A stretch of 64,000 nucleotides of DNA from the NCBI RefSeq assembly GCF_016591715.1, contig NZ_AP024109.1, forward strand, positions 3,844,001-3,908,000, read 5' to 3'. The notes under the pieces are model-generated. The model made no database searches, had not been told where the DNA came from, and saw only the letters and a list, made by a program, of their open reading frames with translations. Positions 1-64,000 of the stretch are shown piece by piece. The stretch comes from Mesorhizobium sp. J8 (GTDB lineage Bacteria > Pseudomonadota > Alphaproteobacteria > Rhizobiales > Rhizobiaceae). The translations under genes and the position numbers were made by a program. How positions within the stretch are numbered: position 1 is the first letter of the stretch; each line of letters opens with the position of its first letter.

Positions 1-239
1 GCGGTGGCGCGCTCGGCCGGATCCATTTCGAGGATCGACTGGCCGTTATAGAGGATGTCGCCCTCGGTGACCTCATAGTCCTCGCGGCCGGCGAGGATAT
101 AGGAAAGCGTCGACTTGCCCGAACCGTTCGGCCCCATGATGGCGGCGACCTCGCCGGCTTTCACCGTCAGGTTCAGCCCACGGATGATTTCGGTGCCGTC
201 ATCGACGATGCGGGCATGCAAATTCTTGATCTCAAGCAT
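1..239 (-). CDS. sufC: Fe-S cluster assembly ATPase SufC, partial (N-terminal part only)
   Basis: The minus-strand frame begins MLEIKNLHAR and runs off the left edge of the window. A Walker A motif GPNGSGKST lies at about residues 36-44. It is followed by the AGREDYEVTEGDI segment that is characteristic of SufC among ABC ATPases. SufC is the soluble ABC-type ATPase that, with SufB and SufD, forms the cytoplasmic SufBC2D scaffold on which Fe-S clusters are built. It lies 26 nt downstream of sufB on the same strand, so the two are almost certainly cotranscribed. The C-terminal two thirds, with the signature and Walker B motifs, are outside the window. Confidence 0.96.
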   Translation of the reverse strand, partial: MLEIKNLHARIVDDGTEIIRGLNLTVKAGEVAAIMGPNGSGKSTLSYILAGREDYEVTEGDILYNGQSILEMDPAERAT

Positions 240-265
240 AGTTTCTTCCTGAATAACTTTTGCGG

Positions 266-1786
<1,521 letters not shown>

Positions 1787-1976
1787 AAGCGTTCTCCATC
1801 CTCGCCGGGGTCAAGGCCCGGCAGTTTTCAAACTATGGCACCGCTGGAATCGCATCCCGGCGGGGCTGCGCAGCGGAGTAAGCTCCATATAGTGCGTGTC
1901 CGCCGGAAATTCACCCGGCCAGGACAAAACGCACGGCTCTACCAGGCCATAAGGCCTGAACTCGTCTTCGCCGCCG

Positions 1977-3137
1977 TCAGGCGGCTTCTTCCTTGCCCGC
2001 GCGGCGGGCGACGATGCCGGCCAGCGCCTTTCTGAACGCCGCGATGTCCTCGGCGCCGGTCGCGCCGCCGATCGACACGCGCAAGGCGCCCAGACTGTCG
2101 CCATGGCCCATGGCCTTCAGCACATGGCTGGGGCCGACCTTTCCCGACGAGCAGGCCGAGCCCGCCGACAGCGCGACGCCGGCGAGATCGAAAGCGATCT
2201 GCGCCGTCTCGGCCTTGATGCCGGGAATAGCGAAGAATGTCGTGTTGGCAAGCCTTGGAGCGGCATTTCCGAAAATTTCCGCGTCGGGCGCCAGCTCCGT
2301 CACGATCGCCTCGGCCTCGTCGCGGCGCCGAGCGACGGCCTCCATCTCGGCAAGACCCGCAAGCGCTGCCCGCGCCGCGGCGCCGAAACCGGCGATCCCG
2401 GCGACGTTTTCCGTGCCGGCGCGGTGGCCCTTCTCCTGGCCCCCGCCATTGACCAGCGGTCGCGGCATCATCAGGTCGGACGCGGCAACGATCGCGCCGA
2501 CACCCTTGGGTCCACCGATCTTGTGCGAGGACAGGATCAGGTAGTCGGCATAAGACCCTGAGATATCGAGCGGAATCCGTCCGGCGGCCTGCACGGCGTC
2601 GACGACCAGCACCCCGCCGGCCGCCTTCACGATTTCGGCCACGCGACCGACCGGCTGGACGACGCCGGTCTCGTTGTTGGCGGCATGGATCGCCACCAGC
2701 GGCAGGCCGGCGGCCTTGTCATGCGCGGCGAGCGCGGCGGCAAGCGCCTCGAGATCGGCAATGCCGTTGCGGTCGACGCCGATCCTCGTCACCTGCGCCG
2801 CCTCAAACCGCCCACCATTGAGGATGCAGGGATGGTCGGCCGCCGAGACATAGAGGTGGCTCATGCGGATGGCCCCGCGTCCCATCTGCCAGTCGGGGCT
2901 AAGCAGCGTCGAGGCGGCTTCGGTGGCGCCGGAGGTGAAGACGACATGCTCGGGCCGGGCGTTGACCAGCCGCGCCACGTCGCGGCGCGCGTCCTCGACC
3001 AGCCGGCGTGCGGCGCGGCCTTCGGTGTGGACCGATGACGGATTGGCGGCATCGAGCGCGGCGACCATCGCCGCGCGCGCTTCCGCAAGGAGCGGCGCGC
3101 TGGCGTTGTAGTCGAGATAGGCGCGGGTTGCGGCCAT
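1977..3137 (-). CDS. sufS: Cysteine desulfurase (NifS/SufS2-type, class V aminotransferase)
   Basis: A 386-residue PLP enzyme that would release sulfur from L-cysteine as a persulfide for the Suf scaffold. The N-terminus AYLDYNASAP is the NifS/IscS-type signature. The PLP lysine is in SSHKIGG (Lys206, preceded by His205) and the catalytic cysteine is in SAGSACSSGK (Cys329). It is closer to the NifS/IscS group than to the short-loop SufS group. This matches the first gene (called sufS2) of suf operons in Agrobacterium and Mesorhizobium relatives. It is first in the minus-strand operon with sufB and sufC. The 190 nt before sufB contain no supported gene. Confidence 0.93.
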   Translation of the reverse strand: MAATRAYLDYNASAPLLAEARAAMVAALDAANPSSVHTEGRAARRLVEDARRDVARLVNARPEHVVFTSGATEAASTLLSPDWQMGRGAIRMSHLYVSAADHPCILNGGRFEAAQVTRIGVDRNGIADLEALAAALAAHDKAAGLPLVAIHAANNETGVVQPVGRVAEIVKAAGGVLVVDAVQAAGRIPLDISGSYADYLILSSHKIGGPKGVGAIVAASDLMMPRPLVNGGGQEKGHRAGTENVAGIAGFGAAARAALAGLAEMEAVARRRDEAEAIVTELAPDAEIFGNAAPRLANTTFFAIPGIKAETAQIAFDLAGVALSAGSACSSGKVGPSHVLKAMGHGDSLGALRVSIGGATGAEDIAAFRKALAGIVARRAGKEEAA

Positions 3138-3270
3138 TTTCGCTCAGTTCGTCCTTTCGCCAACTATCCCGCGAGGATAGCGCGTTATTTCCTTGAAATT
3201 GCAAGGCAAGCCGTCCTATTTACCCGGCTTGCGGCGCGGGCGGCCAAACCATCGAGTTTCGGCTGCCCAG

Positions 3271-3287
3271 TTTTGAACAATTCTAAA
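3271..3287. promoter_or_regulatory. ICE-like iron-response palindrome upstream of the suf operon
   Basis: The 17-nt site ttttgaacaattctaaa is a near-perfect inverted repeat (TTTnGAA-N3-TTCnAAA, one arm mismatch). It resembles the iron control element bound by Irr in rhizobia. It lies between the divergent desulfurase gene (134 nt away) and the hydrolase gene at 3398 (110 nt away). Iron control of suf by Irr or RirA is established in related bacteria. Assignment of this copy is inference from sequence only. Confidence 0.5.
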
Positions 3288-3397
3288 CTAGCTTCTAGGA
3301 AGACGCTCGCCCGGCGTCAAGGCCGCAGGTAGGGCCGCAGCGGAGTTGGGCCGAAGAGTTCCGGGCTAGCGCATTCATATGCCACGTGGAGTATTTT

Positions 3398-4072
3398 ATG
3401 CCTGAGGTCATTTTCGCCGGTCCGGCTGGTCGCCTGGAGGGACGCTATCAGCCCTCGAAGGAAAAGAGCGCCCCGATCGCCATCGTGTTGCATCCGCACC
3501 CGCAATTCGGCGGCACGATGAACAACAAGATCGTCTACGACCTCTTCTACATGTTCCAGAAGCGCGATTTCACCGTGCTGCGCTTCAATTTCCGCGGCAT
3601 CGGCCGCAGCCAGGGCGAATTCGACCACGGCACCGGCGAGTTGTCGGACGCGGCCGCGGCGCTCGACTGGGTGCAGTCGCTGCATCCGGATTCCAAGAGC
3701 TGCTGGGTCGCCGGCTATTCCTTCGGCTCCTGGATCGGCATGCAGCTTCTGATGCGCCGGCCTGAGATCGAAGGCTTCATCTCGGTCGCGCCGCAGCCCA
3801 ACACCTATGATTTCTCGTTCCTGGCGCCCTGTCCGTCGTCCGGCCTGATCATCCATGGCGATGCCGACAAGGTGGCGCCGCCCAAGGACGTGCAGGGGCT
3901 GGTCGACAAGCTGCACACGCAAAAGGGCATCACCATCACCCAGAAGACGCTTCCCGGCGCCAACCATTTCTTCGCCAACGACACCGAGCAACTGATCCAG
4001 GAATGCGCCGACTATCTCGACCGGCGCTTGGCTGGCGAGTTGGCCGATCCGCGGCCGAAGCGACTGCGCTAA
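3398..4072 (+). CDS. Alpha/beta hydrolase (dienelactone-hydrolase-like, cytoplasmic)
   Basis: A 224-residue alpha/beta hydrolase starting MPEVIFAGPAG. The ATG at 3398 is preferred over an in-frame GTG at 3386, because the GGAG just upstream can serve as its ribosome site. The HPHPQFGGTMNN strand-turn and the FNFRGIGRSQG segment are typical of the short hydrolases often annotated as dienelactone hydrolase or YcjY-like. The likely triad is Ser108 in GYSFGS, Asp155 or Asp157 in IIHGDADK, and His190 in GANHFF. There is no signal peptide. The substrate is unknown. It is transcribed divergently from suf and convergently to the PAP2 gene. Confidence 0.85.
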   Translation: MPEVIFAGPAGRLEGRYQPSKEKSAPIAIVLHPHPQFGGTMNNKIVYDLFYMFQKRDFTVLRFNFRGIGRSQGEFDHGTGELSDAAAALDWVQSLHPDSKSCWVAGYSFGSWIGMQLLMRRPEIEGFISVAPQPNTYDFSFLAPCPSSGLIIHGDADKVAPPKDVQGLVDKLHTQKGITITQKTLPGANHFFANDTEQLIQECADYLDRRLAGELADPRPKRLR

Positions 4073-4099
4073 GCACGGCAGGCCGCCGGCCCAGGCGCC

Positions 4100-4969
4100 T
4101 TAGGGAGTCTGGGTTCGGTCGGCGCCGATCGCGCCGCCCTCGACCCGGCCAGCCATCGAAATCCGGCTTCTCGGTGCGTGGAACGGCCCCAGCCGGAATG
4201 TCCGCTTGCGCACCGGCAGTTTCGCGCTTGTCTGGCCGAAGATGAAACCGAGCCGGGCGAACACCAGCCCCGAGACCACCGCGAACGCCAGCCCCAGGCC
4301 GAAGCCCGCGACCGTGTCGCTCGGATAATGCGCGCCGACGAAGACGCGGGTCGAGGCGATGCAGGCGGTGACCACCAGCGCGATAGTCCAGCGCCGCGGG
4401 AACAAGAGCAGCAGGATGCCGAAGACCGCGCCCATCGTTGTGGCATGGCCGGACGGGAAGCCGGCGAAGCGCGCATCCATGGCGAAAGGATGCAGCGACA
4501 GGACGCCGAAATCCTTGAAATAAAGCGGCCGGGCGCGGCCGATGCCGTATTTCAAAAGGTTGACCGCGAGGCCCGACAGGCCGACGGCGCAAAGCACCAG
4601 GAATGCGAAGCACGTCCAATTGTAGACGATCATCCGGCCTTGCCGCGACAGGCCGCGCCAATCCGTCAGATTGGCCACGACGAGGCAGAGCGCCGCTGGA
4701 ATGAGATACCAGCCCCCGAGGCCGAACTGCGTGAAGAAATCGGTGAAGCGCACGAAACCGGGCGACCATTCGCCGCGCGTCTCGCCCGCGCCGGCATCGA
4801 GGCGCAGGAAGACCGCCACGGTGAACAGCGCCCAGGCTATGAGCCAGACGCTCCATAGAATTCTCGGATAGCGCCCCGGCCGCACGGCAAAGCGTCGCTT
4901 CACGATCGACATCGTGTCGCGGAAATTGCCGAGCGAGCGGCGGAAAAGGGCAAGGGGCGCGACGGACAT
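4100..4969 (-). CDS. PAP2-family membrane phosphatase
   Basis: A 289-residue integral membrane protein with the three type-2 phosphatidic acid phosphatase motifs in order: KYGIGRARP (about 140-148), FPSGH (171-175) and STR followed by HYPSD (206-218). These supply the catalytic histidines and the phosphate-binding arginine and lysine. Several hydrophobic segments flank them. Such enzymes dephosphorylate lipid phosphates such as undecaprenyl pyrophosphate or lipid A. It lies 47 nt downstream of a GT39 membrane glycosyltransferase on the same strand, and this pairing suggests lipid A or lipid-linked sugar remodelling at the periplasmic face. The exact substrate cannot be read from the sequence. 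Confidence 0.88.
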   Translation of the reverse strand: MSVAPLALFRRSLGNFRDTMSIVKRRFAVRPGRYPRILWSVWLIAWALFTVAVFLRLDAGAGETRGEWSPGFVRFTDFFTQFGLGGWYLIPAALCLVVANLTDWRGLSRQGRMIVYNWTCFAFLVLCAVGLSGLAVNLLKYGIGRARPLYFKDFGVLSLHPFAMDARFAGFPSGHATTMGAVFGILLLLFPRRWTIALVVTACIASTRVFVGAHYPSDTVAGFGLGLAFAVVSGLVFARLGFIFGQTSAKLPVRKRTFRLGPFHAPRSRISMAGRVEGGAIGADRTQTP

Positions 4970-5016
4970 GGCTTTAGCGCGTGCTTATAGGGGCATTCAG
5001 CGCCCGAGGCTATTCA

Positions 5017-6660
5017 TCACGGCGCCACCCGGTAAAGCCCGAGCGACAGCTTGTCTCCTGACGAATAGTTGATGCCGTCGATCTCGGTCAGCCGTTTGGC
5101 CGATTTCCCCTGGGCGGTCAGGACATCGGCGAGCTTCTGCTCGTCCTTGATCGGCGCGAGCCCAAGCGCGCAGGACGGATCGTCGAGAAGGTGCCGCGCC
5201 ACCCCCTCGACATCGGTAAGCACCGTCTTGGTGCCGACCAGGAAGACCAGGCTCGGCTCCTGGAATTTCGCCGAGGCGAGCACCGTGGTGTCGCACAGCC
5301 GGTTGGCGTCGACGGCCGCCATGACCGCGGGGCTCAGCCAGATCGGCTTCAGCGACGGCGCGATGACGCCGAACAGCAGGCTGAAGGTGATGCCCGCGCC
5401 GACCGCGATCGCGGCGATGCGCGGAAGCGGCACCTGCAATTGCCTTGGGAAGGCAAGGTAGCCGGTGACCAGAGCGGCAATCGCCGCAGGCACGCTCCAC
5501 CAGGAGAAGGACTTGGCGAGATACAGCGGCGCGCCGACGCAGACCACGGCGAGGCCGATCGCCACAACGGCAAGGCCGAAGGCGGTCGCCCACCACAGCC
5601 ATGTCTGCCAGCGCTTCAGCGGCGCGTTGGCCTGGTCCGCTGGTAAGGTGAGCAGCCAGCCGATCAAAAGCGCCATGCCCGGATAGGCCGGCATGACGTA
5701 ATGCGGCAGCTTGGTCGGGATCGCCTCGAAGACCAGCCAGAACGGGATGTACCAGGCCAGGCAGAAGCGCAGGCGTGGATCGTCCCGGAGCCGGTTGATC
5801 GCCTGCAGCCCGGCGCCGACCGCGATCAACCCGAACGGCCACATGAACAGCGAATAGGTGAGCATATAGAAGCCGGGCGGGAGGCCGTGCGATTCCTCGC
5901 CCTGCGCCACCTTGTTCAGCATGTCCTTGCCGACCGCCTCCTGGAAGAAGGCGCCGCCGCTCTTCCAGGTGATAAGGATCAGCCAGGGCAGCACGATCAC
6001 GAGCACGATCAGGACGCCGCGCACCAGCTTCATCTTGAGTAGCCAGCGCCAGTCGCGATCGAAGGCAAAGAGCGCGGCGGCGGTCAGCAGCGACAGCAAC
6101 GGCGAAACCGGTCCCTTGATGAGGATGCCCACGCCTTGCGCGACCCAGAAGATCCACGGCAAGTGTATAGGAACAGCTTCGTTGCGCTTCGCAGCCCAAT
6201 AGACCTGCGCCAGCGCGCCCTGCGCGATCACGCAGCAGGCGAGAAGCATCGCATCGGTTTTGGCGTCGCGCCCCTCGAAGGCCGTGGCGAAAATCGCCGC
6301 CATCATCAGGCCAGCGGCCAGCCCGGCATTGGCGCCGAAGAGCTTTGTCCCGGTCCAGCCGATCCCGACGACGGCGATCGCGATGCCTAGCATCGAGACC
6401 AGGCGATAGACCCAGATCGGCGCCGCCGCCCCCTCGCCGCTCAACGCCACCGCCGCGGACTGCAGCCAGTAGATGCCGATCGGTTTCTTGTAGCGTGTGA
6501 CGTCCTGCAGGCGGATGTCGACATAGTCGCCCGTCTCGACCATCTGCTTGGTCGCCTGGACGAAGCGGGATTCGTCGCGGTCGACCGGCGGCAGGCTGGC
6601 CAACCCGCTGACGGTCATGACGATGCTGAACAGAAAGAGGAAAAGGTAGTTCCTGTTCAT
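5017..6660 (-). CDS. GT39/ArnT-like membrane glycosyltransferase
   Basis: A 547-residue polytopic protein starting MNRNYLFLFLFS. The first periplasmic loop carries PPVDRDESRFVQATKQM. Its DRDE(S/A)RF sequence is the acidic metal/donor-binding motif of the ArnT and PMT family. ArnT-type enzymes transfer a sugar from undecaprenyl phosphate to lipid A or another acceptor. About a dozen hydrophobic segments follow, then a roughly 90-residue soluble tail. It is the upstream gene of a probable two-gene operon with the PAP2 phosphatase. Donor and acceptor are unknown. Confidence 0.86.
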   Translation of the reverse strand: MNRNYLFLFLFSIVMTVSGLASLPPVDRDESRFVQATKQMVETGDYVDIRLQDVTRYKKPIGIYWLQSAAVALSGEGAAAPIWVYRLVSMLGIAIAVVGIGWTGTKLFGANAGLAAGLMMAAIFATAFEGRDAKTDAMLLACCVIAQGALAQVYWAAKRNEAVPIHLPWIFWVAQGVGILIKGPVSPLLSLLTAAALFAFDRDWRWLLKMKLVRGVLIVLVIVLPWLILITWKSGGAFFQEAVGKDMLNKVAQGEESHGLPPGFYMLTYSLFMWPFGLIAVGAGLQAINRLRDDPRLRFCLAWYIPFWLVFEAIPTKLPHYVMPAYPGMALLIGWLLTLPADQANAPLKRWQTWLWWATAFGLAVVAIGLAVVCVGAPLYLAKSFSWWSVPAAIAALVTGYLAFPRQLQVPLPRIAAIAVGAGITFSLLFGVIAPSLKPIWLSPAVMAAVDANRLCDTTVLASAKFQEPSLVFLVGTKTVLTDVEGVARHLLDDPSCALGLAPIKDEQKLADVLTAQGKSAKRLTEIDGINYSSGDKLSLGLYRVAP

Positions 6661-6787
6661 CGCGGGAGCTCGTCCGATCTGAAACTGCGGGATGGCCCCG
6701 TCGCGGCATGGCGCCTGTCTTTGCGCGGCGCTTCATTACGCCAGCAAAAACGGTGAAGCAAGGACAGCGGTGCCGCACGGGACCGGA

Positions 6788-6934
6788 CGCAAAACCGGAA
6801 ACCACTTTTGCTGATCGCCTGTTTGTTGATTGAAGCGCGATCGGGCGCAAAACCGGAAACCACTTTTGCTGATCGCTTGTTTGTTGGTTGAAGCGCGATC
6901 GGGCGCAAAACCGGAAACCACTTTTGCTGATCGC
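6788..6934. repeat. 58-bp tandem repeat, about 2.5 copies, upstream of tyrS
   Basis: Units begin at 6788, 6846 and 6904, each starting cgcaaaaccggaaaccactt. The first two are full 58-nt units that differ at only a few positions, and the third is a 31-nt partial unit. On the minus strand the core reads agcaaaagtggtttccggtt, related to the dispersed repeats at 12271, 22422 and 25999. The array fills most of the interval between the divergent GT39 and tyrS genes and ends 68 nt before the tyrS start. Confidence 0.9.
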
Positions 6935-7002
6935 GCTTGGATGCTAAACGCGCGCCTCATATCAAGCACGGCCAAGTGCCCGGCGACCTCCAGGAAGAAC
7001 AA

Positions 7003-8256
7003 ATGCCCGCCTTCAAATCCGATTTCCTGCGCATCATGAGCGAGCGCGGCTTCATCCACCAGATTTCGGATGAATCGGCCCTCGACCAGCTTTTCGCAAA
7101 GGAAACGGTGAGCGCCTATATCGGCTTCGACGCAACCGCCAAGAGCTTGCATGCCGGATCGCTGATCCAGATCATGATGCTGCACTGGCTGCAGCGGACG
7201 GGCCACCGGCCGATCGCGCTGATGGGCGGCGGCACCTCGATGATCGGCGACCCGTCTTTCAAGGACGAGGCGCGCAAGCTTTTGACCCCGCAGGACATCG
7301 AGGACAATCTCGTCGGCATCCGCCGCAATTTCGCGCCTTACCTGAAGTTCGGCAGCGGTCCCGGCGACGCGGTCATGGTCAACAATGCCGACTGGCTGAT
7401 GCAGATCAACTACGTCAACTTCCTGCGCGACGTCGGCCGACATTTCTCCGTCAACCGCATGCTCGCTTTCGATAGTGTGAAGCTCAGGCTCGATCGCGAG
7501 CAATCGCTGTCTTTCCTCGAATTCAACTACATGATCCTGCAGGCCTACGACTTCGTCGAGCTCTACAAGCGCGTCGGCTGCCGGTTGCAGATGGGCGGCT
7601 CGGACCAGTGGGGTAACATCGTCAACGGCATCGATCTCGGCCACCGCATGGAGGGCGTGCAGCTCTTCGCCATGACCACGCCGCTGCTTACCACCTCGTC
7701 CGGCGCCAAGATGGGCAAGTCGGCCTCGGGCGCGGTCTGGCTCGACGGCGACATGCTCAGCCCTTACGAGTTCTGGCAGTACTGGCGCAACACCGAGGAC
7801 GCCGATGTCGGCCGCTTCCTGAAACTTTACACCACGCTGCCGCTCGACGAGGTGGCGCGCCTCGAAAAGCTCGGCGGCTCGGAGATCAACGAGGCGAAGA
7901 AGATCCTCGCCACCGAGATTACCGCCATGCTGCACGGCCGCGAGGCGGCCGAGACCGCAAGCGAGACGGCGCGCAAGACCTTCGAGGAAGGCGCGCTCGC
8001 GGACACGTTGCCCAGCATCGAGGTGGCCAAGTCGGATCTCGACGCCGGGATCGGCATCCTGGCGCTGTTCGTCACCGCCGGACTGGCCGGCTCGAACGGC
8101 GAGGCGCGCCGGCACATCCAGGGCGGCGCCGTGCGCGTCAATGACCAGCCGCTGACCGACGATCGGCGCATCGTCACGCTTCAAGACCTCGGCCCGGAAG
8201 GCGTCGTGAAGCTTTCGCTCGGCAAGAAGAAGCACGTGCTGGTGCGGCCGAGCTGA
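7003..8256 (+). CDS. tyrS: Tyrosyl-tRNA synthetase
   Basis: A class I aminoacyl-tRNA synthetase that charges tRNA-Tyr. The ATG at 7003 follows a GGAAG ribosome site and gives 417 residues, the usual bacterial length. An upstream in-frame TTG at 6937 would run out of the repeat array and is rejected. The HIGH-like motif is SLHAGSL (about residues 47-53). The KMSKS loop is KMGKS (about 236-240), and the tyrosine pocket segment [20 protein letters not shown] is intact. A C-terminal S4 RNA-binding domain (about 350-410) ends the protein. It stands alone, with the repeat array as its upstream region. Confidence 0.97.
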
Positions 8257-8267
8257 GCGGCCGCGCC

Positions 8268-11200
8268 TCACTGCGCGGGCTGTTGCCTGTACTCGAAGAT
8301 CGAGCGGAATATCCCGGGCGCCACGACTGACAATGGATTGATGTTGAGCGTCGGTTTGTTGGCGTTGCCGCGCAGCCGGTATGTGACGCCGATCAGGCCG
8401 CGGTCGCGCCCGTTGCCGAGCAGCGGCCCGAACAACGGCAGTTCGCCGAAGATACGGTTGAGACCATAGACCGGCATGAAGGTGCCGGTCATGTCCATGT
8501 TGTTGTTCGGATCGTAGAGCGTGCCCTGGAAGGTCGTGCCGATGCGCGGGCCGCGCAACAGGCCGTTCGCCAGTCTCAGATAACCGGAACCCTTGTCGAT
8601 CTCCGCGAAGCCGCGCTCGAACTGCACCCTGGACGTGTCGATGTTGCCTTTGACGGCCTCGTTCAGGCTGCGCGTATCGCCGGCCGGAGTCGTCGATACG
8701 ATCGAGGCGAGCTTGGGCTCGTTGACGATATAGAAATTGCGGGCATCCACCTGTCCCTTCATCGGCCCGTTAGCAGAGCCCGAGAGCGACAGGCTGATCG
8801 CCCCGCCTTCCATGTGCTCGTAAACGTTGAGGAAACGCAGGATGGCGCCGGCATCGGCGGACTTCACCCTGAGCACGCGGCCGCCCTCACCGGTTGTGTT
8901 GTTGATCGTGATCGCGGCGCCGGAACTTGCCGCGGCGGTGACGTTGAGCCCGTTCACGCGCGATCCGGCGGCGCTGTATTCGAGCTTGAGGTTGGAGAGC
9001 ACCTCGTCATGGAAGCCGGTCAGCGATGCCACGTCGGCACTCACCGAGACGGCGTCGTTGCCCGCCCCCTTCGTCGCGGTGTCGACATCCGAGGTGAACT
9101 GCTTGATCAGCGAGCGGGCATCGAGCGACGCGCCGCTGACGTCGACGGCATAACTCTTGCCGGAGCGCTTCACCGAAACGGCGACGTCGTCGCCCCGGTT
9201 CAACGAAACCTTGCTGAAGCGGGCAGTGGACAATGCGCCGTTGACCAGGGTCAGATTGCCGTCGATGGAAAAGCTTTTGCCGTCGAGATCGAAATCCGAC
9301 AGCGTGGTGGTGCTACCGGACTTTGCCATGTTGAAAGCGACCTTGGCGGGAATACCGGCGCCCTTGCTCCAGCCGGCCCAGGGAATGTCGAGCCTGGCAT
9401 TGGTCAGGTCCGCCGAAACCTGCTGGGCGCCCTCTCCGCTCTTGTCGATCGCCACCTTGATGGTTCCGGAAAGCAGGTCCGACAGGCCAGGCATGCTGGC
9501 ATTGCGCGTCTTGTCGTCGAGCACCAGCGCGACCTTGCGGCTGCGCGCGGGCCCGTCATCCTCGAGCGGCTCGACCAGATCGAGCTCGGCCGGAATTCCG
9601 TTGAGCTTGGCTTTGGCGGAAATCACCGCCTGCTTCGGCCCGACGGTGATTGAGCCATTGGCCTCGGTAACCGTCTGGTCTTCGAAAGGCTTGGCCAGCG
9701 ACAGATCCTGATAGTCGAGCGAAACCAGCCAATCGAGCTTCGAAGTGTCCATGCCCTTGGTCAACGGGATGTCCGCCCTGACGTGGCCGGTGACAGTGCC
9801 GGAGAGGTCCTCGGGCGCCAGTCCGACATGGCGCATGGCATTGATCGGCTCGTAGGAGGCAAGCTCGGCGATCGCCGGCGCCTCGCCCGCGACATCGATG
9901 TCGAGCCCGCCGACAACAATCGGCAGGTTCGCGTTCTTGATCGTCAGGGTGCCGCCGCTTGCAGCAACTGTGCGGCCGCTCGGCATATAGACGCTGCCGG
10001 AGGAGAGCGCGATGTCGACATCATTGCCGTGGAAGGCGACGACGCCGACGGCGTCACGCACCGGCGGGATCCGCCCCGCGGTATCGAAGCGCGATCCTTC
10101 GATCTGGAAACGGCCGAACACTTCGTCGCCAGTCAGCGGCACGCCGTTGCCCAGCCGCCCCGGCACGACCTGGAACTGCAGATTGGCGTCGGTCACCGTG
10201 CCGCCGAACAGGTTGCCCAGCACCCAAAGCCGCGCGTTGCGGGCCGAAAACCACGGCCACAACTGCTTGACATGCGAGACCGGCATGTCGTGCACGTTGA
10301 GCGAAAGCGACACGCCCGGCGGACCGTTGTCGACAAAGGCGACCGTGGCGGCGCCCAGCACCTCGCCCGGACCGCCAGAGCGCACGCCGATCTGCTCGGC
10401 GACGAGCTTGCGGCTCTTCGGCTGATAGATCCCGGCGATGCGGGCCAGGAACTGAAGCGCCGGTTCCGGCGATTCCGACGGCGCCAGTGTCGAGCCGTCG
10501 CTGGTGAGATCATAGCGATAGGCGGGCTCCTCCCCGGCGACTGCCGGCTTCGGCCCGATCGATCCGGCAAAGTCGAAGCTGGAGCGGCCGCTCCTGATCA
10601 ACAGCCGGTCGATCGAGATCTTGTTCGAACCGGCCACCAGCGTGGCATCGGCATCGACATCGGTCGGCAGCAGACCGCGTTCGTCCAGGTCGAGCACCGA
10701 ACCGTTGAGTGAGAACGACGCCGCCAGGCGCGACGGGTTGTCGCCCGACGCTTCCGAGCCCGAGAGCCTCAACGCGATCGAACCCAGTTTGGCGCCATCG
10801 GTCGCCGGGCCGGTTCCTGTCGAACTGCCCCCGCCGGGAGGGCCCTCTATCTCGAGGTTGGCGTCGAGCGACGAAATGCGCCTTGCCGTCGCGTCGCGCG
10901 TCGCCGAGGCGATCAAGGTGGCGTGCCGGCCATCCACCTCGGCATCGTAGGAGAACTGCATGCTTCCCGTGCCGGTCTGCGCGACGGTCGCCGAGGTGAC
11001 GGACACGCGCTTGACCGGCCCGGTGTCCGGCAGCTCGAACTCGACATTGCGCAGATCGATCTGGCGCATCGAGTCCTCGCGCACGGCATCCAGCGCGTCG
11101 TTGACGCCTGAAAACACCGCCGCCGACACTTTCTCCGGGTCGACAAGGCCGTCCGCGTTGCGCAGCGCCGCCGTCCAGTCACCGCCACCGGAGGGCATGG

Positions 11201-11732
11201 CGGCCACCACGATATGGGCGTCGGAAAATCTGGCGCTGGTCAGCCGGACATCGCCGGAAAGCAGCGGCAAGAGGCGCATGCCGAAACGCACCCGCCCGAT
11301 ATCGGCCATCGGCTTGCCGTCGGCCGTCTTCAGGCTGACGTCGTTCACCTGGAGAGCGACGAAGCTCGATCCGTCGAGCGTCAGTCGCGCCGCGCCGACG
11401 GTGACGTTGACATCGACGCCTGCCAGCTTTTCGATGGCGCTCTCCGCCTCGGTCCGAAGCCGTTCCGTGCCGATGCCGGATGCGCCGAGGACATAGACGC
11501 CCGCTGCCGCCAGGAGCACGAGCGCGCAAAGCCCGGCAAACACGCGACCGAGAATGCGAAAGCGCCGCCGCGCCGCCGCGCGGCCAAGCGGCGGCACACT
11601 GCACGCGGACGGAAGCGTCGCCAGGTCGGTGATCTCGTCACGCCTGAACCTGATCTTCTCGTGCTGCGGTTCTTCCTGATCCAAGCAATATTCCGTTGTG
11701 ACGAACTCGTCGTGGACGAATCCCCGCTTCAC
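8268..11732 (-). CDS. Large AsmA/YhdP-like protein (DUF3971)
   Basis: About 1154 residues with an N-terminal cytoplasmic stretch, one membrane anchor (ILGRVFAGLCALVLLAAAGV) and a very long periplasmic part rich in beta-strand repeats. The C-terminal region (GSGYLRLANGLLRGPRIGTT onward) is the AsmA-like domain, with DUF3971-type sequence before it. Members such as YhdP and TamB bridge the periplasm and are implicated in phospholipid transport to the outer membrane. No ATG suits the start, because the first upstream ATG overlaps bcp. A GTG at 11732 is chosen and a TTG at 11684 is possible. It is divergent from bcp and only 11 nt from the convergent end of tyrS. Confidence 0.85.
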   Translation of the reverse strand: MKRGFVHDEFVTTEYCLDQEEPQHEKIRFRRDEITDLATLPSACSVPPLGRAAARRRFRILGRVFAGLCALVLLAAAGVYVLGASGIGTERLRTEAESAIEKLAGVDVNVTVGAARLTLDGSSFVALQVNDVSLKTADGKPMADIGRVRFGMRLLPLLSGDVRLTSARFSDAHIVVAAMPSGGGDWTAALRNADGLVDPEKVSAAVFSGVNDALDAVREDSMRQIDLRNVEFELPDTGPVKRVSVTSATVAQTGTGSMQFSYDAEVDGRHATLIASATRDATARRISSLDANLEIEGPPGGGSSTGTGPATDGAKLGSIALRLSGSEASGDNPSRLAASFSLNGSVLDLDERGLLPTDVDADATLVAGSNKISIDRLLIRSGRSSFDFAGSIGPKPAVAGEEPAYRYDLTSDGSTLAPSESPEPALQFLARIAGIYQPKSRKLVAEQIGVRSGGPGEVLGAATVAFVDNGPPGVSLSLNVHDMPVSHVKQLWPWFSARNARLWVLGNLFGGTVTDANLQFQVVPGRLGNGVPLTGDEVFGRFQIEGSRFDTAGRIPPVRDAVGVVAFHGNDVDIALSSGSVYMPSGRTVAASGGTLTIKNANLPIVVGGLDIDVAGEAPAIAELASYEPINAMRHVGLAPEDLSGTVTGHVRADIPLTKGMDTSKLDWLVSLDYQDLSLAKPFEDQTVTEANGSITVGPKQAVISAKAKLNGIPAELDLVEPLEDDGPARSRKVALVLDDKTRNASMPGLSDLLSGTIKVAIDKSGEGAQQVSADLTNARLDIPWAGWSKGAGIPAKVAFNMAKSGSTTTLSDFDLDGKSFSIDGNLTLVNGALSTARFSKVSLNRGDDVAVSVKRSGKSYAVDVSGASLDARSLIKQFTSDVDTATKGAGNDAVSVSADVASLTGFHDEVLSNLKLEYSAAGSRVNGLNVTAAASSGAAITINNTTGEGGRVLRVKSADAGAILRFLNVYEHMEGGAISLSLSGSANGPMKGQVDARNFYIVNEPKLASIVSTTPAGDTRSLNEAVKGNIDTSRVQFERGFAEIDKGSGYLRLANGLLRGPRIGTTFQGTLYDPNNNMDMTGTFMPVYGLNRIFGELPLFGPLLGNGRDRGLIGVTYRLRGNANKPTLNINPLSVVAPGIFRSIFEYRQQPAQ

Positions 11733-11779
11733 GTTATATCGATGATTTCCCGCGCGTAACCGCAAACAAGGGCATCGAT

Positions 11780-12247
11780 ATGGCTGATCTCCAGGTGGGC
11801 GACGCAGCACCCCCATTCGATCTTCCGCGTGACGGCGGCGGTTCCCTCAGCCTCGCTGCCTTTCTGGGCAAGCCCGTCGTACTCTACTTCTATCCGCAGG
11901 ACGACACCACAGGTTGCACCAACGAGGCGATCGGCTTCTCGCAGTTGAAGCCTGAGTTCGAAAAGGCCGGCGCCGTGGTGATCGGGCTCTCACCCGATAG
12001 CGTGAAGAAACACGACAAATTCAAGGCGAAGCACGATCTCACCGTCGATCTCGTCGCCGACGAGGAGCGCAAGGTGATCGAGGCCTATCATTTGTGGGTC
12101 GAGAAGACGCTGTACGGGCGCAAATATATGGGTGTCGAGCGCGCAACCTTCCTGATCGGCAAGGACGGCCGTATCGCCCGCATCTGGCGCCAGGTTCGCG
12201 TCAAGGGCCATGCCGAGGCCGTGCTGGAAGCCGTTCGCGCGCTCTGA
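11780..12247 (+). CDS. bcp: Peroxiredoxin, Bcp/PrxQ type, single-cysteine variant
   Basis: A 155-residue thiol peroxidase that would reduce H2O2 and organic peroxides. The peroxidatic cysteine is Cys46 in DDTTGCTNEA. E. coli Bcp has its resolving cysteine five residues later, but here that position is Ile51, and Cys46 is the only cysteine in the protein. It should therefore work as a 1-Cys enzyme that needs an external thiol. It is divergent from the AsmA-like gene with a gap of about 47 nt. A two-hairpin repeat lies 23 nt after its stop codon. Confidence 0.95.
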   Translation: MADLQVGDAAPPFDLPRDGGGSLSLAAFLGKPVVLYFYPQDDTTGCTNEAIGFSQLKPEFEKAGAVVIGLSPDSVKKHDKFKAKHDLTVDLVADEERKVIEAYHLWVEKTLYGRKYMGVERATFLIGKDGRIARIWRQVRVKGHAEAVLEAVRAL

Positions 12248-12270
12248 GCGTCGCCAAAGCAATCGACAAT

Positions 12271-12380
12271 TAGATCATGTCTCCCGAAAGTGGGAACCGG
12301 TTTCGGGATAAAGACATGCACAAAATCAAGAATCTAAAGCGCATGGAGCGAATCTGAAAGATCGCGACGCGCTTTAGAGC
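12271..12380. repeat. Family A composite palindromic repeat (two hairpins)
   Basis: The first hairpin has arms cccgaaa and tttcggg around gtgggaacc, with outer arms catgtct and agacatg. The second has perfect 9-nt arms ctaaagcgc (12334-12342) and gcgctttag (12369-12377). It lies between the convergent bcp and acetyltransferase genes, where it could also act as a transcription stop. Related copies are at 22422 and 25999. Confidence 0.8.
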
Positions 12381-12382
12381 CG

Positions 12383-13519
12383 TTACTCGTCAGGTGCCTC
12401 GGCCTTCGGCTGCCGCCGCGCCCTCCAGGATTTCGAACGATGGCTCATCTGATCGGCCAGCGCGGCAAGATGGCCACGCAAGCCGCGCGCGCCCATCATG
12501 GACGACAGCGTGACTGATTGCGTGGCGAAGCGCCGCTTGAAATCCTCGCCGCCGCATAGAAAATCAATCGTGGCAAGGCCGCGGTCGAACGACCATTGGA
12601 TATAGTCCATCATCAGTACCATACCCGGCGAGGCGCGCTCGTATTCGGGATCATAGGTGGTGACGAAAGCCATCATCGTGCCGTGCTGCTCGAAATTGAT
12701 CGAGACGGCGACGATCGTGTCGTCAAGCTCCAGCACGAAGATGCGCAACAGCCCGAGGTCGGCCAGCACCGAAATAAGCGCGGCAAGAACCGGCGAGCCC
12801 TTGTCGAACAGATCCGAGGCACGACCATGGCGGGCGAGCCAGAGGCGCTTCAGCGCCGCGACACGCTCGAGCACCGGCTCGCGCGGGTCCTCCGCATCCA
12901 GCAGCCGGAAACGCAATGCACCGCTTTCTTCCATGAACTTGCGGCCGCGACGATAGTTCTGCCGGCCCTTCTTGGACAACGTCTCGAACCATTCCGCCCC
13001 ACACTGCCACGAGCCGGCGACACGATAGCTGAGTTCAGTGCGGTGGTTGGGCCGAAGCGCCTTGCCGTGAGCCGGTTTCAGCAGGGCATGAACACCGGCA
13101 TCCGGCAGCAAGCGGTTGAGATAGATCAGGTCGAAGCCACCCTGGCCAAAAACATACTGCCAGAGGCGGGAGATCGCCCGCGGGTCGCTGTCAGGTGCAA
13201 CCAGCGCGTCGCCATAGTCACTGTGATCCTTCGCCGCCCATTCGAGGATGCGGATGCCGGAACGCCTGAAGGTCGCGAGCGCTATCACCCCATCGAGCCG
13301 TTCGCCGTTCCAGGCAAGCCCAATCCTGAGCGCGCGCCGCTCCTGCTGCGGGGTGGTGCGCCACCAGGCCGCGATCCAGTCCGGGTGCTGGAAGACAAGC
13401 CCGCCAGCCCGCTGCCAGAGCGCGGCCCAGGCCGGTGCGATCTCGGCCAGGCGGGCCGCCGTTGTCACGACTTCGAAGGTGCGTGTCCGCGGGATTGCGA
13501 GCACAACGGGAGCGTTCAT
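12383..13519 (-). CDS. FemAB/CelD-like GNAT acyltransferase
   Basis: A 378-residue protein starting MNAPVVLAIPRTRTF. The middle and C-terminal part (about 150-330), including KGRQNYRRGRKFMEE and the segment DFLCGGEDFKRRFA, matches the BioF2-like/GNAT_6 acetyltransferase domain found in proteins annotated as CelD. Such enzymes acylate sugars or envelope components, but this substrate is unknown. The start codon overlaps the stop of the upstream sterol desaturase gene (ATGA), so the two are translationally coupled. No signal peptide is seen. Confidence 0.82.
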   Translation of the reverse strand: MNAPVVLAIPRTRTFEVVTTAARLAEIAPAWAALWQRAGGLVFQHPDWIAAWWRTTPQQERRALRIGLAWNGERLDGVIALATFRRSGIRILEWAAKDHSDYGDALVAPDSDPRAISRLWQYVFGQGGFDLIYLNRLLPDAGVHALLKPAHGKALRPNHRTELSYRVAGSWQCGAEWFETLSKKGRQNYRRGRKFMEESGALRFRLLDAEDPREPVLERVAALKRLWLARHGRASDLFDKGSPVLAALISVLADLGLLRIFVLELDDTIVAVSINFEQHGTMMAFVTTYDPEYERASPGMVLMMDYIQWSFDRGLATIDFLCGGEDFKRRFATQSVTLSSMMGARGLRGHLAALADQMSHRSKSWRARRQPKAEAPDE

Positions 13520-14625
13520 GGCCGTGTCCCCTCCGAGGCTCGCGAGGCGCGTGACCGCGGCTTTCCGGGCCGGATGCGCTTGGCGATATGTCCCCACATC
13601 CGCTTCAGCGGCATGACGTAAAGGCCTGCGAGCGACTGATAGTCGCGCACATCGCGGTCGACCAGCCCGAACTTGAAGTCCTCGTCGGGGCTCGGCACAC
13701 ACAATGTTCCGAAGAGCCGGTCCCAGAACGAGAAGAGCAGCCCGAAGTTCTTGTCGTAGTGGCGCGGATCGACGCTGTGATGCAGCTGATGCCAGTGAGG
13801 ACACAGGATCAAGTTGTTGAGCGGGCCGAACGAGATTTTGAAATGCGTGTGCCTGACGAAATCCATCATCAGGATGTTACGCATGACATAGACGTTGACG
13901 CCAAAAACGGTCAGTTCGACAAGGTTCAGCGAAATCAGCGACCAGATGCCGAAGCAGAACCCCACGATGATGCCGTCCCAAGCTCGGTTCATCAACTCGT
14001 CGAGCGGATGGACCCGGTCCTTGGTGATCCCGACCATCACCTCGGCCGAGTGATGCACCTTGTGCAGTTCCCAAAGCAGCGGATAGCGATGCTGGGCGAC
14101 GTGATAGAGATAGTAGGAAATGTCGTAGGCCAGGAGCATGGTGACGGTGAAGATCAGAACCGTCACCGGCCCTGCCGGCCCCTCGGTCAGAGGCGGCTGG
14201 AAGTGAAACAGTGTCGAAAACAGCCAGTTGGTCCCGTACCCCACCACCGTGACGAAGACGATTCCGGCTGGCAGCATCAGGAAAGGCATCAGGGCCTTCT
14301 TCGTGACCCAGAACAGCAGGTCGGCCTTGGCGGAAGGATGGGTGATGACCTCACGCGGGATGGCGAACTCGAAAAACTCCTTCCAGCTCTTCTCCTCAGC
14401 CGTCCGCCAATAGGCCACAAGCGCGCTGACAAAGGCAGTCAGCAGCAAAAGCCCGGTCGCCAGCAGACTGGTGCCCGAAATCTTGTGAAGGATATTGCCA
14501 ACCAGATCGCCCAGCATTCCCACCGCCACGGTGAATCCCAAATACCAACACGCCTTTACTCGAAAAACGTCAACTAAACGCAATCGAAGACAGTTAAGAA
14601 ACCCGAGCCTTACTCCGCGAGCCAC
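13516..14625 (-). CDS. Sterol desaturase / fatty acid hydroxylase family membrane protein
   Basis: A di-iron membrane oxygenase of about 369 residues. Several hydrophobic segments surround the histidine clusters YHVAQHRYP, HKVHHS, RHTHF and HQLHH. This spacing is that of the fatty acid hydroxylase superfamily, whose members oxidise sterols, carotenoids or acyl chains. A GTG at 14625 with AGGAG five nucleotides upstream is the preferred start. A longer frame reaching 14748 lacks a ribosome site. It is the first gene of a coupled pair with the acyltransferase, which hints at modification of an acylated lipid (inference). Confidence 0.85.
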   Translation of the reverse strand: MARGVRLGFLNCLRLRLVDVFRVKACWYLGFTVAVGMLGDLVGNILHKISGTSLLATGLLLLTAFVSALVAYWRTAEEKSWKEFFEFAIPREVITHPSAKADLLFWVTKKALMPFLMLPAGIVFVTVVGYGTNWLFSTLFHFQPPLTEGPAGPVTVLIFTVTMLLAYDISYYLYHVAQHRYPLLWELHKVHHSAEVMVGITKDRVHPLDELMNRAWDGIIVGFCFGIWSLISLNLVELTVFGVNVYVMRNILMMDFVRHTHFKISFGPLNNLILCPHWHQLHHSVDPRHYDKNFGLLFSFWDRLFGTLCVPSPDEDFKFGLVDRDVRDYQSLAGLYVMPLKRMWGHIAKRIRPGKPRSRASRASEGTRP

Positions 14626-14814
14626 GGCTGCTCCTGGCAGAACATTGGTGTTCGTCGCCAAGGCGACATGGCGTCCGCGCCCTTTGGATTTTCGCGCAAC
14701 CTCGCGCCCGCGCTGCGTGCATCCGGCGTCGCGCGGCCGGCACGGCAAGCCTTTGTTAACCCTAATAATGTGTAATCAGGCTTGTCGTTGGTCCCGTAAC
14801 GAAAGCTTGGTCCC

Positions 14815-16095
14815 GTGAACGCAACCGGTCAGTCCGCTGTCTTCGGCAGGCGCAAGGAACCGCACACGGTGATCATCGCCCGGGGCAACGAAATAAGGCA
14901 TTTCACCATCCGCCCCTGGCTGGCCGCCTTCATCGGCTCCGCCCTGGCGGCGATCGCCATCGGCTATTTGCTCGCCACGTCCTATCTGGTGCTGCGCGAC
15001 GACTTGATCGGCGCCACGACGGCCAGGCAGGCACGCATGCAGCAGGCCTATGAGGATCGCATCTCGGCGCTGCGCGCCCAGGTCGACCGCATCACCAGCC
15101 GCCAGCTTCTCGACCAGCAGCTGATGGAAACCAAGGTCAGCGAGCTCCTGGCCAGGCAGACCCAGCTCAGCGAGCGCCACGGACGGCTCGGCCCGATCCT
15201 CGAACGCGCCGAGAACGAGGTCGGCGACGCGCCTGCGGCGAGCGCGGCGACGCCCAAACCCGACGAACACGCCGCGGTCACCGGCAGCCTTTCGCAGGCG
15301 CCAACCTACTCCGTCGCATCCTTGGGCGCCGGCGACACCAGGCCCTTCTCACTCTGGTCGACGAGGTCCGATCCGCTCGATGGCGAAACGGCCGCAGATC
15401 GTGCCGACAAGCTGTTCGTTTCGATCAATGCCTCGCTGAAGGCCATAGAGAACCAGCAGCTTTCACGCATCACCACGCTGGCCGACAACGCCTACAAGAA
15501 TGCGGATGGAATCGTACAGGCGCTGGAAGCGACGGGCCTGCCGGTCGACAGCGAGCTCGACAAGGGCGATGTCGGCGGCCCGCTGGTTCCGCTCGATCCC
15601 TCGATGGCTTTCGACAGCAAGGTCAAGGAATTGGACGAAGCGCTCGACGCGCTCGACCAGGTCAAGAAGGAGGCGCGCAAGCTGCCCCTCGCCAACCCCG
15701 CCCCGGGCCATGCGGTGACCAGTCCGTTCGGCGTGCGCACCGACCCCATCCTTGGCAGCGCTGCCCTGCATACGGGCATGGATTTCAGGGCGCCGATCGG
15801 CATGCCGGCCAAGGTCACGGCCGCCGGCACCGTTACCAGGGCCGGCTGGGCCGGCGGCTACGGCCGCATGGTCGAGGTCGACCACGGCAACGGCTTTGCC
15901 ACACGCTACGGGCATCTGAGCGAGATCGACGTCACCGTCGGCCAGAAGCTCGCCGCCGGCGACGTCATCGGCAAGACCGGCAGCAGCGGCCGCTCGACGG
16001 GTCCGCACCTACACTATGAAGTGCGCCACGATGGCGAAGCGGTCGACCCGCTGCGCTTCCTCACCGTCGGCAAGAAGGTCGCGCAATATCTTTGA
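14815..16095 (+). CDS. M23-family peptidase with N-terminal membrane anchor and coiled coil
   Basis: A 426-residue envelope protein starting at a GTG. One membrane segment (about 38-60, WLAAFIGSALAAIAIGYLLA) is followed by a coiled-coil stretch rich in Ala, Gln and Arg (about 65-140) and a linker. The C-terminal LytM/M23 domain (about 300-410) has zinc-site residues in HTGMDF and HLHYEVR plus the RYGHL motif. Such proteins cleave peptidoglycan cross-bridges or, like EnvC, activate amidases. The active-site histidines look intact. It is transcribed divergently from the desaturase gene and convergently to the M20 gene. Confidence 0.92.
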   Translation: MNATGQSAVFGRRKEPHTVIIARGNEIRHFTIRPWLAAFIGSALAAIAIGYLLATSYLVLRDDLIGATTARQARMQQAYEDRISALRAQVDRITSRQLLDQQLMETKVSELLARQTQLSERHGRLGPILERAENEVGDAPAASAATPKPDEHAAVTGSLSQAPTYSVASLGAGDTRPFSLWSTRSDPLDGETAADRADKLFVSINASLKAIENQQLSRITTLADNAYKNADGIVQALEATGLPVDSELDKGDVGGPLVPLDPSMAFDSKVKELDEALDALDQVKKEARKLPLANPAPGHAVTSPFGVRTDPILGSAALHTGMDFRAPIGMPAKVTAAGTVTRAGWAGGYGRMVEVDHGNGFATRYGHLSEIDVTVGQKLAAGDVIGKTGSSGRSTGPHLHYEVRHDGEAVDPLRFLTVGKKVAQYL

Positions 16096-16122
16096 CCGGC
16101 TGAACCGGCGCCCGCGGCTTCG

Positions 16123-17349
16123 CTAAGCGCTGGGATCGTCCTGCCCGGCCAGGTACATCGTTGCCGCCGAAACCAAAGTAAGGACGCCGTTCTTCAACGC
16201 GGCCTCGTCGACGCGGAACCTGGCGTGGTGCAGCGGATAGACCGATCCGGCCTCCTCGTTGCGGATCCCGAGCCGGAAATACACCGACGGGCGTTTCTCG
16301 CTGTAATAGCCAAAGTCGTCGGCAATGCTCCATCCGGGCATATTGAGCGCATTGTCCGCGCCGACGCTGGCCTTGGCGCCGGCCATGATCAGAGCCGCCA
16401 TCCCGGCATCGTTGACGACGCCGGGTTCGCCGCGGTGGATGTCGATCTTTACGCCTGCGCCATGGCTTGCAGCTATTCCTTCAAGCACCTCGCGAAGCCG
16501 GCGCCAGGCGCGCTCGCGAGTGGCGTCGCTGCCGCTGCGTATTGTGCCTTTGAATGCGACCTTGCCGGCGGTCACATTGTAGGCGTTGCCGCCATTGATG
16601 GTGGTGACCGAGATGACCAGCGGATCAAAAGGATCGGTCTCGCGCGAGACGATCTTCTGCAGCTCGCTCACCATGGAGCAGGCGACGGTCAGCGCATCGA
16701 CACCTTCGTAAGGTTTTGCCGCATGCGCCGCCGAACCGGTGACCAGCACATCGAACGTGTCGCACGCCAAGGTGTAGGGACCGGCACCGACTGCGACCTT
16801 TCCGGATGGCGTATAAGGATCGACATGGACGCAGATGGCGGCGTCGACATCGTCAAGCAGCCCCTCCTCCACCACTCGCTTGCCGCCTGAGGGTTCATCT
16901 TCCTCGGCCGGTTGGAAGATCAGGCGGACGGTTCCGCCGAAACTGTCGCGCGAGCGATTGAGATGCGCGGCCACCGCAAAGCCCATCGCGGCATGGGCAT
17001 CGTGACCGCAGGCATGCATCACGCCTGGATTTTCCGACGCAAAGTCGACGCCGGACTCTTCTTCGATCGGCAAGGCGTCGATGTCGGCGCGAATAGCCAC
17101 CTTGCGGTTCGAGGGCCGGCCGGTGCCGACGATATCGACGGCAAGCCCATAGCCGGCGATGTCGCGAATGTCCGCAATCCCCTGCCCGGCAAGCATCTCG
17201 CGCAAATAGCGCTGCGTGCCCGCCTCGCGGTTCGAGAGCTCGGGATGGCGGTGCAGATGGCGGCGGATCTCGATCATCCGATCGAGAATTCCGGCATCGA
17301 TGTCGGGAATGGTATCGCTCGCCGAAGACGGCCGGTCAGGATTTGACAT
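16123..17349 (-). CDS. M20D-family amidohydrolase (hippurate-hydrolase-like)
   Basis: A 408-residue metal-dependent hydrolase of the IAA-amino acid/hippurate hydrolase group. The segment MHACGHDAHAAMG (about 110-122) and the acidic FQPAEEDEPSGG segment supply zinc ligands. A lid/dimerisation domain sits in the middle (about 190-300). These enzymes cleave N-acyl amino acids and related amides. Its start overlaps the end of the upstream M24 gene by 14 nt, so the two are coupled. Together with the divergent oxidase and ABC genes it points to uptake and stepwise hydrolysis of an amide-containing compound, whose identity is unknown. Confidence 0.9.
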   Translation of the reverse strand: MSNPDRPSSASDTIPDIDAGILDRMIEIRRHLHRHPELSNREAGTQRYLREMLAGQGIADIRDIAGYGLAVDIVGTGRPSNRKVAIRADIDALPIEEESGVDFASENPGVMHACGHDAHAAMGFAVAAHLNRSRDSFGGTVRLIFQPAEEDEPSGGKRVVEEGLLDDVDAAICVHVDPYTPSGKVAVGAGPYTLACDTFDVLVTGSAAHAAKPYEGVDALTVACSMVSELQKIVSRETDPFDPLVISVTTINGGNAYNVTAGKVAFKGTIRSGSDATRERAWRRLREVLEGIAASHGAGVKIDIHRGEPGVVNDAGMAALIMAGAKASVGADNALNMPGWSIADDFGYYSEKRPSVYFRLGIRNEEAGSVYPLHHARFRVDEAALKNGVLTLVSAATMYLAGQDDPSA

Positions 17350-18514
17350 GAATGTCCCGCGGGAACTTCGTGAGCGTCTCGTTGCCGGCTTCGGTCACCA
17401 GGATGGTCTCGCTGACCTCGATGCCCCAACCATCCATCCACATGCCCAGGATGGAATGAACGACATTGCCGGGTTGAAGCACCGTCTTGTCGCCGGGCCT
17501 CAGGCTGATCGTGTGCTCGCCCCAATCCGGCGGATAGGCGACGCCGATGGAATAGCCGATGCGCGACTCCTTCTTCAGCCCGTGACGCTCTATGACCTTG
17601 CGCCAGGCGGCTTCGACCGCCTCCGCCGTCGTGCCCGGATGGGCGGTGTCGAGCACCGCATCCATGCCCTCGATCACTGCCTTTGCCGTATCCGCGACGC
17701 GGGTCGGCATCCTGCCGAGTTGCATCGTCCTGGCGAGCCCCGCCGCATAGCGACGGCAGACGCCGGCAAGCTCGAGCGCGATCGTTTCGTCCTTCCCGAA
17801 CCGCCGGTCGCTCCACATGATGTGCGGCGCGGACGCGTTTTCGCCGCCCAGGATCGTCGGCGGCAGCGCCGTGATGTCGCCGGCGAAATCCGGGCTGCCG
17901 GCGATCTGCGCCGCCTGGATGGAAGCAATCGCGTCGCACTCGCGCACACCCGGCGCGATGACTTCGTAAGCCCGCGCGACCGCCGCTTCGGCCAGCCTCG
18001 ATGCGTTGCGCAGATAGGCGATTTCCGGCGCCGACTTCACCGCGCGGATCCAGTTCACGAGCAGATCGGCATCGTGCCATTTTGCATTGGGCAGCCCGGC
18101 GACGAGCCGTACATGGGCCTTCGGCGAGAAATAATAGGCTTCGAGCTCGATGCCGATGTTGCGGCTTCCCCATCCCTTGGCGACGATCCATGCCGCGATC
18201 CAGTCCATGGGATGACGATCGGCGCGCTGAACATGGTCCTCGGGGAAGCCGACGACGTTTTCCGGCTTCATCCAGGCCGTCAGCAAGCCGCCCGCCGCAT
18301 CCATGGCCCGGCCGATCCAGACCGGCTCGGCATCTTCGATGGGAACAAGCACGACCTGCGGCGTGTAGAACGACCAGCCGTCATAACCGGTGATGTAATG
18401 CTGGTTGGCGACGTCGTTGACGATCAGGAGTTCGATGCCGCGCTTGGCCATCTCGGCGCGGATTTTTCCGAGCCGCTGCTGGTATTCTTCGCGGGCAAAA
18501 GGCAGTTCAATCAT
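17336..18514 (-). CDS. M24-family hydrolase, DoeA (ectoine hydrolase)/creatinase-like
   Basis: A 392-residue pita-bread-fold protein with an N-terminal creatinase-like domain (about 1-155) and a C-terminal M24 domain. From memory, several blocks resemble the ectoine hydrolase DoeA/EutD: ITGYDGWSFYTPQ, HPMDWIAAW, APHIMWSD, VAYPPDWGEHTISLRPGD and MDGWGIEVSETILV. The aspartate and histidine metal ligands of true M24 peptidases are not evident: the usual Asp positions read ELAG and AAGLARTM, and the HGIG-type histidine reads GYSIG. A metal-independent hydrolase of a small C-N compound is therefore more likely than a peptidase. It is coupled to the M20 gene. The substrate is not proven. Confidence 0.82.
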   Translation of the reverse strand: MIELPFAREEYQQRLGKIRAEMAKRGIELLIVNDVANQHYITGYDGWSFYTPQVVLVPIEDAEPVWIGRAMDAAGGLLTAWMKPENVVGFPEDHVQRADRHPMDWIAAWIVAKGWGSRNIGIELEAYYFSPKAHVRLVAGLPNAKWHDADLLVNWIRAVKSAPEIAYLRNASRLAEAAVARAYEVIAPGVRECDAIASIQAAQIAGSPDFAGDITALPPTILGGENASAPHIMWSDRRFGKDETIALELAGVCRRYAAGLARTMQLGRMPTRVADTAKAVIEGMDAVLDTAHPGTTAEAVEAAWRKVIERHGLKKESRIGYSIGVAYPPDWGEHTISLRPGDKTVLQPGNVVHSILGMWMDGWGIEVSETILVTEAGNETLTKFPRDIHVKS

Positions 18515-18661
18515 CTTTTCTCCTCACCGGATCGATCTGGTCGGGACAAAGCCCTGCCGTCCACCATTGCGGTGGTTTTGACCGGCGACAATCGGCCAGG
18601 ACGATGCATGGGCAGGGCCTAGCCGAACGGGGCAGCGATTGACTCGAAGCAAGTTGTAGGA

Positions 18662-18673
18662 TGATATGTATCA
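18662..18673. promoter_or_regulatory. Probable operator for the divergent cluster: TGATA-N2-TATCA
   Basis: The perfect inverted repeat tgatatgtatca lies 25 nt before the oxidase start and about 150 nt before the M24 start, in the shared regulatory region. Five-base arms of this kind suit an FCD-type GntR dimer such as the one encoded at 20131. The pairing of regulator and site is inference. Confidence 0.4.
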
Positions 18674-18697
18674 CCCGATATCCAGACATGAACCTTC

Positions 18698-20134
18698 ATG
18701 ACCGTTCATCGCCTCTCGCCGGAAATCCTCAGCGCCATGGAAGGTGCCGTCGGACAAGACGGCATAGCCGTCGAGCCGGCTGGAATGGCGAAATATCTGG
18801 GCGACTGGGCCGGCGACTATCGAGGTGACGCTCTTGCCGTGCTGCGACCTGGTTCGGTGGCCGAGGTCCAGGCGCTGATGCGCCTGTGCGGAGAGCTCGG
18901 GCTCGGCGTCGTTCCACAGGGCGGCAACACCGGCCTGGTCTCAGGCGCGATCGACAGCAAAGGCGGCGGCCTGGTTGTCTTAAGCCTGGAGCGGCTGAAC
19001 GCCATCCGGCAGATCGATGCGGACAATTTCACGCTGCGCGCTGATGCCGGCTGCGTGCTGCAGACGATCAAGGACGCCTGCGAGGCGCGGGATTGCCTCT
19101 TCCCGCTGGCGCTCGGCGCGCAAGGCAGTTGCCAGATCGGCGGCAATGCGGCGACCAACGCCGGCGGCGTCAACGTGCTGCGCTACGGTATGGCGCGCGA
19201 CCTGATCCTGGGCCTCGAAGTGGTGCTGGCGGATGGCGAGCTGTGGAACGGCTTCTCCGGCCTGCGCAAGAACAACAGCGGCTATGATTTGAAGCAACTT
19301 TTCATCGGCTCGGAAGGCACGCTGGGCATCATCACCGGTGTCGAGGTCAAGCTGTTTCCCAAGCCGGCCAAGACGGAGACCGCCTATCTCGGCCTGACCT
19401 CGTTCGAAGCGGCCGTCACGCTCTTCAACCGGGCACGCCGCGACTGTTCGGACCTGATCTCCGCTTTCGAGATCATCGGCGCCGAATGCATCGAGCTTGC
19501 CCGGCTGGTGGACCCCACAACGAGAGCGCCGGTCGCGGCACCCGTCCAGGTGCTGATCGAATTGTCGTCCAGCGCCGCCATCGATCTCAACGGCCTGCTG
19601 GCCGGGTTCCTCGGCGATGCGGTGGAGAGCGGCCTGGTGACCGACGCGGTTCTCGCCGCGAGCACCGCGCAAGCCAGGAAATTTTGGGCGATCCGCGAAG
19701 GCCTGGTCGAAGGCCAGGCCAAGCGCGGTTACCATGTGCGCACCGACCTGTCGGTGAAGATTTCCGACATCCCGGACCTGATCGAGCAGGCCCGCCATTT
19801 CGTCGCAAACGATCATCCCGGCTGGATTCCCCTCGCCTACGGCCACGCCGGCGACGGCAACATCCATTTCAACGTGCTGCCGCCCGCCGAACTTGCCGAG
19901 GCCGAGGCTCGTGCCCGTGGCGCCGAGGTTATCGCCGGGCTCTATGAAATCGCCGCCGGCCTCGGCGGCTCGATCAGCGCGGAGCACGGCATTGGCCGTA
20001 GCCGCCGCAAGGAGTTCTGGGCCGGACTATCGCCGACGCATCGCCGCATGGTCGCGGCGCTGAAGAATGCCCTCGACCCCAATGGCCTGATGAATCCTGG
20101 CTGTCTGTTGCCCGCGACGGAGACCTTTCCATGA
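18698..20134 (+). CDS. FAD-linked oxidase, GlcD/D-2-hydroxyacid dehydrogenase type
   Basis: A 478-residue flavoprotein. The N-terminal PCMH/FAD-binding domain (about 35-215) has VVPQGGNTGLVSGA and IGGNAATNAGGVNVLRYG. The C-terminal FAD-oxidase domain has the HAGDGNIHFN motif (about 388-397) and ends with SAEHGIGRSRRKEF. These are hallmarks of D-lactate, D-2-hydroxyglutarate and glycolate dehydrogenases, which oxidise 2-hydroxy acids. It is the first gene of a plus-strand unit with the GntR regulator, with which it overlaps by 4 nt (ATGA). It probably oxidises a hydroxy acid produced in this pathway. Confidence 0.92.
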   Translation: MTVHRLSPEILSAMEGAVGQDGIAVEPAGMAKYLGDWAGDYRGDALAVLRPGSVAEVQALMRLCGELGLGVVPQGGNTGLVSGAIDSKGGGLVVLSLERLNAIRQIDADNFTLRADAGCVLQTIKDACEARDCLFPLALGAQGSCQIGGNAATNAGGVNVLRYGMARDLILGLEVVLADGELWNGFSGLRKNNSGYDLKQLFIGSEGTLGIITGVEVKLFPKPAKTETAYLGLTSFEAAVTLFNRARRDCSDLISAFEIIGAECIELARLVDPTTRAPVAAPVQVLIELSSSAAIDLNGLLAGFLGDAVESGLVTDAVLAASTAQARKFWAIREGLVEGQAKRGYHVRTDLSVKISDIPDLIEQARHFVANDHPGWIPLAYGHAGDGNIHFNVLPPAELAEAEARARGAEVIAGLYEIAAGLGGSISAEHGIGRSRRKEFWAGLSPTHRRMVAALKNALDPNGLMNPGCLLPATETFP

Positions 20135-20865
20135 AGCAGAGACTGGCCGCCATCGGCACCGTCGAGACATTGCCGCACCGGGTCGCCGCCTTCCTCAGCC
20201 GCGAGATCGAATCCGGAGAATTGAACCCCGGCGCGCGCCTGCCGACCGAGCAGGAACTGTCCGAAAAGTTCGGCGTCAGCCGCAACGTGGTGCGTGAGGC
20301 GATCGCCCAGCTCAGGGCCGACGGCATGATCGAGGCGCGGCAAGGCATCGGCGCTTTTGTGCTGGCGCCCGAGCAGCGAGCGGCGATTCGCATCGACCGC
20401 GAGGCGCTCAAGGACACGCACAACATGGAGCGGCTGTTCGAGCTGCGCTGCATCCTCGAGGCCGAATCGGCAGCGCTTGCCGCGGCGCGGCGCAATCAGG
20501 ATCATCTCGATTCGATCAAGGCTGCGCTCGACCGCATGGGCGGCGAGGAGCGTTGGGAAGAAGGCAGCATCGACGCCGATCTGCTCTTCCACCGCGAGAT
20601 CGCGCGCGCCACCGGCAACAGCTACATCCACACCTTCATCTCGTTCGTCTGCGAGCAGATCCGCCACTCGATCCACTACGCGCGCATGACCAATCCGCTG
20701 CACGATCTCGTCGAGATCAATGTCGGCGAGCATGTGCGTATCTATGAGGCTCTGGTGGCGGGCGATCCGGCCGCGGCGGAAGCGGCGATGCGGGCGCACA
20801 TCGTCGGCGCCGCCAACCGCGTCGGCGTCAAGCTGCCGCTTTCGAAAGCCAACGGAGCGAAATAG
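20131..20865 (+). CDS. GntR-family transcriptional regulator, FadR/FCD subfamily
   Basis: A 244-residue regulator. The winged helix-turn-helix occupies about residues 15-75, with the GntR signature RLPTEQELSEKFGVSRNVVR. An all-helical FCD ligand-binding domain follows (about 95-225) with metal/ligand residues such as FHREIARATGN and the late HVRIYEALVAGD. FCD regulators usually repress catabolic operons and release DNA when an organic acid binds. Its start overlaps the oxidase stop, and it sits between catabolic and transport genes, so it is probably the local regulator acting at 18662-18673. Confidence 0.93.
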   Translation: MKQRLAAIGTVETLPHRVAAFLSREIESGELNPGARLPTEQELSEKFGVSRNVVREAIAQLRADGMIEARQGIGAFVLAPEQRAAIRIDREALKDTHNMERLFELRCILEAESAALAAARRNQDHLDSIKAALDRMGGEERWEEGSIDADLLFHREIARATGNSYIHTFISFVCEQIRHSIHYARMTNPLHDLVEINVGEHVRIYEALVAGDPAAAEAAMRAHIVGAANRVGVKLPLSKANGAK

Positions 20866-20867
20866 CC

Positions 20868-21302
20868 ATGCCGGCGAGCATCACCCGCATCTCCGATGTC
20901 TGCCTTCTGGTCGAAAACATCGAAAGGACGGTCGACTTCTACGTTGAAAAGCTGGGCTTCCGCCTGCGCCGCCGCGCTGAAGGCTTTGCCGATTTCCATG
21001 GCGAGGACGTGACGCTCGCCGCTTGGGAGCTCGGCCACATCAACCGACATACCGGCGTGTCCAACCTGAGATCGCCGCGCCACGCGCACAAGGTTTGCGT
21101 CGCCGTGCAGCTCGACACGCCGGCCGATATCGACCGGCTGTATGGCGAACTCAGCGCCAAGGGCGTGCCCTTCTACGGCCCGCCCGAAAACTACGTCTGG
21201 AACGCGCGCTGCGCCTATTTCACGGACCCGGACGACACGCTTTGGGAGCTTTACGCCTGGCTCGACGGCGGCCCTGGCGACTACCACGACGAACAGCCGT
21301 AG
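20868..21302 (+). CDS. VOC-superfamily (glyoxalase/bleomycin-resistance fold) protein
   Basis: A 144-residue single VOC module with two beta-alpha-beta-beta-beta halves. It starts ITRISDVCLLVENIERTVDF and ends with the typical YFTDPDDTLWELYAW. Such proteins are metal-dependent dioxygenases, isomerases, lyases or epimerases. Candidate ligands include Asp and Glu in the final strands. It begins 2 nt after the GntR gene and precedes the transporter genes, so it is most likely a pathway enzyme. Its reaction cannot be assigned. Confidence 0.85.
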   Translation: MPASITRISDVCLLVENIERTVDFYVEKLGFRLRRRAEGFADFHGEDVTLAAWELGHINRHTGVSNLRSPRHAHKVCVAVQLDTPADIDRLYGELSAKGVPFYGPPENYVWNARCAYFTDPDDTLWELYAWLDGGPGDYHDEQP

Positions 21303-21369
21303 ACGACGCCGAGCCGAAGGGAACGGCGCCTGGAGAAGAGACGAGAAAAGTCTGCAACAGGAGCGAAAA

Positions 21370-22422
21370 ATGAGTGGGAACAGGAACTTCGAATTGAATC
21401 GCCGCGCTTTCGTGAAAGGCGGCATGGCTGCCGTGGCGGCCGTATCTGCCGGCATGCAGCTGGTGCTGACGCCCTGCGCCAAGGCCGCCGGCAAGGTCGT
21501 CATCCAGTATGACTGGCTGATGTCCAACGGCCAGATCGGCGATATCGCGGCAGCCGCCAATGGCTATTTCAAGGACGCCGGGCTCGAGGTCGAGTTCAGC
21601 CCCGGCGGCCCGAATGCGTCGACCGTGCCGCCGGTGATCTCGGGCGCCGCGCAGCTTGGCCAGTTCTCGGAGACGCCGCAGCTCTATTCGGCCCGCGCCA
21701 GCGGCGTGCCGATCAAGATTATCGCCTGCGGCTTCCGCACCGGTCCTTATGCGTTGACGTCCAAGCCCGCAAAACCGATCCGCGGCGTCGCCGATCTCAA
21801 GGGCAAGAAGATCGGCATTCAGCCAACGGCGCGCTTCGTCATCGACGAGATCCTGGCCAAGAACGGCATCGATCCGTCGGAGGTGACCATCGTCAATGTC
21901 GGCTTCGACAAGGCGCCGCTGGTTCGCGGCGATGTCGACGCGATCGGCGGCTGGATCACCAACACGCAGGCGCTCAGCGTCGTCGGCGACGACCGCATCG
22001 ACCTCTTGACACGTGACCTCGGGCTGAACTCCTACGCCGATGTCTATTTCGCGACCGACGCGGCAATCGAAAAGGACCCTGAGACGCTGGCGAAGTTCAT
22101 GGGCGCCGTCGGCAAAGGCTGGGGCTGGGTCCACGCCAATCCGCAGGAAGCGGTCAAGAAGATGGTCGCCGCTTATCCCGAAATGGATCTCGGCTGGGAG
22201 GAAAAGACCGTCAATCTGGTGCTGAAACTCTCCTTCGACGGCGCAACCGCCAAGGATGGCTGGGGCACGTTCGATCCGACCTCGATCGAGGAGCAATTGG
22301 CGCTGCTCGACAAGGTTGGCCAGTATCCGAACGGCCGCCCGGTGGCCGCCGATGTCTACACCACCAAAATACTCGAACTCTCGGCCGCCGACCGGCCCAA
22401 GCTCGACGCGCCCGCGGCCTAG
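21370..22422 (+). CDS. ABC transporter substrate-binding protein, NMT1/SsuA-like
   Basis: A 350-residue periplasmic protein. The ATG at 21370 follows an AGGAG site. The N-terminus has a twin-arginine signal (NRRAFVKGG, Arg11-Arg12, then a hydrophobic stretch ending CAKAAG). The mature part matches the NMT1/THI5-like family of nitrate, sulfonate, taurine and pyrimidine-precursor binding proteins, including the KIGIQPTARFVIDEI block. It heads an importer with the ATPase and permease genes downstream. Its TAG stop abuts a hairpin repeat that separates it from the ATPase gene. The ligand is unknown. Confidence 0.92.
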   Translation: MSGNRNFELNRRAFVKGGMAAVAAVSAGMQLVLTPCAKAAGKVVIQYDWLMSNGQIGDIAAAANGYFKDAGLEVEFSPGGPNASTVPPVISGAAQLGQFSETPQLYSARASGVPIKIIACGFRTGPYALTSKPAKPIRGVADLKGKKIGIQPTARFVIDEILAKNGIDPSEVTIVNVGFDKAPLVRGDVDAIGGWITNTQALSVVGDDRIDLLTRDLGLNSYADVYFATDAAIEKDPETLAKFMGAVGKGWGWVHANPQEAVKKMVAAYPEMDLGWEEKTVNLVLKLSFDGATAKDGWGTFDPTSIEEQLALLDKVGQYPNGRPVAADVYTTKILELSAADRPKLDAPAA

Positions 22423-22518
22423 AGCATGATCCCAAAAAGTGGGAACCGGTTTTTGGAAAAGATCATGCTCCAGAAAAGAGTTGGATCAGCATGACAATCA
22501 AACGTCATGCTGATCCAA
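22422..22518. repeat. Family A composite repeat overlapping the ATPase start codon
   Basis: The first hairpin has perfect 10-nt ends gagcatgatc (22422-22431) and gatcatgctc (22461-22470). The second is a perfect 15-nt inverted repeat, ttggatcagcatgac (22481-22495) and gtcatgctgatccaa (22504-22518). The ATG of the ATPase gene at 22491 lies inside the left arm of the second hairpin, so its first nine codons come from the repeat. It may also set the ratio of binding protein to ATPase mRNA. Confidence 0.85.
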
Positions 22519-23291
22519 TACCGGACGCGATCGAAGCGCGACAGCTGGATGTCGGCTATGGCGGCCGGCAGACGGCCGTCAAAGTGCTCGCCGGCCTCGA
22601 CCTCACCGTCGCGGCCGGTTCCTTCCTGTCGATCCTGGGGCCATCCGGCTGCGGCAAGTCGACCTTGCTCAGAGTGGTGGCCGACCTGCTCGACCCGCTT
22701 GGCGGCTCGATCAGCGTCCTGGGCGAAACGCCCCATACGGTGCGCTCGCGCCGCGATGTCGGCTTCGTGTTCCAGGATTCGACCCTCCTTCCCTGGCGCA
22801 CGGTGCGGGACAATGTGCGCCTGCCGCTCGGCGTCGGTCAGCGCAGCCTGACGCGCAAGATCGAGGACCGCAGCACGGAACTGCTGGAATTGATGGGGCT
22901 CGGCGGCCTCAGTGAGCGCCTGCCGCATCAGCTCTCCGGCGGCCAGCGCCAACGCGTGGCGATCGCGCGTGCCTTGCTCGGCGAGCCCAAATTGCTTTTG
23001 ATGGACGAACCCTTCGGCGCGCTGGACGAGATCACGCGCGACCGGTTGAACGACGAACTGCTGGCCCTTTGGCGGCGCAGCGGCACGACTATCCTTTTTG
23101 TCACCCATTCGATCGCCGAAGCCGCCTATCTTGGCGAGCGCGTCATCGTGCTGGCCGCCAATCCTGGGCGCGTGGTCAAGGACCTCGACATGCGGCCCTT
23201 CAAACAGGAGGGCAACCGCTGCAAGCGCGAGGATCCGGCGATCGTCGCCGCCATGGCCGACCTGCGCGTGGCTCTGGAGCGCGCATCGTGA
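22491..23291 (+). CDS. ABC transporter ATP-binding protein, SsuB/TauB-like
   Basis: A 266-residue ATPase with Walker [10 protein letters not shown] (about 50-58), Q-loop FQDSTLLPW, signature LSGGQRQR, Walker B LLLMDEPFGALDE and H-loop THSIAEA. It energises import of the ligand bound by the preceding NMT1-type protein. The first residues MTIKRHADPI are encoded by the palindromic repeat described at 22422-22518. No better start is visible before the conserved IEARQLDVGYG. It overlaps the permease gene by 4 nt. Confidence 0.93.
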   Translation: MTIKRHADPIPDAIEARQLDVGYGGRQTAVKVLAGLDLTVAAGSFLSILGPSGCGKSTLLRVVADLLDPLGGSISVLGETPHTVRSRRDVGFVFQDSTLLPWRTVRDNVRLPLGVGQRSLTRKIEDRSTELLELMGLGGLSERLPHQLSGGQRQRVAIARALLGEPKLLLMDEPFGALDEITRDRLNDELLALWRRSGTTILFVTHSIAEAAYLGERVIVLAANPGRVVKDLDMRPFKQEGNRCKREDPAIVAAMADLRVALERAS

Positions 23292-24043
23292 GACAGGCGC
23301 CGCTCTCACCGCAAATGACGGTCGCGCTTCCCATCCTGGGCGCGGCTTCGATCCTGCTCGCCTGGCAATATCTTTTGCCGTTGCTCGGCGTGCCGGCCTA
23401 TATCGTGCCGACGCCGACAGCGATCTTCGGCGTCTTCCAAAGGAATTTTGCGCTCCTCATCGACAATCTGAGGCCGACGCTGATCGAGGCGCTGGCCGGC
23501 TTCGTCATCGGCAATCTCGCCGCCGTGCTGCTCGCCGTGCTCTTCGTCCACAGCCGCGTCCTGCAAGCCGCCTATTTCCCGATCGTGCTCTTCTTCAACA
23601 CCATTCCGATCCTGGCACTGTCGCCGATCATCATCCTGATCTTCGGTCTCGGCATGACGCCCAAGATCGTGATTGCCGCGGTAATCTGTTTCTTCCCGAC
23701 GCTGGTGAACATGATCCGCGGTCTCGATTCGCCGAGCGACAACGAGCATGAGCTGTTCCGCGTGCTGTCGGCGACACGCTCGGAGATCTTCTGGAGCCTG
23801 CGCCTGCCCCGTGCCCTGCCGATGCTGTTCTCTTCGCTGCGGATCGCGTCGGCCACCGCCGTGATCGGCGCCATCGTCGGCGAGTGGATCGGCTCGGACA
23901 AAGGGCTCGGCGCGCTGATCATCCAGGCGACCTTCAATTATCAGTCCGATCGGCTTTATGCGGCGATCATGCTGTCGTCGTCGCTGTCGATCGCGCTGTT
24001 TTGCCTCGTCGTCCTGATCGAGCGTCGAATCATCAAATATTGA
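23288..24043 (+). CDS. ABC transporter permease, SsuC/TauC-like
   Basis: A 251-residue inner-membrane permease of the BPD_transp_1 type. The GTG start at 23288 overlaps the ATPase stop (GTGA). About six hydrophobic segments are present, and the EAA-loop equivalent is FRVLSATRSEIFWSLRLPRA (about 157-176), where the ATPase docks. The end of the gene closes the plus-strand unit starting at 18698. The 128 nt before the next gene contain no supported gene. Confidence 0.93.
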   Translation: MRQAPLSPQMTVALPILGAASILLAWQYLLPLLGVPAYIVPTPTAIFGVFQRNFALLIDNLRPTLIEALAGFVIGNLAAVLLAVLFVHSRVLQAAYFPIVLFFNTIPILALSPIIILIFGLGMTPKIVIAAVICFFPTLVNMIRGLDSPSDNEHELFRVLSATRSEIFWSLRLPRALPMLFSSLRIASATAVIGAIVGEWIGSDKGLGALIIQATFNYQSDRLYAAIMLSSSLSIALFCLVVLIERRIIKY

Positions 24044-24171
24044 GCAAGACGGCGGCCCCGCGCCGTGTGCTCACGCGTCGAGATAGGAGCATCCTCTCGA
24101 TCAGGCATTCATCGCGCATTTAATCCGACTGCGGTAGGATGCCGGCGTACAACCAGACCGGGAGACAATTC

Positions 24172-24711
24172 GTGTTAAGAACTTTTCACGTCTCGATCCG
24201 TGCGACGCTGGCCTTCATATGCCTGGCCGGCCTGATCGCCGCGGTGTCCGCCCTTTTTCCCACCACCGCCTCGGCGCAGCAACTGCGGCGATGTGCCGGT
24301 GAAGGCGGCATATGCCGCCTGCCCTATCCCACTGAGGTGGTTTACGGCGCACGGGGCCGAACGACCTCGCGGTTTTTCGACCGTCGCTCCGTGCCCTGCT
24401 CGAATCGCCTGTTTGGCGACCCCGCCCCCGGCCGCGAGAAGGCCTGTTATTTCGTGGCGCGCGGCGGCGGCTATGGCGGTGACGACAATTACGGGGACGA
24501 TGACTACGGTTCACGCCCCGACCGCGGCGAATGGGTGGCCTGCGCCAGGGAGGGCGAGTTCTGCGATTTCCGCGGCCGCGCGATGGTCAGATACGGCGCA
24601 CGCGGCCAGTACACGCAGGACGTTTTCAGGAACGGCGTCAGATGCGGCAACGACGCATTCGGCGACGACCCCGCTCCGGGCGCTCACAAGCGCTGCTACG
24701 TGAGACAGTAG
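24172..24711 (+). CDS. Secreted protein with two copies of a cysteine-containing domain
   Basis: A 179-residue protein with an N-terminal signal peptide ending near TASAQQ. The mature part has two related modules. The first begins RRCAGEGGICRLPYPTEVVY and the second WVACAREGEFCDFRGRAMVR. Each continues as YGARG, a phenylalanine, a further cysteine, a FGD.PAPG segment and a final CY. The linker is Gly/Asp/Tyr rich. Each module has four cysteines, which suggests two disulfides. The GTG start at 24172 has GGGAG seven nucleotides upstream. An ATG at 24139 lacks a good site. The function is unknown, and a matrix or surface role is a guess. Confidence 0.72.
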   Translation: MLRTFHVSIRATLAFICLAGLIAAVSALFPTTASAQQLRRCAGEGGICRLPYPTEVVYGARGRTTSRFFDRRSVPCSNRLFGDPAPGREKACYFVARGGGYGGDDNYGDDDYGSRPDRGEWVACAREGEFCDFRGRAMVRYGARGQYTQDVFRNGVRCGNDAFGDDPAPGAHKRCYVRQ

Positions 24712-24789
24712 CGGCCTGAACATATCTCGATAAGGCGGTGGCCCCGGCAAGGGCCGCTGCCGCGTTCCGCTTCTGCTTGTTCGGCGTAA

Positions 24790-24865
<76 letters not shown>

Positions 24866-25082
24866 GCCTGAGCGCGGACCATTAAGCAGTTAGGGCCGCA
24901 TTCGCAAGGCCAAATGAACAGACGGCGCCCCCATCGCGGCGCGGATTTCCCCAGCCTCGGCGCCGCTGTCAAAAAACCTTCTCCTGATTGCTGTAATGCT
25001 TGAATGCCGCGCTTGACACCCGCGGGCGAACCCCTTATCCAGCCCCCCAACGACGACACGCCTGACACGTGCTCGTCAGTGC

Positions 25083-25159
25083 GCGGGTGTAGCTCAGTCG
25101 GTTAGAGTGCCGGCCTGTCACGCCGGAGGTCGCGGGTTCGAGCCCCGTCACTCGCGCCA
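25083..25159 (+). tRNA. tRNA-Asp (anticodon GUC)
   Basis: A 77-nt cloverleaf with acceptor stem GCGGGTG/CACTCGC (one G-U pair), discriminator G, encoded CCA, D-loop TAGCTCAGTCGGTTAGAG and T-loop GGGTTCGAGCC. The anticodon loop CTGTCAC gives GTC. The 220 nt after it show no supported gene. Confidence 0.97.
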
Positions 25160-25381
25160 TTAACTTTCTGAAATGTTGTGTTTCCCGAGTTCTCGGCTGA
25201 CCCGTCTGGCAGCGCGCTCGCCGCAGCTGTCCTAGGCCGTCCAGTCTCCCGCACACCCTGGCGCATCTACCCCAGCGGCGAGGAGCCGAATTTGGCATCC
25301 ACGCGCCGAGCATCAAATGCAGGGACGAGCCCATGGCGCGGCTGGTTGACGCCACCTGGAAAGTCGCGGTGAGGACTTGGT

Positions 25382-25525
25382 CTAATCACGGTTGACCTGG
25401 TCGATCAGGTGGAAAGGCTTATCATGCCTTCCGCTCCACCATATCAATGCAGCCATCACAACAGCACCCGCCAATATTCCGGCGAGGAATCCGATCCAAA
25501 ACACCCCATCACCCCCGTGATGCAA
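25382..25525 (-). CDS. Possible small membrane protein (47 aa)
   Basis: A minus-strand frame from a TTG at 25525 encodes one clear membrane segment (FWIGFLAGILAGAVVMAALI) followed by WWSGRHDKPFHLIDQ and a short polar tail. A GGGAG lies three nucleotides before the TTG, which is close for a ribosome site. A GTG slightly downstream is an alternative. The composition looks like a genuine small membrane protein rather than a shadow frame, but no family is recognised. Confidence 0.35.
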   Translation of the reverse strand: MHHGGDGVFWIGFLAGILAGAVVMAALIWWSGRHDKPFHLIDQVNRD

Positions 25526-25561
25526 AGACTCCCTATGACAAAATACTTCGTTGATAGCAAT

Positions 25562-25791
25562 AATGCGCCCCGCGCTGGTTCTGCTTCGAACACAGAGCGA
25601 GGGTGAAGCCGATCGCCCACATCGCCGAGCTGGTCGGTTATTGATTGCTTGCCAATTTCGGACGTCAATTCAAGGCGTTGAAGGGGCTCACGCCGCGCGA
25701 ATATTGTGGCAGTTTGCCAACTGAGACCTTTCTCGGAACCATTCCAACCTTGTCCCGTTCAGCCCTCGGGCGAAAAACGGGAGAGACGAGA
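25562..25791 (+). pseudogene. AraC-family regulator remnant (C-terminal HTH only)
   Basis: The frame through 25564-25790 reads VKPIAHIAELVGY, then a TGA stop, then LLANFGRQFKALKGLTPREY. This is the second helix-turn-helix of AraC/GlxA-type regulators, with a nonsense codon in the middle and no N-terminal part. It is a decayed fragment with no start codon and no full domain. The end overlaps the promoter of the 67-aa gene downstream. Confidence 0.6.
25735..25759 (+). promoter_or_regulatory. EcfG/RpoE2-type general-stress promoter for the 67-aa gene
   Basis: GGAAC (25735-25739) and GTT (25757-25759) are separated by 17 nt, matching the general-stress sigma consensus of alphaproteobacteria. The ATG of the downstream gene is 31 nt further on. 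Confidence 0.55.
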
Positions 25792-25994
25792 TGGCTGTGA
25801 GATGCCGAATTTCCATCGATGATGAGAGGGATGTCGACGAGCTTGCCTTCCAGGAATTGCCGCGGGTCGGCGAAAGCGTGTCGATCCCGGTCGAGGGAAC
25901 GAACAGGGACCTCCGCGTGCTCCGCGTCGTGCATATGCCCGGCAGCGAGCAAGGCGCGACGACCATGCTGGAGCTGACCAGCAGGATTCTCTAG
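25791..25994 (+). CDS. Small stress-type protein of unknown function (67 aa)
   Basis: A 67-residue acidic soluble protein starting MAVRCRISIDDERD. No membrane segment or known motif is seen. The predicted fold is mostly strands (RCRISID, SVSIPVEG, RVLRVVHM, TMLELTS), so a small beta-barrel or OB-like domain is possible. GGAGAG precedes the ATG, and an EcfG-type promoter lies 31 nt upstream, which supports its being a real gene of the general stress response. Its TAG stop lies directly before a family A repeat. Confidence 0.6.
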   Translation: MAVRCRISIDDERDVDELAFQELPRVGESVSIPVEGTNRDLRVLRVVHMPGSEQGATTMLELTSRIL

Positions 25995-25998
25995 TCCA

Positions 25999-26110
25999 GG
26001 GCATGATCCGGAAACGACGTCAGCGTAGCAAAAAGTGGGAACCGGTTTCGGAATGCTCCAACAAAGGGTTAAATCAGGGTGACGATTTGACGAAACGTCA
26101 TCCTGATCTA
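25999..26110. repeat. Family A composite palindromic repeat
   Basis: It contains the core gcatgatccgg, agtgggaaccggtttcgga and a second inverted repeat, atcagggtgac (26072-26082) and gtcatcctgat (26097-26107). The two-part structure is the same as at 12271 and 22422, with different stem sequences. It fills the space between the 67-aa gene and the small precursor gene on the other strand. Confidence 0.8.
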
Positions 26111-26126
26111 GCGCAGCTATCCGGGA

Positions 26127-26225
26127 TCATTCGCCCAATATGACGCCGGAAGCGATAATCTGAGCCGTCCGCGCGGTGAGCTTCTGGCGCTTCACGAGCG
26201 TGGGCTTTTCGTAAGGTTTCTTCAT
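26127..26225 (-). CDS. Putative RiPP precursor peptide (32 aa, lasso-leader-like)
   Basis: A short gene encoding a basic N-terminal part MKKPYEKPTLVKRQKL followed by TARTAQ and a hydrophobic tail IIASGVILGE. The YxxPxL motif after a lysine-rich start resembles the leader of lasso peptide precursors, in which Y..P.L binds the RRE partner. Similar short rhizobial genes are sometimes annotated as putative RiPP precursors. No cyclase, protease or RRE gene is present in the window, and the core lacks cysteine. It lies 96 nt downstream of the ribokinase gene on the same strand. The assignment rests on the motif only. Confidence 0.5.
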   Translation of the reverse strand: MKKPYEKPTLVKRQKLTARTAQIIASGVILGE

Positions 26226-26321
26226 CCTGCCGTTCCGGCGTCGCCGACCAGGAGGATGAACGCGCTCGGCTCAGCTGCGTTCCGGGTCAAGACACTGCTA
26301 ATAGACCGCGCGAACTGCGAG

Positions 26322-27251
26322 TCATGCCTTGGCGAGCAGCGCCTCGACCTCCTTGAGGCTCGGCATGGACGGCGCGGTGCCCGGGCGTGTCACCGAAATG
26401 CCGGCGACCGCGCAAGCAAAGCGCACTGCCTCCAGCGGTTCGACGCCCTTTGCCAAAGCCGCGGCGAGGCCGCCGTTGAAGGCATCGCCCGCGCCCGTCG
26501 TTTCGACCACCGGACCGGCGCTGACCGCGCCGACATGATCGGAACGGTCTTTGGTGTGCAGCAGCGCGCCCTTTTCGCCGAGCGTCACGATGACGGCGCC
26601 GACGCCCTTGGCCAGCAAAGCGTCGGCGGCGCAGCGGGCGTCGTCGATCGACGAGACATTGATGCCAGTCAGTCCCTCTGCCTCGGTCTCGTTGGGCGTG
26701 ACATAGTCGCAAAGCGTGTAGATGCGGTCCGGCAGGCTGGCTGCAGGCGCCGGATTGAGAATGGTCGTCACCCCTGCCCCGCGCGCGATTTCCAGCGCCC
26801 TGAGAGCCGCGTCGATCGGCTGTTCGAGTTGGGTGACGAAGACGCCGGCGGAACGAATAAGCCCGGCATGTACCTCGATGTCGGCCGGAGAGATCAGCAT
26901 AGCCGCGCCTGGACTGACGATGATGGCATTGTTGCCGGTGCCTTCCTCGACGAAGATATAGGCCGCGCCCGTATAGCTGTCCGGCGTGTCGATGACGGCG
27001 CTTTTCACGCCTGCGTCTCTCCAGGTCTGCTTGGCCATATCGGCGAACGCATCGACGCCGAGCCTGGTCAGGAAGGTTATGTCGGCGCCGAGCTTGCCGG
27101 CGGCCACGGCCTGGTTCGAGCCCTTGCCGCCCGGTCCGAGCTTGAAGGAATTGCCGAGAATCGTCTCGCCCATGCGCGGCTGGCGATCGGCGCGATAGGC
27201 AGTGTCGGCGACGAACACACCCAGGATCACGACAGGCTTGGCGGCAGCCAT
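26322..27251 (-). CDS. rbsK: Ribokinase-family sugar kinase
   Basis: A 309-residue PfkB-family kinase starting MAAAKPVVILGVFVADTAYR. The N-terminal signature region GPGGKGSNQAVAAGKLGADI and the C-terminal catalytic motif TTGAGDAFNGG (Asp is the catalytic base) are intact. Ribokinase phosphorylates ribose at O5, but relatives use other sugars and VFVADTAYR is not the usual ribokinase start, so the substrate may differ. It is the last gene of a minus-strand set, 4 nt after the FucU/RbsD gene, and serves the ABC sugar importer next to it. Confidence 0.85.
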   Translation of the reverse strand: MAAAKPVVILGVFVADTAYRADRQPRMGETILGNSFKLGPGGKGSNQAVAAGKLGADITFLTRLGVDAFADMAKQTWRDAGVKSAVIDTPDSYTGAAYIFVEEGTGNNAIIVSPGAAMLISPADIEVHAGLIRSAGVFVTQLEQPIDAALRALEIARGAGVTTILNPAPAASLPDRIYTLCDYVTPNETEAEGLTGINVSSIDDARCAADALLAKGVGAVIVTLGEKGALLHTKDRSDHVGAVSAGPVVETTGAGDAFNGGLAAALAKGVEPLEAVRFACAVAGISVTRPGTAPSMPSLKEVEALLAKA

Positions 27252-27255
27252 GTCC

Positions 27256-27708
27256 CTACTCCGCATCCGGCGGCACGACGCCCTTGCGGAAGGCGAAGCA
27301 GCCATAGAAGCGGCGCTCGCCGGTCTGGATCACGCAATAGGCTTTCTTCGAGCGCTCATAGAAGGCGTAGCGCTCGATCGAGATCATCGGCCAAGGCTTG
27401 CCTTCGGCCGCGTCGATCTCCTTCTGCACCTCCTTCTGCACCGGCGGGATCTCGTTCGGCTTGCCGACGATCTCCATGCGCGCCGCCGCATCGTTGACGA
27501 ACGTATCCAGCGGTAAGACCGAGAGCACCGCCTTCACCACTTCCGCCGCCGGCGCATCGATGCGCAAGAGCTTGCCAAGCACGGTCTGCCGCGCCACCGA
27601 ATCGGACGGGAAATTGGTGTCGGCGATGATCAGGTCGTCGCCATGGCCCATCGCCCGCAGCGCCTGGAGCACATCGGCGTTGAGCAGTGGATTGATCCCT
27701 TTGAGCAT
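27256..27708 (-). CDS. RbsD/FucU-family sugar mutarotase
   Basis: A 150-residue protein with the FucU/RbsD fold. It starts MLKGINPLLNADVLQALRAM and contains GHGDDLIIADTNFP, in which the His is catalytic. The C-terminal FYGCFAFRKG block is also typical. The length and GHGDD motif suit the FucU (L-fucose mutarotase) branch better than RbsD. It would interconvert sugar anomers after import. It is immediately upstream of the ribokinase-family gene. Confidence 0.88.
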   Translation of the reverse strand: MLKGINPLLNADVLQALRAMGHGDDLIIADTNFPSDSVARQTVLGKLLRIDAPAAEVVKAVLSVLPLDTFVNDAAARMEIVGKPNEIPPVQKEVQKEIDAAEGKPWPMISIERYAFYERSKKAYCVIQTGERRFYGCFAFRKGVVPPDAE

Positions 27709-27740
27709 GGTTTCCTCTTGAAGGGTTGATGCGGTTCTCG

Positions 27741-27787
27741 AGCAATTCCAGGAAAAGTGTGAGCGGTTTTCCGTCCGGAATTGCGTA
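27741..27787. repeat. Family B palindromic repeat
   Basis: This 47-nt unit reads agcaattccaggaaaagtgt, then gagcggttttccgtccggaa, then ttgcgta. The ends aattcc and ggaatt pair. The same unit recurs at 45403, 53565, 62569 and 63252. It lies between the ATPase and mutarotase genes. Confidence 0.85.
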
Positions 27788-27791
27788 AGTT

Positions 27792-28850
27792 CTAAAGACG
27801 CTTGCCGGTCCCGGCGTCGAAGAGGTGAACCTGGTCGAGGCGCGGCTTGAGTTTGAGCGTGTCGCCTGGCTTGAAGTCGTGGCGCTCGCGAAACAGCGCC
27901 ACCATCTCGCCTTCTCCGAAGCGCACGAAGGCCAGGGTCTCGGAGCCCGTTGGCTCGACCACGGAGACCTTGGCCTCGACGCCATCCGGATGGATCTCCA
28001 GATGCTCCGGCCGCACGCCATAGACGACGGCCTGGCCGTCCTCGGCAACGGCGCCCGACGGCATGGGGAATGCCGTGCCGGCGATCTCGACGACCGGCTT
28101 CCCGGCTTTCCTCACGGTACCCTTAAGCAGGTTCATCGAGGGCGAACCGATGAAGCCGGCGACGAAAAGGTTAGCCGGCCGGTCGAACAGCTCCAGCGGG
28201 GCGCCGACCTGCTCGATGCGGCCATCGCGCATCACCACGATCTTGTCGGCCATGGTCATGGCTTCGATCTGGTCGTGGGTGACGTAAATGGTGGTCGTCT
28301 TCAGCCGCTGGTGAAGTTCCTTGATCTCGGTGCGCATCTGCACGCGCAGCTTGGCGTCGAGGTTGGAAAGCGGCTCGTCGAACAGGAACACCTGCGGATT
28401 GCGCACGATGGCGCGGCCCATCGCGACGCGCTGGCGCTGGCCGCCGGAAAGCTGCCGCGGGTAGCGCTTGAGATAGGGCGCGAGGTCGAGGATGTCGGCG
28501 GCGCGCTTGACCCGCTCGGCGACGACGGCCGGATCCGTGCCGCGCAGCTTCAGCGCGAAGGCCATGTTCTGCTCTACCGTCTTGTGCGGATAGAGCGCGT
28601 AATTCTGGAACACCATGGCGATGTCGCGCTTCGCCGGCGGCAGGTTGTTGACGACGCGGTCGCCGATCGAGATCGTGCCGCCGGAAACCGTCTCCAGCCC
28701 GGCCACCATCCTGAGCAGCGTGGACTTGCCGCATCCTGAAGGGCCGACCAGCACGACGAACTGCCCGTCGGCAATATCGACGCTGACCTCATGCAGGACC
28801 TTGACGGTTCCGAATGCCTTGGCCACACTGCTGATCGCGACTTGAGCCAT
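27792..28850 (-). CDS. Carbohydrate ABC transporter ATP-binding protein (UgpC/MalK family)
   Basis: A 352-residue CUT1-type ATPase. The ATG at 28850 follows GGGGAG. It has Walker [10 protein letters not shown], signature LSGGQRQRV and Walker [14 protein letters not shown], followed by [10 protein letters not shown]-terminal TOBE/regulatory domain (about 235-352) contains GVRPEHLEI. It energises the divergently encoded binding protein and permeases starting at 29133. The regulatory region between them holds a palindrome. It is upstream of the mutarotase and kinase genes on its own strand. Confidence 0.93.
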
Positions 28851-28944
28851 CGTCTCCCCTTTATCTTTTGCGGTGAAGCTAGCCATTGCCGGCGGCAACG
28901 GCAAGTCGGTATCTTATAGATAAAAAGCCAATCTTGTTGACAAG

Positions 28945-28956
28945 GTAATCGATTAC
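28945..28956. promoter_or_regulatory. LacI-type operator palindrome GTAATCGATTAC
   Basis: A perfect 12-nt palindrome with a central CG, typical of LacI/GalR operators, lies between the divergent ATPase and binding-protein genes, 95 nt from one start and 177 nt from the other. No LacI-family gene is in the window, so its regulator must be elsewhere. Confidence 0.45.
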
Positions 28957-29132
28957 GCGAATAGTGGCGAGTGCCAATCCGAGAGCAGGCCTGTTACCCT
29001 GAGATCGGAGCTCCGGCGACGCAGGGTGGGGTCCCACGTCCCCGTATGATCGAGGAGAACCGAGAGACGTTTCGACGTCCGAGAGATTGGCCACTTCAAT
29101 TCAATCGCTGTTGTTCTGGGAGGAACCTGTAG

Positions 29133-30809
29133 ATGAGAGTCGACCTGTATGAAAAACTGATGCGCGCCGGCGCGAGCCGCCGCGATGTGCTGAAGGGTGC
29201 TGCCTCGATGGCGGCAATCGCCGCCGCCTCCGGCGCCGGACTCGGTGCGCTGACGAGGCCAGCCGCAGCCGATGACAGCCTGCGTACGAAAATCCTGCAG
29301 ATCCCGGGCGTCGGCAAGGGCCAGCCGACCGATGCCGACTTCCAGAAGGTCGGCGAGCTCTGCCTCGAAGCGACCAAGGCCAATGTCAAGGAAGGCGAGT
29401 TCGCCGGTGTCGAGCTCACCTTCATGGGCCTCAACAACCAGAACCTGCACAACGTCCTGTTCCGCGGCTTCCTGAAGCCTTGGGAGGCCTATACGGGCGC
29501 CAAGATCAGCTGGATCGACCTCGCCCAGGCCGACTACAACGCCCGCCTGCAGCAGTCGATCGCGACCGGCACGGTCGATTTCGATATCATCGAGATGGGT
29601 GCGCCCTTTGAAGGCGATGTCTGCGGCAAGGGCCTGACCTCCGAGATGCCCGATTGGGTCAAGAAGCAGATCGACTTCGACGATCTGGTCAACTATCTCA
29701 AGCCGCCGGTCGGCACCTGGAACGGCAAGCAGTATCGCGTGACCATCGACGGCGACACGCATAATTTCATCTACCGCACCGACGTGTTCTCCGACTCCGA
29801 GTTGGCGGCGGCCTGGAAAGCCGACGGCGGCGACAAGGCAGGCCTGACGGAATGGGGCGTGCCCAAGACCTGGCAGCAGGTGCAGGCCGTGACCAAGTTC
29901 CTGAAGGGCAAGAAATTCAAGGGCCAGGACGTCTACGGCTACCTCGACGCGCCCAAGCCTTGGGGCGGTTTCGGCTTCTATTTCCTCGGCAGCCGCGCCA
30001 CAGCCTATGCCAAGCATCCCGATGACAAGGCCTGGCTGTTCGATGCCGACACGATGAAGCCCCGCATCAACAACCCGGCCTGGGTGCGCGCCATCCAGGA
30101 CGTGATCGACGCCTTGCCGTCCGAACCCGCCGACCAGATCAACGCCGATCCGAACACGACCGCCTTCCAGCAGTTCCTGGCCGGCACCGGCTCGATGATC
30201 CCCTGGTGGGGCGATGTCGGCTCGAACGTGAAGACCAACGACTCGTCGGTCGTCGGCGACGTCACCGGCTTCTCGATCCTGCCGGGTTCCGACGACGTCT
30301 ACAATTCCAAGACCGGCAAATGGGACAAGCTCGCCAGCGGCCCGAACTATGCGCCGAACTGCGCCTATCTCGGCTGGGGCGTCTATGTCATGGCCCGCGT
30401 CGATTCCGACGAGAAGAAGAAGAAGGCGGCATGGTCGGCCGCCGCCCATCTCGGCGGCAAGGACCTGTCGATCTGGACGGCGATGTATCCGTCGGGCTTC
30501 CAGCCCTACCGCAACTCCCATTTCAACATTCCCGAATGGGTGGCGGCCGGCTATGACGAGGCCTTCATCACCTCCTATCTCAAGTCGGAAGGCGACAGCT
30601 ACAACCACCCGAACGCGGCGATCGAGCCGCGCATCCCCGGCATCTTCCAGTACTACTCCGCCGCCGAGGACATCCTGGCCAACACCTTCGCCGGCAAGAT
30701 GAAGGCGCAGGAAGGCGCCGACGCCATCGCGGCGGCCTGGGAAAAGCTGACCGACCAGATCGGCCGCGAGAACCAGATCAAGCTCTACAAAGCCTCGCTC
30801 GGCATGTAG
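29133..30809 (+). CDS. Sugar ABC transporter substrate-binding protein (family 1, long type)
   Basis: A 558-residue periplasmic protein, longer than common CUT1 binding proteins. The N-terminus carries a twin-arginine signal (SRRDVLKGAAS, Arg16-Arg17) with cleavage expected near RPAAADD. The mature part has the family 1 core, including DFDIIEMGAPFEGD and a hinge segment near GDTHNFIYRTDVFSDS. It delivers a carbohydrate to the two permeases encoded next. A stem-loop at 30829-30859 follows the stop codon and could raise its mRNA level over the permeases. Confidence 0.9.
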   Translation: MRVDLYEKLMRAGASRRDVLKGAASMAAIAAASGAGLGALTRPAAADDSLRTKILQIPGVGKGQPTDADFQKVGELCLEATKANVKEGEFAGVELTFMGLNNQNLHNVLFRGFLKPWEAYTGAKISWIDLAQADYNARLQQSIATGTVDFDIIEMGAPFEGDVCGKGLTSEMPDWVKKQIDFDDLVNYLKPPVGTWNGKQYRVTIDGDTHNFIYRTDVFSDSELAAAWKADGGDKAGLTEWGVPKTWQQVQAVTKFLKGKKFKGQDVYGYLDAPKPWGGFGFYFLGSRATAYAKHPDDKAWLFDADTMKPRINNPAWVRAIQDVIDALPSEPADQINADPNTTAFQQFLAGTGSMIPWWGDVGSNVKTNDSSVVGDVTGFSILPGSDDVYNSKTGKWDKLASGPNYAPNCAYLGWGVYVMARVDSDEKKKKAAWSAAAHLGGKDLSIWTAMYPSGFQPYRNSHFNIPEWVAAGYDEAFITSYLKSEGDSYNHPNAAIEPRIPGIFQYYSAAEDILANTFAGKMKAQEGADAIAAAWEKLTDQIGRENQIKLYKASLGM

Positions 30810-30828
30810 GCTGTCTCATCAGACGTCG

Positions 30829-30859
30829 CGGCCCGGTGGCACATCGTCATCGGGCCGCA
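30829..30859 (+). other. Intercistronic stem-loop after the binding-protein gene
   Basis: Perfect 8-nt arms gcggcccg (30829-30836) and cgggccgc (30852-30859) enclose a 15-nt loop, followed by a short atcttt. It may act as a partial terminator or mRNA stabiliser, as in other binding-protein-dependent operons. Confidence 0.5.
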
Positions 30860-30900
30860 TCTTTACCGGCCCGGCCGGTTTGATGCTTTAAGAGGCGAGA

Positions 30901-32016
30901 GTGGCTGAGCAGACTTCGACCGCGAATGCGTGGCCGGCAAATCCGGCCGACCTGATCCCGGCAGGCCGCAAGCGCCTCGGCTGGGGCCTGCTGGCTATCG
31001 CAACGCTTGGCCTGCTGGCGATCATCGTCGTGCAGATCCTCTACAAGACCGAGATGTCCACGGTCGGTTTCGACACCTGGCGCCCTGTGGTCTACGCCTA
31101 CATCCTGTGGGGCGCGGCGCTCGGCGCCTGGCAGGTACTGACGCGCGGCGAGGACGGGCAGCGCGCACTGTTTCTTTTGCCGGCCCTGCTCTTCACCATC
31201 GCCATGGTGATCTTCCCGACGCTGTTCGGCTTCTACATCGCGCTGACCGACTGGAACCTCAGCTCGTTTACCGGACGTAAGTTCAACGGCCTCGACAATT
31301 TCTGGCAGATGCTGGCCGACCCCTATTACCGCAACGCGCTGTTCAACATGGTGCTCTACGTGCTTGCGGTGCTGGTCGAATATGTCATCGCCTTCGGTCT
31401 GGCGCTGCTGCTCAATGCGCAGATCAAGGCTCGCAAATTCTTCCGCGTCGTCTTCCTTTTGCCGCTGATGCTGTCGCCGGTCGCGGTGTCCTGGATGGTC
31501 GGCAAATCGCTGATGGAGTACCGGTTTGGGCCGGCGGCGACGCTGGCGCGCCATCTCGGCTGGGACAATCCCGCCTTCTTCTCCGACCCGATCAGCGCCC
31601 GCATCTCGATCATGATGCTCGACGCCTGGACCTTCATCCCATTCATGATGATCATGCTGCTTGCCGGCCTGCAGGCGATGTCGCGCGAGGTGCTTGAAGC
31701 CGCTCGCGTCGACGGCGCCACCGCATGGCAGACCTTCTGGCAGGTCACCTTTCCGCTGATGCTGCCGGTATCGGTGACGGCCGTGATCCTGCGCATCATC
31801 TTCAAGCTGAAGCTCGCCGATATCATCATCACGCTGACCTCCGGCGGCCCCGGCGGCGCCACCGATTCCGTGTCGAGCTTCATCTACCGCGAATACCGCG
31901 ACCGCTCGAATGTCGGCTACGGCACCATGCTGGCCATGGCCTATCTGATCATCATCGTCGTGTTCGTGACCTGGCTGTTGAAAGTCGCCAGTCGCTTCGT
32001 GCGCAACGGCAACTGA
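30901..32016 (+). CDS. Sugar ABC transporter permease (CUT1, MalF-like)
   Basis: A 371-residue inner-membrane permease starting at a GTG. Two N-terminal membrane segments precede the usual six-helix core. The conserved EAA loop is EAARVDGATAWQTFWQVTFP (about 266-285). It pairs with the MalG-like permease that starts 8 nt after its stop and uses the ATPase encoded at 27792. The substrate is unknown; the neighbours suggest a pentose, 6-deoxyhexose or polyol. Confidence 0.93.
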   Translation: MAEQTSTANAWPANPADLIPAGRKRLGWGLLAIATLGLLAIIVVQILYKTEMSTVGFDTWRPVVYAYILWGAALGAWQVLTRGEDGQRALFLLPALLFTIAMVIFPTLFGFYIALTDWNLSSFTGRKFNGLDNFWQMLADPYYRNALFNMVLYVLAVLVEYVIAFGLALLLNAQIKARKFFRVVFLLPLMLSPVAVSWMVGKSLMEYRFGPAATLARHLGWDNPAFFSDPISARISIMMLDAWTFIPFMMIMLLAGLQAMSREVLEAARVDGATAWQTFWQVTFPLMLPVSVTAVILRIIFKLKLADIIITLTSGGPGGATDSVSSFIYREYRDRSNVGYGTMLAMAYLIIIVVFVTWLLKVASRFVRNGN

Positions 32017-32024
32017 GCGGCATC

Positions 32025-32942
32025 ATGAGCGTCCAGACCACCGACTACACCGTTTCCGAGATCCGTTCGCCGGCGGCCTTCATCACCAGCCGCGTCTTCA
32101 TCTACGGCGCGCTCGTCTTCTGGGCATTCGTGTGCCTGTTTCCGATCTACTGGACGATCACCACCTCGTTCAAATCTGCGGTCGACGTCACGCAAGGCCA
32201 TCTCATCCCCTTCGTCGACTTTACGCCCGACTGGAAGGGCTGGCGCTCGCTCGGCCTGTCGCCGGATTCGATCTTCCAGACATCGACCGTGCGCGACGAA
32301 TTCCTCAAACGCTTCATGAACTCGGTCATCACCTCCGTCGGCGCATCGAGCCTCGCCATCGTCATCGGCAGCCTCGCCGCCTACGGCCTCGTCCGCTACC
32401 GCTACAAATTCGCCTGGTTCAAGAACGAGGACATCTCCTTCTTCTTCCTGTCGCAGCTGATCCTGCCGCCGGTCGTGCTGGCGCTCCCTTTCCTGGTGCT
32501 CTATCGGGAAGTGGCGCTCCTCGACACCCGCATCGGGCTCGTGCTCCTCTACACGCTGATGGTGCTGCCGATCGTGATCTGGATCATGCGCGACCAGTTC
32601 AACTCCATTCCCGTCGAATTGGAGGAGGCGGCTTTGGTCGACGGGCTGTCGATCTGGGGCGCCTTCTTCCGCATCGTCATGCCGATCGCGCTGCCGGGCA
32701 TGGTCGCCGCCTTCATCCTGGCGATGGTGCTGTGCTGGAACGAGTATTTCTTCGCCGCGCTTCTGACGTCGACCGACGCCAAGACAATCCCTGTCATGGT
32801 GGCGAGCCAGACCGGCTCGCAAGGCATCAACTGGTGGTCGATGGCAGCCCTGGCCACCGCCGCCATCGCGCCGCTGGCGATCATCGGCATCGCGCTCGAG
32901 CGCTACCTGATCATGGGCATGACGGCCGGCTCGGTGAAGTAG
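32025..32942 (+). CDS. Sugar ABC transporter permease (CUT1, MalG-like)
   Basis: A 305-residue permease starting MSVQTTDYTVSEIRS. It has six hydrophobic segments and the EAA loop EEAALVDGLSIWGAFFRIVM (about 201-220). A run of other frames across the same DNA is rejected. It closes the importer operon that starts at 29133. Confidence 0.93.
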   Translation: MSVQTTDYTVSEIRSPAAFITSRVFIYGALVFWAFVCLFPIYWTITTSFKSAVDVTQGHLIPFVDFTPDWKGWRSLGLSPDSIFQTSTVRDEFLKRFMNSVITSVGASSLAIVIGSLAAYGLVRYRYKFAWFKNEDISFFFLSQLILPPVVLALPFLVLYREVALLDTRIGLVLLYTLMVLPIVIWIMRDQFNSIPVELEEAALVDGLSIWGAFFRIVMPIALPGMVAAFILAMVLCWNEYFFAALLTSTDAKTIPVMVASQTGSQGINWWSMAALATAAIAPLAIIGIALERYLIMGMTAGSVK

Positions 32943-32993
32943 TGAGCACTCAACACCTCAGGCATGTGGCCCGAGCGGCCAGTTAGTCTGCCG

Positions 32994-33347
32994 CTATATA
33001 GCTTCGGCTGGCGCAAAGAAGCAGTTTTCGTGCTCCTCGCTCGGATGCAAGCAGATATGAAAGTTATCATCACCGGACGGAATGACACGGTTGTAAGGCA
33101 CGAGATAGCGATTCTGGTGAGTGACTTTCCGATGATCTCCCGGCCGCAGGATGATCACGTAGCCATCCGGGCTCGGCGTGACAGCGGTGCTGGGGATACG
33201 GCTGCATTCGCCTGTCATTGAATCGCCGTGACAGCAGGCCGGCGGATAAGTCCAGCCACTGCTGGCGCCATGCGCAAACGCAGAAACATCCTCAAGTTCT
33301 GCAGCCATGGCGACTACGCCTGCAAAAGTTGCTACGCGTCGTATCAC
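32994..33347 (-). CDS. Conserved secreted protein of unknown function (117 aa)
   Basis: The GTG start at 33347 is preceded by AGGGG. A short hydrophobic N-terminus (RRVATFAGVVAMAA) is followed by a conserved domain with SSGWTYPPACCHGDSMTGEC, ILRPGDHRKVT and DDNFHICLHPSEEH, then ENCFF. I recognise this pattern (WxYPxxCC, RPGDHxK, ICxHP, CFF) from small rhizobial exported proteins without assigned function. The several cysteines suggest disulfides in the periplasm. The base composition upstream (33348-33453) is AT-rich, as expected for a promoter. Confidence 0.65.
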   Translation of the reverse strand: MIRRVATFAGVVAMAAELEDVSAFAHGASSGWTYPPACCHGDSMTGECSRIPSTAVTPSPDGYVIILRPGDHRKVTHQNRYLVPYNRVIPSGDDNFHICLHPSEEHENCFFAPAEAI

Positions 33348-33453
33348 TGAAAGCCCCTCGGGTTCGGAGCACAATCGGTTCTACAATATAGCTTATTTTG
33401 ATTTGCTAATATATAGGTGACCGACTTCTTGACATCCTCCTGCAAGAACCCGA

Positions 33454-34197
33454 CTAGGCAGAAAGCGTCGTCCGCAAATGCTCCAGGATCATGGCGACGC
33501 CGTTTTGCCCCAGCTCGGCCGAAGCTTCCGGCGCGCTCCTAGTGTACCAGCTGGTATTGTCCGCTAAACGCACGGCATCCACCGCCTCGGGACACAGCGC
33601 CAGCATCAGCGACGTCTCGCCGATGCCGGCATGGTCGAAGGGATATTTGCCGTTCATCGCAGCCGGCATCAGCGGGTGCACCTGCACCCAGTTGAAGACA
33701 TTCTCGCCCTGCGCATGGCCGGCATAGTAGTCCGCCATGCTGTTCGACCCCCACCAGCCCTCGCCACGCTCCTTCTCCAGGAAGCGGAAGATCGCCTGCC
33801 GGCCGGCGGTCTTGAAGGCGAGATCGGTCGGCATGCCGGCCACGAAATTCTCGGTCTGGTGGTGGATGATGGCGTGGATGTTGCGGAAGCCGATGCGCAG
33901 CAGGCCATAGAACAATTCCTCCGCGAAGGGCGAAAGCACCGGGCCACCGACCTGCACCGAACCGCTGCCTTCCGGCGCCACCACCGCATAGCTTGCCGCG
34001 CCGTAATAGAAGGGCGGCAGGATGACGAGATCCCTCTCCTTCTCGATCAACTCCACCGTCTTGATGACGGCCAGTGTGTCCATGCCGACCGCCATGTGCT
34101 CGCCATGATATTCGAGCACGCCGAGCGGCAGCACGACCGGCCAGTTCTCCTCGATCGCCTTGCGGATCTGGTGCGGCAGCATCATCTCGTAGCGCAT
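33454..34197 (-). CDS. Creatininase-family amidohydrolase
   Basis: A 247-residue metal-dependent protein with the creatininase fold. Metal ligand positions are visible in PLGVLEYHGEH, GMDT, HHQTENF and a late GETS. Known members hydrolyse creatinine or open small rings, and others are lactonase-like. In this carbohydrate cluster a sugar lactone or lactam is a plausible substrate, which is inference. It lies 3 nt after the SIS-domain gene, so both are in one operon. Confidence 0.85.
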   Translation of the reverse strand: MRYEMMLPHQIRKAIEENWPVVLPLGVLEYHGEHMAVGMDTLAVIKTVELIEKERDLVILPPFYYGAASYAVVAPEGSGSVQVGGPVLSPFAEELFYGLLRIGFRNIHAIIHHQTENFVAGMPTDLAFKTAGRQAIFRFLEKERGEGWWGSNSMADYYAGHAQGENVFNWVQVHPLMPAAMNGKYPFDHAGIGETSLMLALCPEAVDAVRLADNTSWYTRSAPEASAELGQNGVAMILEHLRTTLSA

Positions 34198-34200
34198 CCC

Positions 34201-34767
34201 CTACTCCATATTGGTGTGCCTGGCGCGCATCGCTTCCGTCGTCGCATTGGTGAGCGCCTGGAGCTTCAGCACCATGATCTCGAACAGAAGGAACAACGCG
34301 CCCTCGAACAGCGAGCCCATCGGCAGCACCGAGGTCCTTGCCGCGCCCTGGTCGCTGGCCATGGTCTGCGCCGGGATGACGAGCGTGAAGTCGGCGAGCT
34401 TCGCGGCGCTGCTTTCCGGTTCGGCTGTCAGAAGCAGCACCTTCGCTCCGGCATCGCGGGCAACCCGCATCAAGGTCAGCACCGTGGTGGTCTCGCCCGG
34501 CCCTGAACTCGCCAGGAAGACGTCTGCCTGCCCCAGCGGCGGCGTGGTCATGTCGCCGACCACCGAGACCGGCAGGCCGAGATGGTAGAGCCGCATGGCA
34601 AAACCCTTCACCTGCAGCGCCTCGCGGCCGCAGCCATAGACGGTAATCTTGCCGGCACCGGCCAGCATGGCGCAGGCGGCATCGATACGGGCTTCATCCG
34701 TGCGCGCCAGCACCGCGCCAAGCTCGCCCAGCGCGGTCGCGAACATACCGGATCTGGCTTGGGTCAT
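34201..34767 (-). CDS. SIS-domain protein, 6-phospho-3-hexuloisomerase-like
   Basis: A 188-residue single SIS domain. Sugar-phosphate binding motifs are YGCGREAL (about 44-51) and LASSGPGETTTVL (about 85-97). Its length and layout match HxlB, which isomerises 3-hexulose 6-phosphate, but the usual G-R-S turn reads GCGREAL and could reflect another phosphosugar. It is the first gene of a two-gene unit with the creatininase-family gene, divergent from the aldo/keto reductase gene. Confidence 0.8.
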   Translation of the reverse strand: MTQARSGMFATALGELGAVLARTDEARIDAACAMLAGAGKITVYGCGREALQVKGFAMRLYHLGLPVSVVGDMTTPPLGQADVFLASSGPGETTTVLTLMRVARDAGAKVLLLTAEPESSAAKLADFTLVIPAQTMASDQGAARTSVLPMGSLFEGALFLLFEIMVLKLQALTNATTEAMRARHTNME

Positions 34768-34953
34768 GAGGGCTCACCCTGTCTTCGCGATACCGCTTGT
34801 CTCTGCGGATTTGGCGGCTCGCCGGCCGCGAACGGCTTGGTTTTGTTCATGCTACCATTGCGAAAAACGCTGTCCAACGCGCCTCGGCACTTTTGCTGGG
34901 CCACGAGCGTGATAGTGTCATGTCAGACAAATCACTCCGGGACATCGTCAGAC

Positions 34954-35976
34954 ATGAAGACACGGCATTTCGACCGCATCGGCAATGGCGGCATCACCTT
35001 CACCGAGCTCGGCTTCGGCACCGCGCCGCTCGGCAATCTCTACCGCGCCATCTCCGACGAGGACGCCAATGCCACCCTGGAAGCGGCGTGGGCGACCGGG
35101 TGCCGCTACTTCGATACGGCGCCGCTCTACGGCCTCGGCCTGTCGGAAACCCGCCTCAACCCCTTCCTGCGCGCCAGGAAGCGCGACGACTATGTCCTGT
35201 CGAGCAAGGTCGGCCGCATCATGCGCGTCGCCCCGCCGGACCAGCGCACCGGCATCGGCAAGTTCTTCGAGACGCCGTCGCGCCGGGAAGTCTACGACTA
35301 CTCCTATGACGGCGTCATGCGCTCCTTCGAGGCCTCGCTGGAGCGTCTTGGCGTTGACCGCATCGACATCCTCTTCGTCCACGACGTCGACATCTTCACC
35401 CACGGCAGCAAGGAAGCCTCCGACGCCCGCATCGCGGAGTTCATGTCGTCCGGCTATTATGGACTGCTTTCGCTACGCGACCAGGGCGTCATCAAGGCCT
35501 TCGGCGGCGGCATCAATGAGTGGCCGGTCGCCCAGACGCTCGCCGAGCGCGGCGATTTCGATCTGTTCCTGCTGGCCGGCCGCTACACGCTGCTCGAACA
35601 GGAAGCGCTCCAATCCTTCCTGCCGCTCTGCCAGAAGCGCGGCATCGGCATCGTGCTGGGCGGCCCCTACAATTCCGGTGTGCTGGCGACCGGGCCGAAG
35701 CCGGGCGCCTTCTACAACTACAGCGAAGCGCCGAAGGAGATCCTCGACCGCGTGGCTCGTATCGAAGCCGTCTGCAAGCGCCACAATGTGCGCCTGATCG
35801 AGGCGGCGCTGCAATTCCCGCTGCAGCACCCTTCGGTGATGTCGGTGATCCCCGGCGGCCAACGGCCGGCCGAAGTCGAAAGCAACCGGGCCCTGCTTGA
35901 CACCACGATACCGGCGGCGCTCTGGGCGGATTTGAAACAGGAAGGCCTGATGCGCGCGGACGCGCCGACAGCCTGA
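34954..35976 (+). CDS. Aldo/keto reductase, L-fucose/D-threo-aldose 1-dehydrogenase type
   Basis: A 340-residue NAD(P)-dependent TIM-barrel enzyme. The catalytic tetrad is Asp54 and Tyr59 in RYFDTAPLYG, Lys85 in SSKVGR and His143 in LFVHDVD. These local motifs (DTAPLYGLGLSE, SSKVGR, FVHDVD) are those of aldose 1-dehydrogenases, which oxidise L-fucose, D-arabinose or L-galactose to the lactone. A FucU-type mutarotase in the same cluster fits that idea. The start lies in a 10-nt inverted repeat pair (34919-34956). Its TGA stop is followed at once by a fragment of the family B repeat. Confidence 0.88.
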   Translation: MKTRHFDRIGNGGITFTELGFGTAPLGNLYRAISDEDANATLEAAWATGCRYFDTAPLYGLGLSETRLNPFLRARKRDDYVLSSKVGRIMRVAPPDQRTGIGKFFETPSRREVYDYSYDGVMRSFEASLERLGVDRIDILFVHDVDIFTHGSKEASDARIAEFMSSGYYGLLSLRDQGVIKAFGGGINEWPVAQTLAERGDFDLFLLAGRYTLLEQEALQSFLPLCQKRGIGIVLGGPYNSGVLATGPKPGAFYNYSEAPKEILDRVARIEAVCKRHNVRLIEAALQFPLQHPSVMSVIPGGQRPAEVESNRALLDTTIPAALWADLKQEGLMRADAPTA

Positions 35977-35990
35977 GCAATTCCAGGAAA
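35974..35990. repeat. Family B repeat fragment
   Basis: The sequence tgagcaattccaggaaaa matches the left end of the family B unit and then diverges. The stop codon of the reductase gene forms part of the junction. Confidence 0.6.
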
Positions 35991-36017
35991 AAGATCCGGG
36001 TCCGATCGCCACAAAAA

Positions 36018-36045
36018 AGAAAAGCCGGGCAAGCCCGGCTTTTCT
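36018..36045. terminator. Bidirectional rho-independent terminator
   Basis: A 13-bp perfect stem (agaaaagccgggc and gcccggcttttct) with a 2-nt loop has A and T runs on both sides. It lies between the convergent reductase and hupB genes and can serve both. Confidence 0.9.
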
Positions 36046-36063
36046 GCAATTAAAGAAAAGGTC

Positions 36064-36336
36064 TTAGTTGACCGCGTCCTTGAGGCCCTTGCCGGCCGAG
36101 AACTTCGGCACGGTGCGCGCCGGGATCTTCACTTCCGCGCCGGTCTGCGGATTGCGGCCGGTCGAAGCTGCGCGTTTTGACACGGTGAAATTTCCGAAGC
36201 CGACAAGCCGGACATCGCCGCCCTTCTTCAGTTCGCCTGTGATCACGGAGAACACCGCATCGACGGCGGACTGCGCATCAGCCTTCGAAATGCTTGCGGC
36301 ATCGGCGACAGCGGACACCAGTTCGTTCTTGTTCAT
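36064..36336 (-). CDS. hupB: DNA-binding protein HU
   Basis: A 90-residue HU/IHF-family protein starting MNKNELVSAVADAASISK. The arm region has the signature GFGNFTVSKRAASTGRNPQT (about 47-66) and PARTVPKFSAGKGLKDAVN at the end. HU compacts DNA as a dimer and binds without strict sequence preference. Immediately upstream on the same strand is lon, an order common in alphaproteobacteria. A lon terminator separates them, so hupB has its own promoter in 36337-36475. Confidence 0.97.
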   Translation of the reverse strand: MNKNELVSAVADAASISKADAQSAVDAVFSVITGELKKGGDVRLVGFGNFTVSKRAASTGRNPQTGAEVKIPARTVPKFSAGKGLKDAVN

Positions 36337-36479
36337 AAAAATTCCCTTCCATGAGAAAACCGGAACCTACGACTCATCCGGCAGGAAACGGACTTTAGAA
36401 AGAAGCGCCCCGGAACCCAAGCCAAAAACCGCGGAATTCCGGGCTTTTTTGTATTTTTTGGTGGCTTTTCACACGAAAA

Positions 36480-36500
36480 AGCCGGGCTCGAAGCCCGGCT
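36480..36500 (-). terminator. Terminator of lon
   Basis: A 9-bp stem agccgggct/agcccggct with a 3-nt loop is followed on the minus strand by a T run (the gaaaaa at 36475-36480). It lies 32 nt after the lon stop. Confidence 0.85.
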
Positions 36501-36531
36501 CTCTCTTTGTGCGCTGCAACTTTAACTTTTG

Positions 36532-38943
<2,412 letters not shown>

Positions 38944-39166
38944 TGTCCAACCTTTCATGTCGCGGCCGCTTATTTAGCCAACCGCGAATCTCATATTAAC
39001 GACCGAGCGTCGTTCCGCCTACCACCGTTTGTGACGGGAATTTTACAGCACAGAATTTCGGCGCCTCGGCCTTCTGCTGTTAGGTGGATGTGGCCGAGGC
39101 AAAGATCAAGGGTTAACACGGTAGCTCACCTCGTTCCATTGCATGCCTTCCCGCCTTTCACAGCAA

Positions 39167-39189
39167 AACGGCGCCACGCAGGCGCCGTT
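39167..39189 (-). terminator. Terminator of clpX
   Basis: Arms aacggcgcc (39167-39175) and ggcgccgtt (39181-39189) form a 9-bp stem with loop acgca. On the minus strand it is followed by a short T run. It starts 30 nt after the clpX stop. Confidence 0.75.
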
Positions 39190-39218
39190 CCACGAAAATT
39201 GGCGGGTGCAGTGCCATT

Positions 39219-40493
39219 TCAGGCGCTGACATTGCCCTTCTTTTCCTTCTGCTCCGAGTAGATGTAGAGCGGCCGGGCGTTGCCGGACACCACCTCTTCC
39301 GAAATCACCACTTCGCGCACGCCTTCCAGCGCCGGAAGCTCGAACATCGTGTCGAGCAGGATCGCTTCCATGATGGAGCGCAGGCCGCGCGCGCCGGTCT
39401 TGCGCTCGATGGCGCGCTTGGCGATCGCCGACAGCGCGTTCTCGTGGAAGGTGAGATCCACATTCTCCATCTCGAACAGCCGCTGGTACTGCTTGACCAG
39501 AGCGTTCTTCGGCTCGGTCAGGATCTGGATCAGCGCGGGCTCGTCGAGGTCTTCCAGCGTCGCAAGAACCGGCAGACGGCCGACGAATTCCGGGATCAGG
39601 CCGAATTTCAGCAGATCCTCGGGCTCGACCTGGCGGAAGAGATCGCCGGTACGCCGATCCTCGGGCGAGGCAACGGTCGCGCCGAAGCCGATCGAGGTCT
39701 TGCGGCCGCGGTCCGAGATGATCTTGTCCAGGCCCGCGAAGGCGCCGCCACAGATGAACAGGATGTTGGCGGTGTCGACCTGCAGGAATTCCTGCTGCGG
39801 ATGCTTGCGGCCGCCCTGCGGCGGCACCGAGGCGACTGTGCCTTCCATGATCTTGAGCAGCGCCTGCTGCACGCCCTCGCCCGACACGTCGCGGGTGATC
39901 GAGGGATTGTCCGACTTGCGCGAAATCTTGTCGATTTCGTCGATATAGACGATGCCGCGCTGGGCGCGCTCGACATTGTAGTCGGCCGACTGCAGCAACT
40001 TCAGGATGATGTTCTCGACGTCCTCACCGACATAACCGGCCTCGGTCAGCGTCGTGGCGTCGGCCATCGTGAACGGCACGTCGATGATGCGGGCGAGCGT
40101 CTGGGCGAGCAGCGTCTTGCCGCAGCCGGTCGGGCCGATCAAAAGGATGTTCGACTTCGCCAGCTCGACGTCGTTGTTCTTGCCGGCATGCGCCAGGCGC
40201 TTGTAGTGGTTGTGCACCGCCACCGACAGCACGCGCTTCGCGTAGGGCTGGCCGATGACATAGTCGTCGAGGACCTTGAGGATCTCCTGCGGTGTCGGCA
40301 CGCCCTCGCGCGACTTCACCATCGAGGTCTTGTTCTCCTCGCGGATGATGTCCATGCACAGTTCGACGCACTCGTCGCAGATGAAGACCGTCGGTCCGGC
40401 GATCAGCTTGCGGACCTCGTGCTGGCTCTTGCCGCAAAACGAGCAGTAAAGCGTGTTCTTTGAATCACCGCCGCCGTTGCTGACCTTGCTCAT
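39219..40493 (-). CDS. clpX: ClpXP protease ATPase subunit ClpX
   Basis: A 424-residue AAA+ unfoldase. The N-terminal zinc-binding domain has YCSFCGKSQ and [10 protein letters not shown] (about 17-48). Walker A is GPTGCGKT and the Walker B region VYIDEIDKI follows. An IGF loop is visible in the TSIGFGA segment, which docks ClpP. It unfolds tagged proteins and feeds them to ClpP. It lies downstream of clpP with a 290-nt gap (40494-40783) that must hold its own promoter; no other gene is supported there. Confidence 0.98.
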
Positions 40494-40783
40494 TTTTCTG
40501 TCCTTTCACCGACACCCGCCGATCGCCTGGCGTGGAGTGACGTCTCACCAATCTATCGCGGGAATCCGCCACCGCCAGTGTCCCGGCTCACACAGCGCAT
40601 TCCTTACGAAACACAATTCAGAAAACGCGGCAATGATTCGCAGCAACCCCATGCAAAGCTAAGCCGTCGAAAATCAACATAGCCTTAACGTAGGCAATCC
40701 CAACGCCTGAGGGAACAGCCAATTGTGGCCGAAATGCCGCAAGACGCGCCAAAACCGCGTTATGCTGTTATTTGCTGTCGATA

Positions 40784-41419
40784 TCAGGCTGAAACCGCGG
40801 TCGCCTCGGCGGCCTCGCGGCTCGATATCACCTTGTCGATCAGACCAAAGTCCCTGGCCTCGTCCGCAGTCATGAAGTGGTCGCGGTCGAGCGTCCTTTC
40901 GATCTCGTCATAGCTCTTGCCGGTGTGCTTGACATAGACCTCGTTCAGGCGGCGCTTCAGCTTGATGATGTCCTGCGCATGACGTTCGATGTCCGAAGCC
41001 TGACCCTGGAAGCCGCCGGACGGCTGGTGGACCATGATCCGGGCGTTCGGCGTGGCGAAACGCATGTCCTTGTGGCCGGCGGTCAGAAGCAGCGACCCCA
41101 TCGAAGCGGCCTGGCCGATGCAGAGCGTCGACACCGCCGGCTTGATGAACTGCATGGTGTCGTAGATCGCCATGCCCGAGGTGACGACGCCGCCCGGCGA
41201 ATTGATATAGAGGTTGATTTCCTTCTTCGGGTTCTCCGCCTCGAGGAACAAAAGCTGTGCACAAACCAGCGTCGCCATCCCATCCTCGACCGGGCCGGTG
41301 ATGAAGATGATGCGTTCCTTCAAGAGGCGCGAGAAAATGTCATAGGCGCGCTCGCCGCGATTGGTCTGCTCGACCACCATCGGAACGAGGTTCATGTAGG
41401 TTTCAACGGGGTTCTTCAT
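40784..41419 (-). CDS. clpP: ATP-dependent Clp protease proteolytic subunit
   Basis: A 211-residue serine peptidase with the catalytic triad Ser106 (GQAASMGS), His131 (VHQPSGG) and Asp180 (LDRDHFM). It forms the tetradecameric barrel used by ClpX and ClpA. The length is typical and the propeptide is short ([10 protein letters not shown] start). The 346 nt upstream (41420-41765) hold its promoter region and no supported gene. Confidence 0.98.
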
Positions 41420-41765
41420 GGACTACCCTTGTTGGAGATGGATTCCGGCACCTTAGTATTGTCAGCAATCGCGCGGAATCGTTCTGGATCGGTTACGGTC
41501 TAAATAGGATGCCGGCTCACCCTAGCGCAAGGCCGCCTCTCCTAGCCACCTGGTTAAGTCGAGTAAAGCGTCGCAGTGCAGGCGAAAGCCCAGGGCAAAT
41601 AAGCCTGCGAGACGAGCTCGGTCCGGCCGGCGGACGGAAGCCACGGCAAGGTAGCAATTCCTTAACCGCGCCGCTTAACGACAAGCCTCGAAATCGCTGC
41701 CGGCTCCCGGACCTTCCGGTACAGTCCTGCGTTGTGAAGGCGTCCTTTTTCAACGGGGGAATGTC

Positions 41766-42355
41766 ATGATCCGCAAAAGCTCCGCATCGCTGGCGGCCGT
41801 CGCGATCCTTGCCAGCGTCTCAGGAACCGCTGCCGGCGGCCGCGCGCTCGAATGTTATGAGCCGATCCATAGGCCAGCACTTTACGACACCGTCTACGAG
41901 GACGTGATGCTGAGCCCCGGCGGACAGGTGGTCGATTACGATGCGCCGATCTACGGCACCTCTCAAAGCGTGGACCAGATTGCGCCGCCGCGCGTCACCT
42001 ATGAGACCGTGCCGGCGGTGACACGGACGGTCTCTACCATACGGTCAAGGTCGACGATGGCGGCTATGCCTGGGAGTGGCGCGTCATTCATGGCCGCAAG
42101 GTGCTGTGCAAGGTATGGCGCAAGGCCCGCTATGCGCGTGTCGCCGAAACGGTCGTGATCCAGCCGGAGCGGGTCCGGCGCGTCGTTCAGCCGGCCGAAT
42201 ATGAAGCGGTTGCCCACGAAGTGCTGGTGCGGCCGCAGCAAGTGCGCATCCGGGACATCCCACCTTCATATGGAACAGTGGCTCGCCGGGTCGTGGTGCG
42301 GGAAGGTTCGACAAGCTGGCGGCGGGTGCATATTCCGCGGCATTGTCAGAATTAG
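41766..42355 (+). pseudogene. Secreted rhizobial protein, interrupted by a 1-nt deletion
   Basis: The first frame encodes a signal peptide (MIRKSSASLAAVAILASVSG) and a Tyr/Val-rich region up to YETVPAVTRTV. At about 42030-42035 the reading continues in another frame as YHTVKVDDGGYAWEWRVIHG, then VLCKVWRKARYARV, to the stop at 42355. One missing base after the gtc codon at 42030-42032 explains the break. The restored protein would have about 196 residues with VxRVVxPAEYExV-type repeats. The function is unknown. The break could be a real mutation or a sequence error. Confidence 0.65.
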
Positions 42356-42416
42356 GCGATATTCGCCTGGACGGCCGGGCTGCGACTATGCACGCCCCGG
42401 CCGGAACCGAGCCTGA

Positions 42417-42620
42417 TCAGCCGAGGTCGATATCGAGAATGGCCATCGAGAAGTTATAGTCGCCGTCGTCCTCATCCTTGAAGACGATGCCGAGAAACTC
42501 GTCGCCGACATAGACTTCGGCCGAGTCTTCCTTGCGCGGGCGCGCCTTCACCTGCAGCTTGGGATTCTGGAAGACGCGTTTGAAATAGGCGTCCAGCTTT
42601 CTGATCTCGTCGGGCTTCAA
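42417..42620 (-). CDS. DUF3126-family small protein
   Basis: A 67-residue acidic protein starting MKPDEIRKLDAYFKRVF (TTG start at 42620) with a GGAG six nucleotides upstream. The blocks NPKLQVKARPRKEDSAEVYV and EFLGIVFKDEDDGDYNFSMA are the DUF3126 pattern that is conserved in alphaproteobacteria near cysE. The function is unknown. No ATG is available in frame near the conserved start. It is the next gene after cysE on the same strand, with a 149-nt gap. Confidence 0.8.
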   Translation of the reverse strand: MKPDEIRKLDAYFKRVFQNPKLQVKARPRKEDSAEVYVGDEFLGIVFKDEDDGDYNFSMAILDIDLG

Positions 42621-42769
42621 AGTCTTCTCCGAAATGGCGGCCTTGTTCGTGGGAACGCGCTTCTGACACGCCAACGATGGCCATGTAAAGGCAAGCCGGC
42701 ACAATTGCATAGGACAAAAGCGGCCGGGCCCGGCGGGCGGTTTCCGGCGTTTCCCGACGACGGCGGAGG

Positions 42770-43618
42770 TCAGATGTCGAAGCTGACCACGTGGTCCATG
42801 GTCTGCGACGGCAGGAGCTGGTCCATCTGCCGCGAGGGCTGGTCGCAGCCGGTCTCGCCGACGACCCGCGCGGGCACGCCGGCGACCGTCTTGTTGTGCG
42901 GCACGGGCGACAGCACGACCGAGCCGGCGGCGATCTTGGAGCAATGGCCGATCTCGATATTGCCGAGGATCTTGGCGCCGGCGCCGATCAGCACGCCGCG
43001 GCGGATCTTCGGGTGGCGGTCACCATTGGCCTTGCCGGTGCCGCCCAAAGTCACGCCGTGGAGGATCGAGACATCATCCTCGATGACGGCCGTCTGGCCG
43101 ACGACCAGGCCCGTGGCGTGGTCGAGGAAGATGCCCTTGCCGATGCGGGCGGCCGGATTGATGTCGGTCTGGAACACCGAGGACGAGCGGCTCTGCAGAT
43201 AGAGCGCGAAGTCCCTGCGGCCCTGGTTCCACAGCCAATGCGCCAGCCGGTGCGTCTGGATGGCGTGAAAACCCTTGAAATAGAGAACCGGCATGATGAA
43301 ACGGTCGCAGGCCGGGTCGCGGTCGTAATAGGCCTGGATGTCGACGCGAACCGTAGAGCTCCACTCCGGATCGTCGTCCAGCATCGCCTTGAAGGTCTGG
43401 CGGATGAGATCGGAGCCGATATCCTGATGCGCCAGGCGCTCTGCCAGCCGGTGGATCACCGCCTCTTCCAGGCTCTCCTGGTTAAGGATGGTCGAGTATA
43501 GGAAGGCCGCGAGCAGCGGATCGCGGTTCACTGCCTCCATCGCCTCGTCGCGGATCGACCGCCAGATCGGGTCGACCGGCTGTACCATGCTGGGGCGGGC
43601 AATCGTAACGCTGTTCAT
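42770..43618 (-). CDS. cysE: Serine O-acetyltransferase
   Basis: A 282-residue enzyme that makes O-acetylserine for cysteine synthesis. The N-terminal helical domain contains AFLYSTILNQESLEEAVIHR. The left-handed beta-helix of hexapeptide repeats (about 160-250) contains the catalytic region FLDHATGLVVGQTAVIEDDV and HPKIRRGVLIGAGAKILGN. The ATG at 43618 has GGAGAG upstream. The C-terminal tail ends DHVVSFDI, whose final Ile is the residue that commonly binds O-acetylserine sulfhydrylase. Confidence 0.95.
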   Translation of the reverse strand: MNSVTIARPSMVQPVDPIWRSIRDEAMEAVNRDPLLAAFLYSTILNQESLEEAVIHRLAERLAHQDIGSDLIRQTFKAMLDDDPEWSSTVRVDIQAYYDRDPACDRFIMPVLYFKGFHAIQTHRLAHWLWNQGRRDFALYLQSRSSSVFQTDINPAARIGKGIFLDHATGLVVGQTAVIEDDVSILHGVTLGGTGKANGDRHPKIRRGVLIGAGAKILGNIEIGHCSKIAAGSVVLSPVPHNKTVAGVPARVVGETGCDQPSRQMDQLLPSQTMDHVVSFDI

Positions 43619-43739
43619 CGACGCTCTCCGGCCTTGCTCATTCTCCGGCGGCACATATAGGCCAGATCATAGCACGGTTGAACTCAATTTTCCTTAGTGC
43701 TTTGTCAAATGGACCTGGTTCATCCAAATTCAAGCGACG

Positions 43740-44345
43740 ATGGAAAACGAACCCTTGATCGACGACGCGCTGAAAAGTGAGCTTGAAGCGGTCTACCAGG
43801 CAGCAGATCGCCACTATCACGGCCTGGCCCATATCGAAGCGATGCTCGCGCTCGCAACCGAATACCGGCGCCTTGTTCATGACCCCGAGGCCGTAGAGGC
43901 GGCGATCTGGTTCCACGACGCCGTCTATGACAGCCACGCCAAGGATAATGAGAAAAAAAGCGCCGAACTGGCCGAGAAAAGGCTCGCCGGGCGCGTCGAC
44001 CCTCATCGCCTCGGCCGCATCGCGGCAATGATCGACGCCACCGCCACGCACCGGTTGCCGCCTTTCCGCGACGAGGGCGCGCTCAACGATGCGGCCTTTC
44101 TGCTCGACATGGATCTGGCCATCCTCGGCGCCGAGCCGGCGGCCTTCGATGCTTACGAGAAGGCGGTCCGGTCGGAATATGGCTGGGTGGAGGAGCCGAT
44201 GTGGCGCGCCGGCCGCGCCGCCGTGCTGCAGAATTTCCTCGCCCGGCCGCATATCTTCCATACGACCGAGTTCCGCGATCGGTTCGAGGCGCAGGCCAGA
44301 AAGAACCTGAGCCGATCGTTGGAAGCATTGCAAGGCCAGCCTTGA
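43740..44345 (+). CDS. HD-superfamily metal-dependent phosphohydrolase
   Basis: A 201-residue soluble protein with metal ligands in HYHGLAHIEAML (about 22-33) and the HD pair in AIWFHDAVYD (about 57-66), followed by a late DMDLAILG. This matches the predicted HD-family hydrolases that are sometimes mislabelled as receptor subunits. The substrate is unknown, perhaps a nucleotide. It is transcribed divergently from cysE. Confidence 0.85.
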   Translation: MENEPLIDDALKSELEAVYQAADRHYHGLAHIEAMLALATEYRRLVHDPEAVEAAIWFHDAVYDSHAKDNEKKSAELAEKRLAGRVDPHRLGRIAAMIDATATHRLPPFRDEGALNDAAFLLDMDLAILGAEPAAFDAYEKAVRSEYGWVEEPMWRAGRAAVLQNFLARPHIFHTTEFRDRFEAQARKNLSRSLEALQGQP

Positions 44346-44412
44346 TAGGCCCACAAGCCCGCTGGGCTTTGTCCCTATGCCTGAATTCCAGGGCCTGCGA
44401 TCACTATCGAAG

Positions 44413-45405
44413 ATGAACCGCTCCGGAATGGCTGCCAATATGGAAAACAAGTTCCACCAACCTGTCGACGCCGCGCAGGTGCCGCGATTTGCCGGACTCT
44501 CCACCTTCATGCGGCTGCCGGCCGTGCCGAGCGCGAAAGGGCTGGACATCGCCCTTGTAGGTATTCCCTGGGACGGCGGCACGACCAACAGGGCCGGCGC
44601 CCGCCACGGTCCGCGCGAGATCAGGAACCAGTCGAGTCTGATGCGCCGCGTCCACCACGTCTCGGGAACCGAACCGTTCAGCATCGCCAATATCGCCGAT
44701 GTCGGCGACGTCTCGGTCAATCCGATCAACCTGCTCGACGGATTGAAGCGTATCGAAAATGGCATCGCCGCCATCGTCGCCGAAGGCGCCATCCCGTTGG
44801 CCGCGGGTGGCGATCATCTGACGACGCTGCCGGTGCTGCGCGCGGTGGCCTGCAAGGGGCCGGTCGGCATGATTCACTTCGACGCCCATTCCGACACCAA
44901 CGATCGCTATTTCGGCGACAATCCATATACGCACGGAACGCCTTTCCGGCGCGCGATCGAGGAAGGGCTGCTCGACCCCAAGCGAATTGTCCAGATCGGG
45001 ATCAGAGGCTCGATCTACGAGCCGGGCGAGCACGACTGGGCGATCTCCCGGGGCGTGCGCGTCATCTACATGGAGGAGTTCGTCCGGCGCGGCGCCGCTT
45101 CCGTCATGCAGGAAGCGCGCGATCTTGTCGGCGACAGCCCGACCTATGTGACGTTCGACATCGATTGCATCGATCCGTCCATGGCCCCCGGCACCGGCAC
45201 GCGCGAGTTGGGCGGCTTCACGACGCGCGAGGCGCAGGAGATGGTCCGCCTGCTGGACGGATTGAATTTCGCCGGCGCCGACGTCGTCGAGGTCGCGCCT
45301 CCCTTTGACATTGGCGGCATGACGGCGCTGGCCGGCGCGACGATGATGTTCGAGCTGCTGTGCGTCATGGCGAAATCTCTCGCCGACAGGAGAGCGCAGG
45401 GCTAG
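44413..45405 (+). CDS. speB: Agmatinase / ureohydrolase-family enzyme
   Basis: A 330-residue arginase-fold enzyme. The manganese ligands lie in AAGGDHLTT, HFDAHSDT and TFDIDCIDPSMAPG, and all are present. Agmatinase makes putrescine and urea, but related enzymes use guanidinobutyrate or other guanidino compounds, so the substrate is probable rather than certain. The ATG at 44413 is chosen; 44428 and 44440 are in-frame alternatives and 44377 is unlikely. Its TAG stop at 45403-45405 lies at the junction with a family B repeat. Confidence 0.86.
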   Translation: MNRSGMAANMENKFHQPVDAAQVPRFAGLSTFMRLPAVPSAKGLDIALVGIPWDGGTTNRAGARHGPREIRNQSSLMRRVHHVSGTEPFSIANIADVGDVSVNPINLLDGLKRIENGIAAIVAEGAIPLAAGGDHLTTLPVLRAVACKGPVGMIHFDAHSDTNDRYFGDNPYTHGTPFRRAIEEGLLDPKRIVQIGIRGSIYEPGEHDWAISRGVRVIYMEEFVRRGAASVMQEARDLVGDSPTYVTFDIDCIDPSMAPGTGTRELGGFTTREAQEMVRLLDGLNFAGADVVEVAPPFDIGGMTALAGATMMFELLCVMAKSLADRRAQG

Positions 45406-45518
45406 ATCAATTCCAGGAAAAGTGTGAGCGGTTTTCCGTCCGGAATTGCGTAAAAACAAAGAAATAGAGCGGTTCGCCGTTTCCGTGAAACGGTGAAAAG
45501 CTCTAGCGCAATTCCAGG
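45403..45518. repeat. Family B composite palindromic repeat
   Basis: The first part reads ctagatcaattccaggaaaa and ends ggaattgcg. The second has the inverted repeat gccgtttc and gaaacggtg within gttcgccgtttccgtgaaac. A third partial unit, gcgcaattccagg, follows. It lies between the convergent ureohydrolase and acetyltransferase genes. Confidence 0.85.
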
Positions 45519-45541
45519 AGGTGCGCTCAGCGCCTTTCCGG

Positions 45542-46042
45542 CTAGTCCGGAAAGGTCTCGATCCTCCGGGCGTAGATCCTGAATCCGGCGCTTTCGTAAA
45601 CCGTCTGGGCGGCCGGATGATCATAAGTATCGGTGTGAAGCCAAAGCCTTTGCGGCCGATGCGACCACGCCGCGCGCAACGCCTGGTCGAGCAGGAACGG
45701 CCCCAGCCGCTTGCCTTGGAAGGCCGGGGCCAGTCCAAAATGAACGAGCTCGATGGCTGCCTCCCCGACGCCGTTGAACTCGCAGAAGCCGGCGGCCTCC
45801 CCATCGACGCGCAGCACGTGAATGTGCGTGGCCTCATCGACGAGCAGCGTTTCGAGGTCCGCCTCGGGCATGCGCAGGCGCTGGTCCCATTGCGCTGGTC
45901 CGCCGACCGCGCGGTAGAGATCGAGATAGTTGGAAAGACCGAGCCTTTCGCGCGTCACGACGACGCCGGGCAAAGGCGGCGCAAGCGGCGCGCCCTGCGG
46001 CGGCGCCAACATCTCCATGTAGGTGACGAGAAGATCGACCAT
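45542..46042 (-). CDS. GNAT-family N-acetyltransferase
   Basis: A 166-residue acetyltransferase. The acetyl-CoA pyrophosphate-binding motif is FQGKRLGPFLLDQAL (about 113-127; Q-x-x-x-x-G). The C-terminal ETVYESAGFR-like segment QTVYESAGFRIYARR is also typical. The substrate is unknown. It is 23 nt downstream of the alpha/beta hydrolase gene and probably cotranscribed. Confidence 0.85.
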   Translation of the reverse strand: MVDLLVTYMEMLAPPQGAPLAPPLPGVVVTRERLGLSNYLDLYRAVGGPAQWDQRLRMPEADLETLLVDEATHIHVLRVDGEAAGFCEFNGVGEAAIELVHFGLAPAFQGKRLGPFLLDQALRAAWSHRPQRLWLHTDTYDHPAAQTVYESAGFRIYARRIETFPD

Positions 46043-46065
46043 TTGTGCCGAGGAGCGCGGCGCGC

Positions 46066-46833
46066 TCAGAGCGGGTTTTCGGCGTAGAATTCGAGCACGC
46101 GCTGCTTGAAGCTCTTGTCGCCGACGGCGAGCATGTGGTCGCGACCTTCGATGTGGAAGGCCCTGGCATTCGGCATCAGGGCGGCGAGCTCGTCCGGCGA
46201 GCCGCCGATATCGTCCTTCGTGCCGACGGCGATCAGCGTCGGCTGGGCGATGCGGGCCATGTCGTCCTCGCTGAGCAGCTCGCGCGACTTTGCGATACAG
46301 GCCGCGAGCGCGCGGCGGTCGCTGCGCGTCTGATCGGCGAAAGCGCGAAAGGAACGGCCGCGCGGATGCGTGGTCTGGGACGGATCTTCCGCCAGCAGCG
46401 CCGCCGCGATCGGGTCCCAGTCGCCGACGCCGTCGACCATGCCGATGCCGAGGCCGCCGAACACCAGCGTGGCGACCCTCTCCGGATCGGAGAGCGCCAG
46501 GAAAGCCGAAACGCGCGCGCCCATGGAATAGCCCATGACATGCGCGCGCTCGATGCCGAGATGATCGAGCAACGCGGCCGCGTCGGAAGCCATTTTTTCC
46601 GGCGTGTAATCGGCCTCGTCATAGCTCTTCGACGACGAACCATGGCCGCGATGGTCGAAAGCGATCGCCCAGTAGCCGGCGTCGTTCAGCGTCTTGAACC
46701 AGCCCGGCGAGACCCAGTTGACATAGTGGCTGGAAGCAAAGCCATGAATCATCAGCACGGGATCGCCCTGCCCCGAGGCCGGCTGGCGATCGAGATAAGC
46801 GAGTTCGAAACCATCATGCGAAAAGAATTGCAT
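46066..46833 (-). CDS. Alpha/beta-hydrolase fold protein
   Basis: A 255-residue hydrolase. The oxyanion segment is MIHGFASSHYVNW, the nucleophile Ser is in GYSMGAR (about 101-107), and the catalytic His is in FHIEGRDHML (about 228-237). It resembles esterases and haloalkane-like hydrolases. The substrate is unknown. It lies 10 nt downstream of the DUF192 gene and upstream of the GNAT gene, all on one strand. Confidence 0.88.
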   Translation of the reverse strand: MQFFSHDGFELAYLDRQPASGQGDPVLMIHGFASSHYVNWVSPGWFKTLNDAGYWAIAFDHRGHGSSSKSYDEADYTPEKMASDAAALLDHLGIERAHVMGYSMGARVSAFLALSDPERVATLVFGGLGIGMVDGVGDWDPIAAALLAEDPSQTTHPRGRSFRAFADQTRSDRRALAACIAKSRELLSEDDMARIAQPTLIAVGTKDDIGGSPDELAALMPNARAFHIEGRDHMLAVGDKSFKQRVLEFYAENPL

Positions 46834-46843
46834 CGAACCGCTT

Positions 46844-47338
46844 TCAGTTGGAACCGGCGCTGATGACCGGATGGCGCAAGAGATCGCCTTCCTTGATGCC
46901 GTCCTTGGCGGCCGTGCCCGCCTTCAGTTCAAGCACGAAGCGCACGGGCTGTCCGGGCGAGATGATCGCTTCGGATTCAGGCTCGCCGCGCTTGATGGCT
47001 TTGATCCTGCCGTCCTCCCCGATGAAAACGAGGTCGAGCGCCATCGGCGTGTTCTTCATCCAGAAATCCACCTCGCCGGTTCTTTCGAAGACGAACAACA
47101 TGCCGTGATCGTCGGCCATCGTCCGGCGAAACATCAGGCCCGCCTCCCGCTCCGCGGAAGTGTCGGCTATCTCGATGGAGAAGGAACGCTCGCCCGAGCC
47201 GGTCGTCACCACCAGCGGCGTCGGGTCGATGGGCAGCAGCATCGCATCCGCCGATCCCGGCTTCGCGGCGATGAAACAGGCGGCGAAAATGATCGCGGCG
47301 CAGAGCGCGCCCGCAGTCAACCAATTGCGATGAGCCAT
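46844..47338 (-). CDS. DUF192-family exported protein
   Basis: A 164-residue protein with an N-terminal hydrophobic signal or anchor (LTAGALCAAIIFAACFIAAK) and a DUF192 domain (about 50-160). The conserved RxxGLMFR segment is REAGLMFRRTMADDHGMLFV, followed by FWMKNTPMALDLVFI. DUF192 proteins are periplasmic with no established function. The ATG at 47338 gives the signal peptide. A longer frame upstream overlaps a repeat and is rejected. It probably forms an operon with the downstream hydrolase. Confidence 0.88.
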   Translation of the reverse strand: MAHRNWLTAGALCAAIIFAACFIAAKPGSADAMLLPIDPTPLVVTTGSGERSFSIEIADTSAEREAGLMFRRTMADDHGMLFVFERTGEVDFWMKNTPMALDLVFIGEDGRIKAIKRGEPESEAIISPGQPVRFVLELKAGTAAKDGIKEGDLLRHPVISAGSN

Positions 47339-47370
47339 GGGGGTACCTCGTCCAGACCCTCGTCCTAACC

Positions 47371-47410
47371 CATGATCCGGAGAAGTGGAACCGGCTTTCG
47401 GACAAGGTCG
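47371..47410. repeat. Degenerate family A repeat
   Basis: The sequence catgatccggagaagtggaa and then ccggctttcggacaag matches the first hairpin of family A with changes. It lies in the 112-nt gap between the cold-shock gene and the DUF192 gene. Confidence 0.6.
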
Positions 47411-47450
47411 GTGCGCGGCAAAGGCGCTTTTCGACGGCGTCGAGAAGCCC

Positions 47451-48044
47451 TTAATGCGAGACCGACAAGGTACCCATATCAGGGTGGATTTCGGCGGCCA
47501 TAAGGCCTTTGTCGCCACGTCCGAAGCGGACGAGCACGACCTGCCCGGGCCGGAGCTCGGTTATGCCGTAGCGCCGCAGCGTCTCCATATGGACGAAGAT
47601 GTCTTCCGTCCCCTCGCCCCGCGTCAGGAAGCCGAAACCCTTGGTGCGGTTGAACCACTTGACCAAGGCCCGCTCGAGGCCGCTCTCGGGGCTCACTGTG
47701 ACGTGAGTGCGCTGTTCCTGCTCAGCCGGATGCACCGCCGTCGAGGCGTCCATGGACAGGACCCGGAAAGCCTGCAGCCCGCGCTCGCCCTGTTTCACCA
47801 GGCAGACGACCCGCGCGCCTTCGAGCGCCGTCTGGAAGCCGTCCCTTCGAAGACAAGTCACATGGAGGAGGATGTCACCCGAGACGCCGTCGTCCGGAAG
47901 AATGAACCCGTAGCCCTTGGCCACGTCGAACCATTTGATAGCGCCGGCGATTTCAACAAGCTCGGCGGGGTCGCCGCCATTGTCCCGCTTCAAGGCGTCA
48001 TCAAGGCTTCCGTCCCGCCTCGTAAAAGAGGCTTTTTCCACCAT
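47451..48044 (-). CDS. Cold-shock protein with two CSD domains
   Basis: A 197-residue nucleic-acid-binding protein. The first cold-shock domain (about 32-100) has [19 protein letters not shown] and DILLHVT. The second (about 125-195) has [20 protein letters not shown] and DIFVHM, giving the RNP1 and RNP2 motifs. Between them is a short acidic linker with EQEQRTH. Two-domain cold-shock proteins of this type are common in rhizobia. The ATG at 48044 follows an AGGGGG ribosome site. Confidence 0.93.
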
Positions 48045-48303
48045 AAGAATGCCCCCTTTTTCCAACTGAACTGCAACTGATTCTTGCCAAGAGATTAACA
48101 CTGCGGCTTCCGGGGTGTGCAAGGGCTGACGTGCCTTTTTTCACCGTTCAGCACCGGAAAGGCTCAAATGTTGTTTGCCGGCGCTTCCGAAGACGATCGG
48201 CGAGGTCCCAAAATCGATCATACCGCCGCATTTGTCGGACGATTGCCCTTTCGCCGGGTGGCCCCTATGTTGCCTGGCAACCCCAACAGCCGAGGAAGCC
48301 GCC

Positions 48304-48744
48304 ATGCGCTATCTGCACACAATGGTCCGCATCGCCGACATCGACCAGTCGCTCGATTTCTACTGCAACAAGCTCGGCCTGAAGGAGGTGCGCCGCTACG
48401 AGAACGAGCAGGGCCGCTACACGCTGATCTTCCTTGCCGCGCCCGAAGACGAGCAGAGCGGCATCAACGAGAAAGCGCCGCTGGTCGAACTGACCTATAA
48501 TTGGGATCCGGAGGACTATAAGGGCGGCCGCAATTTCGGCCACCTCGCCTATGAGGTCGACGACATCTACGCCACCTGCCAGAAGCTGATGGACAGCGGC
48601 GTGACCATCAATCGTCCGCCGCGCGACGGCAACATGGCCTTCATCCGCTCGCCGGACGGCATCTCGATCGAGCTCCTGCAGAAAGGCCCGCCCAAGGCGA
48701 AGGCCGAACCGTGGGCTTCGATGGCGAACACGGGCGTCTGGTAA
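48304..48744 (+). CDS. gloA: Lactoylglutathione lyase (glyoxalase I)
   Basis: A 146-residue VOC enzyme that converts the methylglyoxal-glutathione adduct to S-lactoylglutathione. The start MRYLHTMVRIADIDQSLDFY is typical. The expected metal residues are His5, Glu in LVELTYNW, His in FGHLAYEVDD and Glu in SIELLQK, and all are present. It stands alone between the cold-shock gene and a DUF2218 gene. Confidence 0.94.
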   Translation: MRYLHTMVRIADIDQSLDFYCNKLGLKEVRRYENEQGRYTLIFLAAPEDEQSGINEKAPLVELTYNWDPEDYKGGRNFGHLAYEVDDIYATCQKLMDSGVTINRPPRDGNMAFIRSPDGISIELLQKGPPKAKAEPWASMANTGVW

Positions 48745-48865
48745 AACCGGCGATCCAAGTCGATTTGACCGGCGGCCGCTGGCGTTTTGCCAGGCCGTGC
48801 CTATCTATCCGACATGGCGCCGGCCTCGTCCAGGCTGGCGTTTCTTCATCCGCCAGGAGAATTTC

Positions 48866-49153
48866 ATGCCGACCAGCCGCGCCGATGTCGCCACCGAGCA
48901 CGCAAGCCGTTACCTGCAGCAACTCGGCAAGCATTGGTCGCACAAATTCCCGGTCGAGTTCGACCCGCGGCACGGCGCCATCCAGCTCTCGATCGGCCGC
49001 ACCGTGATGGATGCCGACGATCATGCGCTGCACATTGCTCTGGCCGCCGACGACGAGGCGTCGCTGGAGCGGTTGGAGAGCGTGGTCGTCGACCATATCA
49101 AGCGCTTCGCCTTCCGCGAGGAATTGAGCTTCGACTGGCAGAAGGCCGCTTGA
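48866..49153 (+). CDS. DUF2218-family protein
   Basis: A 95-residue protein with pattern ASRYLQQLGKHWSHKFPVEF and a late DHIKRFAFREELSFDWQ. The family occurs in bacteria alongside siderophore or iron-uptake genes, but none is present here. The ATG at 48866 has AGGAGA upstream. The function is unknown. Confidence 0.82.
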   Translation: MPTSRADVATEHASRYLQQLGKHWSHKFPVEFDPRHGAIQLSIGRTVMDADDHALHIALAADDEASLERLESVVVDHIKRFAFREELSFDWQKAA

Positions 49154-49167
49154 AGGTGCTGTAGCCC

Positions 49168-49728
49168 TCAGCCGCCGGCCTTGCCGGCCATGTCGAGCAG
49201 CGCCAGCACGCTGCGCCAGTTGCGTGCCGTACCCGGCACCTTCAAGGTGCGCGGGATGAGGTTGGCGAACACCGATTTGCCGAGGCCGTCGGGCGCATGC
49301 AGGTAAAGCACGTCTCCCTTGATCTCGAAGCGTTCGGGGCCGGTGCATTTGTCGGCCAGCCGCTTCGTCTCGTCAGCGGTCGGCTCCCGCTCCAGCGCAT
49401 AGGCGTGCAGCTTGGTCGGCTCGCCGGCGACCTCGGGATAGGGATTGTCCTTCACCAGCCGCTCGAACCAGCGGGCATCGCGTACTATGATGCGCGAGTT
49501 GAAGCCCCACTTCTTCTCGAAGGCCGTCTCGAGTTGCTGAGTCAGCGCCGCCGCATCCCCCTTCTTCGCCCGGAACACGACATTGCCGCTCTGCACATAG
49601 GTCGCGACATCGCTGAAGCCGAGGCCTTCGAAGAAGGTTTTGAGCTCCGCCATTTTGACGATGCGGTTGCCGCCCACATTGATGCCGGAAAACAGCGCGA
49701 CGAAAACCGTACCTTGTTTTGCGCTCAT
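49168..49728 (-). CDS. DUF1697-family protein
   Basis: A 186-residue soluble protein starting VFVALFSGINVGGNRIVKMA, with YVQSGNVVFRAKKG near residue 43. These are the marks of DUF1697, which has no known function. Its start overlaps the ilvA stop by 4 nt (ATGA on the minus strand), so it is translated after ilvA by coupling. Confidence 0.85.
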   Translation of the reverse strand: MSAKQGTVFVALFSGINVGGNRIVKMAELKTFFEGLGFSDVATYVQSGNVVFRAKKGDAAALTQQLETAFEKKWGFNSRIIVRDARWFERLVKDNPYPEVAGEPTKLHAYALEREPTADETKRLADKCTGPERFEIKGDVLYLHAPDGLGKSVFANLIPRTLKVPGTARNWRSVLALLDMAGKAGG

Positions 49729-50981
49729 ATGATGAATCCCGCCAGCGTCTCGTTGTCGGTGATATCCTGATATTGCACGCCCTCGGCGTCGAAATTGGCC
49801 TTCAGCAGGTCGAAATTGCGCCGATCCTTGGTCTCGATGCCGATCAGCACCGAACCGAAATTGCGCGCCGACTTCTTCAGATACTCGAAGCGGGCGATAT
49901 CGTCGTCGGGGCCGAGCATTTCGAGGAAATCGCGCAGCGCGCCCGGCCGCTGCGGAAAGCGGATGATGAAGTATTTCTTCAGCCCCTCGAAGCGCAGCGC
50001 CCGCTCCTTTACGTCCGGCAGCCGCTCGAAGTCGAAATTGCCGCCGGAGACGACGGCTACGATGGTCTTGCCCCTGATCTCCTTGCGCGAAAAATCCTTG
50101 AGCGCGTCGATCGCCAGCGCGCCGGCTGGCTCCAGCACGACGCCCTCGACATTAAGCATCTCGATCATGGTGGCGCAGAGCCGGTTCTCCGGAATGAGCC
50201 GAACGGCATCGGTGGCGAAGTCCTTGAGATGGCGCAGCGGCTCGCGGCCGATCTCGGCCACCGCGGCACCGTCGACGAAATTATCGACCTTGGCGAGCTT
50301 GACCCGCTTGCCGCCGGCAAGGCTCTCGGCGAGGCTCGGCGCGCCCGCCGGCTCGCAAAACACGAAACGCGGCTCGCGATGCTGGTCGGCGAAATAGTGA
50401 GTGACGCCGGCGGCAAGTCCGCCGCCGCCCACCGGCAGCATGACGATGTCGGGCACGCGCCCGCCCGGCATCTGCGCTGCGATCTCGTAGGCGACCGTCG
50501 CCTGGCCCTCGATGATGTCCTTGTGATCGAAGGGCGGCACCATGTGCGCGCCGGCGCTTTCGGTGAATTCGAAGGCGGCGCGGTAGCAATCGTCAAAGAA
50601 GTCGCCGACCAGCCTGATCTCGACGAAATCGCCGCCGAACAGCCGCGTCTTGTCGATCTTCTGCTGCGGCGTGGTCACCGGCATGAACACGACGCCCTTT
50701 TTACCGAAATGGCGGCAGACGAAGGCGAAGCCCTGCGCATGATTGCCGGCGGAGGCGCAGACGAACAGCTCGGCATTGTTGCCTGCGGCGAGCGCCTTAC
50801 GGAAGAAGTTGAAGGCGCCCCTGATCTTGTAGGAACGCACCGGCGTCAGGTCCTCGCGCTTCAGAAGCACCCGGGCGCCGGTCTTCTTCGACAGATAGTC
50901 GTTCTCCTGCAGCGGCGTTTCCGGAAAGATGCCGCGGATCGCTTCCGCGGCAGCGGCGACGCGGGCGGAAAAGCTGTTCAC
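49725..50981 (-). CDS. ilvA: Threonine ammonia-lyase (threonine dehydratase)
   Basis: A 418-residue PLP enzyme that makes 2-oxobutanoate from threonine for isoleucine synthesis. The PLP lysine is Lys52 in VRSYKIRGA. The glycine-rich loop is PVGGGGLAAG and the C-terminal ACT-like domain (about 330-418) contains FPQRPGALRDFLEML, so allosteric control is expected. The GTG at 50981 has GAGGG upstream. A much longer frame joining upstream DNA (to 52607) is rejected because it lacks any homology. It is upstream of and coupled to the DUF1697 gene. Confidence 0.94.
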   Translation of the reverse strand: MNSFSARVAAAAEAIRGIFPETPLQENDYLSKKTGARVLLKREDLTPVRSYKIRGAFNFFRKALAAGNNAELFVCASAGNHAQGFAFVCRHFGKKGVVFMPVTTPQQKIDKTRLFGGDFVEIRLVGDFFDDCYRAAFEFTESAGAHMVPPFDHKDIIEGQATVAYEIAAQMPGGRVPDIVMLPVGGGGLAAGVTHYFADQHREPRFVFCEPAGAPSLAESLAGGKRVKLAKVDNFVDGAAVAEIGREPLRHLKDFATDAVRLIPENRLCATMIEMLNVEGVVLEPAGALAIDALKDFSRKEIRGKTIVAVVSGGNFDFERLPDVKERALRFEGLKKYFIIRFPQRPGALRDFLEMLGPDDDIARFEYLKKSARNFGSVLIGIETKDRRNFDLLKANFDAEGVQYQDITDNETLAGFII

Positions 50982-51212
50982 CACAAGTCCCTCATTCTGA
51001 TTTCGGCGCGTTCGGGGATAGCCATCGCCGTGCCGGCAGACCTTCCTGCCGCCGTTTTGGCTTTCGCGCAACAGTGCGATCGCCCTCGCCCGGCGCCGAA
51101 CGAATTTTCGCTGGACATGACTTACTTTGGCCGCACTTCGCCTGTCCGGGAGATTTCCGCGGAGGTGGACGGCCGATCGCGGCCAAAATGGAATTGCAGT
51201 GGAAGTGTCGAC

Positions 51213-52289
51213 GTGCGGTTGAAGACAATTCTGATCATTGCCCTTGCCCTGCTGACGGCGGGCTGCGCGGGCCACCAGACGCAGGAAATCCTCGGCAGCG
51301 TCGTCGTACCGACGCAGGCGACCGAGATCGCCGGTAACCACTCGATCTTCATCGCCACCACGCGCAAGCGGTCCGACGACCCGAACAAGGTCTTCGACGG
51401 CGAGCGCTCCGCGACGCTCAACTACGCCCGCGTCAACGTCACCGTTCCGCCGGTCCACCAGACCGGCCAGATCGAACGCCGCTCGCGCGGCAAGTCGAAC
51501 GACCCGACCAAGTATTTCATGGCCTCGGAAGTCGTCGGCTACGACACGCAGCCGAAATTCGCCAGCGCGCTCAACGCCGACATCGACGCCCGCGGCGGAC
51601 GCGTGATGGTTTTTGTCCACGGCTACAACACCGGCTTCGACGACGCCGTCTACCGGCTGACCCAGATCGTCCACGATTCCGGCTATCCCGGCACGCCGGT
51701 GCTGTTCTCCTGGGCTTCCGGCGCCAAGACCACCGACTATGTCTATGACAAGGAAAGCGCCGCCGCCGCCCGCGACCAGTTGGAAGTGACGCTCAGGATG
51801 CTGGCGCAGACCGGCGCCCGGCGCATCGACATCGTCGCCCATTCGATGGGAACCTGGGTGACGATGGAAACGCTGCGCCAGCTCGCCATCACCGGAGACC
51901 GCGATCTCGGCGGCAAGCTCGGCGACGTGGTGCTCGCCTCGCCCGACATCGATGTCGACGTCTTCAAGAGCCAGATGCGCCGCTATGGCAAGCCGGACAA
52001 GCCCTTCATCCTGCTCCTGTCGGACGACGACCGGGCGCTCAGGCTCTCCGGCCTGATCGCCGGCTCGCGGCCGCGCGTCGGCGACTATCGGGACGCCGCC
52101 GACCTCGCTTCCTATGGCGTCACGGTGGTCGACCTTTCCAAGATCAAGGGCAATGACAGCTTCAACCACACCAAATTCGCCGACAACCCGATGATGGTGC
52201 AGATGATCGGACAGCGGCTGCGCGAGGACGATGGCTTTGCCAGCGATCGCGATGTGACGGACCGCATCCGCCAACTGGCCGCACAGTAA
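51213..52289 (+). CDS. Lipoprotein alpha/beta hydrolase (DUF900-like), copy 1
   Basis: A 358-residue exported protein. The N-terminus has a lipobox (ALLTAGCAG, Cys about 18) for lipid attachment. The hydrolase core has VFVHGYNTGF (about 132-141) and the nucleophile Ser in IVAHSMGTWVTM (about 209-220). The late ASPDIDVDVF and DRALRLSG blocks follow. It belongs to the DUF900 group of predicted esterases. A closely similar gene follows 106 nt downstream. No substrate can be named. Confidence 0.83.
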   Translation: MRLKTILIIALALLTAGCAGHQTQEILGSVVVPTQATEIAGNHSIFIATTRKRSDDPNKVFDGERSATLNYARVNVTVPPVHQTGQIERRSRGKSNDPTKYFMASEVVGYDTQPKFASALNADIDARGGRVMVFVHGYNTGFDDAVYRLTQIVHDSGYPGTPVLFSWASGAKTTDYVYDKESAAAARDQLEVTLRMLAQTGARRIDIVAHSMGTWVTMETLRQLAITGDRDLGGKLGDVVLASPDIDVDVFKSQMRRYGKPDKPFILLLSDDDRALRLSGLIAGSRPRVGDYRDAADLASYGVTVVDLSKIKGNDSFNHTKFADNPMMVQMIGQRLREDDGFASDRDVTDRIRQLAAQ

Positions 52290-52395
52290 CCCTATCGGTG
52301 CGGGTTTCCGCATCGCACGGACTTTGAACTGGACCCGGCAGCCCTCTGGCTTTATCGGAGTAACAGAGAGGTTTGCCGCCCTTGGGGGACCCCGG

Positions 52396-53559
52396 GTGAC
52401 TGTGCATGTGAAGATCGTCATCGGCCTTGCCCTCGCGCTCGCCCTCGCCGGCTGCGCCGGTCCTACGCACGATCTGCTCAACCGCAAGGCGATTGCGGCG
52501 CCCGCGTCCGACATTGCCGCCAGGCATGAGATCTTCGTCGCCACCACCCGCCAGCCGGCGACCAAGGACCCGCGCCAGGTGTTCGACGGCGACCGTTCGC
52601 TGACCACCAGCTACGCCCGCGTCGACGTCACCGTGCCGAAAATCCACCAGGTCGGGACGATCGAGCGCGCCAAGGGCTCGGCCGACGCCAACCCCGCCAA
52701 GCAGTTCACCGCCACCGATGTCGTCCATTATGGCGACGCGCGGCAATTCGCCAAGGCGGTCGGCGCCGACATTTCCATGCGCGGCGACCGCGCCTTGGTG
52801 TTCGTGCACGGCTTCAACAACGGTTTTGACGACGGCATCTACCGCATCACGCAGATCGCGCATGACACCAAATATCCCGGAACGCCGGTGTTGTTCTCGT
52901 GGGCATCGAGCGCCAAGACGACCGGCTACATCTACGACAAGGACAGCTCGACCGCCGCGCGCGACGACCTCGAGGCGACGCTGAGGATGCTCGCCAAGAC
53001 GCGCGTCAAGAGCATCGACATCATCGCTCATTCGATGGGCACCTGGCTGACGATGGAAGCGCTGCGCCAGCTCGCCATCACCGGCGACCGAGATCTGGGC
53101 GGCAAGCTCGGCTACGTCATCCTCGCCTCGCCCGACATCGACGTCGATGTCTTCAAGAAGCAGATGATCCGCTACGGCAAGCCCGACAAGCCCTTCGCCA
53201 TCCTGCTTTCGGGCGATGACCGGGCGCTCAAGCTGTCGAGCTTAATTTCCGGCGACAAGCCGCGCGTCGGCGACTACGGCGACGCGGCCGATCTCGCCAA
53301 TTACGGCGTGACGGTCGTCGACCTGACCAAGACCAAGGGCGGCGACGGCGGCCTGAACCACGCCAAGTTCGCCGACAATCCGATCCTGGTGCAATTGCTG
53401 GGCAACCGGCTGCGCACGCCGGCAGGCCTTGCCTCGGACGAACCCGACCCGACGCAGCTGAACAATATCGGCCAGGGCCTCGGCAAGGCGGTCGGCTCGG
53501 TCGCCGAGGTCGTCATCACCACGCCGTTCAAGGTGCTGACCATCGCCACTGGCGGATGA
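52396..53559 (+). CDS. Lipoprotein alpha/beta hydrolase (DUF900-like), copy 2
   Basis: A 387-residue paralogue of the preceding gene. The lipobox is LALAGCAG (Cys about 18), and the core has VFVHGFNNGFDDGIYR and IIAHSMGTWLTMEALRQ. The blocks ASPDIDVDVFKKQMIRYGKP and DRALKLSSLI match copy 1 almost residue for residue. It has about 30 extra C-terminal residues (LNNIGQGLGKAVGSVAEVV). The GTG start at 52396 has GGGGGAC just upstream. Other GTG codons six and twelve nucleotides downstream are possible. It is followed by a family B repeat. Confidence 0.83.
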   Translation: MTVHVKIVIGLALALALAGCAGPTHDLLNRKAIAAPASDIAARHEIFVATTRQPATKDPRQVFDGDRSLTTSYARVDVTVPKIHQVGTIERAKGSADANPAKQFTATDVVHYGDARQFAKAVGADISMRGDRALVFVHGFNNGFDDGIYRITQIAHDTKYPGTPVLFSWASSAKTTGYIYDKDSSTAARDDLEATLRMLAKTRVKSIDIIAHSMGTWLTMEALRQLAITGDRDLGGKLGYVILASPDIDVDVFKKQMIRYGKPDKPFAILLSGDDRALKLSSLISGDKPRVGDYGDAADLANYGVTVVDLTKTKGGDGGLNHAKFADNPILVQLLGNRLRTPAGLASDEPDPTQLNNIGQGLGKAVGSVAEVVITTPFKVLTIATGG

Positions 53560-53564
53560 CCTAC

Positions 53565-53670
53565 CCTAGAGCAATTCCAGGAGAAGTGTGAGCGGTTTTC
53601 CGCCAGGAATTGCGTAAAAACAAGGAGATAGAGCATTTCACCGTTTCCGTGAAACGGTGAAATGCTCTAG
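53565..53670. repeat. Family B repeat with CTAG ends
   Basis: The element begins ctagagcaattccagg and ends aatgctctag, so its 8-nt termini ctagagca and tgctctag are inverted repeats. Inside are the ggttttccgccaggaattgc unit and the hairpin tttcaccg/cggtgaaa around tttccgtgaaa. Its right end overlaps the stop codon of the adenine deaminase gene. Confidence 0.9.
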
Positions 53671-55484
53671 ATAAACAGATCGACCTTCTGAAACGTCCTC
53701 ACGTCGACGAGGCCGACGTCCGAAATCCTGAGTTCCGGAATGACCACCAGCGCCAGCAGCGAGTGCTGCATATAGGCGTTGTTCAAGGAGCAGCCGACCT
53801 TGCTCATCGCCTCGGTAAGTTGCTCGGCCTTGGCCGCGACGATCTCGGCGCGCTCGTCCGACATCAGCCCGGCGATCGGCATCTCGACCAGCGCCAGTTC
53901 CTTGCCCCGGGAATAGAGCACGACACCGCCGCCCACCTCGCTCAGCCGGTTGACGGCCAAGGCCATGTCTTCCTTGTTGGTGCCGACGACGATGATGTGG
54001 TGCGCGTCATGCGCGACGCTTGAGGCCATCGCGCAGTCTTCCACATAGCCGAAACCGGAGACGAAGGCATTGGTGACGCCGCCCGTGCCGCGGTGGCGCT
54101 CGACCAGGGCGATCTGGCAGATGTCGTTGCGGCGATCCATGGCGACCAAACCGTCCTCGACGGCGAGATCGGCTTCCAGAGCCCGCGTCGGCGCCTGGTT
54201 CTCGATCACGCCGATCACTCGCGCCCGCACCTCGTTGGCGCCTTGCGGCGCGGAAATGTCAAAATCCTTCGCTGCGAGTTTCTTGCCGAGCTTGACCGTG
54301 TTCTTCGCGGATTGCGGATAGTCATAGGCCGGAATGTCGATCTCGAGCTTGCCGGCCTTGGCCAGCCGGACTCCGCGGCCATAGACCTCGTCGATGGTCA
54401 TCTGGGCAAGGTCCGAAACGATCAGAAGATCCGCCAGCCGTCCGGGCGCGATCGAGCCGATCTCGCGTTCCAGCCTGAAATGCTGGGCGGTGTTGAGCGT
54501 CGCCATCTGGATCGCCGTCACCGGCTTCAGGCCCTGTTGGATGGCATGCCGCACCACACGATCCATATGGCCTTCATGCACCAGCGTGCCGGAATGGCTG
54601 TCATCGGTGCAGAGGATGAAGTTGCGCGGGTCGACGCCGTCTTCGGTCACCGCCTTGATCTGCGCCGCGACATCGTACCAGGCCGACCCCAGCCTCAGCA
54701 TCGCCTTCATGCCCTGGCGCACACGCGCGATCGCGTCCTCGGCGCGCGTGCCTTCATGGTCGTCCTCCGCCCCGCCGGCGGCATAGCCATGGAACGGCAG
54801 GCCGAGATCGGGCGATGCATAGTGTCCGCCGACCGTCTTGCCGGCCTTGACCGTCTCGGCGATCTCGCCCGACATCACCGGATTGTTGGCGGCGACGCCG
54901 GGGAAATTCATCACCTCGCCGAGCCCGATGATCTTTTCCCAGGTCATCGCCTCCGCCACGTCGGCAACCGTCAATTCGGCGCCGGCGTGCTCCAGTCCCG
55001 GCGCCGAGGGCACGCAGGACGGCATCTGCACGTGCACGTTGATCGGCATCGCGACAGCCTCGTCATGCATCAGGCGAACGCCCGGCAATCCGAGCACATT
55101 GGCGATCTCGTGCGGATCGATGAACATCGAGGTCGTGCCGTGGGGGATCACGGCCCGGCAGAATTCCGTCACCGTCACCATGCCGCTCTCGACATGCATA
55201 TGCGCGTCGCAAAGGCCGGGCACCAGATAGCGTCCGCCGGCATCGACCACTTTGGTCTCCTGCCCGATGGCGTGGCCGGCATCCGGTCCGCAATAGGCGA
55301 AGCGGCCGGCCGCGACCGCGATATCGGTGCCTGGGATGATCTCGCCCGAATGGACATTCACCCAGCGCCCATTGCGGATGACCAGATCGGCGGGCTTTCG
55401 GCCCATCGCGACGTCGACCAGATGTGTCGCCACCTCGGTCCACGGCTTTGGCTTTGCGGCGCTTGTCGGCTTGGCGTTCGTCAT
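53667..55484 (-). CDS. ade: Adenine deaminase
   Basis: A 605-residue amidohydrolase that converts adenine to hypoxanthine. Metal ligands are in GLCDAHMHVESGM, with later histidines in GGHYA and the catalytic DDSHSGT. The C-terminal adenine deaminase-specific domain (about 420-600) contains GSGF-type FVSGFGYVEDCAMASSVAHD and HHIIVVGTN. The ATG at 55484 has GAGGA eight nucleotides upstream. An ATG six codons further upstream (55502) is possible. Its TAG stop lies in the CTAG end of the family B repeat. Confidence 0.94.
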   Translation of the reverse strand: MTNAKPTSAAKPKPWTEVATHLVDVAMGRKPADLVIRNGRWVNVHSGEIIPGTDIAVAAGRFAYCGPDAGHAIGQETKVVDAGGRYLVPGLCDAHMHVESGMVTVTEFCRAVIPHGTTSMFIDPHEIANVLGLPGVRLMHDEAVAMPINVHVQMPSCVPSAPGLEHAGAELTVADVAEAMTWEKIIGLGEVMNFPGVAANNPVMSGEIAETVKAGKTVGGHYASPDLGLPFHGYAAGGAEDDHEGTRAEDAIARVRQGMKAMLRLGSAWYDVAAQIKAVTEDGVDPRNFILCTDDSHSGTLVHEGHMDRVVRHAIQQGLKPVTAIQMATLNTAQHFRLEREIGSIAPGRLADLLIVSDLAQMTIDEVYGRGVRLAKAGKLEIDIPAYDYPQSAKNTVKLGKKLAAKDFDISAPQGANEVRARVIGVIENQAPTRALEADLAVEDGLVAMDRRNDICQIALVERHRGTGGVTNAFVSGFGYVEDCAMASSVAHDAHHIIVVGTNKEDMALAVNRLSEVGGGVVLYSRGKELALVEMPIAGLMSDERAEIVAAKAEQLTEAMSKVGCSLNNAYMQHSLLALVVIPELRISDVGLVDVRTFQKVDLFI

Positions 55485-55643
55485 CGGCTGAGTCCTCTGC
55501 ATGGGCCAGTTTGGCAAATGTCGGCGCCCGGAGCCAGAGCATCAGGTCGTAAACCACTGTTGCAGAGATACAATTCCGTTTGGCGATGAATGGGGCTAGT
55601 TTACGCTCAGGAGTCTTTCGAAACCGCCATTTCGGAGCGCCCG

Positions 55644-56294
55644 ATGCGTCGACTGACGCTCGCCAGTGCCGGTCTTCTTGCCCTGCTGTCCGGGTCTGCC
55701 CGGGCGGCGGATTTGGGTAGTGATCTGCCGATGACCGCGCCCGGCTTCGACTGGACCGGCTATTATGCCGGCATGCAGGCCGGTTACGGCTGGGGCCGGT
55801 CCGATATCACCGTCGACGGCGGTTCAGTTAAGCCCGACATCGACGGCGGTTTCGTAGGCGGCCATGTCGCGGGGCTCTGGCAGTTCGACCAGGCCGTGAT
55901 CGGCGCCCAAGCCGATCTCAATTACGCCTCGATCGACGGCACCGGCGGTCCCGGAAACACGTTCGGCTCCGCCATCAAATGGTTCGGGTCGATCGACGCC
56001 AAGGCCGGCTACGCCATGGATCGCGTGCTGATCTATGGCATCGGCGGCATCGCTTTCGCCGGCATCGAGAGCTCGCAGGCGGCGGGCACGAGCTTTGCGC
56101 GAACCCGCACCAGCACCGGCTGGACGATCGGCGCCGGCGTCGACTATGCCTTGACCAACAATGTCGTCGTCGGCGCGCAATACCGCTACTACGATTTCGG
56201 CAAGGAGCATTTCGACGCTTCGGACACCTTTACCGAGCGCGACCAGGACGTGAAGCTGCAGACGCTAGGCGTGAACTTCAGCTATAAATTCTAA
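55644..56294 (+). CDS. Outer-membrane beta-barrel protein (Omp25/Omp31-like)
   Basis: A 216-residue protein with a signal peptide (MRRLTLASAGLLALLSGSAR, cleaved near RAAD). The mature part has alternating beta strands such as WTGYYAGMQAGYGWGRSD and VVGAQYRYYDFGKE and ends in FSYKF, the aromatic end needed for outer-membrane insertion. It resembles the small porin-like proteins common in Brucella and rhizobia, where they stabilise the outer membrane. The 257 nt after it show no supported gene. Confidence 0.9.
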   Translation: MRRLTLASAGLLALLSGSARAADLGSDLPMTAPGFDWTGYYAGMQAGYGWGRSDITVDGGSVKPDIDGGFVGGHVAGLWQFDQAVIGAQADLNYASIDGTGGPGNTFGSAIKWFGSIDAKAGYAMDRVLIYGIGGIAFAGIESSQAAGTSFARTRTSTGWTIGAGVDYALTNNVVVGAQYRYYDFGKEHFDASDTFTERDQDVKLQTLGVNFSYKF

Positions 56295-56551
56295 GGCTTG
56301 CGGCGCCGCGGCGATGCGGAAGACCTCTCCCGCGTCATTTTTCGAAATTCCGGTGGCCGGCGCCCGCAGGGGGCGGGGGAATGGGTAGGGGCCTGGTGGA
56401 CGCCGGCCTCGGCGGATCGCTCCGCCGCGTTGCGAAACATAGCGTTTCTTTAGCAGATCGTAATTCCGCGATCGCGCACTTTCCAAGCGCCCTGCCCGTC
56501 TCGGCGGATATGGCGGACATGCTTGGCTGAATGCTTGCGACGGCCGGCCGG

Positions 56552-56779
56552 TCAGGATCGGTCCGAGGCCCTCTTTCCCTCGGGCATCGCGGCGAGGCAC
56601 TCCTCCAGGCGCCGCAGCCGCGCCTTTTGCCAGCGCAACGTGTGCGCGACCTCGTGCAGGTTCCATTTGGCCTTCGAATTGGCGGCCTCGATCAGCCCTC
56701 GTTCGAGCCGATCGATCTCGCAGCGCAACTGCCGCGCCTCCGCCTCCCTGAGCCCCCTGATCCAGCTTGCCCCACGCAT
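56552..56779 (-). CDS. Small charged protein of unknown function (75 aa)
   Basis: A 75-residue helical protein rich in Arg, Glu and Leu. Its core is LREAEARQLRCEIDRLERGL followed by EAANSKAKWNLHEVAHTLRW. The pattern suggests an amphipathic coiled coil. No family is recognised and no clear ribosome site was found, so it is kept as tentative. Confidence 0.4.
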   Translation of the reverse strand: MRGASWIRGLREAEARQLRCEIDRLERGLIEAANSKAKWNLHEVAHTLRWQKARLRRLEECLAAMPEGKRASDRS

Positions 56780-56957
56780 GGTTCCACCATCAAAACCGGC
56801 CCGATGCTCGCAGACAAAGGCTAATGAGATCGGTTCCGAGAACCTGGCATTTTAAGCATCACTAATGTTAAATCTACGCTATGGCTGCCCGCGCAACTGC
56901 GGACGATCGGAAACACCGCTTGACGGCTCATATCAGGCATCTGAAAAGGGCACGCCT

Positions 56958-57043
56958 GCGGACGTGGCGGAATTGGTAGACGCAAGGGACTTAAAATCCC
57001 TCGATCACTGATCGTACGGGTTCGATTCCCGTCGTCCGCACCA
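56958..57043 (+). tRNA. tRNA-Leu (anticodon UAA)
   Basis: An 86-nt class II cloverleaf with acceptor stem GCGGACG/CGTCCGC, discriminator A, encoded CCA and a long variable arm (tcgatcactgatcgta). The anticodon loop CTTAAAA gives TAA. Its 3' half, from 56990, is copied in decayed form at 59487-59538, as expected when a mobile element uses a tRNA as attachment site. Confidence 0.97.
56990..57043 (+). repeat. Attachment-type 3' half of tRNA-Leu (left copy)
   Basis: From cttaaaatccctcgatcact to the CCA, this 54-nt segment matches 59487-59538 with two substitutions and two single-base deletions in the right copy. The left copy is the functional tRNA end. Such tRNA 3' ends are usual integration sites of genomic islands. 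Confidence 0.7.
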
Positions 57044-57276
57044 CATTTGCATTCTATCGTTGCGGTAGGCTATGCCAAAAAGACCGGCCGCGGGTAGCCG
57101 TTTGGGTAGCCGGAACAAGAATTTGCGGGGTTGGCCACCCAAAATTCACCTCGAAGTTGCTATAAGGAAGCTGACCTGGAGAAGCAGCTAGCCGTCGCTC
57201 AGTTCGCATTGCAGGCGTACGTTGCCTGTCTGCGCACAAGGCAACCGGAACTGCAGTGACGCTCACCTCGGTTGCG

Positions 57277-57408
57277 TTAGGCCAGCCCCGTCATGCGGAT
57301 GATCCTCAAAACCCCATGGCCGATGGCAAGAACGAATTGACCATCGTCGGCGGCCAAATCCCAGCCGAAGAGTGCAGCCCAGCAAAAGAGCATCAGGGCG
57401 AAACGCAT
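57277..57408 (-). CDS. Possible small membrane protein (43 aa)
   Basis: A minus-strand gene from an ATG at 57408. The sequence starts MRFALMLFCWAALFGWDLAA and continues DDGQFVLAIGHGVLRIIRMT to GLA. It has an N-terminal membrane helix or signal and a polar centre. The composition looks like a real short protein and similar short sequences occur in rhizobial genomes (from memory), but the ribosome site is weak. Confidence 0.45.
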   Translation of the reverse strand: MRFALMLFCWAALFGWDLAADDGQFVLAIGHGVLRIIRMTGLA

Positions 57409-57649
57409 TAGAGAGTACTAATACGAATCCATTGACCAAACGTTACGGAAATGGGCTGCGCCCACTGTGTCACTTCGGGCCAAAATCCTGGCATCAGCCT
57501 TGCAAGGCGGAATAGCCGGTTTGATCCCCGGCAGCTCGTCGGGCTTGAGGCAGTCTGTTGGGGGCCTCGCCCGGCGAGTTCACTGAAATCAGTGGACAGG
57601 CATCAAAAGCTATATCTATGCGCAAATGCTAATTTAGCCTAAGCTCCTA

Positions 57650-57728
57650 GCCGACTCCCACCCTACCCGAGTCGGTTAGGCCCGGCGGTTCAACCCAACG
57701 CACCCCAACGCGGAACTGTCGGGCCGCT
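57650..57728 (+). repeat. 79-nt direct repeat, copy 1
   Basis: From gccgactccc to gggccgct, this segment nearly matches 60130-60210. It starts with a hairpin (gccgactc/gagtcggt) followed by ggcccggcggttcaacccaa and cgcaccccaacgcggaactg. The two copies are 2.48 kb apart in the same direction. Confidence 0.85.
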
Positions 57729-57973
57729 GAGGGCCGAGCCTTCAGTTTTAGGCGCCCCTCTATCACCTCGGCAGGCAGCGAAACCAGCATTAATGGTCAG
57801 GCGCAGCCGGCAGCATCCTTACGCCAACGGTCATGATCGTGAAATGCCGCACCAAGTCGCGCTCGCCGACGACATCTGCACGGATCGCAGCTTTACGCCG
57901 ATCAGGCGATTTCTTCAGGAACGCGGGCTGCGATATCGGACCAGGGAGTTTGTCACGCTCGGAGATGCGGCCG

Positions 57974-58798
57974 CTACGCTGACTTTCGTGCCGGCTTGGC
58001 CTTTGGCCGATCCTTTATGCCTTCCTTGGCCAGGCTCCTCCTCAGCACGGCAGCCAGATCCACAACGTTCTCTTTGGGTTTCGGCGCCGGCTTGGGCGGT
58101 TTCTTGCCCTTGCGCTTGGCATCGATCATGGCAATCAGCGCATCCTCGTAGGTATCTTCGAACTTGGAAGGGTCGAACTTCGTGACCTTCTTGTCGATCA
58201 GCAGCTCGGCGATTTCGAGCAAATCCTTGTCGAACTTCGGAGATGTGAATTCGCCGAAGGCGCTCTTTTCCGAAACCATCTCGTTGTGGGTGCGCAACTC
58301 CGTCAGGAGCATTCCTTTGCCGAAGGGCTGGATAATGACTTCCCGGCCGCGCTGGTACAGCACAACACAAGACCGGGCCGCGACCCTCTTCTTGGCCATG
58401 GCTTCGCGCAGCACATTGAATGCCTCGGTTGCGGCGCCATCGGCGGGAATGACGTAGTAGGGCTTTTCCAGATAGCGCGTGTCGATCTCGTCAATTGCGA
58501 CGAAGCCATCGACCTCCAGCGTATGCTGCGACGTCAGCTTGAGCTTCTTGATCTCGTCCGGCTCAATTTCGAGGAAGTCTCCCTTCTCGGCCTCGTAGCC
58601 CTTGATTTGGTCTTCCGAAGGCACGATGTCGCCGGTTCCTTCGTCGACATAGGCGCTTTTGACCGGCAGGCCGTCGCGGCGGCTCAGGATCTTGAAGTGG
58701 ACCTTGCCCGCTTCGGTCGTGGCGCCCACCAGCTTCACGCCGCAACTCACCGATCCGACCTTGAGGAAGCCCTTCCATACCGCGCGTGGCGCCGCCAT
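57974..58798 (-). CDS. ku: Ku-family DNA end-binding protein (NHEJ)
   Basis: A 274-residue bacterial Ku. It starts MAAPRAVWKGFLKVGSVSCG and has the Ku core (about 10-200), including ILSRRDGLPVKSAYVDEGTG and KPYYVIPADGAATEAFNVLR. A lysine/proline-rich C-terminal tail (KRKGKKPPKPAPKPKENVVD) would bind DNA. Bacterial Ku threads onto broken DNA ends and recruits LigD, which is not in this window. A general-stress promoter lies at 58836-58860, divergent from the 87-aa gene. Stress-dependent Ku genes are known in Sinorhizobium. Confidence 0.93.
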   Translation of the reverse strand: MAAPRAVWKGFLKVGSVSCGVKLVGATTEAGKVHFKILSRRDGLPVKSAYVDEGTGDIVPSEDQIKGYEAEKGDFLEIEPDEIKKLKLTSQHTLEVDGFVAIDEIDTRYLEKPYYVIPADGAATEAFNVLREAMAKKRVAARSCVVLYQRGREVIIQPFGKGMLLTELRTHNEMVSEKSAFGEFTSPKFDKDLLEIAELLIDKKVTKFDPSKFEDTYEDALIAMIDAKRKGKKPPKPAPKPKENVVDLAAVLRRSLAKEGIKDRPKAKPARKSA

Positions 58799-58835
58799 TT
58801 GGTCACTCGTGATTGTAAAACATCCTGACGGGGGA

Positions 58836-58860
58836 AACTTGGCCCCGCCACAATGGTTCC
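58836..58860 (-). promoter_or_regulatory. EcfG/RpoE2-type promoter of ku
   Basis: On the minus strand GGAAC (58860-58856), 17 nt and GTT (58838-58836) match the general-stress sigma consensus. Transcription would start about 30 nt before the ku ATG. Confidence 0.6.
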
Positions 58861-58930
58861 GCGCTGGGGCATGAGGTCCAGGTGCGGCGATCTGATGGGC
58901 GATCCCTTTAGCCGAGGGTTCTACCCGGCT

Positions 58931-58955
58931 GGAACAACACGACGCATCCGCAGTT
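58931..58955 (+). promoter_or_regulatory. EcfG/RpoE2-type promoter of the 87-aa gene
   Basis: GGAAC (58931-58935), 17 nt and GTT (58953-58955). It is 46 nt before the ATG at 59001 and faces away from the ku promoter. Confidence 0.6.
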
Positions 58956-59000
58956 CGGACGTGGAGAGATGGGGATTTCAAACGACAACAAGGAAATGCA

Positions 59001-59264
59001 ATGGCCAATGACATGTCTCGCAAGCAGGAGCGCAAAGGCACATCGCGGATCGTTGGTTGGGGAGCCGCGCTGGCGTTGGTTCTGTTCTTGTGCTTGCTGG
59101 CCTTCTTCCTGTTCGCCCCTTCTCGGCAGATGTTGGATGTAAAGCGCGCGCCGGAACAGAATGTGGGGCAAGGCAACGCCCCGGCGGATAGCCGGCCATC
59201 TCCTGGCGTTCAAAAAGACTCGTCTGGGAACTCCAAGCTGCCCACCCAACAGGGCGGCGGGTGA
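59001..59264 (+). CDS. Small single-pass membrane protein (87 aa)
   Basis: Starts MANDMSRKQERKGTSRIVGW with a basic cytoplasmic end, then one membrane segment (AALALVLFLCLLAFFLFAPS) and a polar Pro/Gln/Gly-rich tail (PSPGVQKDSSGNSKLPTQQG). The AAGGAAA before the ATG is a good ribosome site. Its stress-type promoter and its place opposite ku suggest a role in the general stress response. The function is unknown. A stem-loop with T run at 59297-59317 follows. Confidence 0.65.
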   Translation: MANDMSRKQERKGTSRIVGWGAALALVLFLCLLAFFLFAPSRQMLDVKRAPEQNVGQGNAPADSRPSPGVQKDSSGNSKLPTQQGGG

Positions 59265-59289
59265 CGAGACGCGAGGCGCAACGAGCTCT

Positions 59290-59314
59290 GGAACATCCCG
59301 GTAATGCCGGGGTT
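59290..59314 (+). promoter_or_regulatory. EcfG/RpoE2-type promoter of the DUF3606 remnant
   Basis: GGAAC (59290-59294), 17 nt and GTT (59312-59314). The spacer itself contains the stem cccgg/ccggg and the -10 overlaps the T run, so the same bases could also read as a terminator for the 87-aa gene. Confidence 0.5.
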
Positions 59315-59317
59315 TTT
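59297..59317 (+). terminator. Possible terminator of the 87-aa gene
   Basis: A 5-bp GC stem (cccgg, 59297-59301; ccggg, 59307-59311) is followed by gttttt. The stem is short. The overlap with a promoter-like motif leaves the role open. Confidence 0.4.
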
Positions 59318-59340
59318 GCCCCGCAAGGGGAACAAACATC

Positions 59341-59508
59341 ATAGACAACAAGAACAAGCGAGACTTTCGCGATCGAGATCGGGTGTCGGCCGACGAAGAC
59401 TACGAAGTGGAGTATTTCGCAGGGAAGATCGGCCTGATCGTCCACCAGGTGCGCGAGGGTAGCCGCGACGTGTCTACGCTTGTCACCTTAAAATCCCTCG
59501 ATCTCTGA
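59341..59508 (+). pseudogene. DUF3606-family gene, start codon lost and 3' end replaced
   Basis: The frame reads DNKNKRDFRDRDRVSADEDY, EVEYFAGKIGLIVHQVREGS and RDVSTLV, a clear DUF3606 pattern. The codon where ATG is expected is ATA (59341), with AAGGGG upstream. The final codons (TLKSLDL, then TGA at 59506) are encoded by the tRNA-Leu copy that begins at 59487, so the natural end has been replaced. It could still be translated weakly from a rare start. Confidence 0.65.
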
Positions 59509-59538
59509 TCGTACGGTTCGATTCCGTCGTCGGCACCA
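59487..59538 (+). repeat. Decayed copy of the tRNA-Leu 3' half (right attachment scar)
   Basis: The segment cttaaaatccctcgatctct followed by gatcgtacggttcgattccg to acca copies 56990-57043. It has a->t and c->g substitutions and lost one g and one c from homopolymers. It has no 5' half, so it cannot be a tRNA. Confidence 0.8.
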
Positions 59539-59604
59539 TATTGTTCCGCAACCTTTTTCCGGGAAGCACGTTGCAACCAGTCAGCTGTACGGGCGGGAGA
59601 GTTC

Positions 59605-59716
59605 CATGGGCAGAATCGGCAACGGCGGGACTGGTTTCGAAGCTTTCATGATCTTCATCATCGGCCTTGCAGCGATAGGCGCCGGCATATCCATCTACTT
59701 CACCGGCATGAATTGA
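59605..59716 (+). pseudogene. Possible small membrane protein gene with a frameshift
   Basis: An ATG at 59605 with GGGAG upstream encodes MGRIGNGGTGFE. One extra A in the run gaaag then breaks a frame that continues as AFMIFIIGLAAIGAGISIYF and TGMN before a TGA at 59714. Removing one base gives a 36-residue single-pass peptide. The inner ATG at 59655 could also start a 22-residue peptide. Weakly supported. Confidence 0.3.
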
Positions 59717-59753
59717 TCGCAAGCAATCCGAGCCATCCAGCCTGGTAGCGATA

Positions 59754-59993
59754 TTATTCACCATTGGTCTTTCGCCTTACATATGCCGGCAGATTTGGTG
59801 CGGCAGGGGGATGCAGGTGCGCATCGAAGATCGCGAGTTTGAGCCCGTATGTCAGGCGGGTTTGCGTGTTGCAGTTGTCACAGATGAAGACTTTGGAGCT
59901 TTTGAACCACGATCCCTTTCGGACCACCGCTTTTCCGCACTCGGGGCAATGAAAGGTAATATCGGAATCGTACAGATCTCGTGAAAGGATCAT
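59754..59993 (-). CDS. Small zinc-ribbon protein (79 aa)
   Basis: Starts MILSRDLYDSDITFHCPECG, with GGAGG seven nucleotides upstream of the ATG at 59993. Two cysteine pairs, HCPECGK and ICDNCNT (about 16-19 and 37-40), form a zinc ribbon. A basic linker (VVRKGSWFKSSKVF) lies between. Short ribbon proteins of this kind are common in rhizobia; the function is unknown. It lies just outside the islet boundary. Confidence 0.72.
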   Translation of the reverse strand: MILSRDLYDSDITFHCPECGKAVVRKGSWFKSSKVFICDNCNTQTRLTYGLKLAIFDAHLHPPAAPNLPAYVRRKTNGE

Positions 59994-60129
59994 CGCCTCG
60001 CCTCCGTCGCGGAGGTGGCGAGGCAAGATCTATGCTGAGCAGGATGTGCCAGACTGACACACTACGCAACCGGTGGAATGTAACCAACCGTGATCTTCAT
60101 GCAGCCTTGCTAATGTAACCTCCGTATCG

Positions 60130-60210
60130 GCCGACTCCCAACCCCGAGTCGGCTAGGCCCGGCGGTTCAACCCAACGCACCCCAACAGAGCGCGGAACTG
60201 TCGGGCCGCT
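60130..60210 (+). repeat. 81-nt direct repeat, copy 2
   Basis: Matches 57650-57728 from gccgactccc to gggccgct with a shorter hairpin loop (aaccc) and a 4-nt insertion (agag) before cgcggaactg. It lies 50 nt upstream of the gene at 60260. Confidence 0.85.
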
Positions 60211-60259
60211 TATCGGCAAGGCGACACCGTAGCCGCTGCTATTTGCACAGGGAGTAACA

Positions 60260-60472
60260 ATGGCCCAGACGATCCGGCTCGCCATCTTTGCGGTTTCGGC
60301 TGCTGTCGCCGGCTTGGCCTTTTTCGCCTTGCATTCCTTCTGGACGTGGGCCGCGCCGCTCCTGATCATATTCGTCGGCTCCATGCTTGCCGAACATGCT
60401 TTCAACCGGCTGGCCTCGAACGAAGAAAAGCAGCGCGACCTGGAAGATCGCGTGCGCAATCCACCGATGTAG
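60260..60472 (+). CDS. Small membrane protein (70 aa)
   Basis: Two hydrophobic segments (IRLAIFAVSAAVAGLAFFAL and WAAPLLIIFVGSMLAEHAF) are followed by a charged tail, ASNEEKQRDLEDRVRNPP. GGGAG precedes the ATG. No family is recognised. The 263 nt after it contain no supported gene. Confidence 0.62.
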   Translation: MAQTIRLAIFAVSAAVAGLAFFALHSFWTWAAPLLIIFVGSMLAEHAFNRLASNEEKQRDLEDRVRNPPM

Positions 60473-60735
60473 GCAGCAATGGACGCCTTACCCCTTGCGC
60501 TACCCAGGTGTCGCGCGTGATTGGTGAATTGCAGGTTACGGTCATCGCGGCCGGCGTCACGGCACTCATGGCAATAGATGACGCTGATAAGGCCCCAATG
60601 CGTGCAGGCCACGCAGGTTCTTGTTTCGCCGTGTCATTCTGAAGGCGGCTCGACAGCCGTCCTGGCCGGAATGCGCGTAACGGGCCTAACTGCGAGTGCG
60701 GGCGCCGTTCTCGACCACCATCAGCGATGTGCAGC

Positions 60736-61314
60736 TCAAGCCGTGATCGGGTTGAGCTTCAAGTGCTGGATCAGGATGATCGTCTTGGCGTCGACGATGC
60801 GGCCGTCGGCGATGCCGGCCAGCGCCTCGTCCAGCGGCATTTCCAGAACCTCGATGTCCTCGCCTTCCTCCGGCGAGCCGCCGCCGTCGGAGATACGGTC
60901 GGCCGGCGAGTAGCGTGCGGTGAAGAACCAGAGCCGCTCCGTCACGCTGCCCGGGCTCATGAACGGCGCAAACAGCCGCTCGACATCCTTCAAATGGTAG
61001 CCCAGTTCCTCTTCCGCTTCCTTGCGGATGGCGGTTTCGGGGTCGTTTTCGTCCAGCAGGCCGGCGCAGGCCTCGATCAGCGGCTCGCGATGGCCTACGG
61101 CGTAGGCCGGGAAACGGAACTGCCGCACGAGCAGCACGGTGGAGCGCTGCGGGTCGAAGGGCAGGATCACCGCGCCGTCGCCGCGATCATAGGTCTGGCG
61201 GGTCTGCGTCTCCCATCGCCCGTCGCGGCGGCGATAGTCGAGCACCGTCTTCTTCAGCACCGCCCAGTCGTCCGAAAGGATCTCCTCCGAGCGGATGCGA
61301 ATACGATCTTCCAT
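60736..61314 (-). CDS. NUDIX hydrolase, NudK/ADP-sugar pyrophosphatase-like
   Basis: A 192-residue NUDIX enzyme. The ATG at 61314 has GGAGG five nucleotides upstream and gives the length usual for NudK. An upstream ATG at 61401 is rejected. The NUDIX box is GLLDENDPETAIRKEAEEEL followed by GY (about 98-119), with the metal glutamates in place. The set of features matches GDP-mannose/ADP-sugar pyrophosphatases, which cleave nucleotide-sugar diphosphates. It is divergent from the OYE gene. Confidence 0.88.
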   Translation of the reverse strand: MEDRIRIRSEEILSDDWAVLKKTVLDYRRRDGRWETQTRQTYDRGDGAVILPFDPQRSTVLLVRQFRFPAYAVGHREPLIEACAGLLDENDPETAIRKEAEEELGYHLKDVERLFAPFMSPGSVTERLWFFTARYSPADRISDGGGSPEEGEDIEVLEMPLDEALAGIADGRIVDAKTIILIQHLKLNPITA

Positions 61315-61467
61315 GACGACCTCCGTATTGGCGGCAAAGGGGTAGCGGCGAACCGGCTCCCGCGCAATCCTGGAAACCGACTGGTCCAGCGACAGTTTCA
61401 CCGGCTCGTGTCTGGCACGAGGCGCTGCGACTGCCTAGATAGCGATATCTCGCCAGGAGCCCGTTTC

Positions 61468-62571
61468 ATGAAATCATCGCTTTTCCAGCCGATCACCCTC
61501 GGAGGCCTCACCTTCCCCAATCGCATCGCGGTTGCTCCCATGTGCCAATATTCGGCTGAGGACGGCTCGGCCAGCGACTGGCATCTCTATCACTGGATGA
61601 ACCTGGCGATGTCGGGCGCCGGCATGGTGACCGTCGAGATGACCGATGTCGAGCGGCGCGGACGCATCTCGCACGGCTGCCTCGGTCTCTATTCAGACGA
61701 CAACGAGGCGGCCGCCAAGCGCACGCTCGACGCCGCCAGGCGCGTCGCCGCGCCCGGCACGAAGTTCGGCGTCCAGCTGGCCCATGCCGGTCGCAAGGCC
61801 TCCAACCGCAAACCCTGGGAAGGCGGCGGTCCGCTGCAGCCTGGCGAAGACCCGTGGCAGACGGTTTCCGCCTCGGCCATCGCCTACGACACGGGCTGGA
61901 ATGTGCCGCACGCATTGGAGGATAGCGAGATTCTTGAGCTCATTGCGCGTTTTGCGCAGTCGGCCGTGCGCGCCGAACGCGCCGGCTTCGACTTTGCCGA
62001 ACTGCACGCCGCGCATGGCTATCTGATCTTCCAGTTCCTCTCGCCGCTTTCCAACCAGCGGACGGACCGCTGGGGCGGGTCGCTGGAAAACCGCATGCGC
62101 TTCGCGGTCGAAATCGCCAGGGCGGTGAGGAAAGCCGCTCCATCCTTGATGCTGGGCGCGCGCCTTTCGGTGAAGGAATGGGTCGACGGCGGTTTCGATG
62201 TCGAGGATGCGATCGAGGTGGCCAAGGCGCTGAAGGCCGAGGGTATCGCCTATATCTGCTGCTCCAGCGGCGGCAATTCGCCCCTGCAGCGGGTGCCGCC
62301 CGGTCCCGGCTATCAGGTGCATCTGGCGGAAGCCGTGCGCAAAGGCGCCGGCATTCCGACGCGCGCCGTGGGGCTGATCGACGACCCGAGCCAGGCCGAG
62401 GCGATCGTCGCCGGCGGCCGAGCCGACATGGTGGCACTGGCGCGCGCCTTCCTTGCCGACCCGCGCTGGGGCTGGCGAGCGGCGGCTGCCTTCGGCGAGG
62501 AGATCCATCCCGCGCCGCAACTAGCACGTTCGGTCACGACGATGCGGCATTGGATGAAGGCCGCAGGCTAG
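61468..62571 (+). CDS. NADH:flavin oxidoreductase, YqjM-like old yellow enzyme
   Basis: A 367-residue FMN TIM-barrel enzyme. FMN and substrate residues lie in RIAVAPMCQYSAEDG (Cys26 is the YqjM-type cysteine), FGVQLAHAGRKAS, ELHAAHGYL (the His-His pair binds the substrate) and GGSLENRMRF. It would reduce activated C=C bonds such as enones or respond to oxidative stress. The ATG at 61468 has CAGGAG upstream. The TAG stop at 62569 is part of a family B repeat. Confidence 0.92.
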   Translation: MKSSLFQPITLGGLTFPNRIAVAPMCQYSAEDGSASDWHLYHWMNLAMSGAGMVTVEMTDVERRGRISHGCLGLYSDDNEAAAKRTLDAARRVAAPGTKFGVQLAHAGRKASNRKPWEGGGPLQPGEDPWQTVSASAIAYDTGWNVPHALEDSEILELIARFAQSAVRAERAGFDFAELHAAHGYLIFQFLSPLSNQRTDRWGGSLENRMRFAVEIARAVRKAAPSLMLGARLSVKEWVDGGFDVEDAIEVAKALKAEGIAYICCSSGGNSPLQRVPPGPGYQVHLAEAVRKGAGIPTRAVGLIDDPSQAEAIVAGGRADMVALARAFLADPRWGWRAAAAFGEEIHPAPQLARSVTTMRHWMKAAG

Positions 62572-62615
62572 AGTATTCCAGGACAGGTGCGACGCGGTTC
62601 CGTCCGGAATTGCGT
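62569..62615. repeat. Family B repeat (partial)
   Basis: Reads tagagtattccaggacaggt, gcgacgcggttccgtccgga and attgcgt. The stop codon of the OYE gene overlaps its left end. It lies 96 nt before the DUF982 gene. Confidence 0.8.
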
Positions 62616-62710
62616 CAAAACGAAACCGGAAAATCAGCAGGTCCTGAGACGTTTGGGCGCAGGATCCTCGCCATAACTGCAACCAATTTGGCCGCTTTGC
62701 GTTGGCGGCC

Positions 62711-62989
62711 ATGATAGACAACAAGCCTTTTGAAAAGCCGGTGGTGGTCGAGCTCGGCCATGTCGGCAAATATCGCCAGATCCGCAGCACCCGCGAGGCC
62801 GCGGAGTGCCTGATGACCGTTTGGCCGCTCAATCGCGGCGAGCGCCATCGTGATGCTCTCGACACTTGCCTCAAGGCGCTGGAAGGTTATCGTTCGACAG
62901 CGGACGCGCGTCGCGCCCTCGTCGAGGCGGCCAGGGAATCGGAAGTGCTGGTTCCCGAGGACAGGCTGCCCGACGGAAAACTGCATTGA
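62711..62989 (+). CDS. DUF982-family protein
   Basis: A 92-residue acidic-basic protein starting MIDNKPFEKPVVVELGHVGK. The DUF982 pattern RQIRSTREAAECLMTVWP and then ALDTCLKALEGYRS is present. The family is largely rhizobial, often in several copies, and has no known function. No strong ribosome site is visible before the ATG. It is followed 25 nt later by a DUF2188 gene. Confidence 0.85.
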   Translation: MIDNKPFEKPVVVELGHVGKYRQIRSTREAAECLMTVWPLNRGERHRDALDTCLKALEGYRSTADARRALVEAARESEVLVPEDRLPDGKLH

Positions 62990-63014
62990 GCGGGTTTCTT
63001 AACCGGAGGATTCC

Positions 63015-63254
63015 ATGGCGAAGCTGACTTACAAGATCGTCGAGCATGATGGCGGCTGGGCCTACAAGGTCGGCTCGACATTCTCTGAGACTTTCCGAAC
63101 GCATCAGGAAGCGCTGCGTGCCGCCGAAATCGCCTCGGCCGAGCAACAGGTCGCCGGTACTACCGACGGCATCCAGTACGAGGATGCCGACGGAAAGTGG
63201 CACGACGAACTGGCCGACGGCCGTGACCGCCCGCAGACCGAAGTATCCGACTAG
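63015..63254 (+). CDS. DUF2188-family protein
   Basis: A 79-residue protein starting MAKLTYKIVEHDGGWAYKVG, with the DUF2188 pattern of alternating strands and a late EDADGKWHDELADGRDRPQT. A GGAGG precedes the ATG. The function is unknown; DUF2188 genes often travel with small stress genes in rhizobia. The TAG stop lies at the start of a family B repeat. Confidence 0.82.
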   Translation: MAKLTYKIVEHDGGWAYKVGSTFSETFRTHQEALRAAEIASAEQQVAGTTDGIQYEDADGKWHDELADGRDRPQTEVSD

Positions 63255-63333
63255 CATTCCAGGAAAGTGTGAGCGGTCGGGCTTCCGTCCGGAACTGCGT
63301 TTCACCGTTTCACGGAACGGTGAAACGCTCTGG
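63252..63333. repeat. Family B repeat
   Basis: Begins tagcattccaggaaagtgtg and contains the pair tttcaccgtttc and gaacggtgaaac with the unit gcttccgtccggaactgcg. It abuts the DUF2188 stop codon. Confidence 0.85.
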
Positions 63334-63403
63334 ACTCGGAAGGGGCGTCTCCGCGACCGGCAAAGCCCAAGGCTTCATACCGGCCGCCGGCGACTATGCG
63401 GTC

Positions 63404-63676
63404 CTATTTGCCGCAGTAATGGTCGTTGACGTTCTGCTGCGAGTTGGCATCCGGACCAGGCGTGGTGTCCGCGCACGGGCCGAGGGTGCCGGTATTGCCG
63501 TAGGTGGTCAGCCCAGAGCCACCATTGATGCTGCCTGTGGTATAAGGGTCTATCTGCTCGCTCGCCGTGGGACGATTGTCGCGGTGCCACCACCACCAGT
63601 CATCGGATGACTGTGCCATCGCCGCGCTCCCCATGGCCAGCACCAGCGCCGAGGCTGCGATAAGTCTTGTAAGCAT
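63404..63676 (-). CDS. Small secreted protein (90 aa)
   Basis: Starts MLTRLIAASALVLAMGSAAM, a signal peptide with cleavage near AMAQSS. The mature part is rich in Trp and His at first (DDWWWWHRDNRP) and then Gly/Thr/Asn (YTTGSINGGSGLTTYGNTGT), with two cysteines (GPC and HYCGK). GGAGAA precedes the ATG. An upstream GGAAC/GTT pair suggests stress control. The function is unknown. Confidence 0.68.
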   Translation of the reverse strand: MLTRLIAASALVLAMGSAAMAQSSDDWWWWHRDNRPTASEQIDPYTTGSINGGSGLTTYGNTGTLGPCADTTPGPDANSQQNVNDHYCGK

Positions 63677-63741
63677 CGGATTTCTCCATTCTCTTGATCG
63701 CAAAAAATACGTGGGGCCGAAGCCCACAGCGATACTGACGA

Positions 63742-63767
63742 AACCGTGCGGCGGGGGCTAAAGTTCC
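63742..63767 (-). promoter_or_regulatory. Possible EcfG-type promoter of the small secreted protein
   Basis: GGAAC (63767-63763) and GTT (63744-63742) are 18 nt apart on the minus strand, one more than the best spacing. The ATG is 66 nt downstream. Confidence 0.35.
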
Positions 63768-63855
63768 ATTGGAAATTCCGGGTGGGACAGAATGTCCGAC
63801 ACTTTTATGTGACGTCTCGTGAGCGCCCCGTGGGACCACGGGACGCCCGCCGAAA

Positions 63856-64000
63856 TCATTTCGGGCCGGCGAAGGCACGCGCGGCGACACGTTGGATGAA
63901 GGCCACGACCCGTTCGGGTTCCACAAATTGCGGCATATGGCCAAGACCTTCGACCCGTTCGAAGTCGAGGCCTGCGATCTTGTCCAGCATCGGCTCGCCA
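63856..64000 (-). CDS. Alpha/beta hydrolase, partial (C-terminal end only)
   Basis: The minus-strand frame enters from the right edge and reads GEPMLDKIAGLDFERVEGLG, HMPQFVEPERVVAFIQRVAA and RAFAGPK before the TGA at 63856. The GLGHMPQ.E segment is the typical catalytic-histidine end of alpha/beta hydrolases. The main part of the gene is outside the window, so its substrate class cannot be told. Confidence 0.75.
   Translation of the reverse strand, partial: GEPMLDKIAGLDFERVEGLGHMPQFVEPERVVAFIQRVAARAFAGPK

Follow-up and report, generated by a model that had tools for sequence, protein, structure and literature searches.

Putative EcfG-type promoters of an accessory ku gene and its neighbours on a tRNA-Leu islet in Mesorhizobium sp. 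J8

Promoter comparison indicates that an accessory ku gene and the divergent gene of an 87-aa putative membrane protein, both found in the window (the whole stretch of 64,000 nucleotides analysed here), are very probably targets of the sigma factor EcfG, because the promoter sites are kept in relatives of these genes and permuted motifs are rare in the same positions. The initial annotation had placed GGAAC-N17-GTT before ku, before the 87-aa gene and before a DUF3606 remnant, and all three sites are present with exact coordinates (Table 1). The promoter form met at the three sites is a GGAAC -35 element and an NGTT -10 element with a spacing of N16. Their -10 boxes read AGTT, AGTT and GGTT, respectively, the commonest form being CGTT.

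Table 1. Features of the islet and of its insertion point, in window coordinates.
Feature	Coordinates	Strand	Remarks
tRNA-Leu (taa), islet insertion point	56958..57043	+	ARAGORN
Inserted islet, 3,692 bp	57044..60735	.	GC 0.582 vs 0.630 for the window
ku, 274 aa, intact	57974..58798	-	TIGR02772 Ku_bact 245.7 bits; PF02735 117.9 bits
Putative EcfG-type promoter of ku	58836..58860	-	37 nt 5' of ku ATG (58798)
Putative EcfG-type promoter of 87-aa gene	58931..58955	+	45 nt 5' of ATG (59001)
87-aa protein gene	59001..59264	+	One membrane span by sequence reading; tail KR(A/T)PEQN..GNAP..PSPGV conserved
Probable relic EcfG-type promoter of DUF3606 remnant	59290..59314	+	Compared with two DUF3606 promoter regions of the same genome
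DUF3606 remnant	59338..59486	+	Lacks a usable start codon; tRNA fragment in place of its 3' part
Decayed copy of tRNA-Leu 3' part, att-like scar	59487..59540	+	Direct repeat D3 covers 59487-59516; rest by eye

Promoter sites of ku and the 87-aa gene in relatives

The ku product lies well above the curated TIGR02772 cut-off (245.7 bits against 150, residues 5-256) and has sequence matches among bacterial Ku proteins with known structures (9vnq, E = 4.9e-24). A protein search of named genomes returned 64 ku loci, mostly from Mesorhizobium, and 62 of these were measured after two partial matches (L092 and L097) had been left out. In all family comparisons a site was defined as GGAAC-N18/19-TT lying 15-60 nt before the start. 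Such a site was found in 53 of the 62 ku relatives, mostly at 23-37 nt, and was absent in the other 9; its ending was GTT in 52/62. Relatedness was handled in these counts only by the removal of similar upstreams, after which 43 of 52 relatives were found to have the site, against a mean of 1.17 of 52 for 29 permuted motifs (the permuted means ranged from 0.3 to 1.2 per family). The highest permuted counts for ku, those of CGGAA (25/62) and GAACG (11/62), both come from one-base shifts of the motif. Beside Mesorhizobium orthologues, the ku relatives with a site include members of Rhizobium, Ensifer and Sinorhizobium (L090, L093-L095).

Among 17 close ku relatives, picked for carrying GGAACC, the mean majority reached 0.88 in the promoter, compared with 0.47 in the 50 nt preceding the -35 element and 0.76 beyond the promoter. 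Because the upstream similarity among these 17 sets in no more than a few bases from the -35 element, the ku gene and its promoter appear to move as one unit. The ku promoter takes the form of an inverted repeat, GGAAC-N17/18-GTTCC, in 17 of the 64 ku loci (for instance, L036-L040), so that either strand presents an EcfG-type site. A bidirectional palindromic ku promoter was considered and set aside as probably incidental, as the window copy is without the palindrome and a common divergent gene was not noticed.

The regulator that would read these sites is encoded in the same genome (6.69 Mb, a single contig), where one locus holds NepR (over the cut-off), an ECF sigma factor and PhyR, with two canonical divergent EcfG-type sites before nepR-ecfG and phyR. 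Together with the site kept before orthologues, this complete NepR/EcfG/PhyR locus strongly supports the earlier proposal that ku is under EcfG control. Four Ku matches were found in the genome. The ku at 53.8 kb is adjoined by a full LigD at 55.4 kb and has a canonical site 42 nt upstream. Another ku, at 2.8 Mb, lies beside LigD, and no GGAAC-N18/19-TT site was found within this 3.5-kb locus. We also observed a close paralogue of the window ku (L034, C1:5068739, 5.07 Mb) that is frameshifted near its N-terminus and keeps an EcfG-type site, the palindromic GGAAC-N17-GTTCC, 31 nt upstream.

The surroundings of ku are variable. A conserved divergent pair of ku and the 87-aa gene was rejected, the 87-aa gene adjoining ku in 0 of the 64 other ku loci, some of which had short flanks in this neighbour comparison. 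At L054, a 45-aa ORF with 46% identity over 41 residues to the 87-aa protein lies 3.8 kb upstream of ku. No conserved tRNA neighbourhood of ku was found either, with tRNA genes in 4/64 ku loci and tRNA-Leu(taa) in 0, and a DUF3606 gene was within reach in 3/64 other ku loci (L036, L045 and L059). A search for a ligase beside the window ku found none in the islet; in rhizobia, ku genes are known that have no ligase next to them.

The 87-aa protein has no Pfam or NCBIfam match above cut-off. A protein search identified 11 relatives, the named ones all from Mesorhizobium, and a translated genome search revealed more distant relatives in 58 of the 146 genus genomes searched, among them that of this strain. 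The site is kept before 9 of the 11 long-form relatives, at 34-52 nt, and the highest permuted count in this family (CGGAA, 5/11) again belongs to a one-base shift of the motif. Before the short-form relatives, the site was found in 6/18 and was absent in 12/18. The conservation among the long-form relatives supports a predicted EcfG-type promoter of the 87-aa gene, as had been suggested from the sequence of the window.

Alternatively, a GC-rich stretch could have produced the three matches by chance, with ku and its neighbours using other promoters. The initial annotation had held that three clustered sites were unlikely to be random, and window statistics give this argument less weight than it seemed to have. 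GGAAC-N16-18-GTT occurs 11 times in the window versus 3.6 +/- 1.9 in shuffles, and GGAAC-N17-GTT occurs 3 times in the 3.7-kb islet versus 5 times in the other 60.3 kb. Promoter-like matches, defined as GGAAC-N17/18-GTT lying 15-60 nt before an ATG ORF of >=50 aa, number 3 in the window: one before ku, one before the 87-aa gene and one at 25735. The DUF3606 site falls outside this count as it has no ATG. However, 29 permutations of GGAAC gave a mean of 1.03 such matches, one permuted motif reaching 4 and one 3, so two permuted motifs match or exceed the observed number. A genome-wide check of enrichment likewise gave no excess, with 136 matches to the strict form GGAAC-N16/17-CGTT versus 154 to the reversed control. 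On window evidence alone the three sites are not significant, and the claim for them would be weak. The sites are judged to be more than chance because they are conserved in relatives: sites at similar distance are kept in three unrelated gene families (the DUF3606 family is treated below), and similarity drops beyond the -35 element of ku. It was this conservation in three families that led us to discard chance, which we regard as very improbable.

Another reading is that the sites are EcfG-like only in appearance and are read by a different ECF sigma factor with a similar -35 element, for example one of the ECF26 type. The RpoE6 (ECF26) motif counts for this reading, but the ECF26 consensus is GGAATA whereas the window sites carry GGAAC, the EcfG form, and the same architecture is found before nepR-ecfG and phyR in this genome; we consider a sigma factor other than EcfG improbable. 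The match at 25735-25759 (+) is a separate observation: it has a canonical CGTT -10 box and lies 31 nt before a 67-aa ORF (25791-25994, +), a further candidate EcfG target.

The DUF3606 remnant and its association with end-joining genes

The DUF3606 remnant scores 24.6 bits against PF12244 when raw DNA is searched, over the cut-off of 24.3, and covers profile positions 1-37 of 54; typed with M first, the query gave 26.1 bits (E = 7.8e-6). The third site lies 23 nt 5' of 59338, which corresponds to the start position of orthologous DUF3606 genes, the start codon itself having been lost. In live relatives, GGAAC-N18/19-TT was found before 19 of 40 DUF3606 starts, mostly at 20-30 nt, and was absent in 21/40; 9 of these 40 starts had been chosen for their end-joining neighbours. 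Rows with short upstreams and window copies were excluded from this count, and permuted motifs gave a mean of 0.34 (highest, 5).

A G+C-rich hairpin followed by T is predicted in the spacer of the third site, some 30 nt past the end of the 87-aa reading frame; the site could accordingly be an intrinsic terminator of the 87-aa gene in which the motif match is incidental. Against this, the third site stands 23 nt before the orthologous start just as in the live relatives that have a site, and a DUF3606 copy of the same genome (L287, 4.98 Mb) has the same layout, T run included, without this hairpin; moreover, a terminator scan did not list the hairpin at the third site. We consider a mere terminator unlikely, although both roles together could be combined in one site. 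From these comparisons the third site probably descends from an EcfG promoter and has no working gene behind it. The earlier claim of a DUF3606 promoter thus survives in part: the site appears to be inherited and homologous to live DUF3606 promoters, but the gene is dead, lacking both its start and its 3' end.

We also surveyed the pairing of DUF3606 with end-joining genes in 41 genomes of the genus, which gave 87 DUF3606, 111 Ku and at least 150 ligase matches. Among the matches listed, 20 of the 87 DUF3606 genes lie within 1 kb of Ku or ligase, versus a density expectation of 0.40, and 17 of these 20 pairs are divergent; the remaining 67/87 listed have no Ku or ligase neighbour. Paired DUF3606 genes occur in 14 of the 33 genomes having DUF3606, again among the matches listed and as a raw count that ignores kinship. 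In the control family PF12616 (DUF3775), for which 43 rows were picked by hand, 0/43 of the matches listed lie within 1 kb of Ku or ligase. Across the order, DUF3606 was found in 14/150 genomes, and a ligase match near DUF3606 in 7/28 loci; these 7 include the genome analysed here and a weak match of 39 aa.

The ligases beside DUF3606 were found to have GGAAC-N18/19-TT at 15-60 nt in 12 of 16 measured upstreams (one locus, L262, was left out), the highest permuted count being 7. None of these 12 sites ends in GTT and 11 end in ATT, which is a weaker form of the motif. The gene order in one genome (G077) is DUF3606, ligase, ku. At another locus (L252, G111:C2:414500-418000) we observed a decayed ligase, in shifted pieces, between ku and DUF3606 (tblastn E = 1.4e-20), which suggests that a DUF3606/ligase/ku cluster has lost its ligase there.

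The predicted structure of DUF3606 consists of three helices (mean pLDDT 81). A PDB search with it gave nothing at E <= 0.001, and the fold therefore does not point to a mechanism. As far as literature searches reach, a pairing of DUF3606 with Ku or ligase was not found in print, and this link to end joining appears to be the new part of our results. We tentatively raise the possibility that DUF3606, a three-helix protein of about 61 aa, is an unrecognised accessory factor of stress-induced end joining, expressed along with Ku or a LigD-type ligase from divergent EcfG promoters and sharing mobile islets with them. The pairing offers a concrete and testable hypothesis for the function of the DUF3606 family.

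The insertion at tRNA-Leu

The initial annotation had called this region an islet, and the term is borne out in a stronger sense, as the region is an insertion at tRNA-Leu that is missing from most of the relatives compared. Similarity to close relatives ends at the tRNA-Leu 3' end or a few bases past it, and among the 11 best-matching relatives fetched for comparison the islet is absent in 8 (L301, L302, L304, L306, L307, L308, L310 and L311). Because these 8 relatives resume 63-96 nt after the tRNA, at window positions 60734-60736, the segment 57044-60735 is read as an insertion or, strictly, as a replacement of 63-96 nt, and no clear match to those 63-96 nt was found in the islet. Another relative (L309) resumes after 1.4 kb, and L303 and L305 do not resume within 1.5 kb. 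A reading of the right flank from 59541 onwards as old chromosome was rejected, since the edge is at 60735.

The tRNA copy at 59487-59540, which truncates DUF3606, is most simply explained as an old attachment scar. This tRNA-Leu 3' fragment is found within the islet, 1.2 kb short of the right edge, and two successive events may therefore have built the islet. Split matches at the anticodon region of this tRNA in other genomes, for instance G116, G008 and G089, suggest that it is often used as an insertion point. An intergenic repeat, which recurs in many genomes of the genus, flanks the islet cargo in two copies (57585-57736 and 60065-60211). The islet also contains a 90-aa zinc-ribbon-like ORF (59754-60026, -) whose best 25 Pfam matches are all below cut-off.

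Proposed mechanism and comparison with known systems

In the mechanism that we propose, a small cargo islet would have entered at tRNA-Leu(taa), bringing in three genes, the accessory ku, the gene of the small membrane protein and a DUF3606 gene that is now broken, each from a family that is separately a probable EcfG target. Stress would lead PhyR to release EcfG from NepR; polymerase carrying EcfG would then transcribe ku to the left and the 87-aa gene to the right, starting from two distinct sites 70 bp apart. This additional Ku would help a ligase encoded elsewhere, the genome having two ku-ligD loci, and broken ends would be joined in non-growing cells. The DUF3606 remnant would be the relic of a recurrent divergent pair of an end-joining gene and DUF3606, each often with an EcfG-like site. 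We infer the EcfG dependence, the stress induction and the repair role of the islet Ku copy, as well as any function of the 87-aa protein and of DUF3606. In Sinorhizobium meliloti, end joining is reportedly RpoE2-dependent, a finding attributed to Dupuy and colleagues in 2019.

These data suggest that in Mesorhizobium an end-joining gene brings its stress control along when it moves. Since ku brings an EcfG-type promoter into differing surroundings, accessory repair genes gained by transfer would join the stress response immediately. A link between end joining and the acquisition of foreign DNA is stated in the title that PMC10932983 cites for Dupuy et al. 2019; islets of this kind could therefore act back on the uptake of genes during stress.

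Several features of the islet are reminiscent of known systems. Like genomic islands at tRNA genes, it is inserted at a tRNA 3' end, has a tRNA 3' fragment beyond its cargo and is matched by insert-free relatives. It differs from them in that Pfam searches of four and then eight further ORFs of 57044-60735, together with the DUF3606 remnant, found no integrase, and in the position of the tRNA fragment inside the right edge, and at only 3.7 kb it is taken to be a remnant. With the stress-inducible end joining of S. meliloti (Dupuy et al. 2019, cited in PMC10932983) it would share stress-controlled end joining, but the ku copy and its neighbourhood are other ones, and a DUF3606 link was not found in the available part of PMC10932983.

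A further likeness is to the EcfG/RpoE2 regulon of alphaproteobacteria, with which the islet and its genome share the promoter form, the distance to the start, NepR-EcfG-PhyR and ku or ku-ligD as targets, judging by the available parts of two regulon studies (PMC6599016, PMC7083833). In these parts, Sphingomonas melonis is described as having the motif GGAAC-N17-20-GTT and an EcfG-dependent Ku gene whose site lies 30 nt upstream and ends in ATT (PMC6599016), and Sphingopyxis granuli as having ku-ligD in its EcfG regulon and 14 different -10 boxes (PMC7083833); the Rhizobium etli motif is given as GGAAC-N16-CGTT in the part of PMC3892343 available. Because EcfG-dependent ku and ku-ligD are in print, EcfG control of ku is already known, and the islet is a new instance of it. 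It differs from the regulons described in that its ku is an extra copy without a ligase, borne on an islet at a tRNA gene together with two small EcfG-type genes, and in its -10 boxes, AGTT and GGTT.
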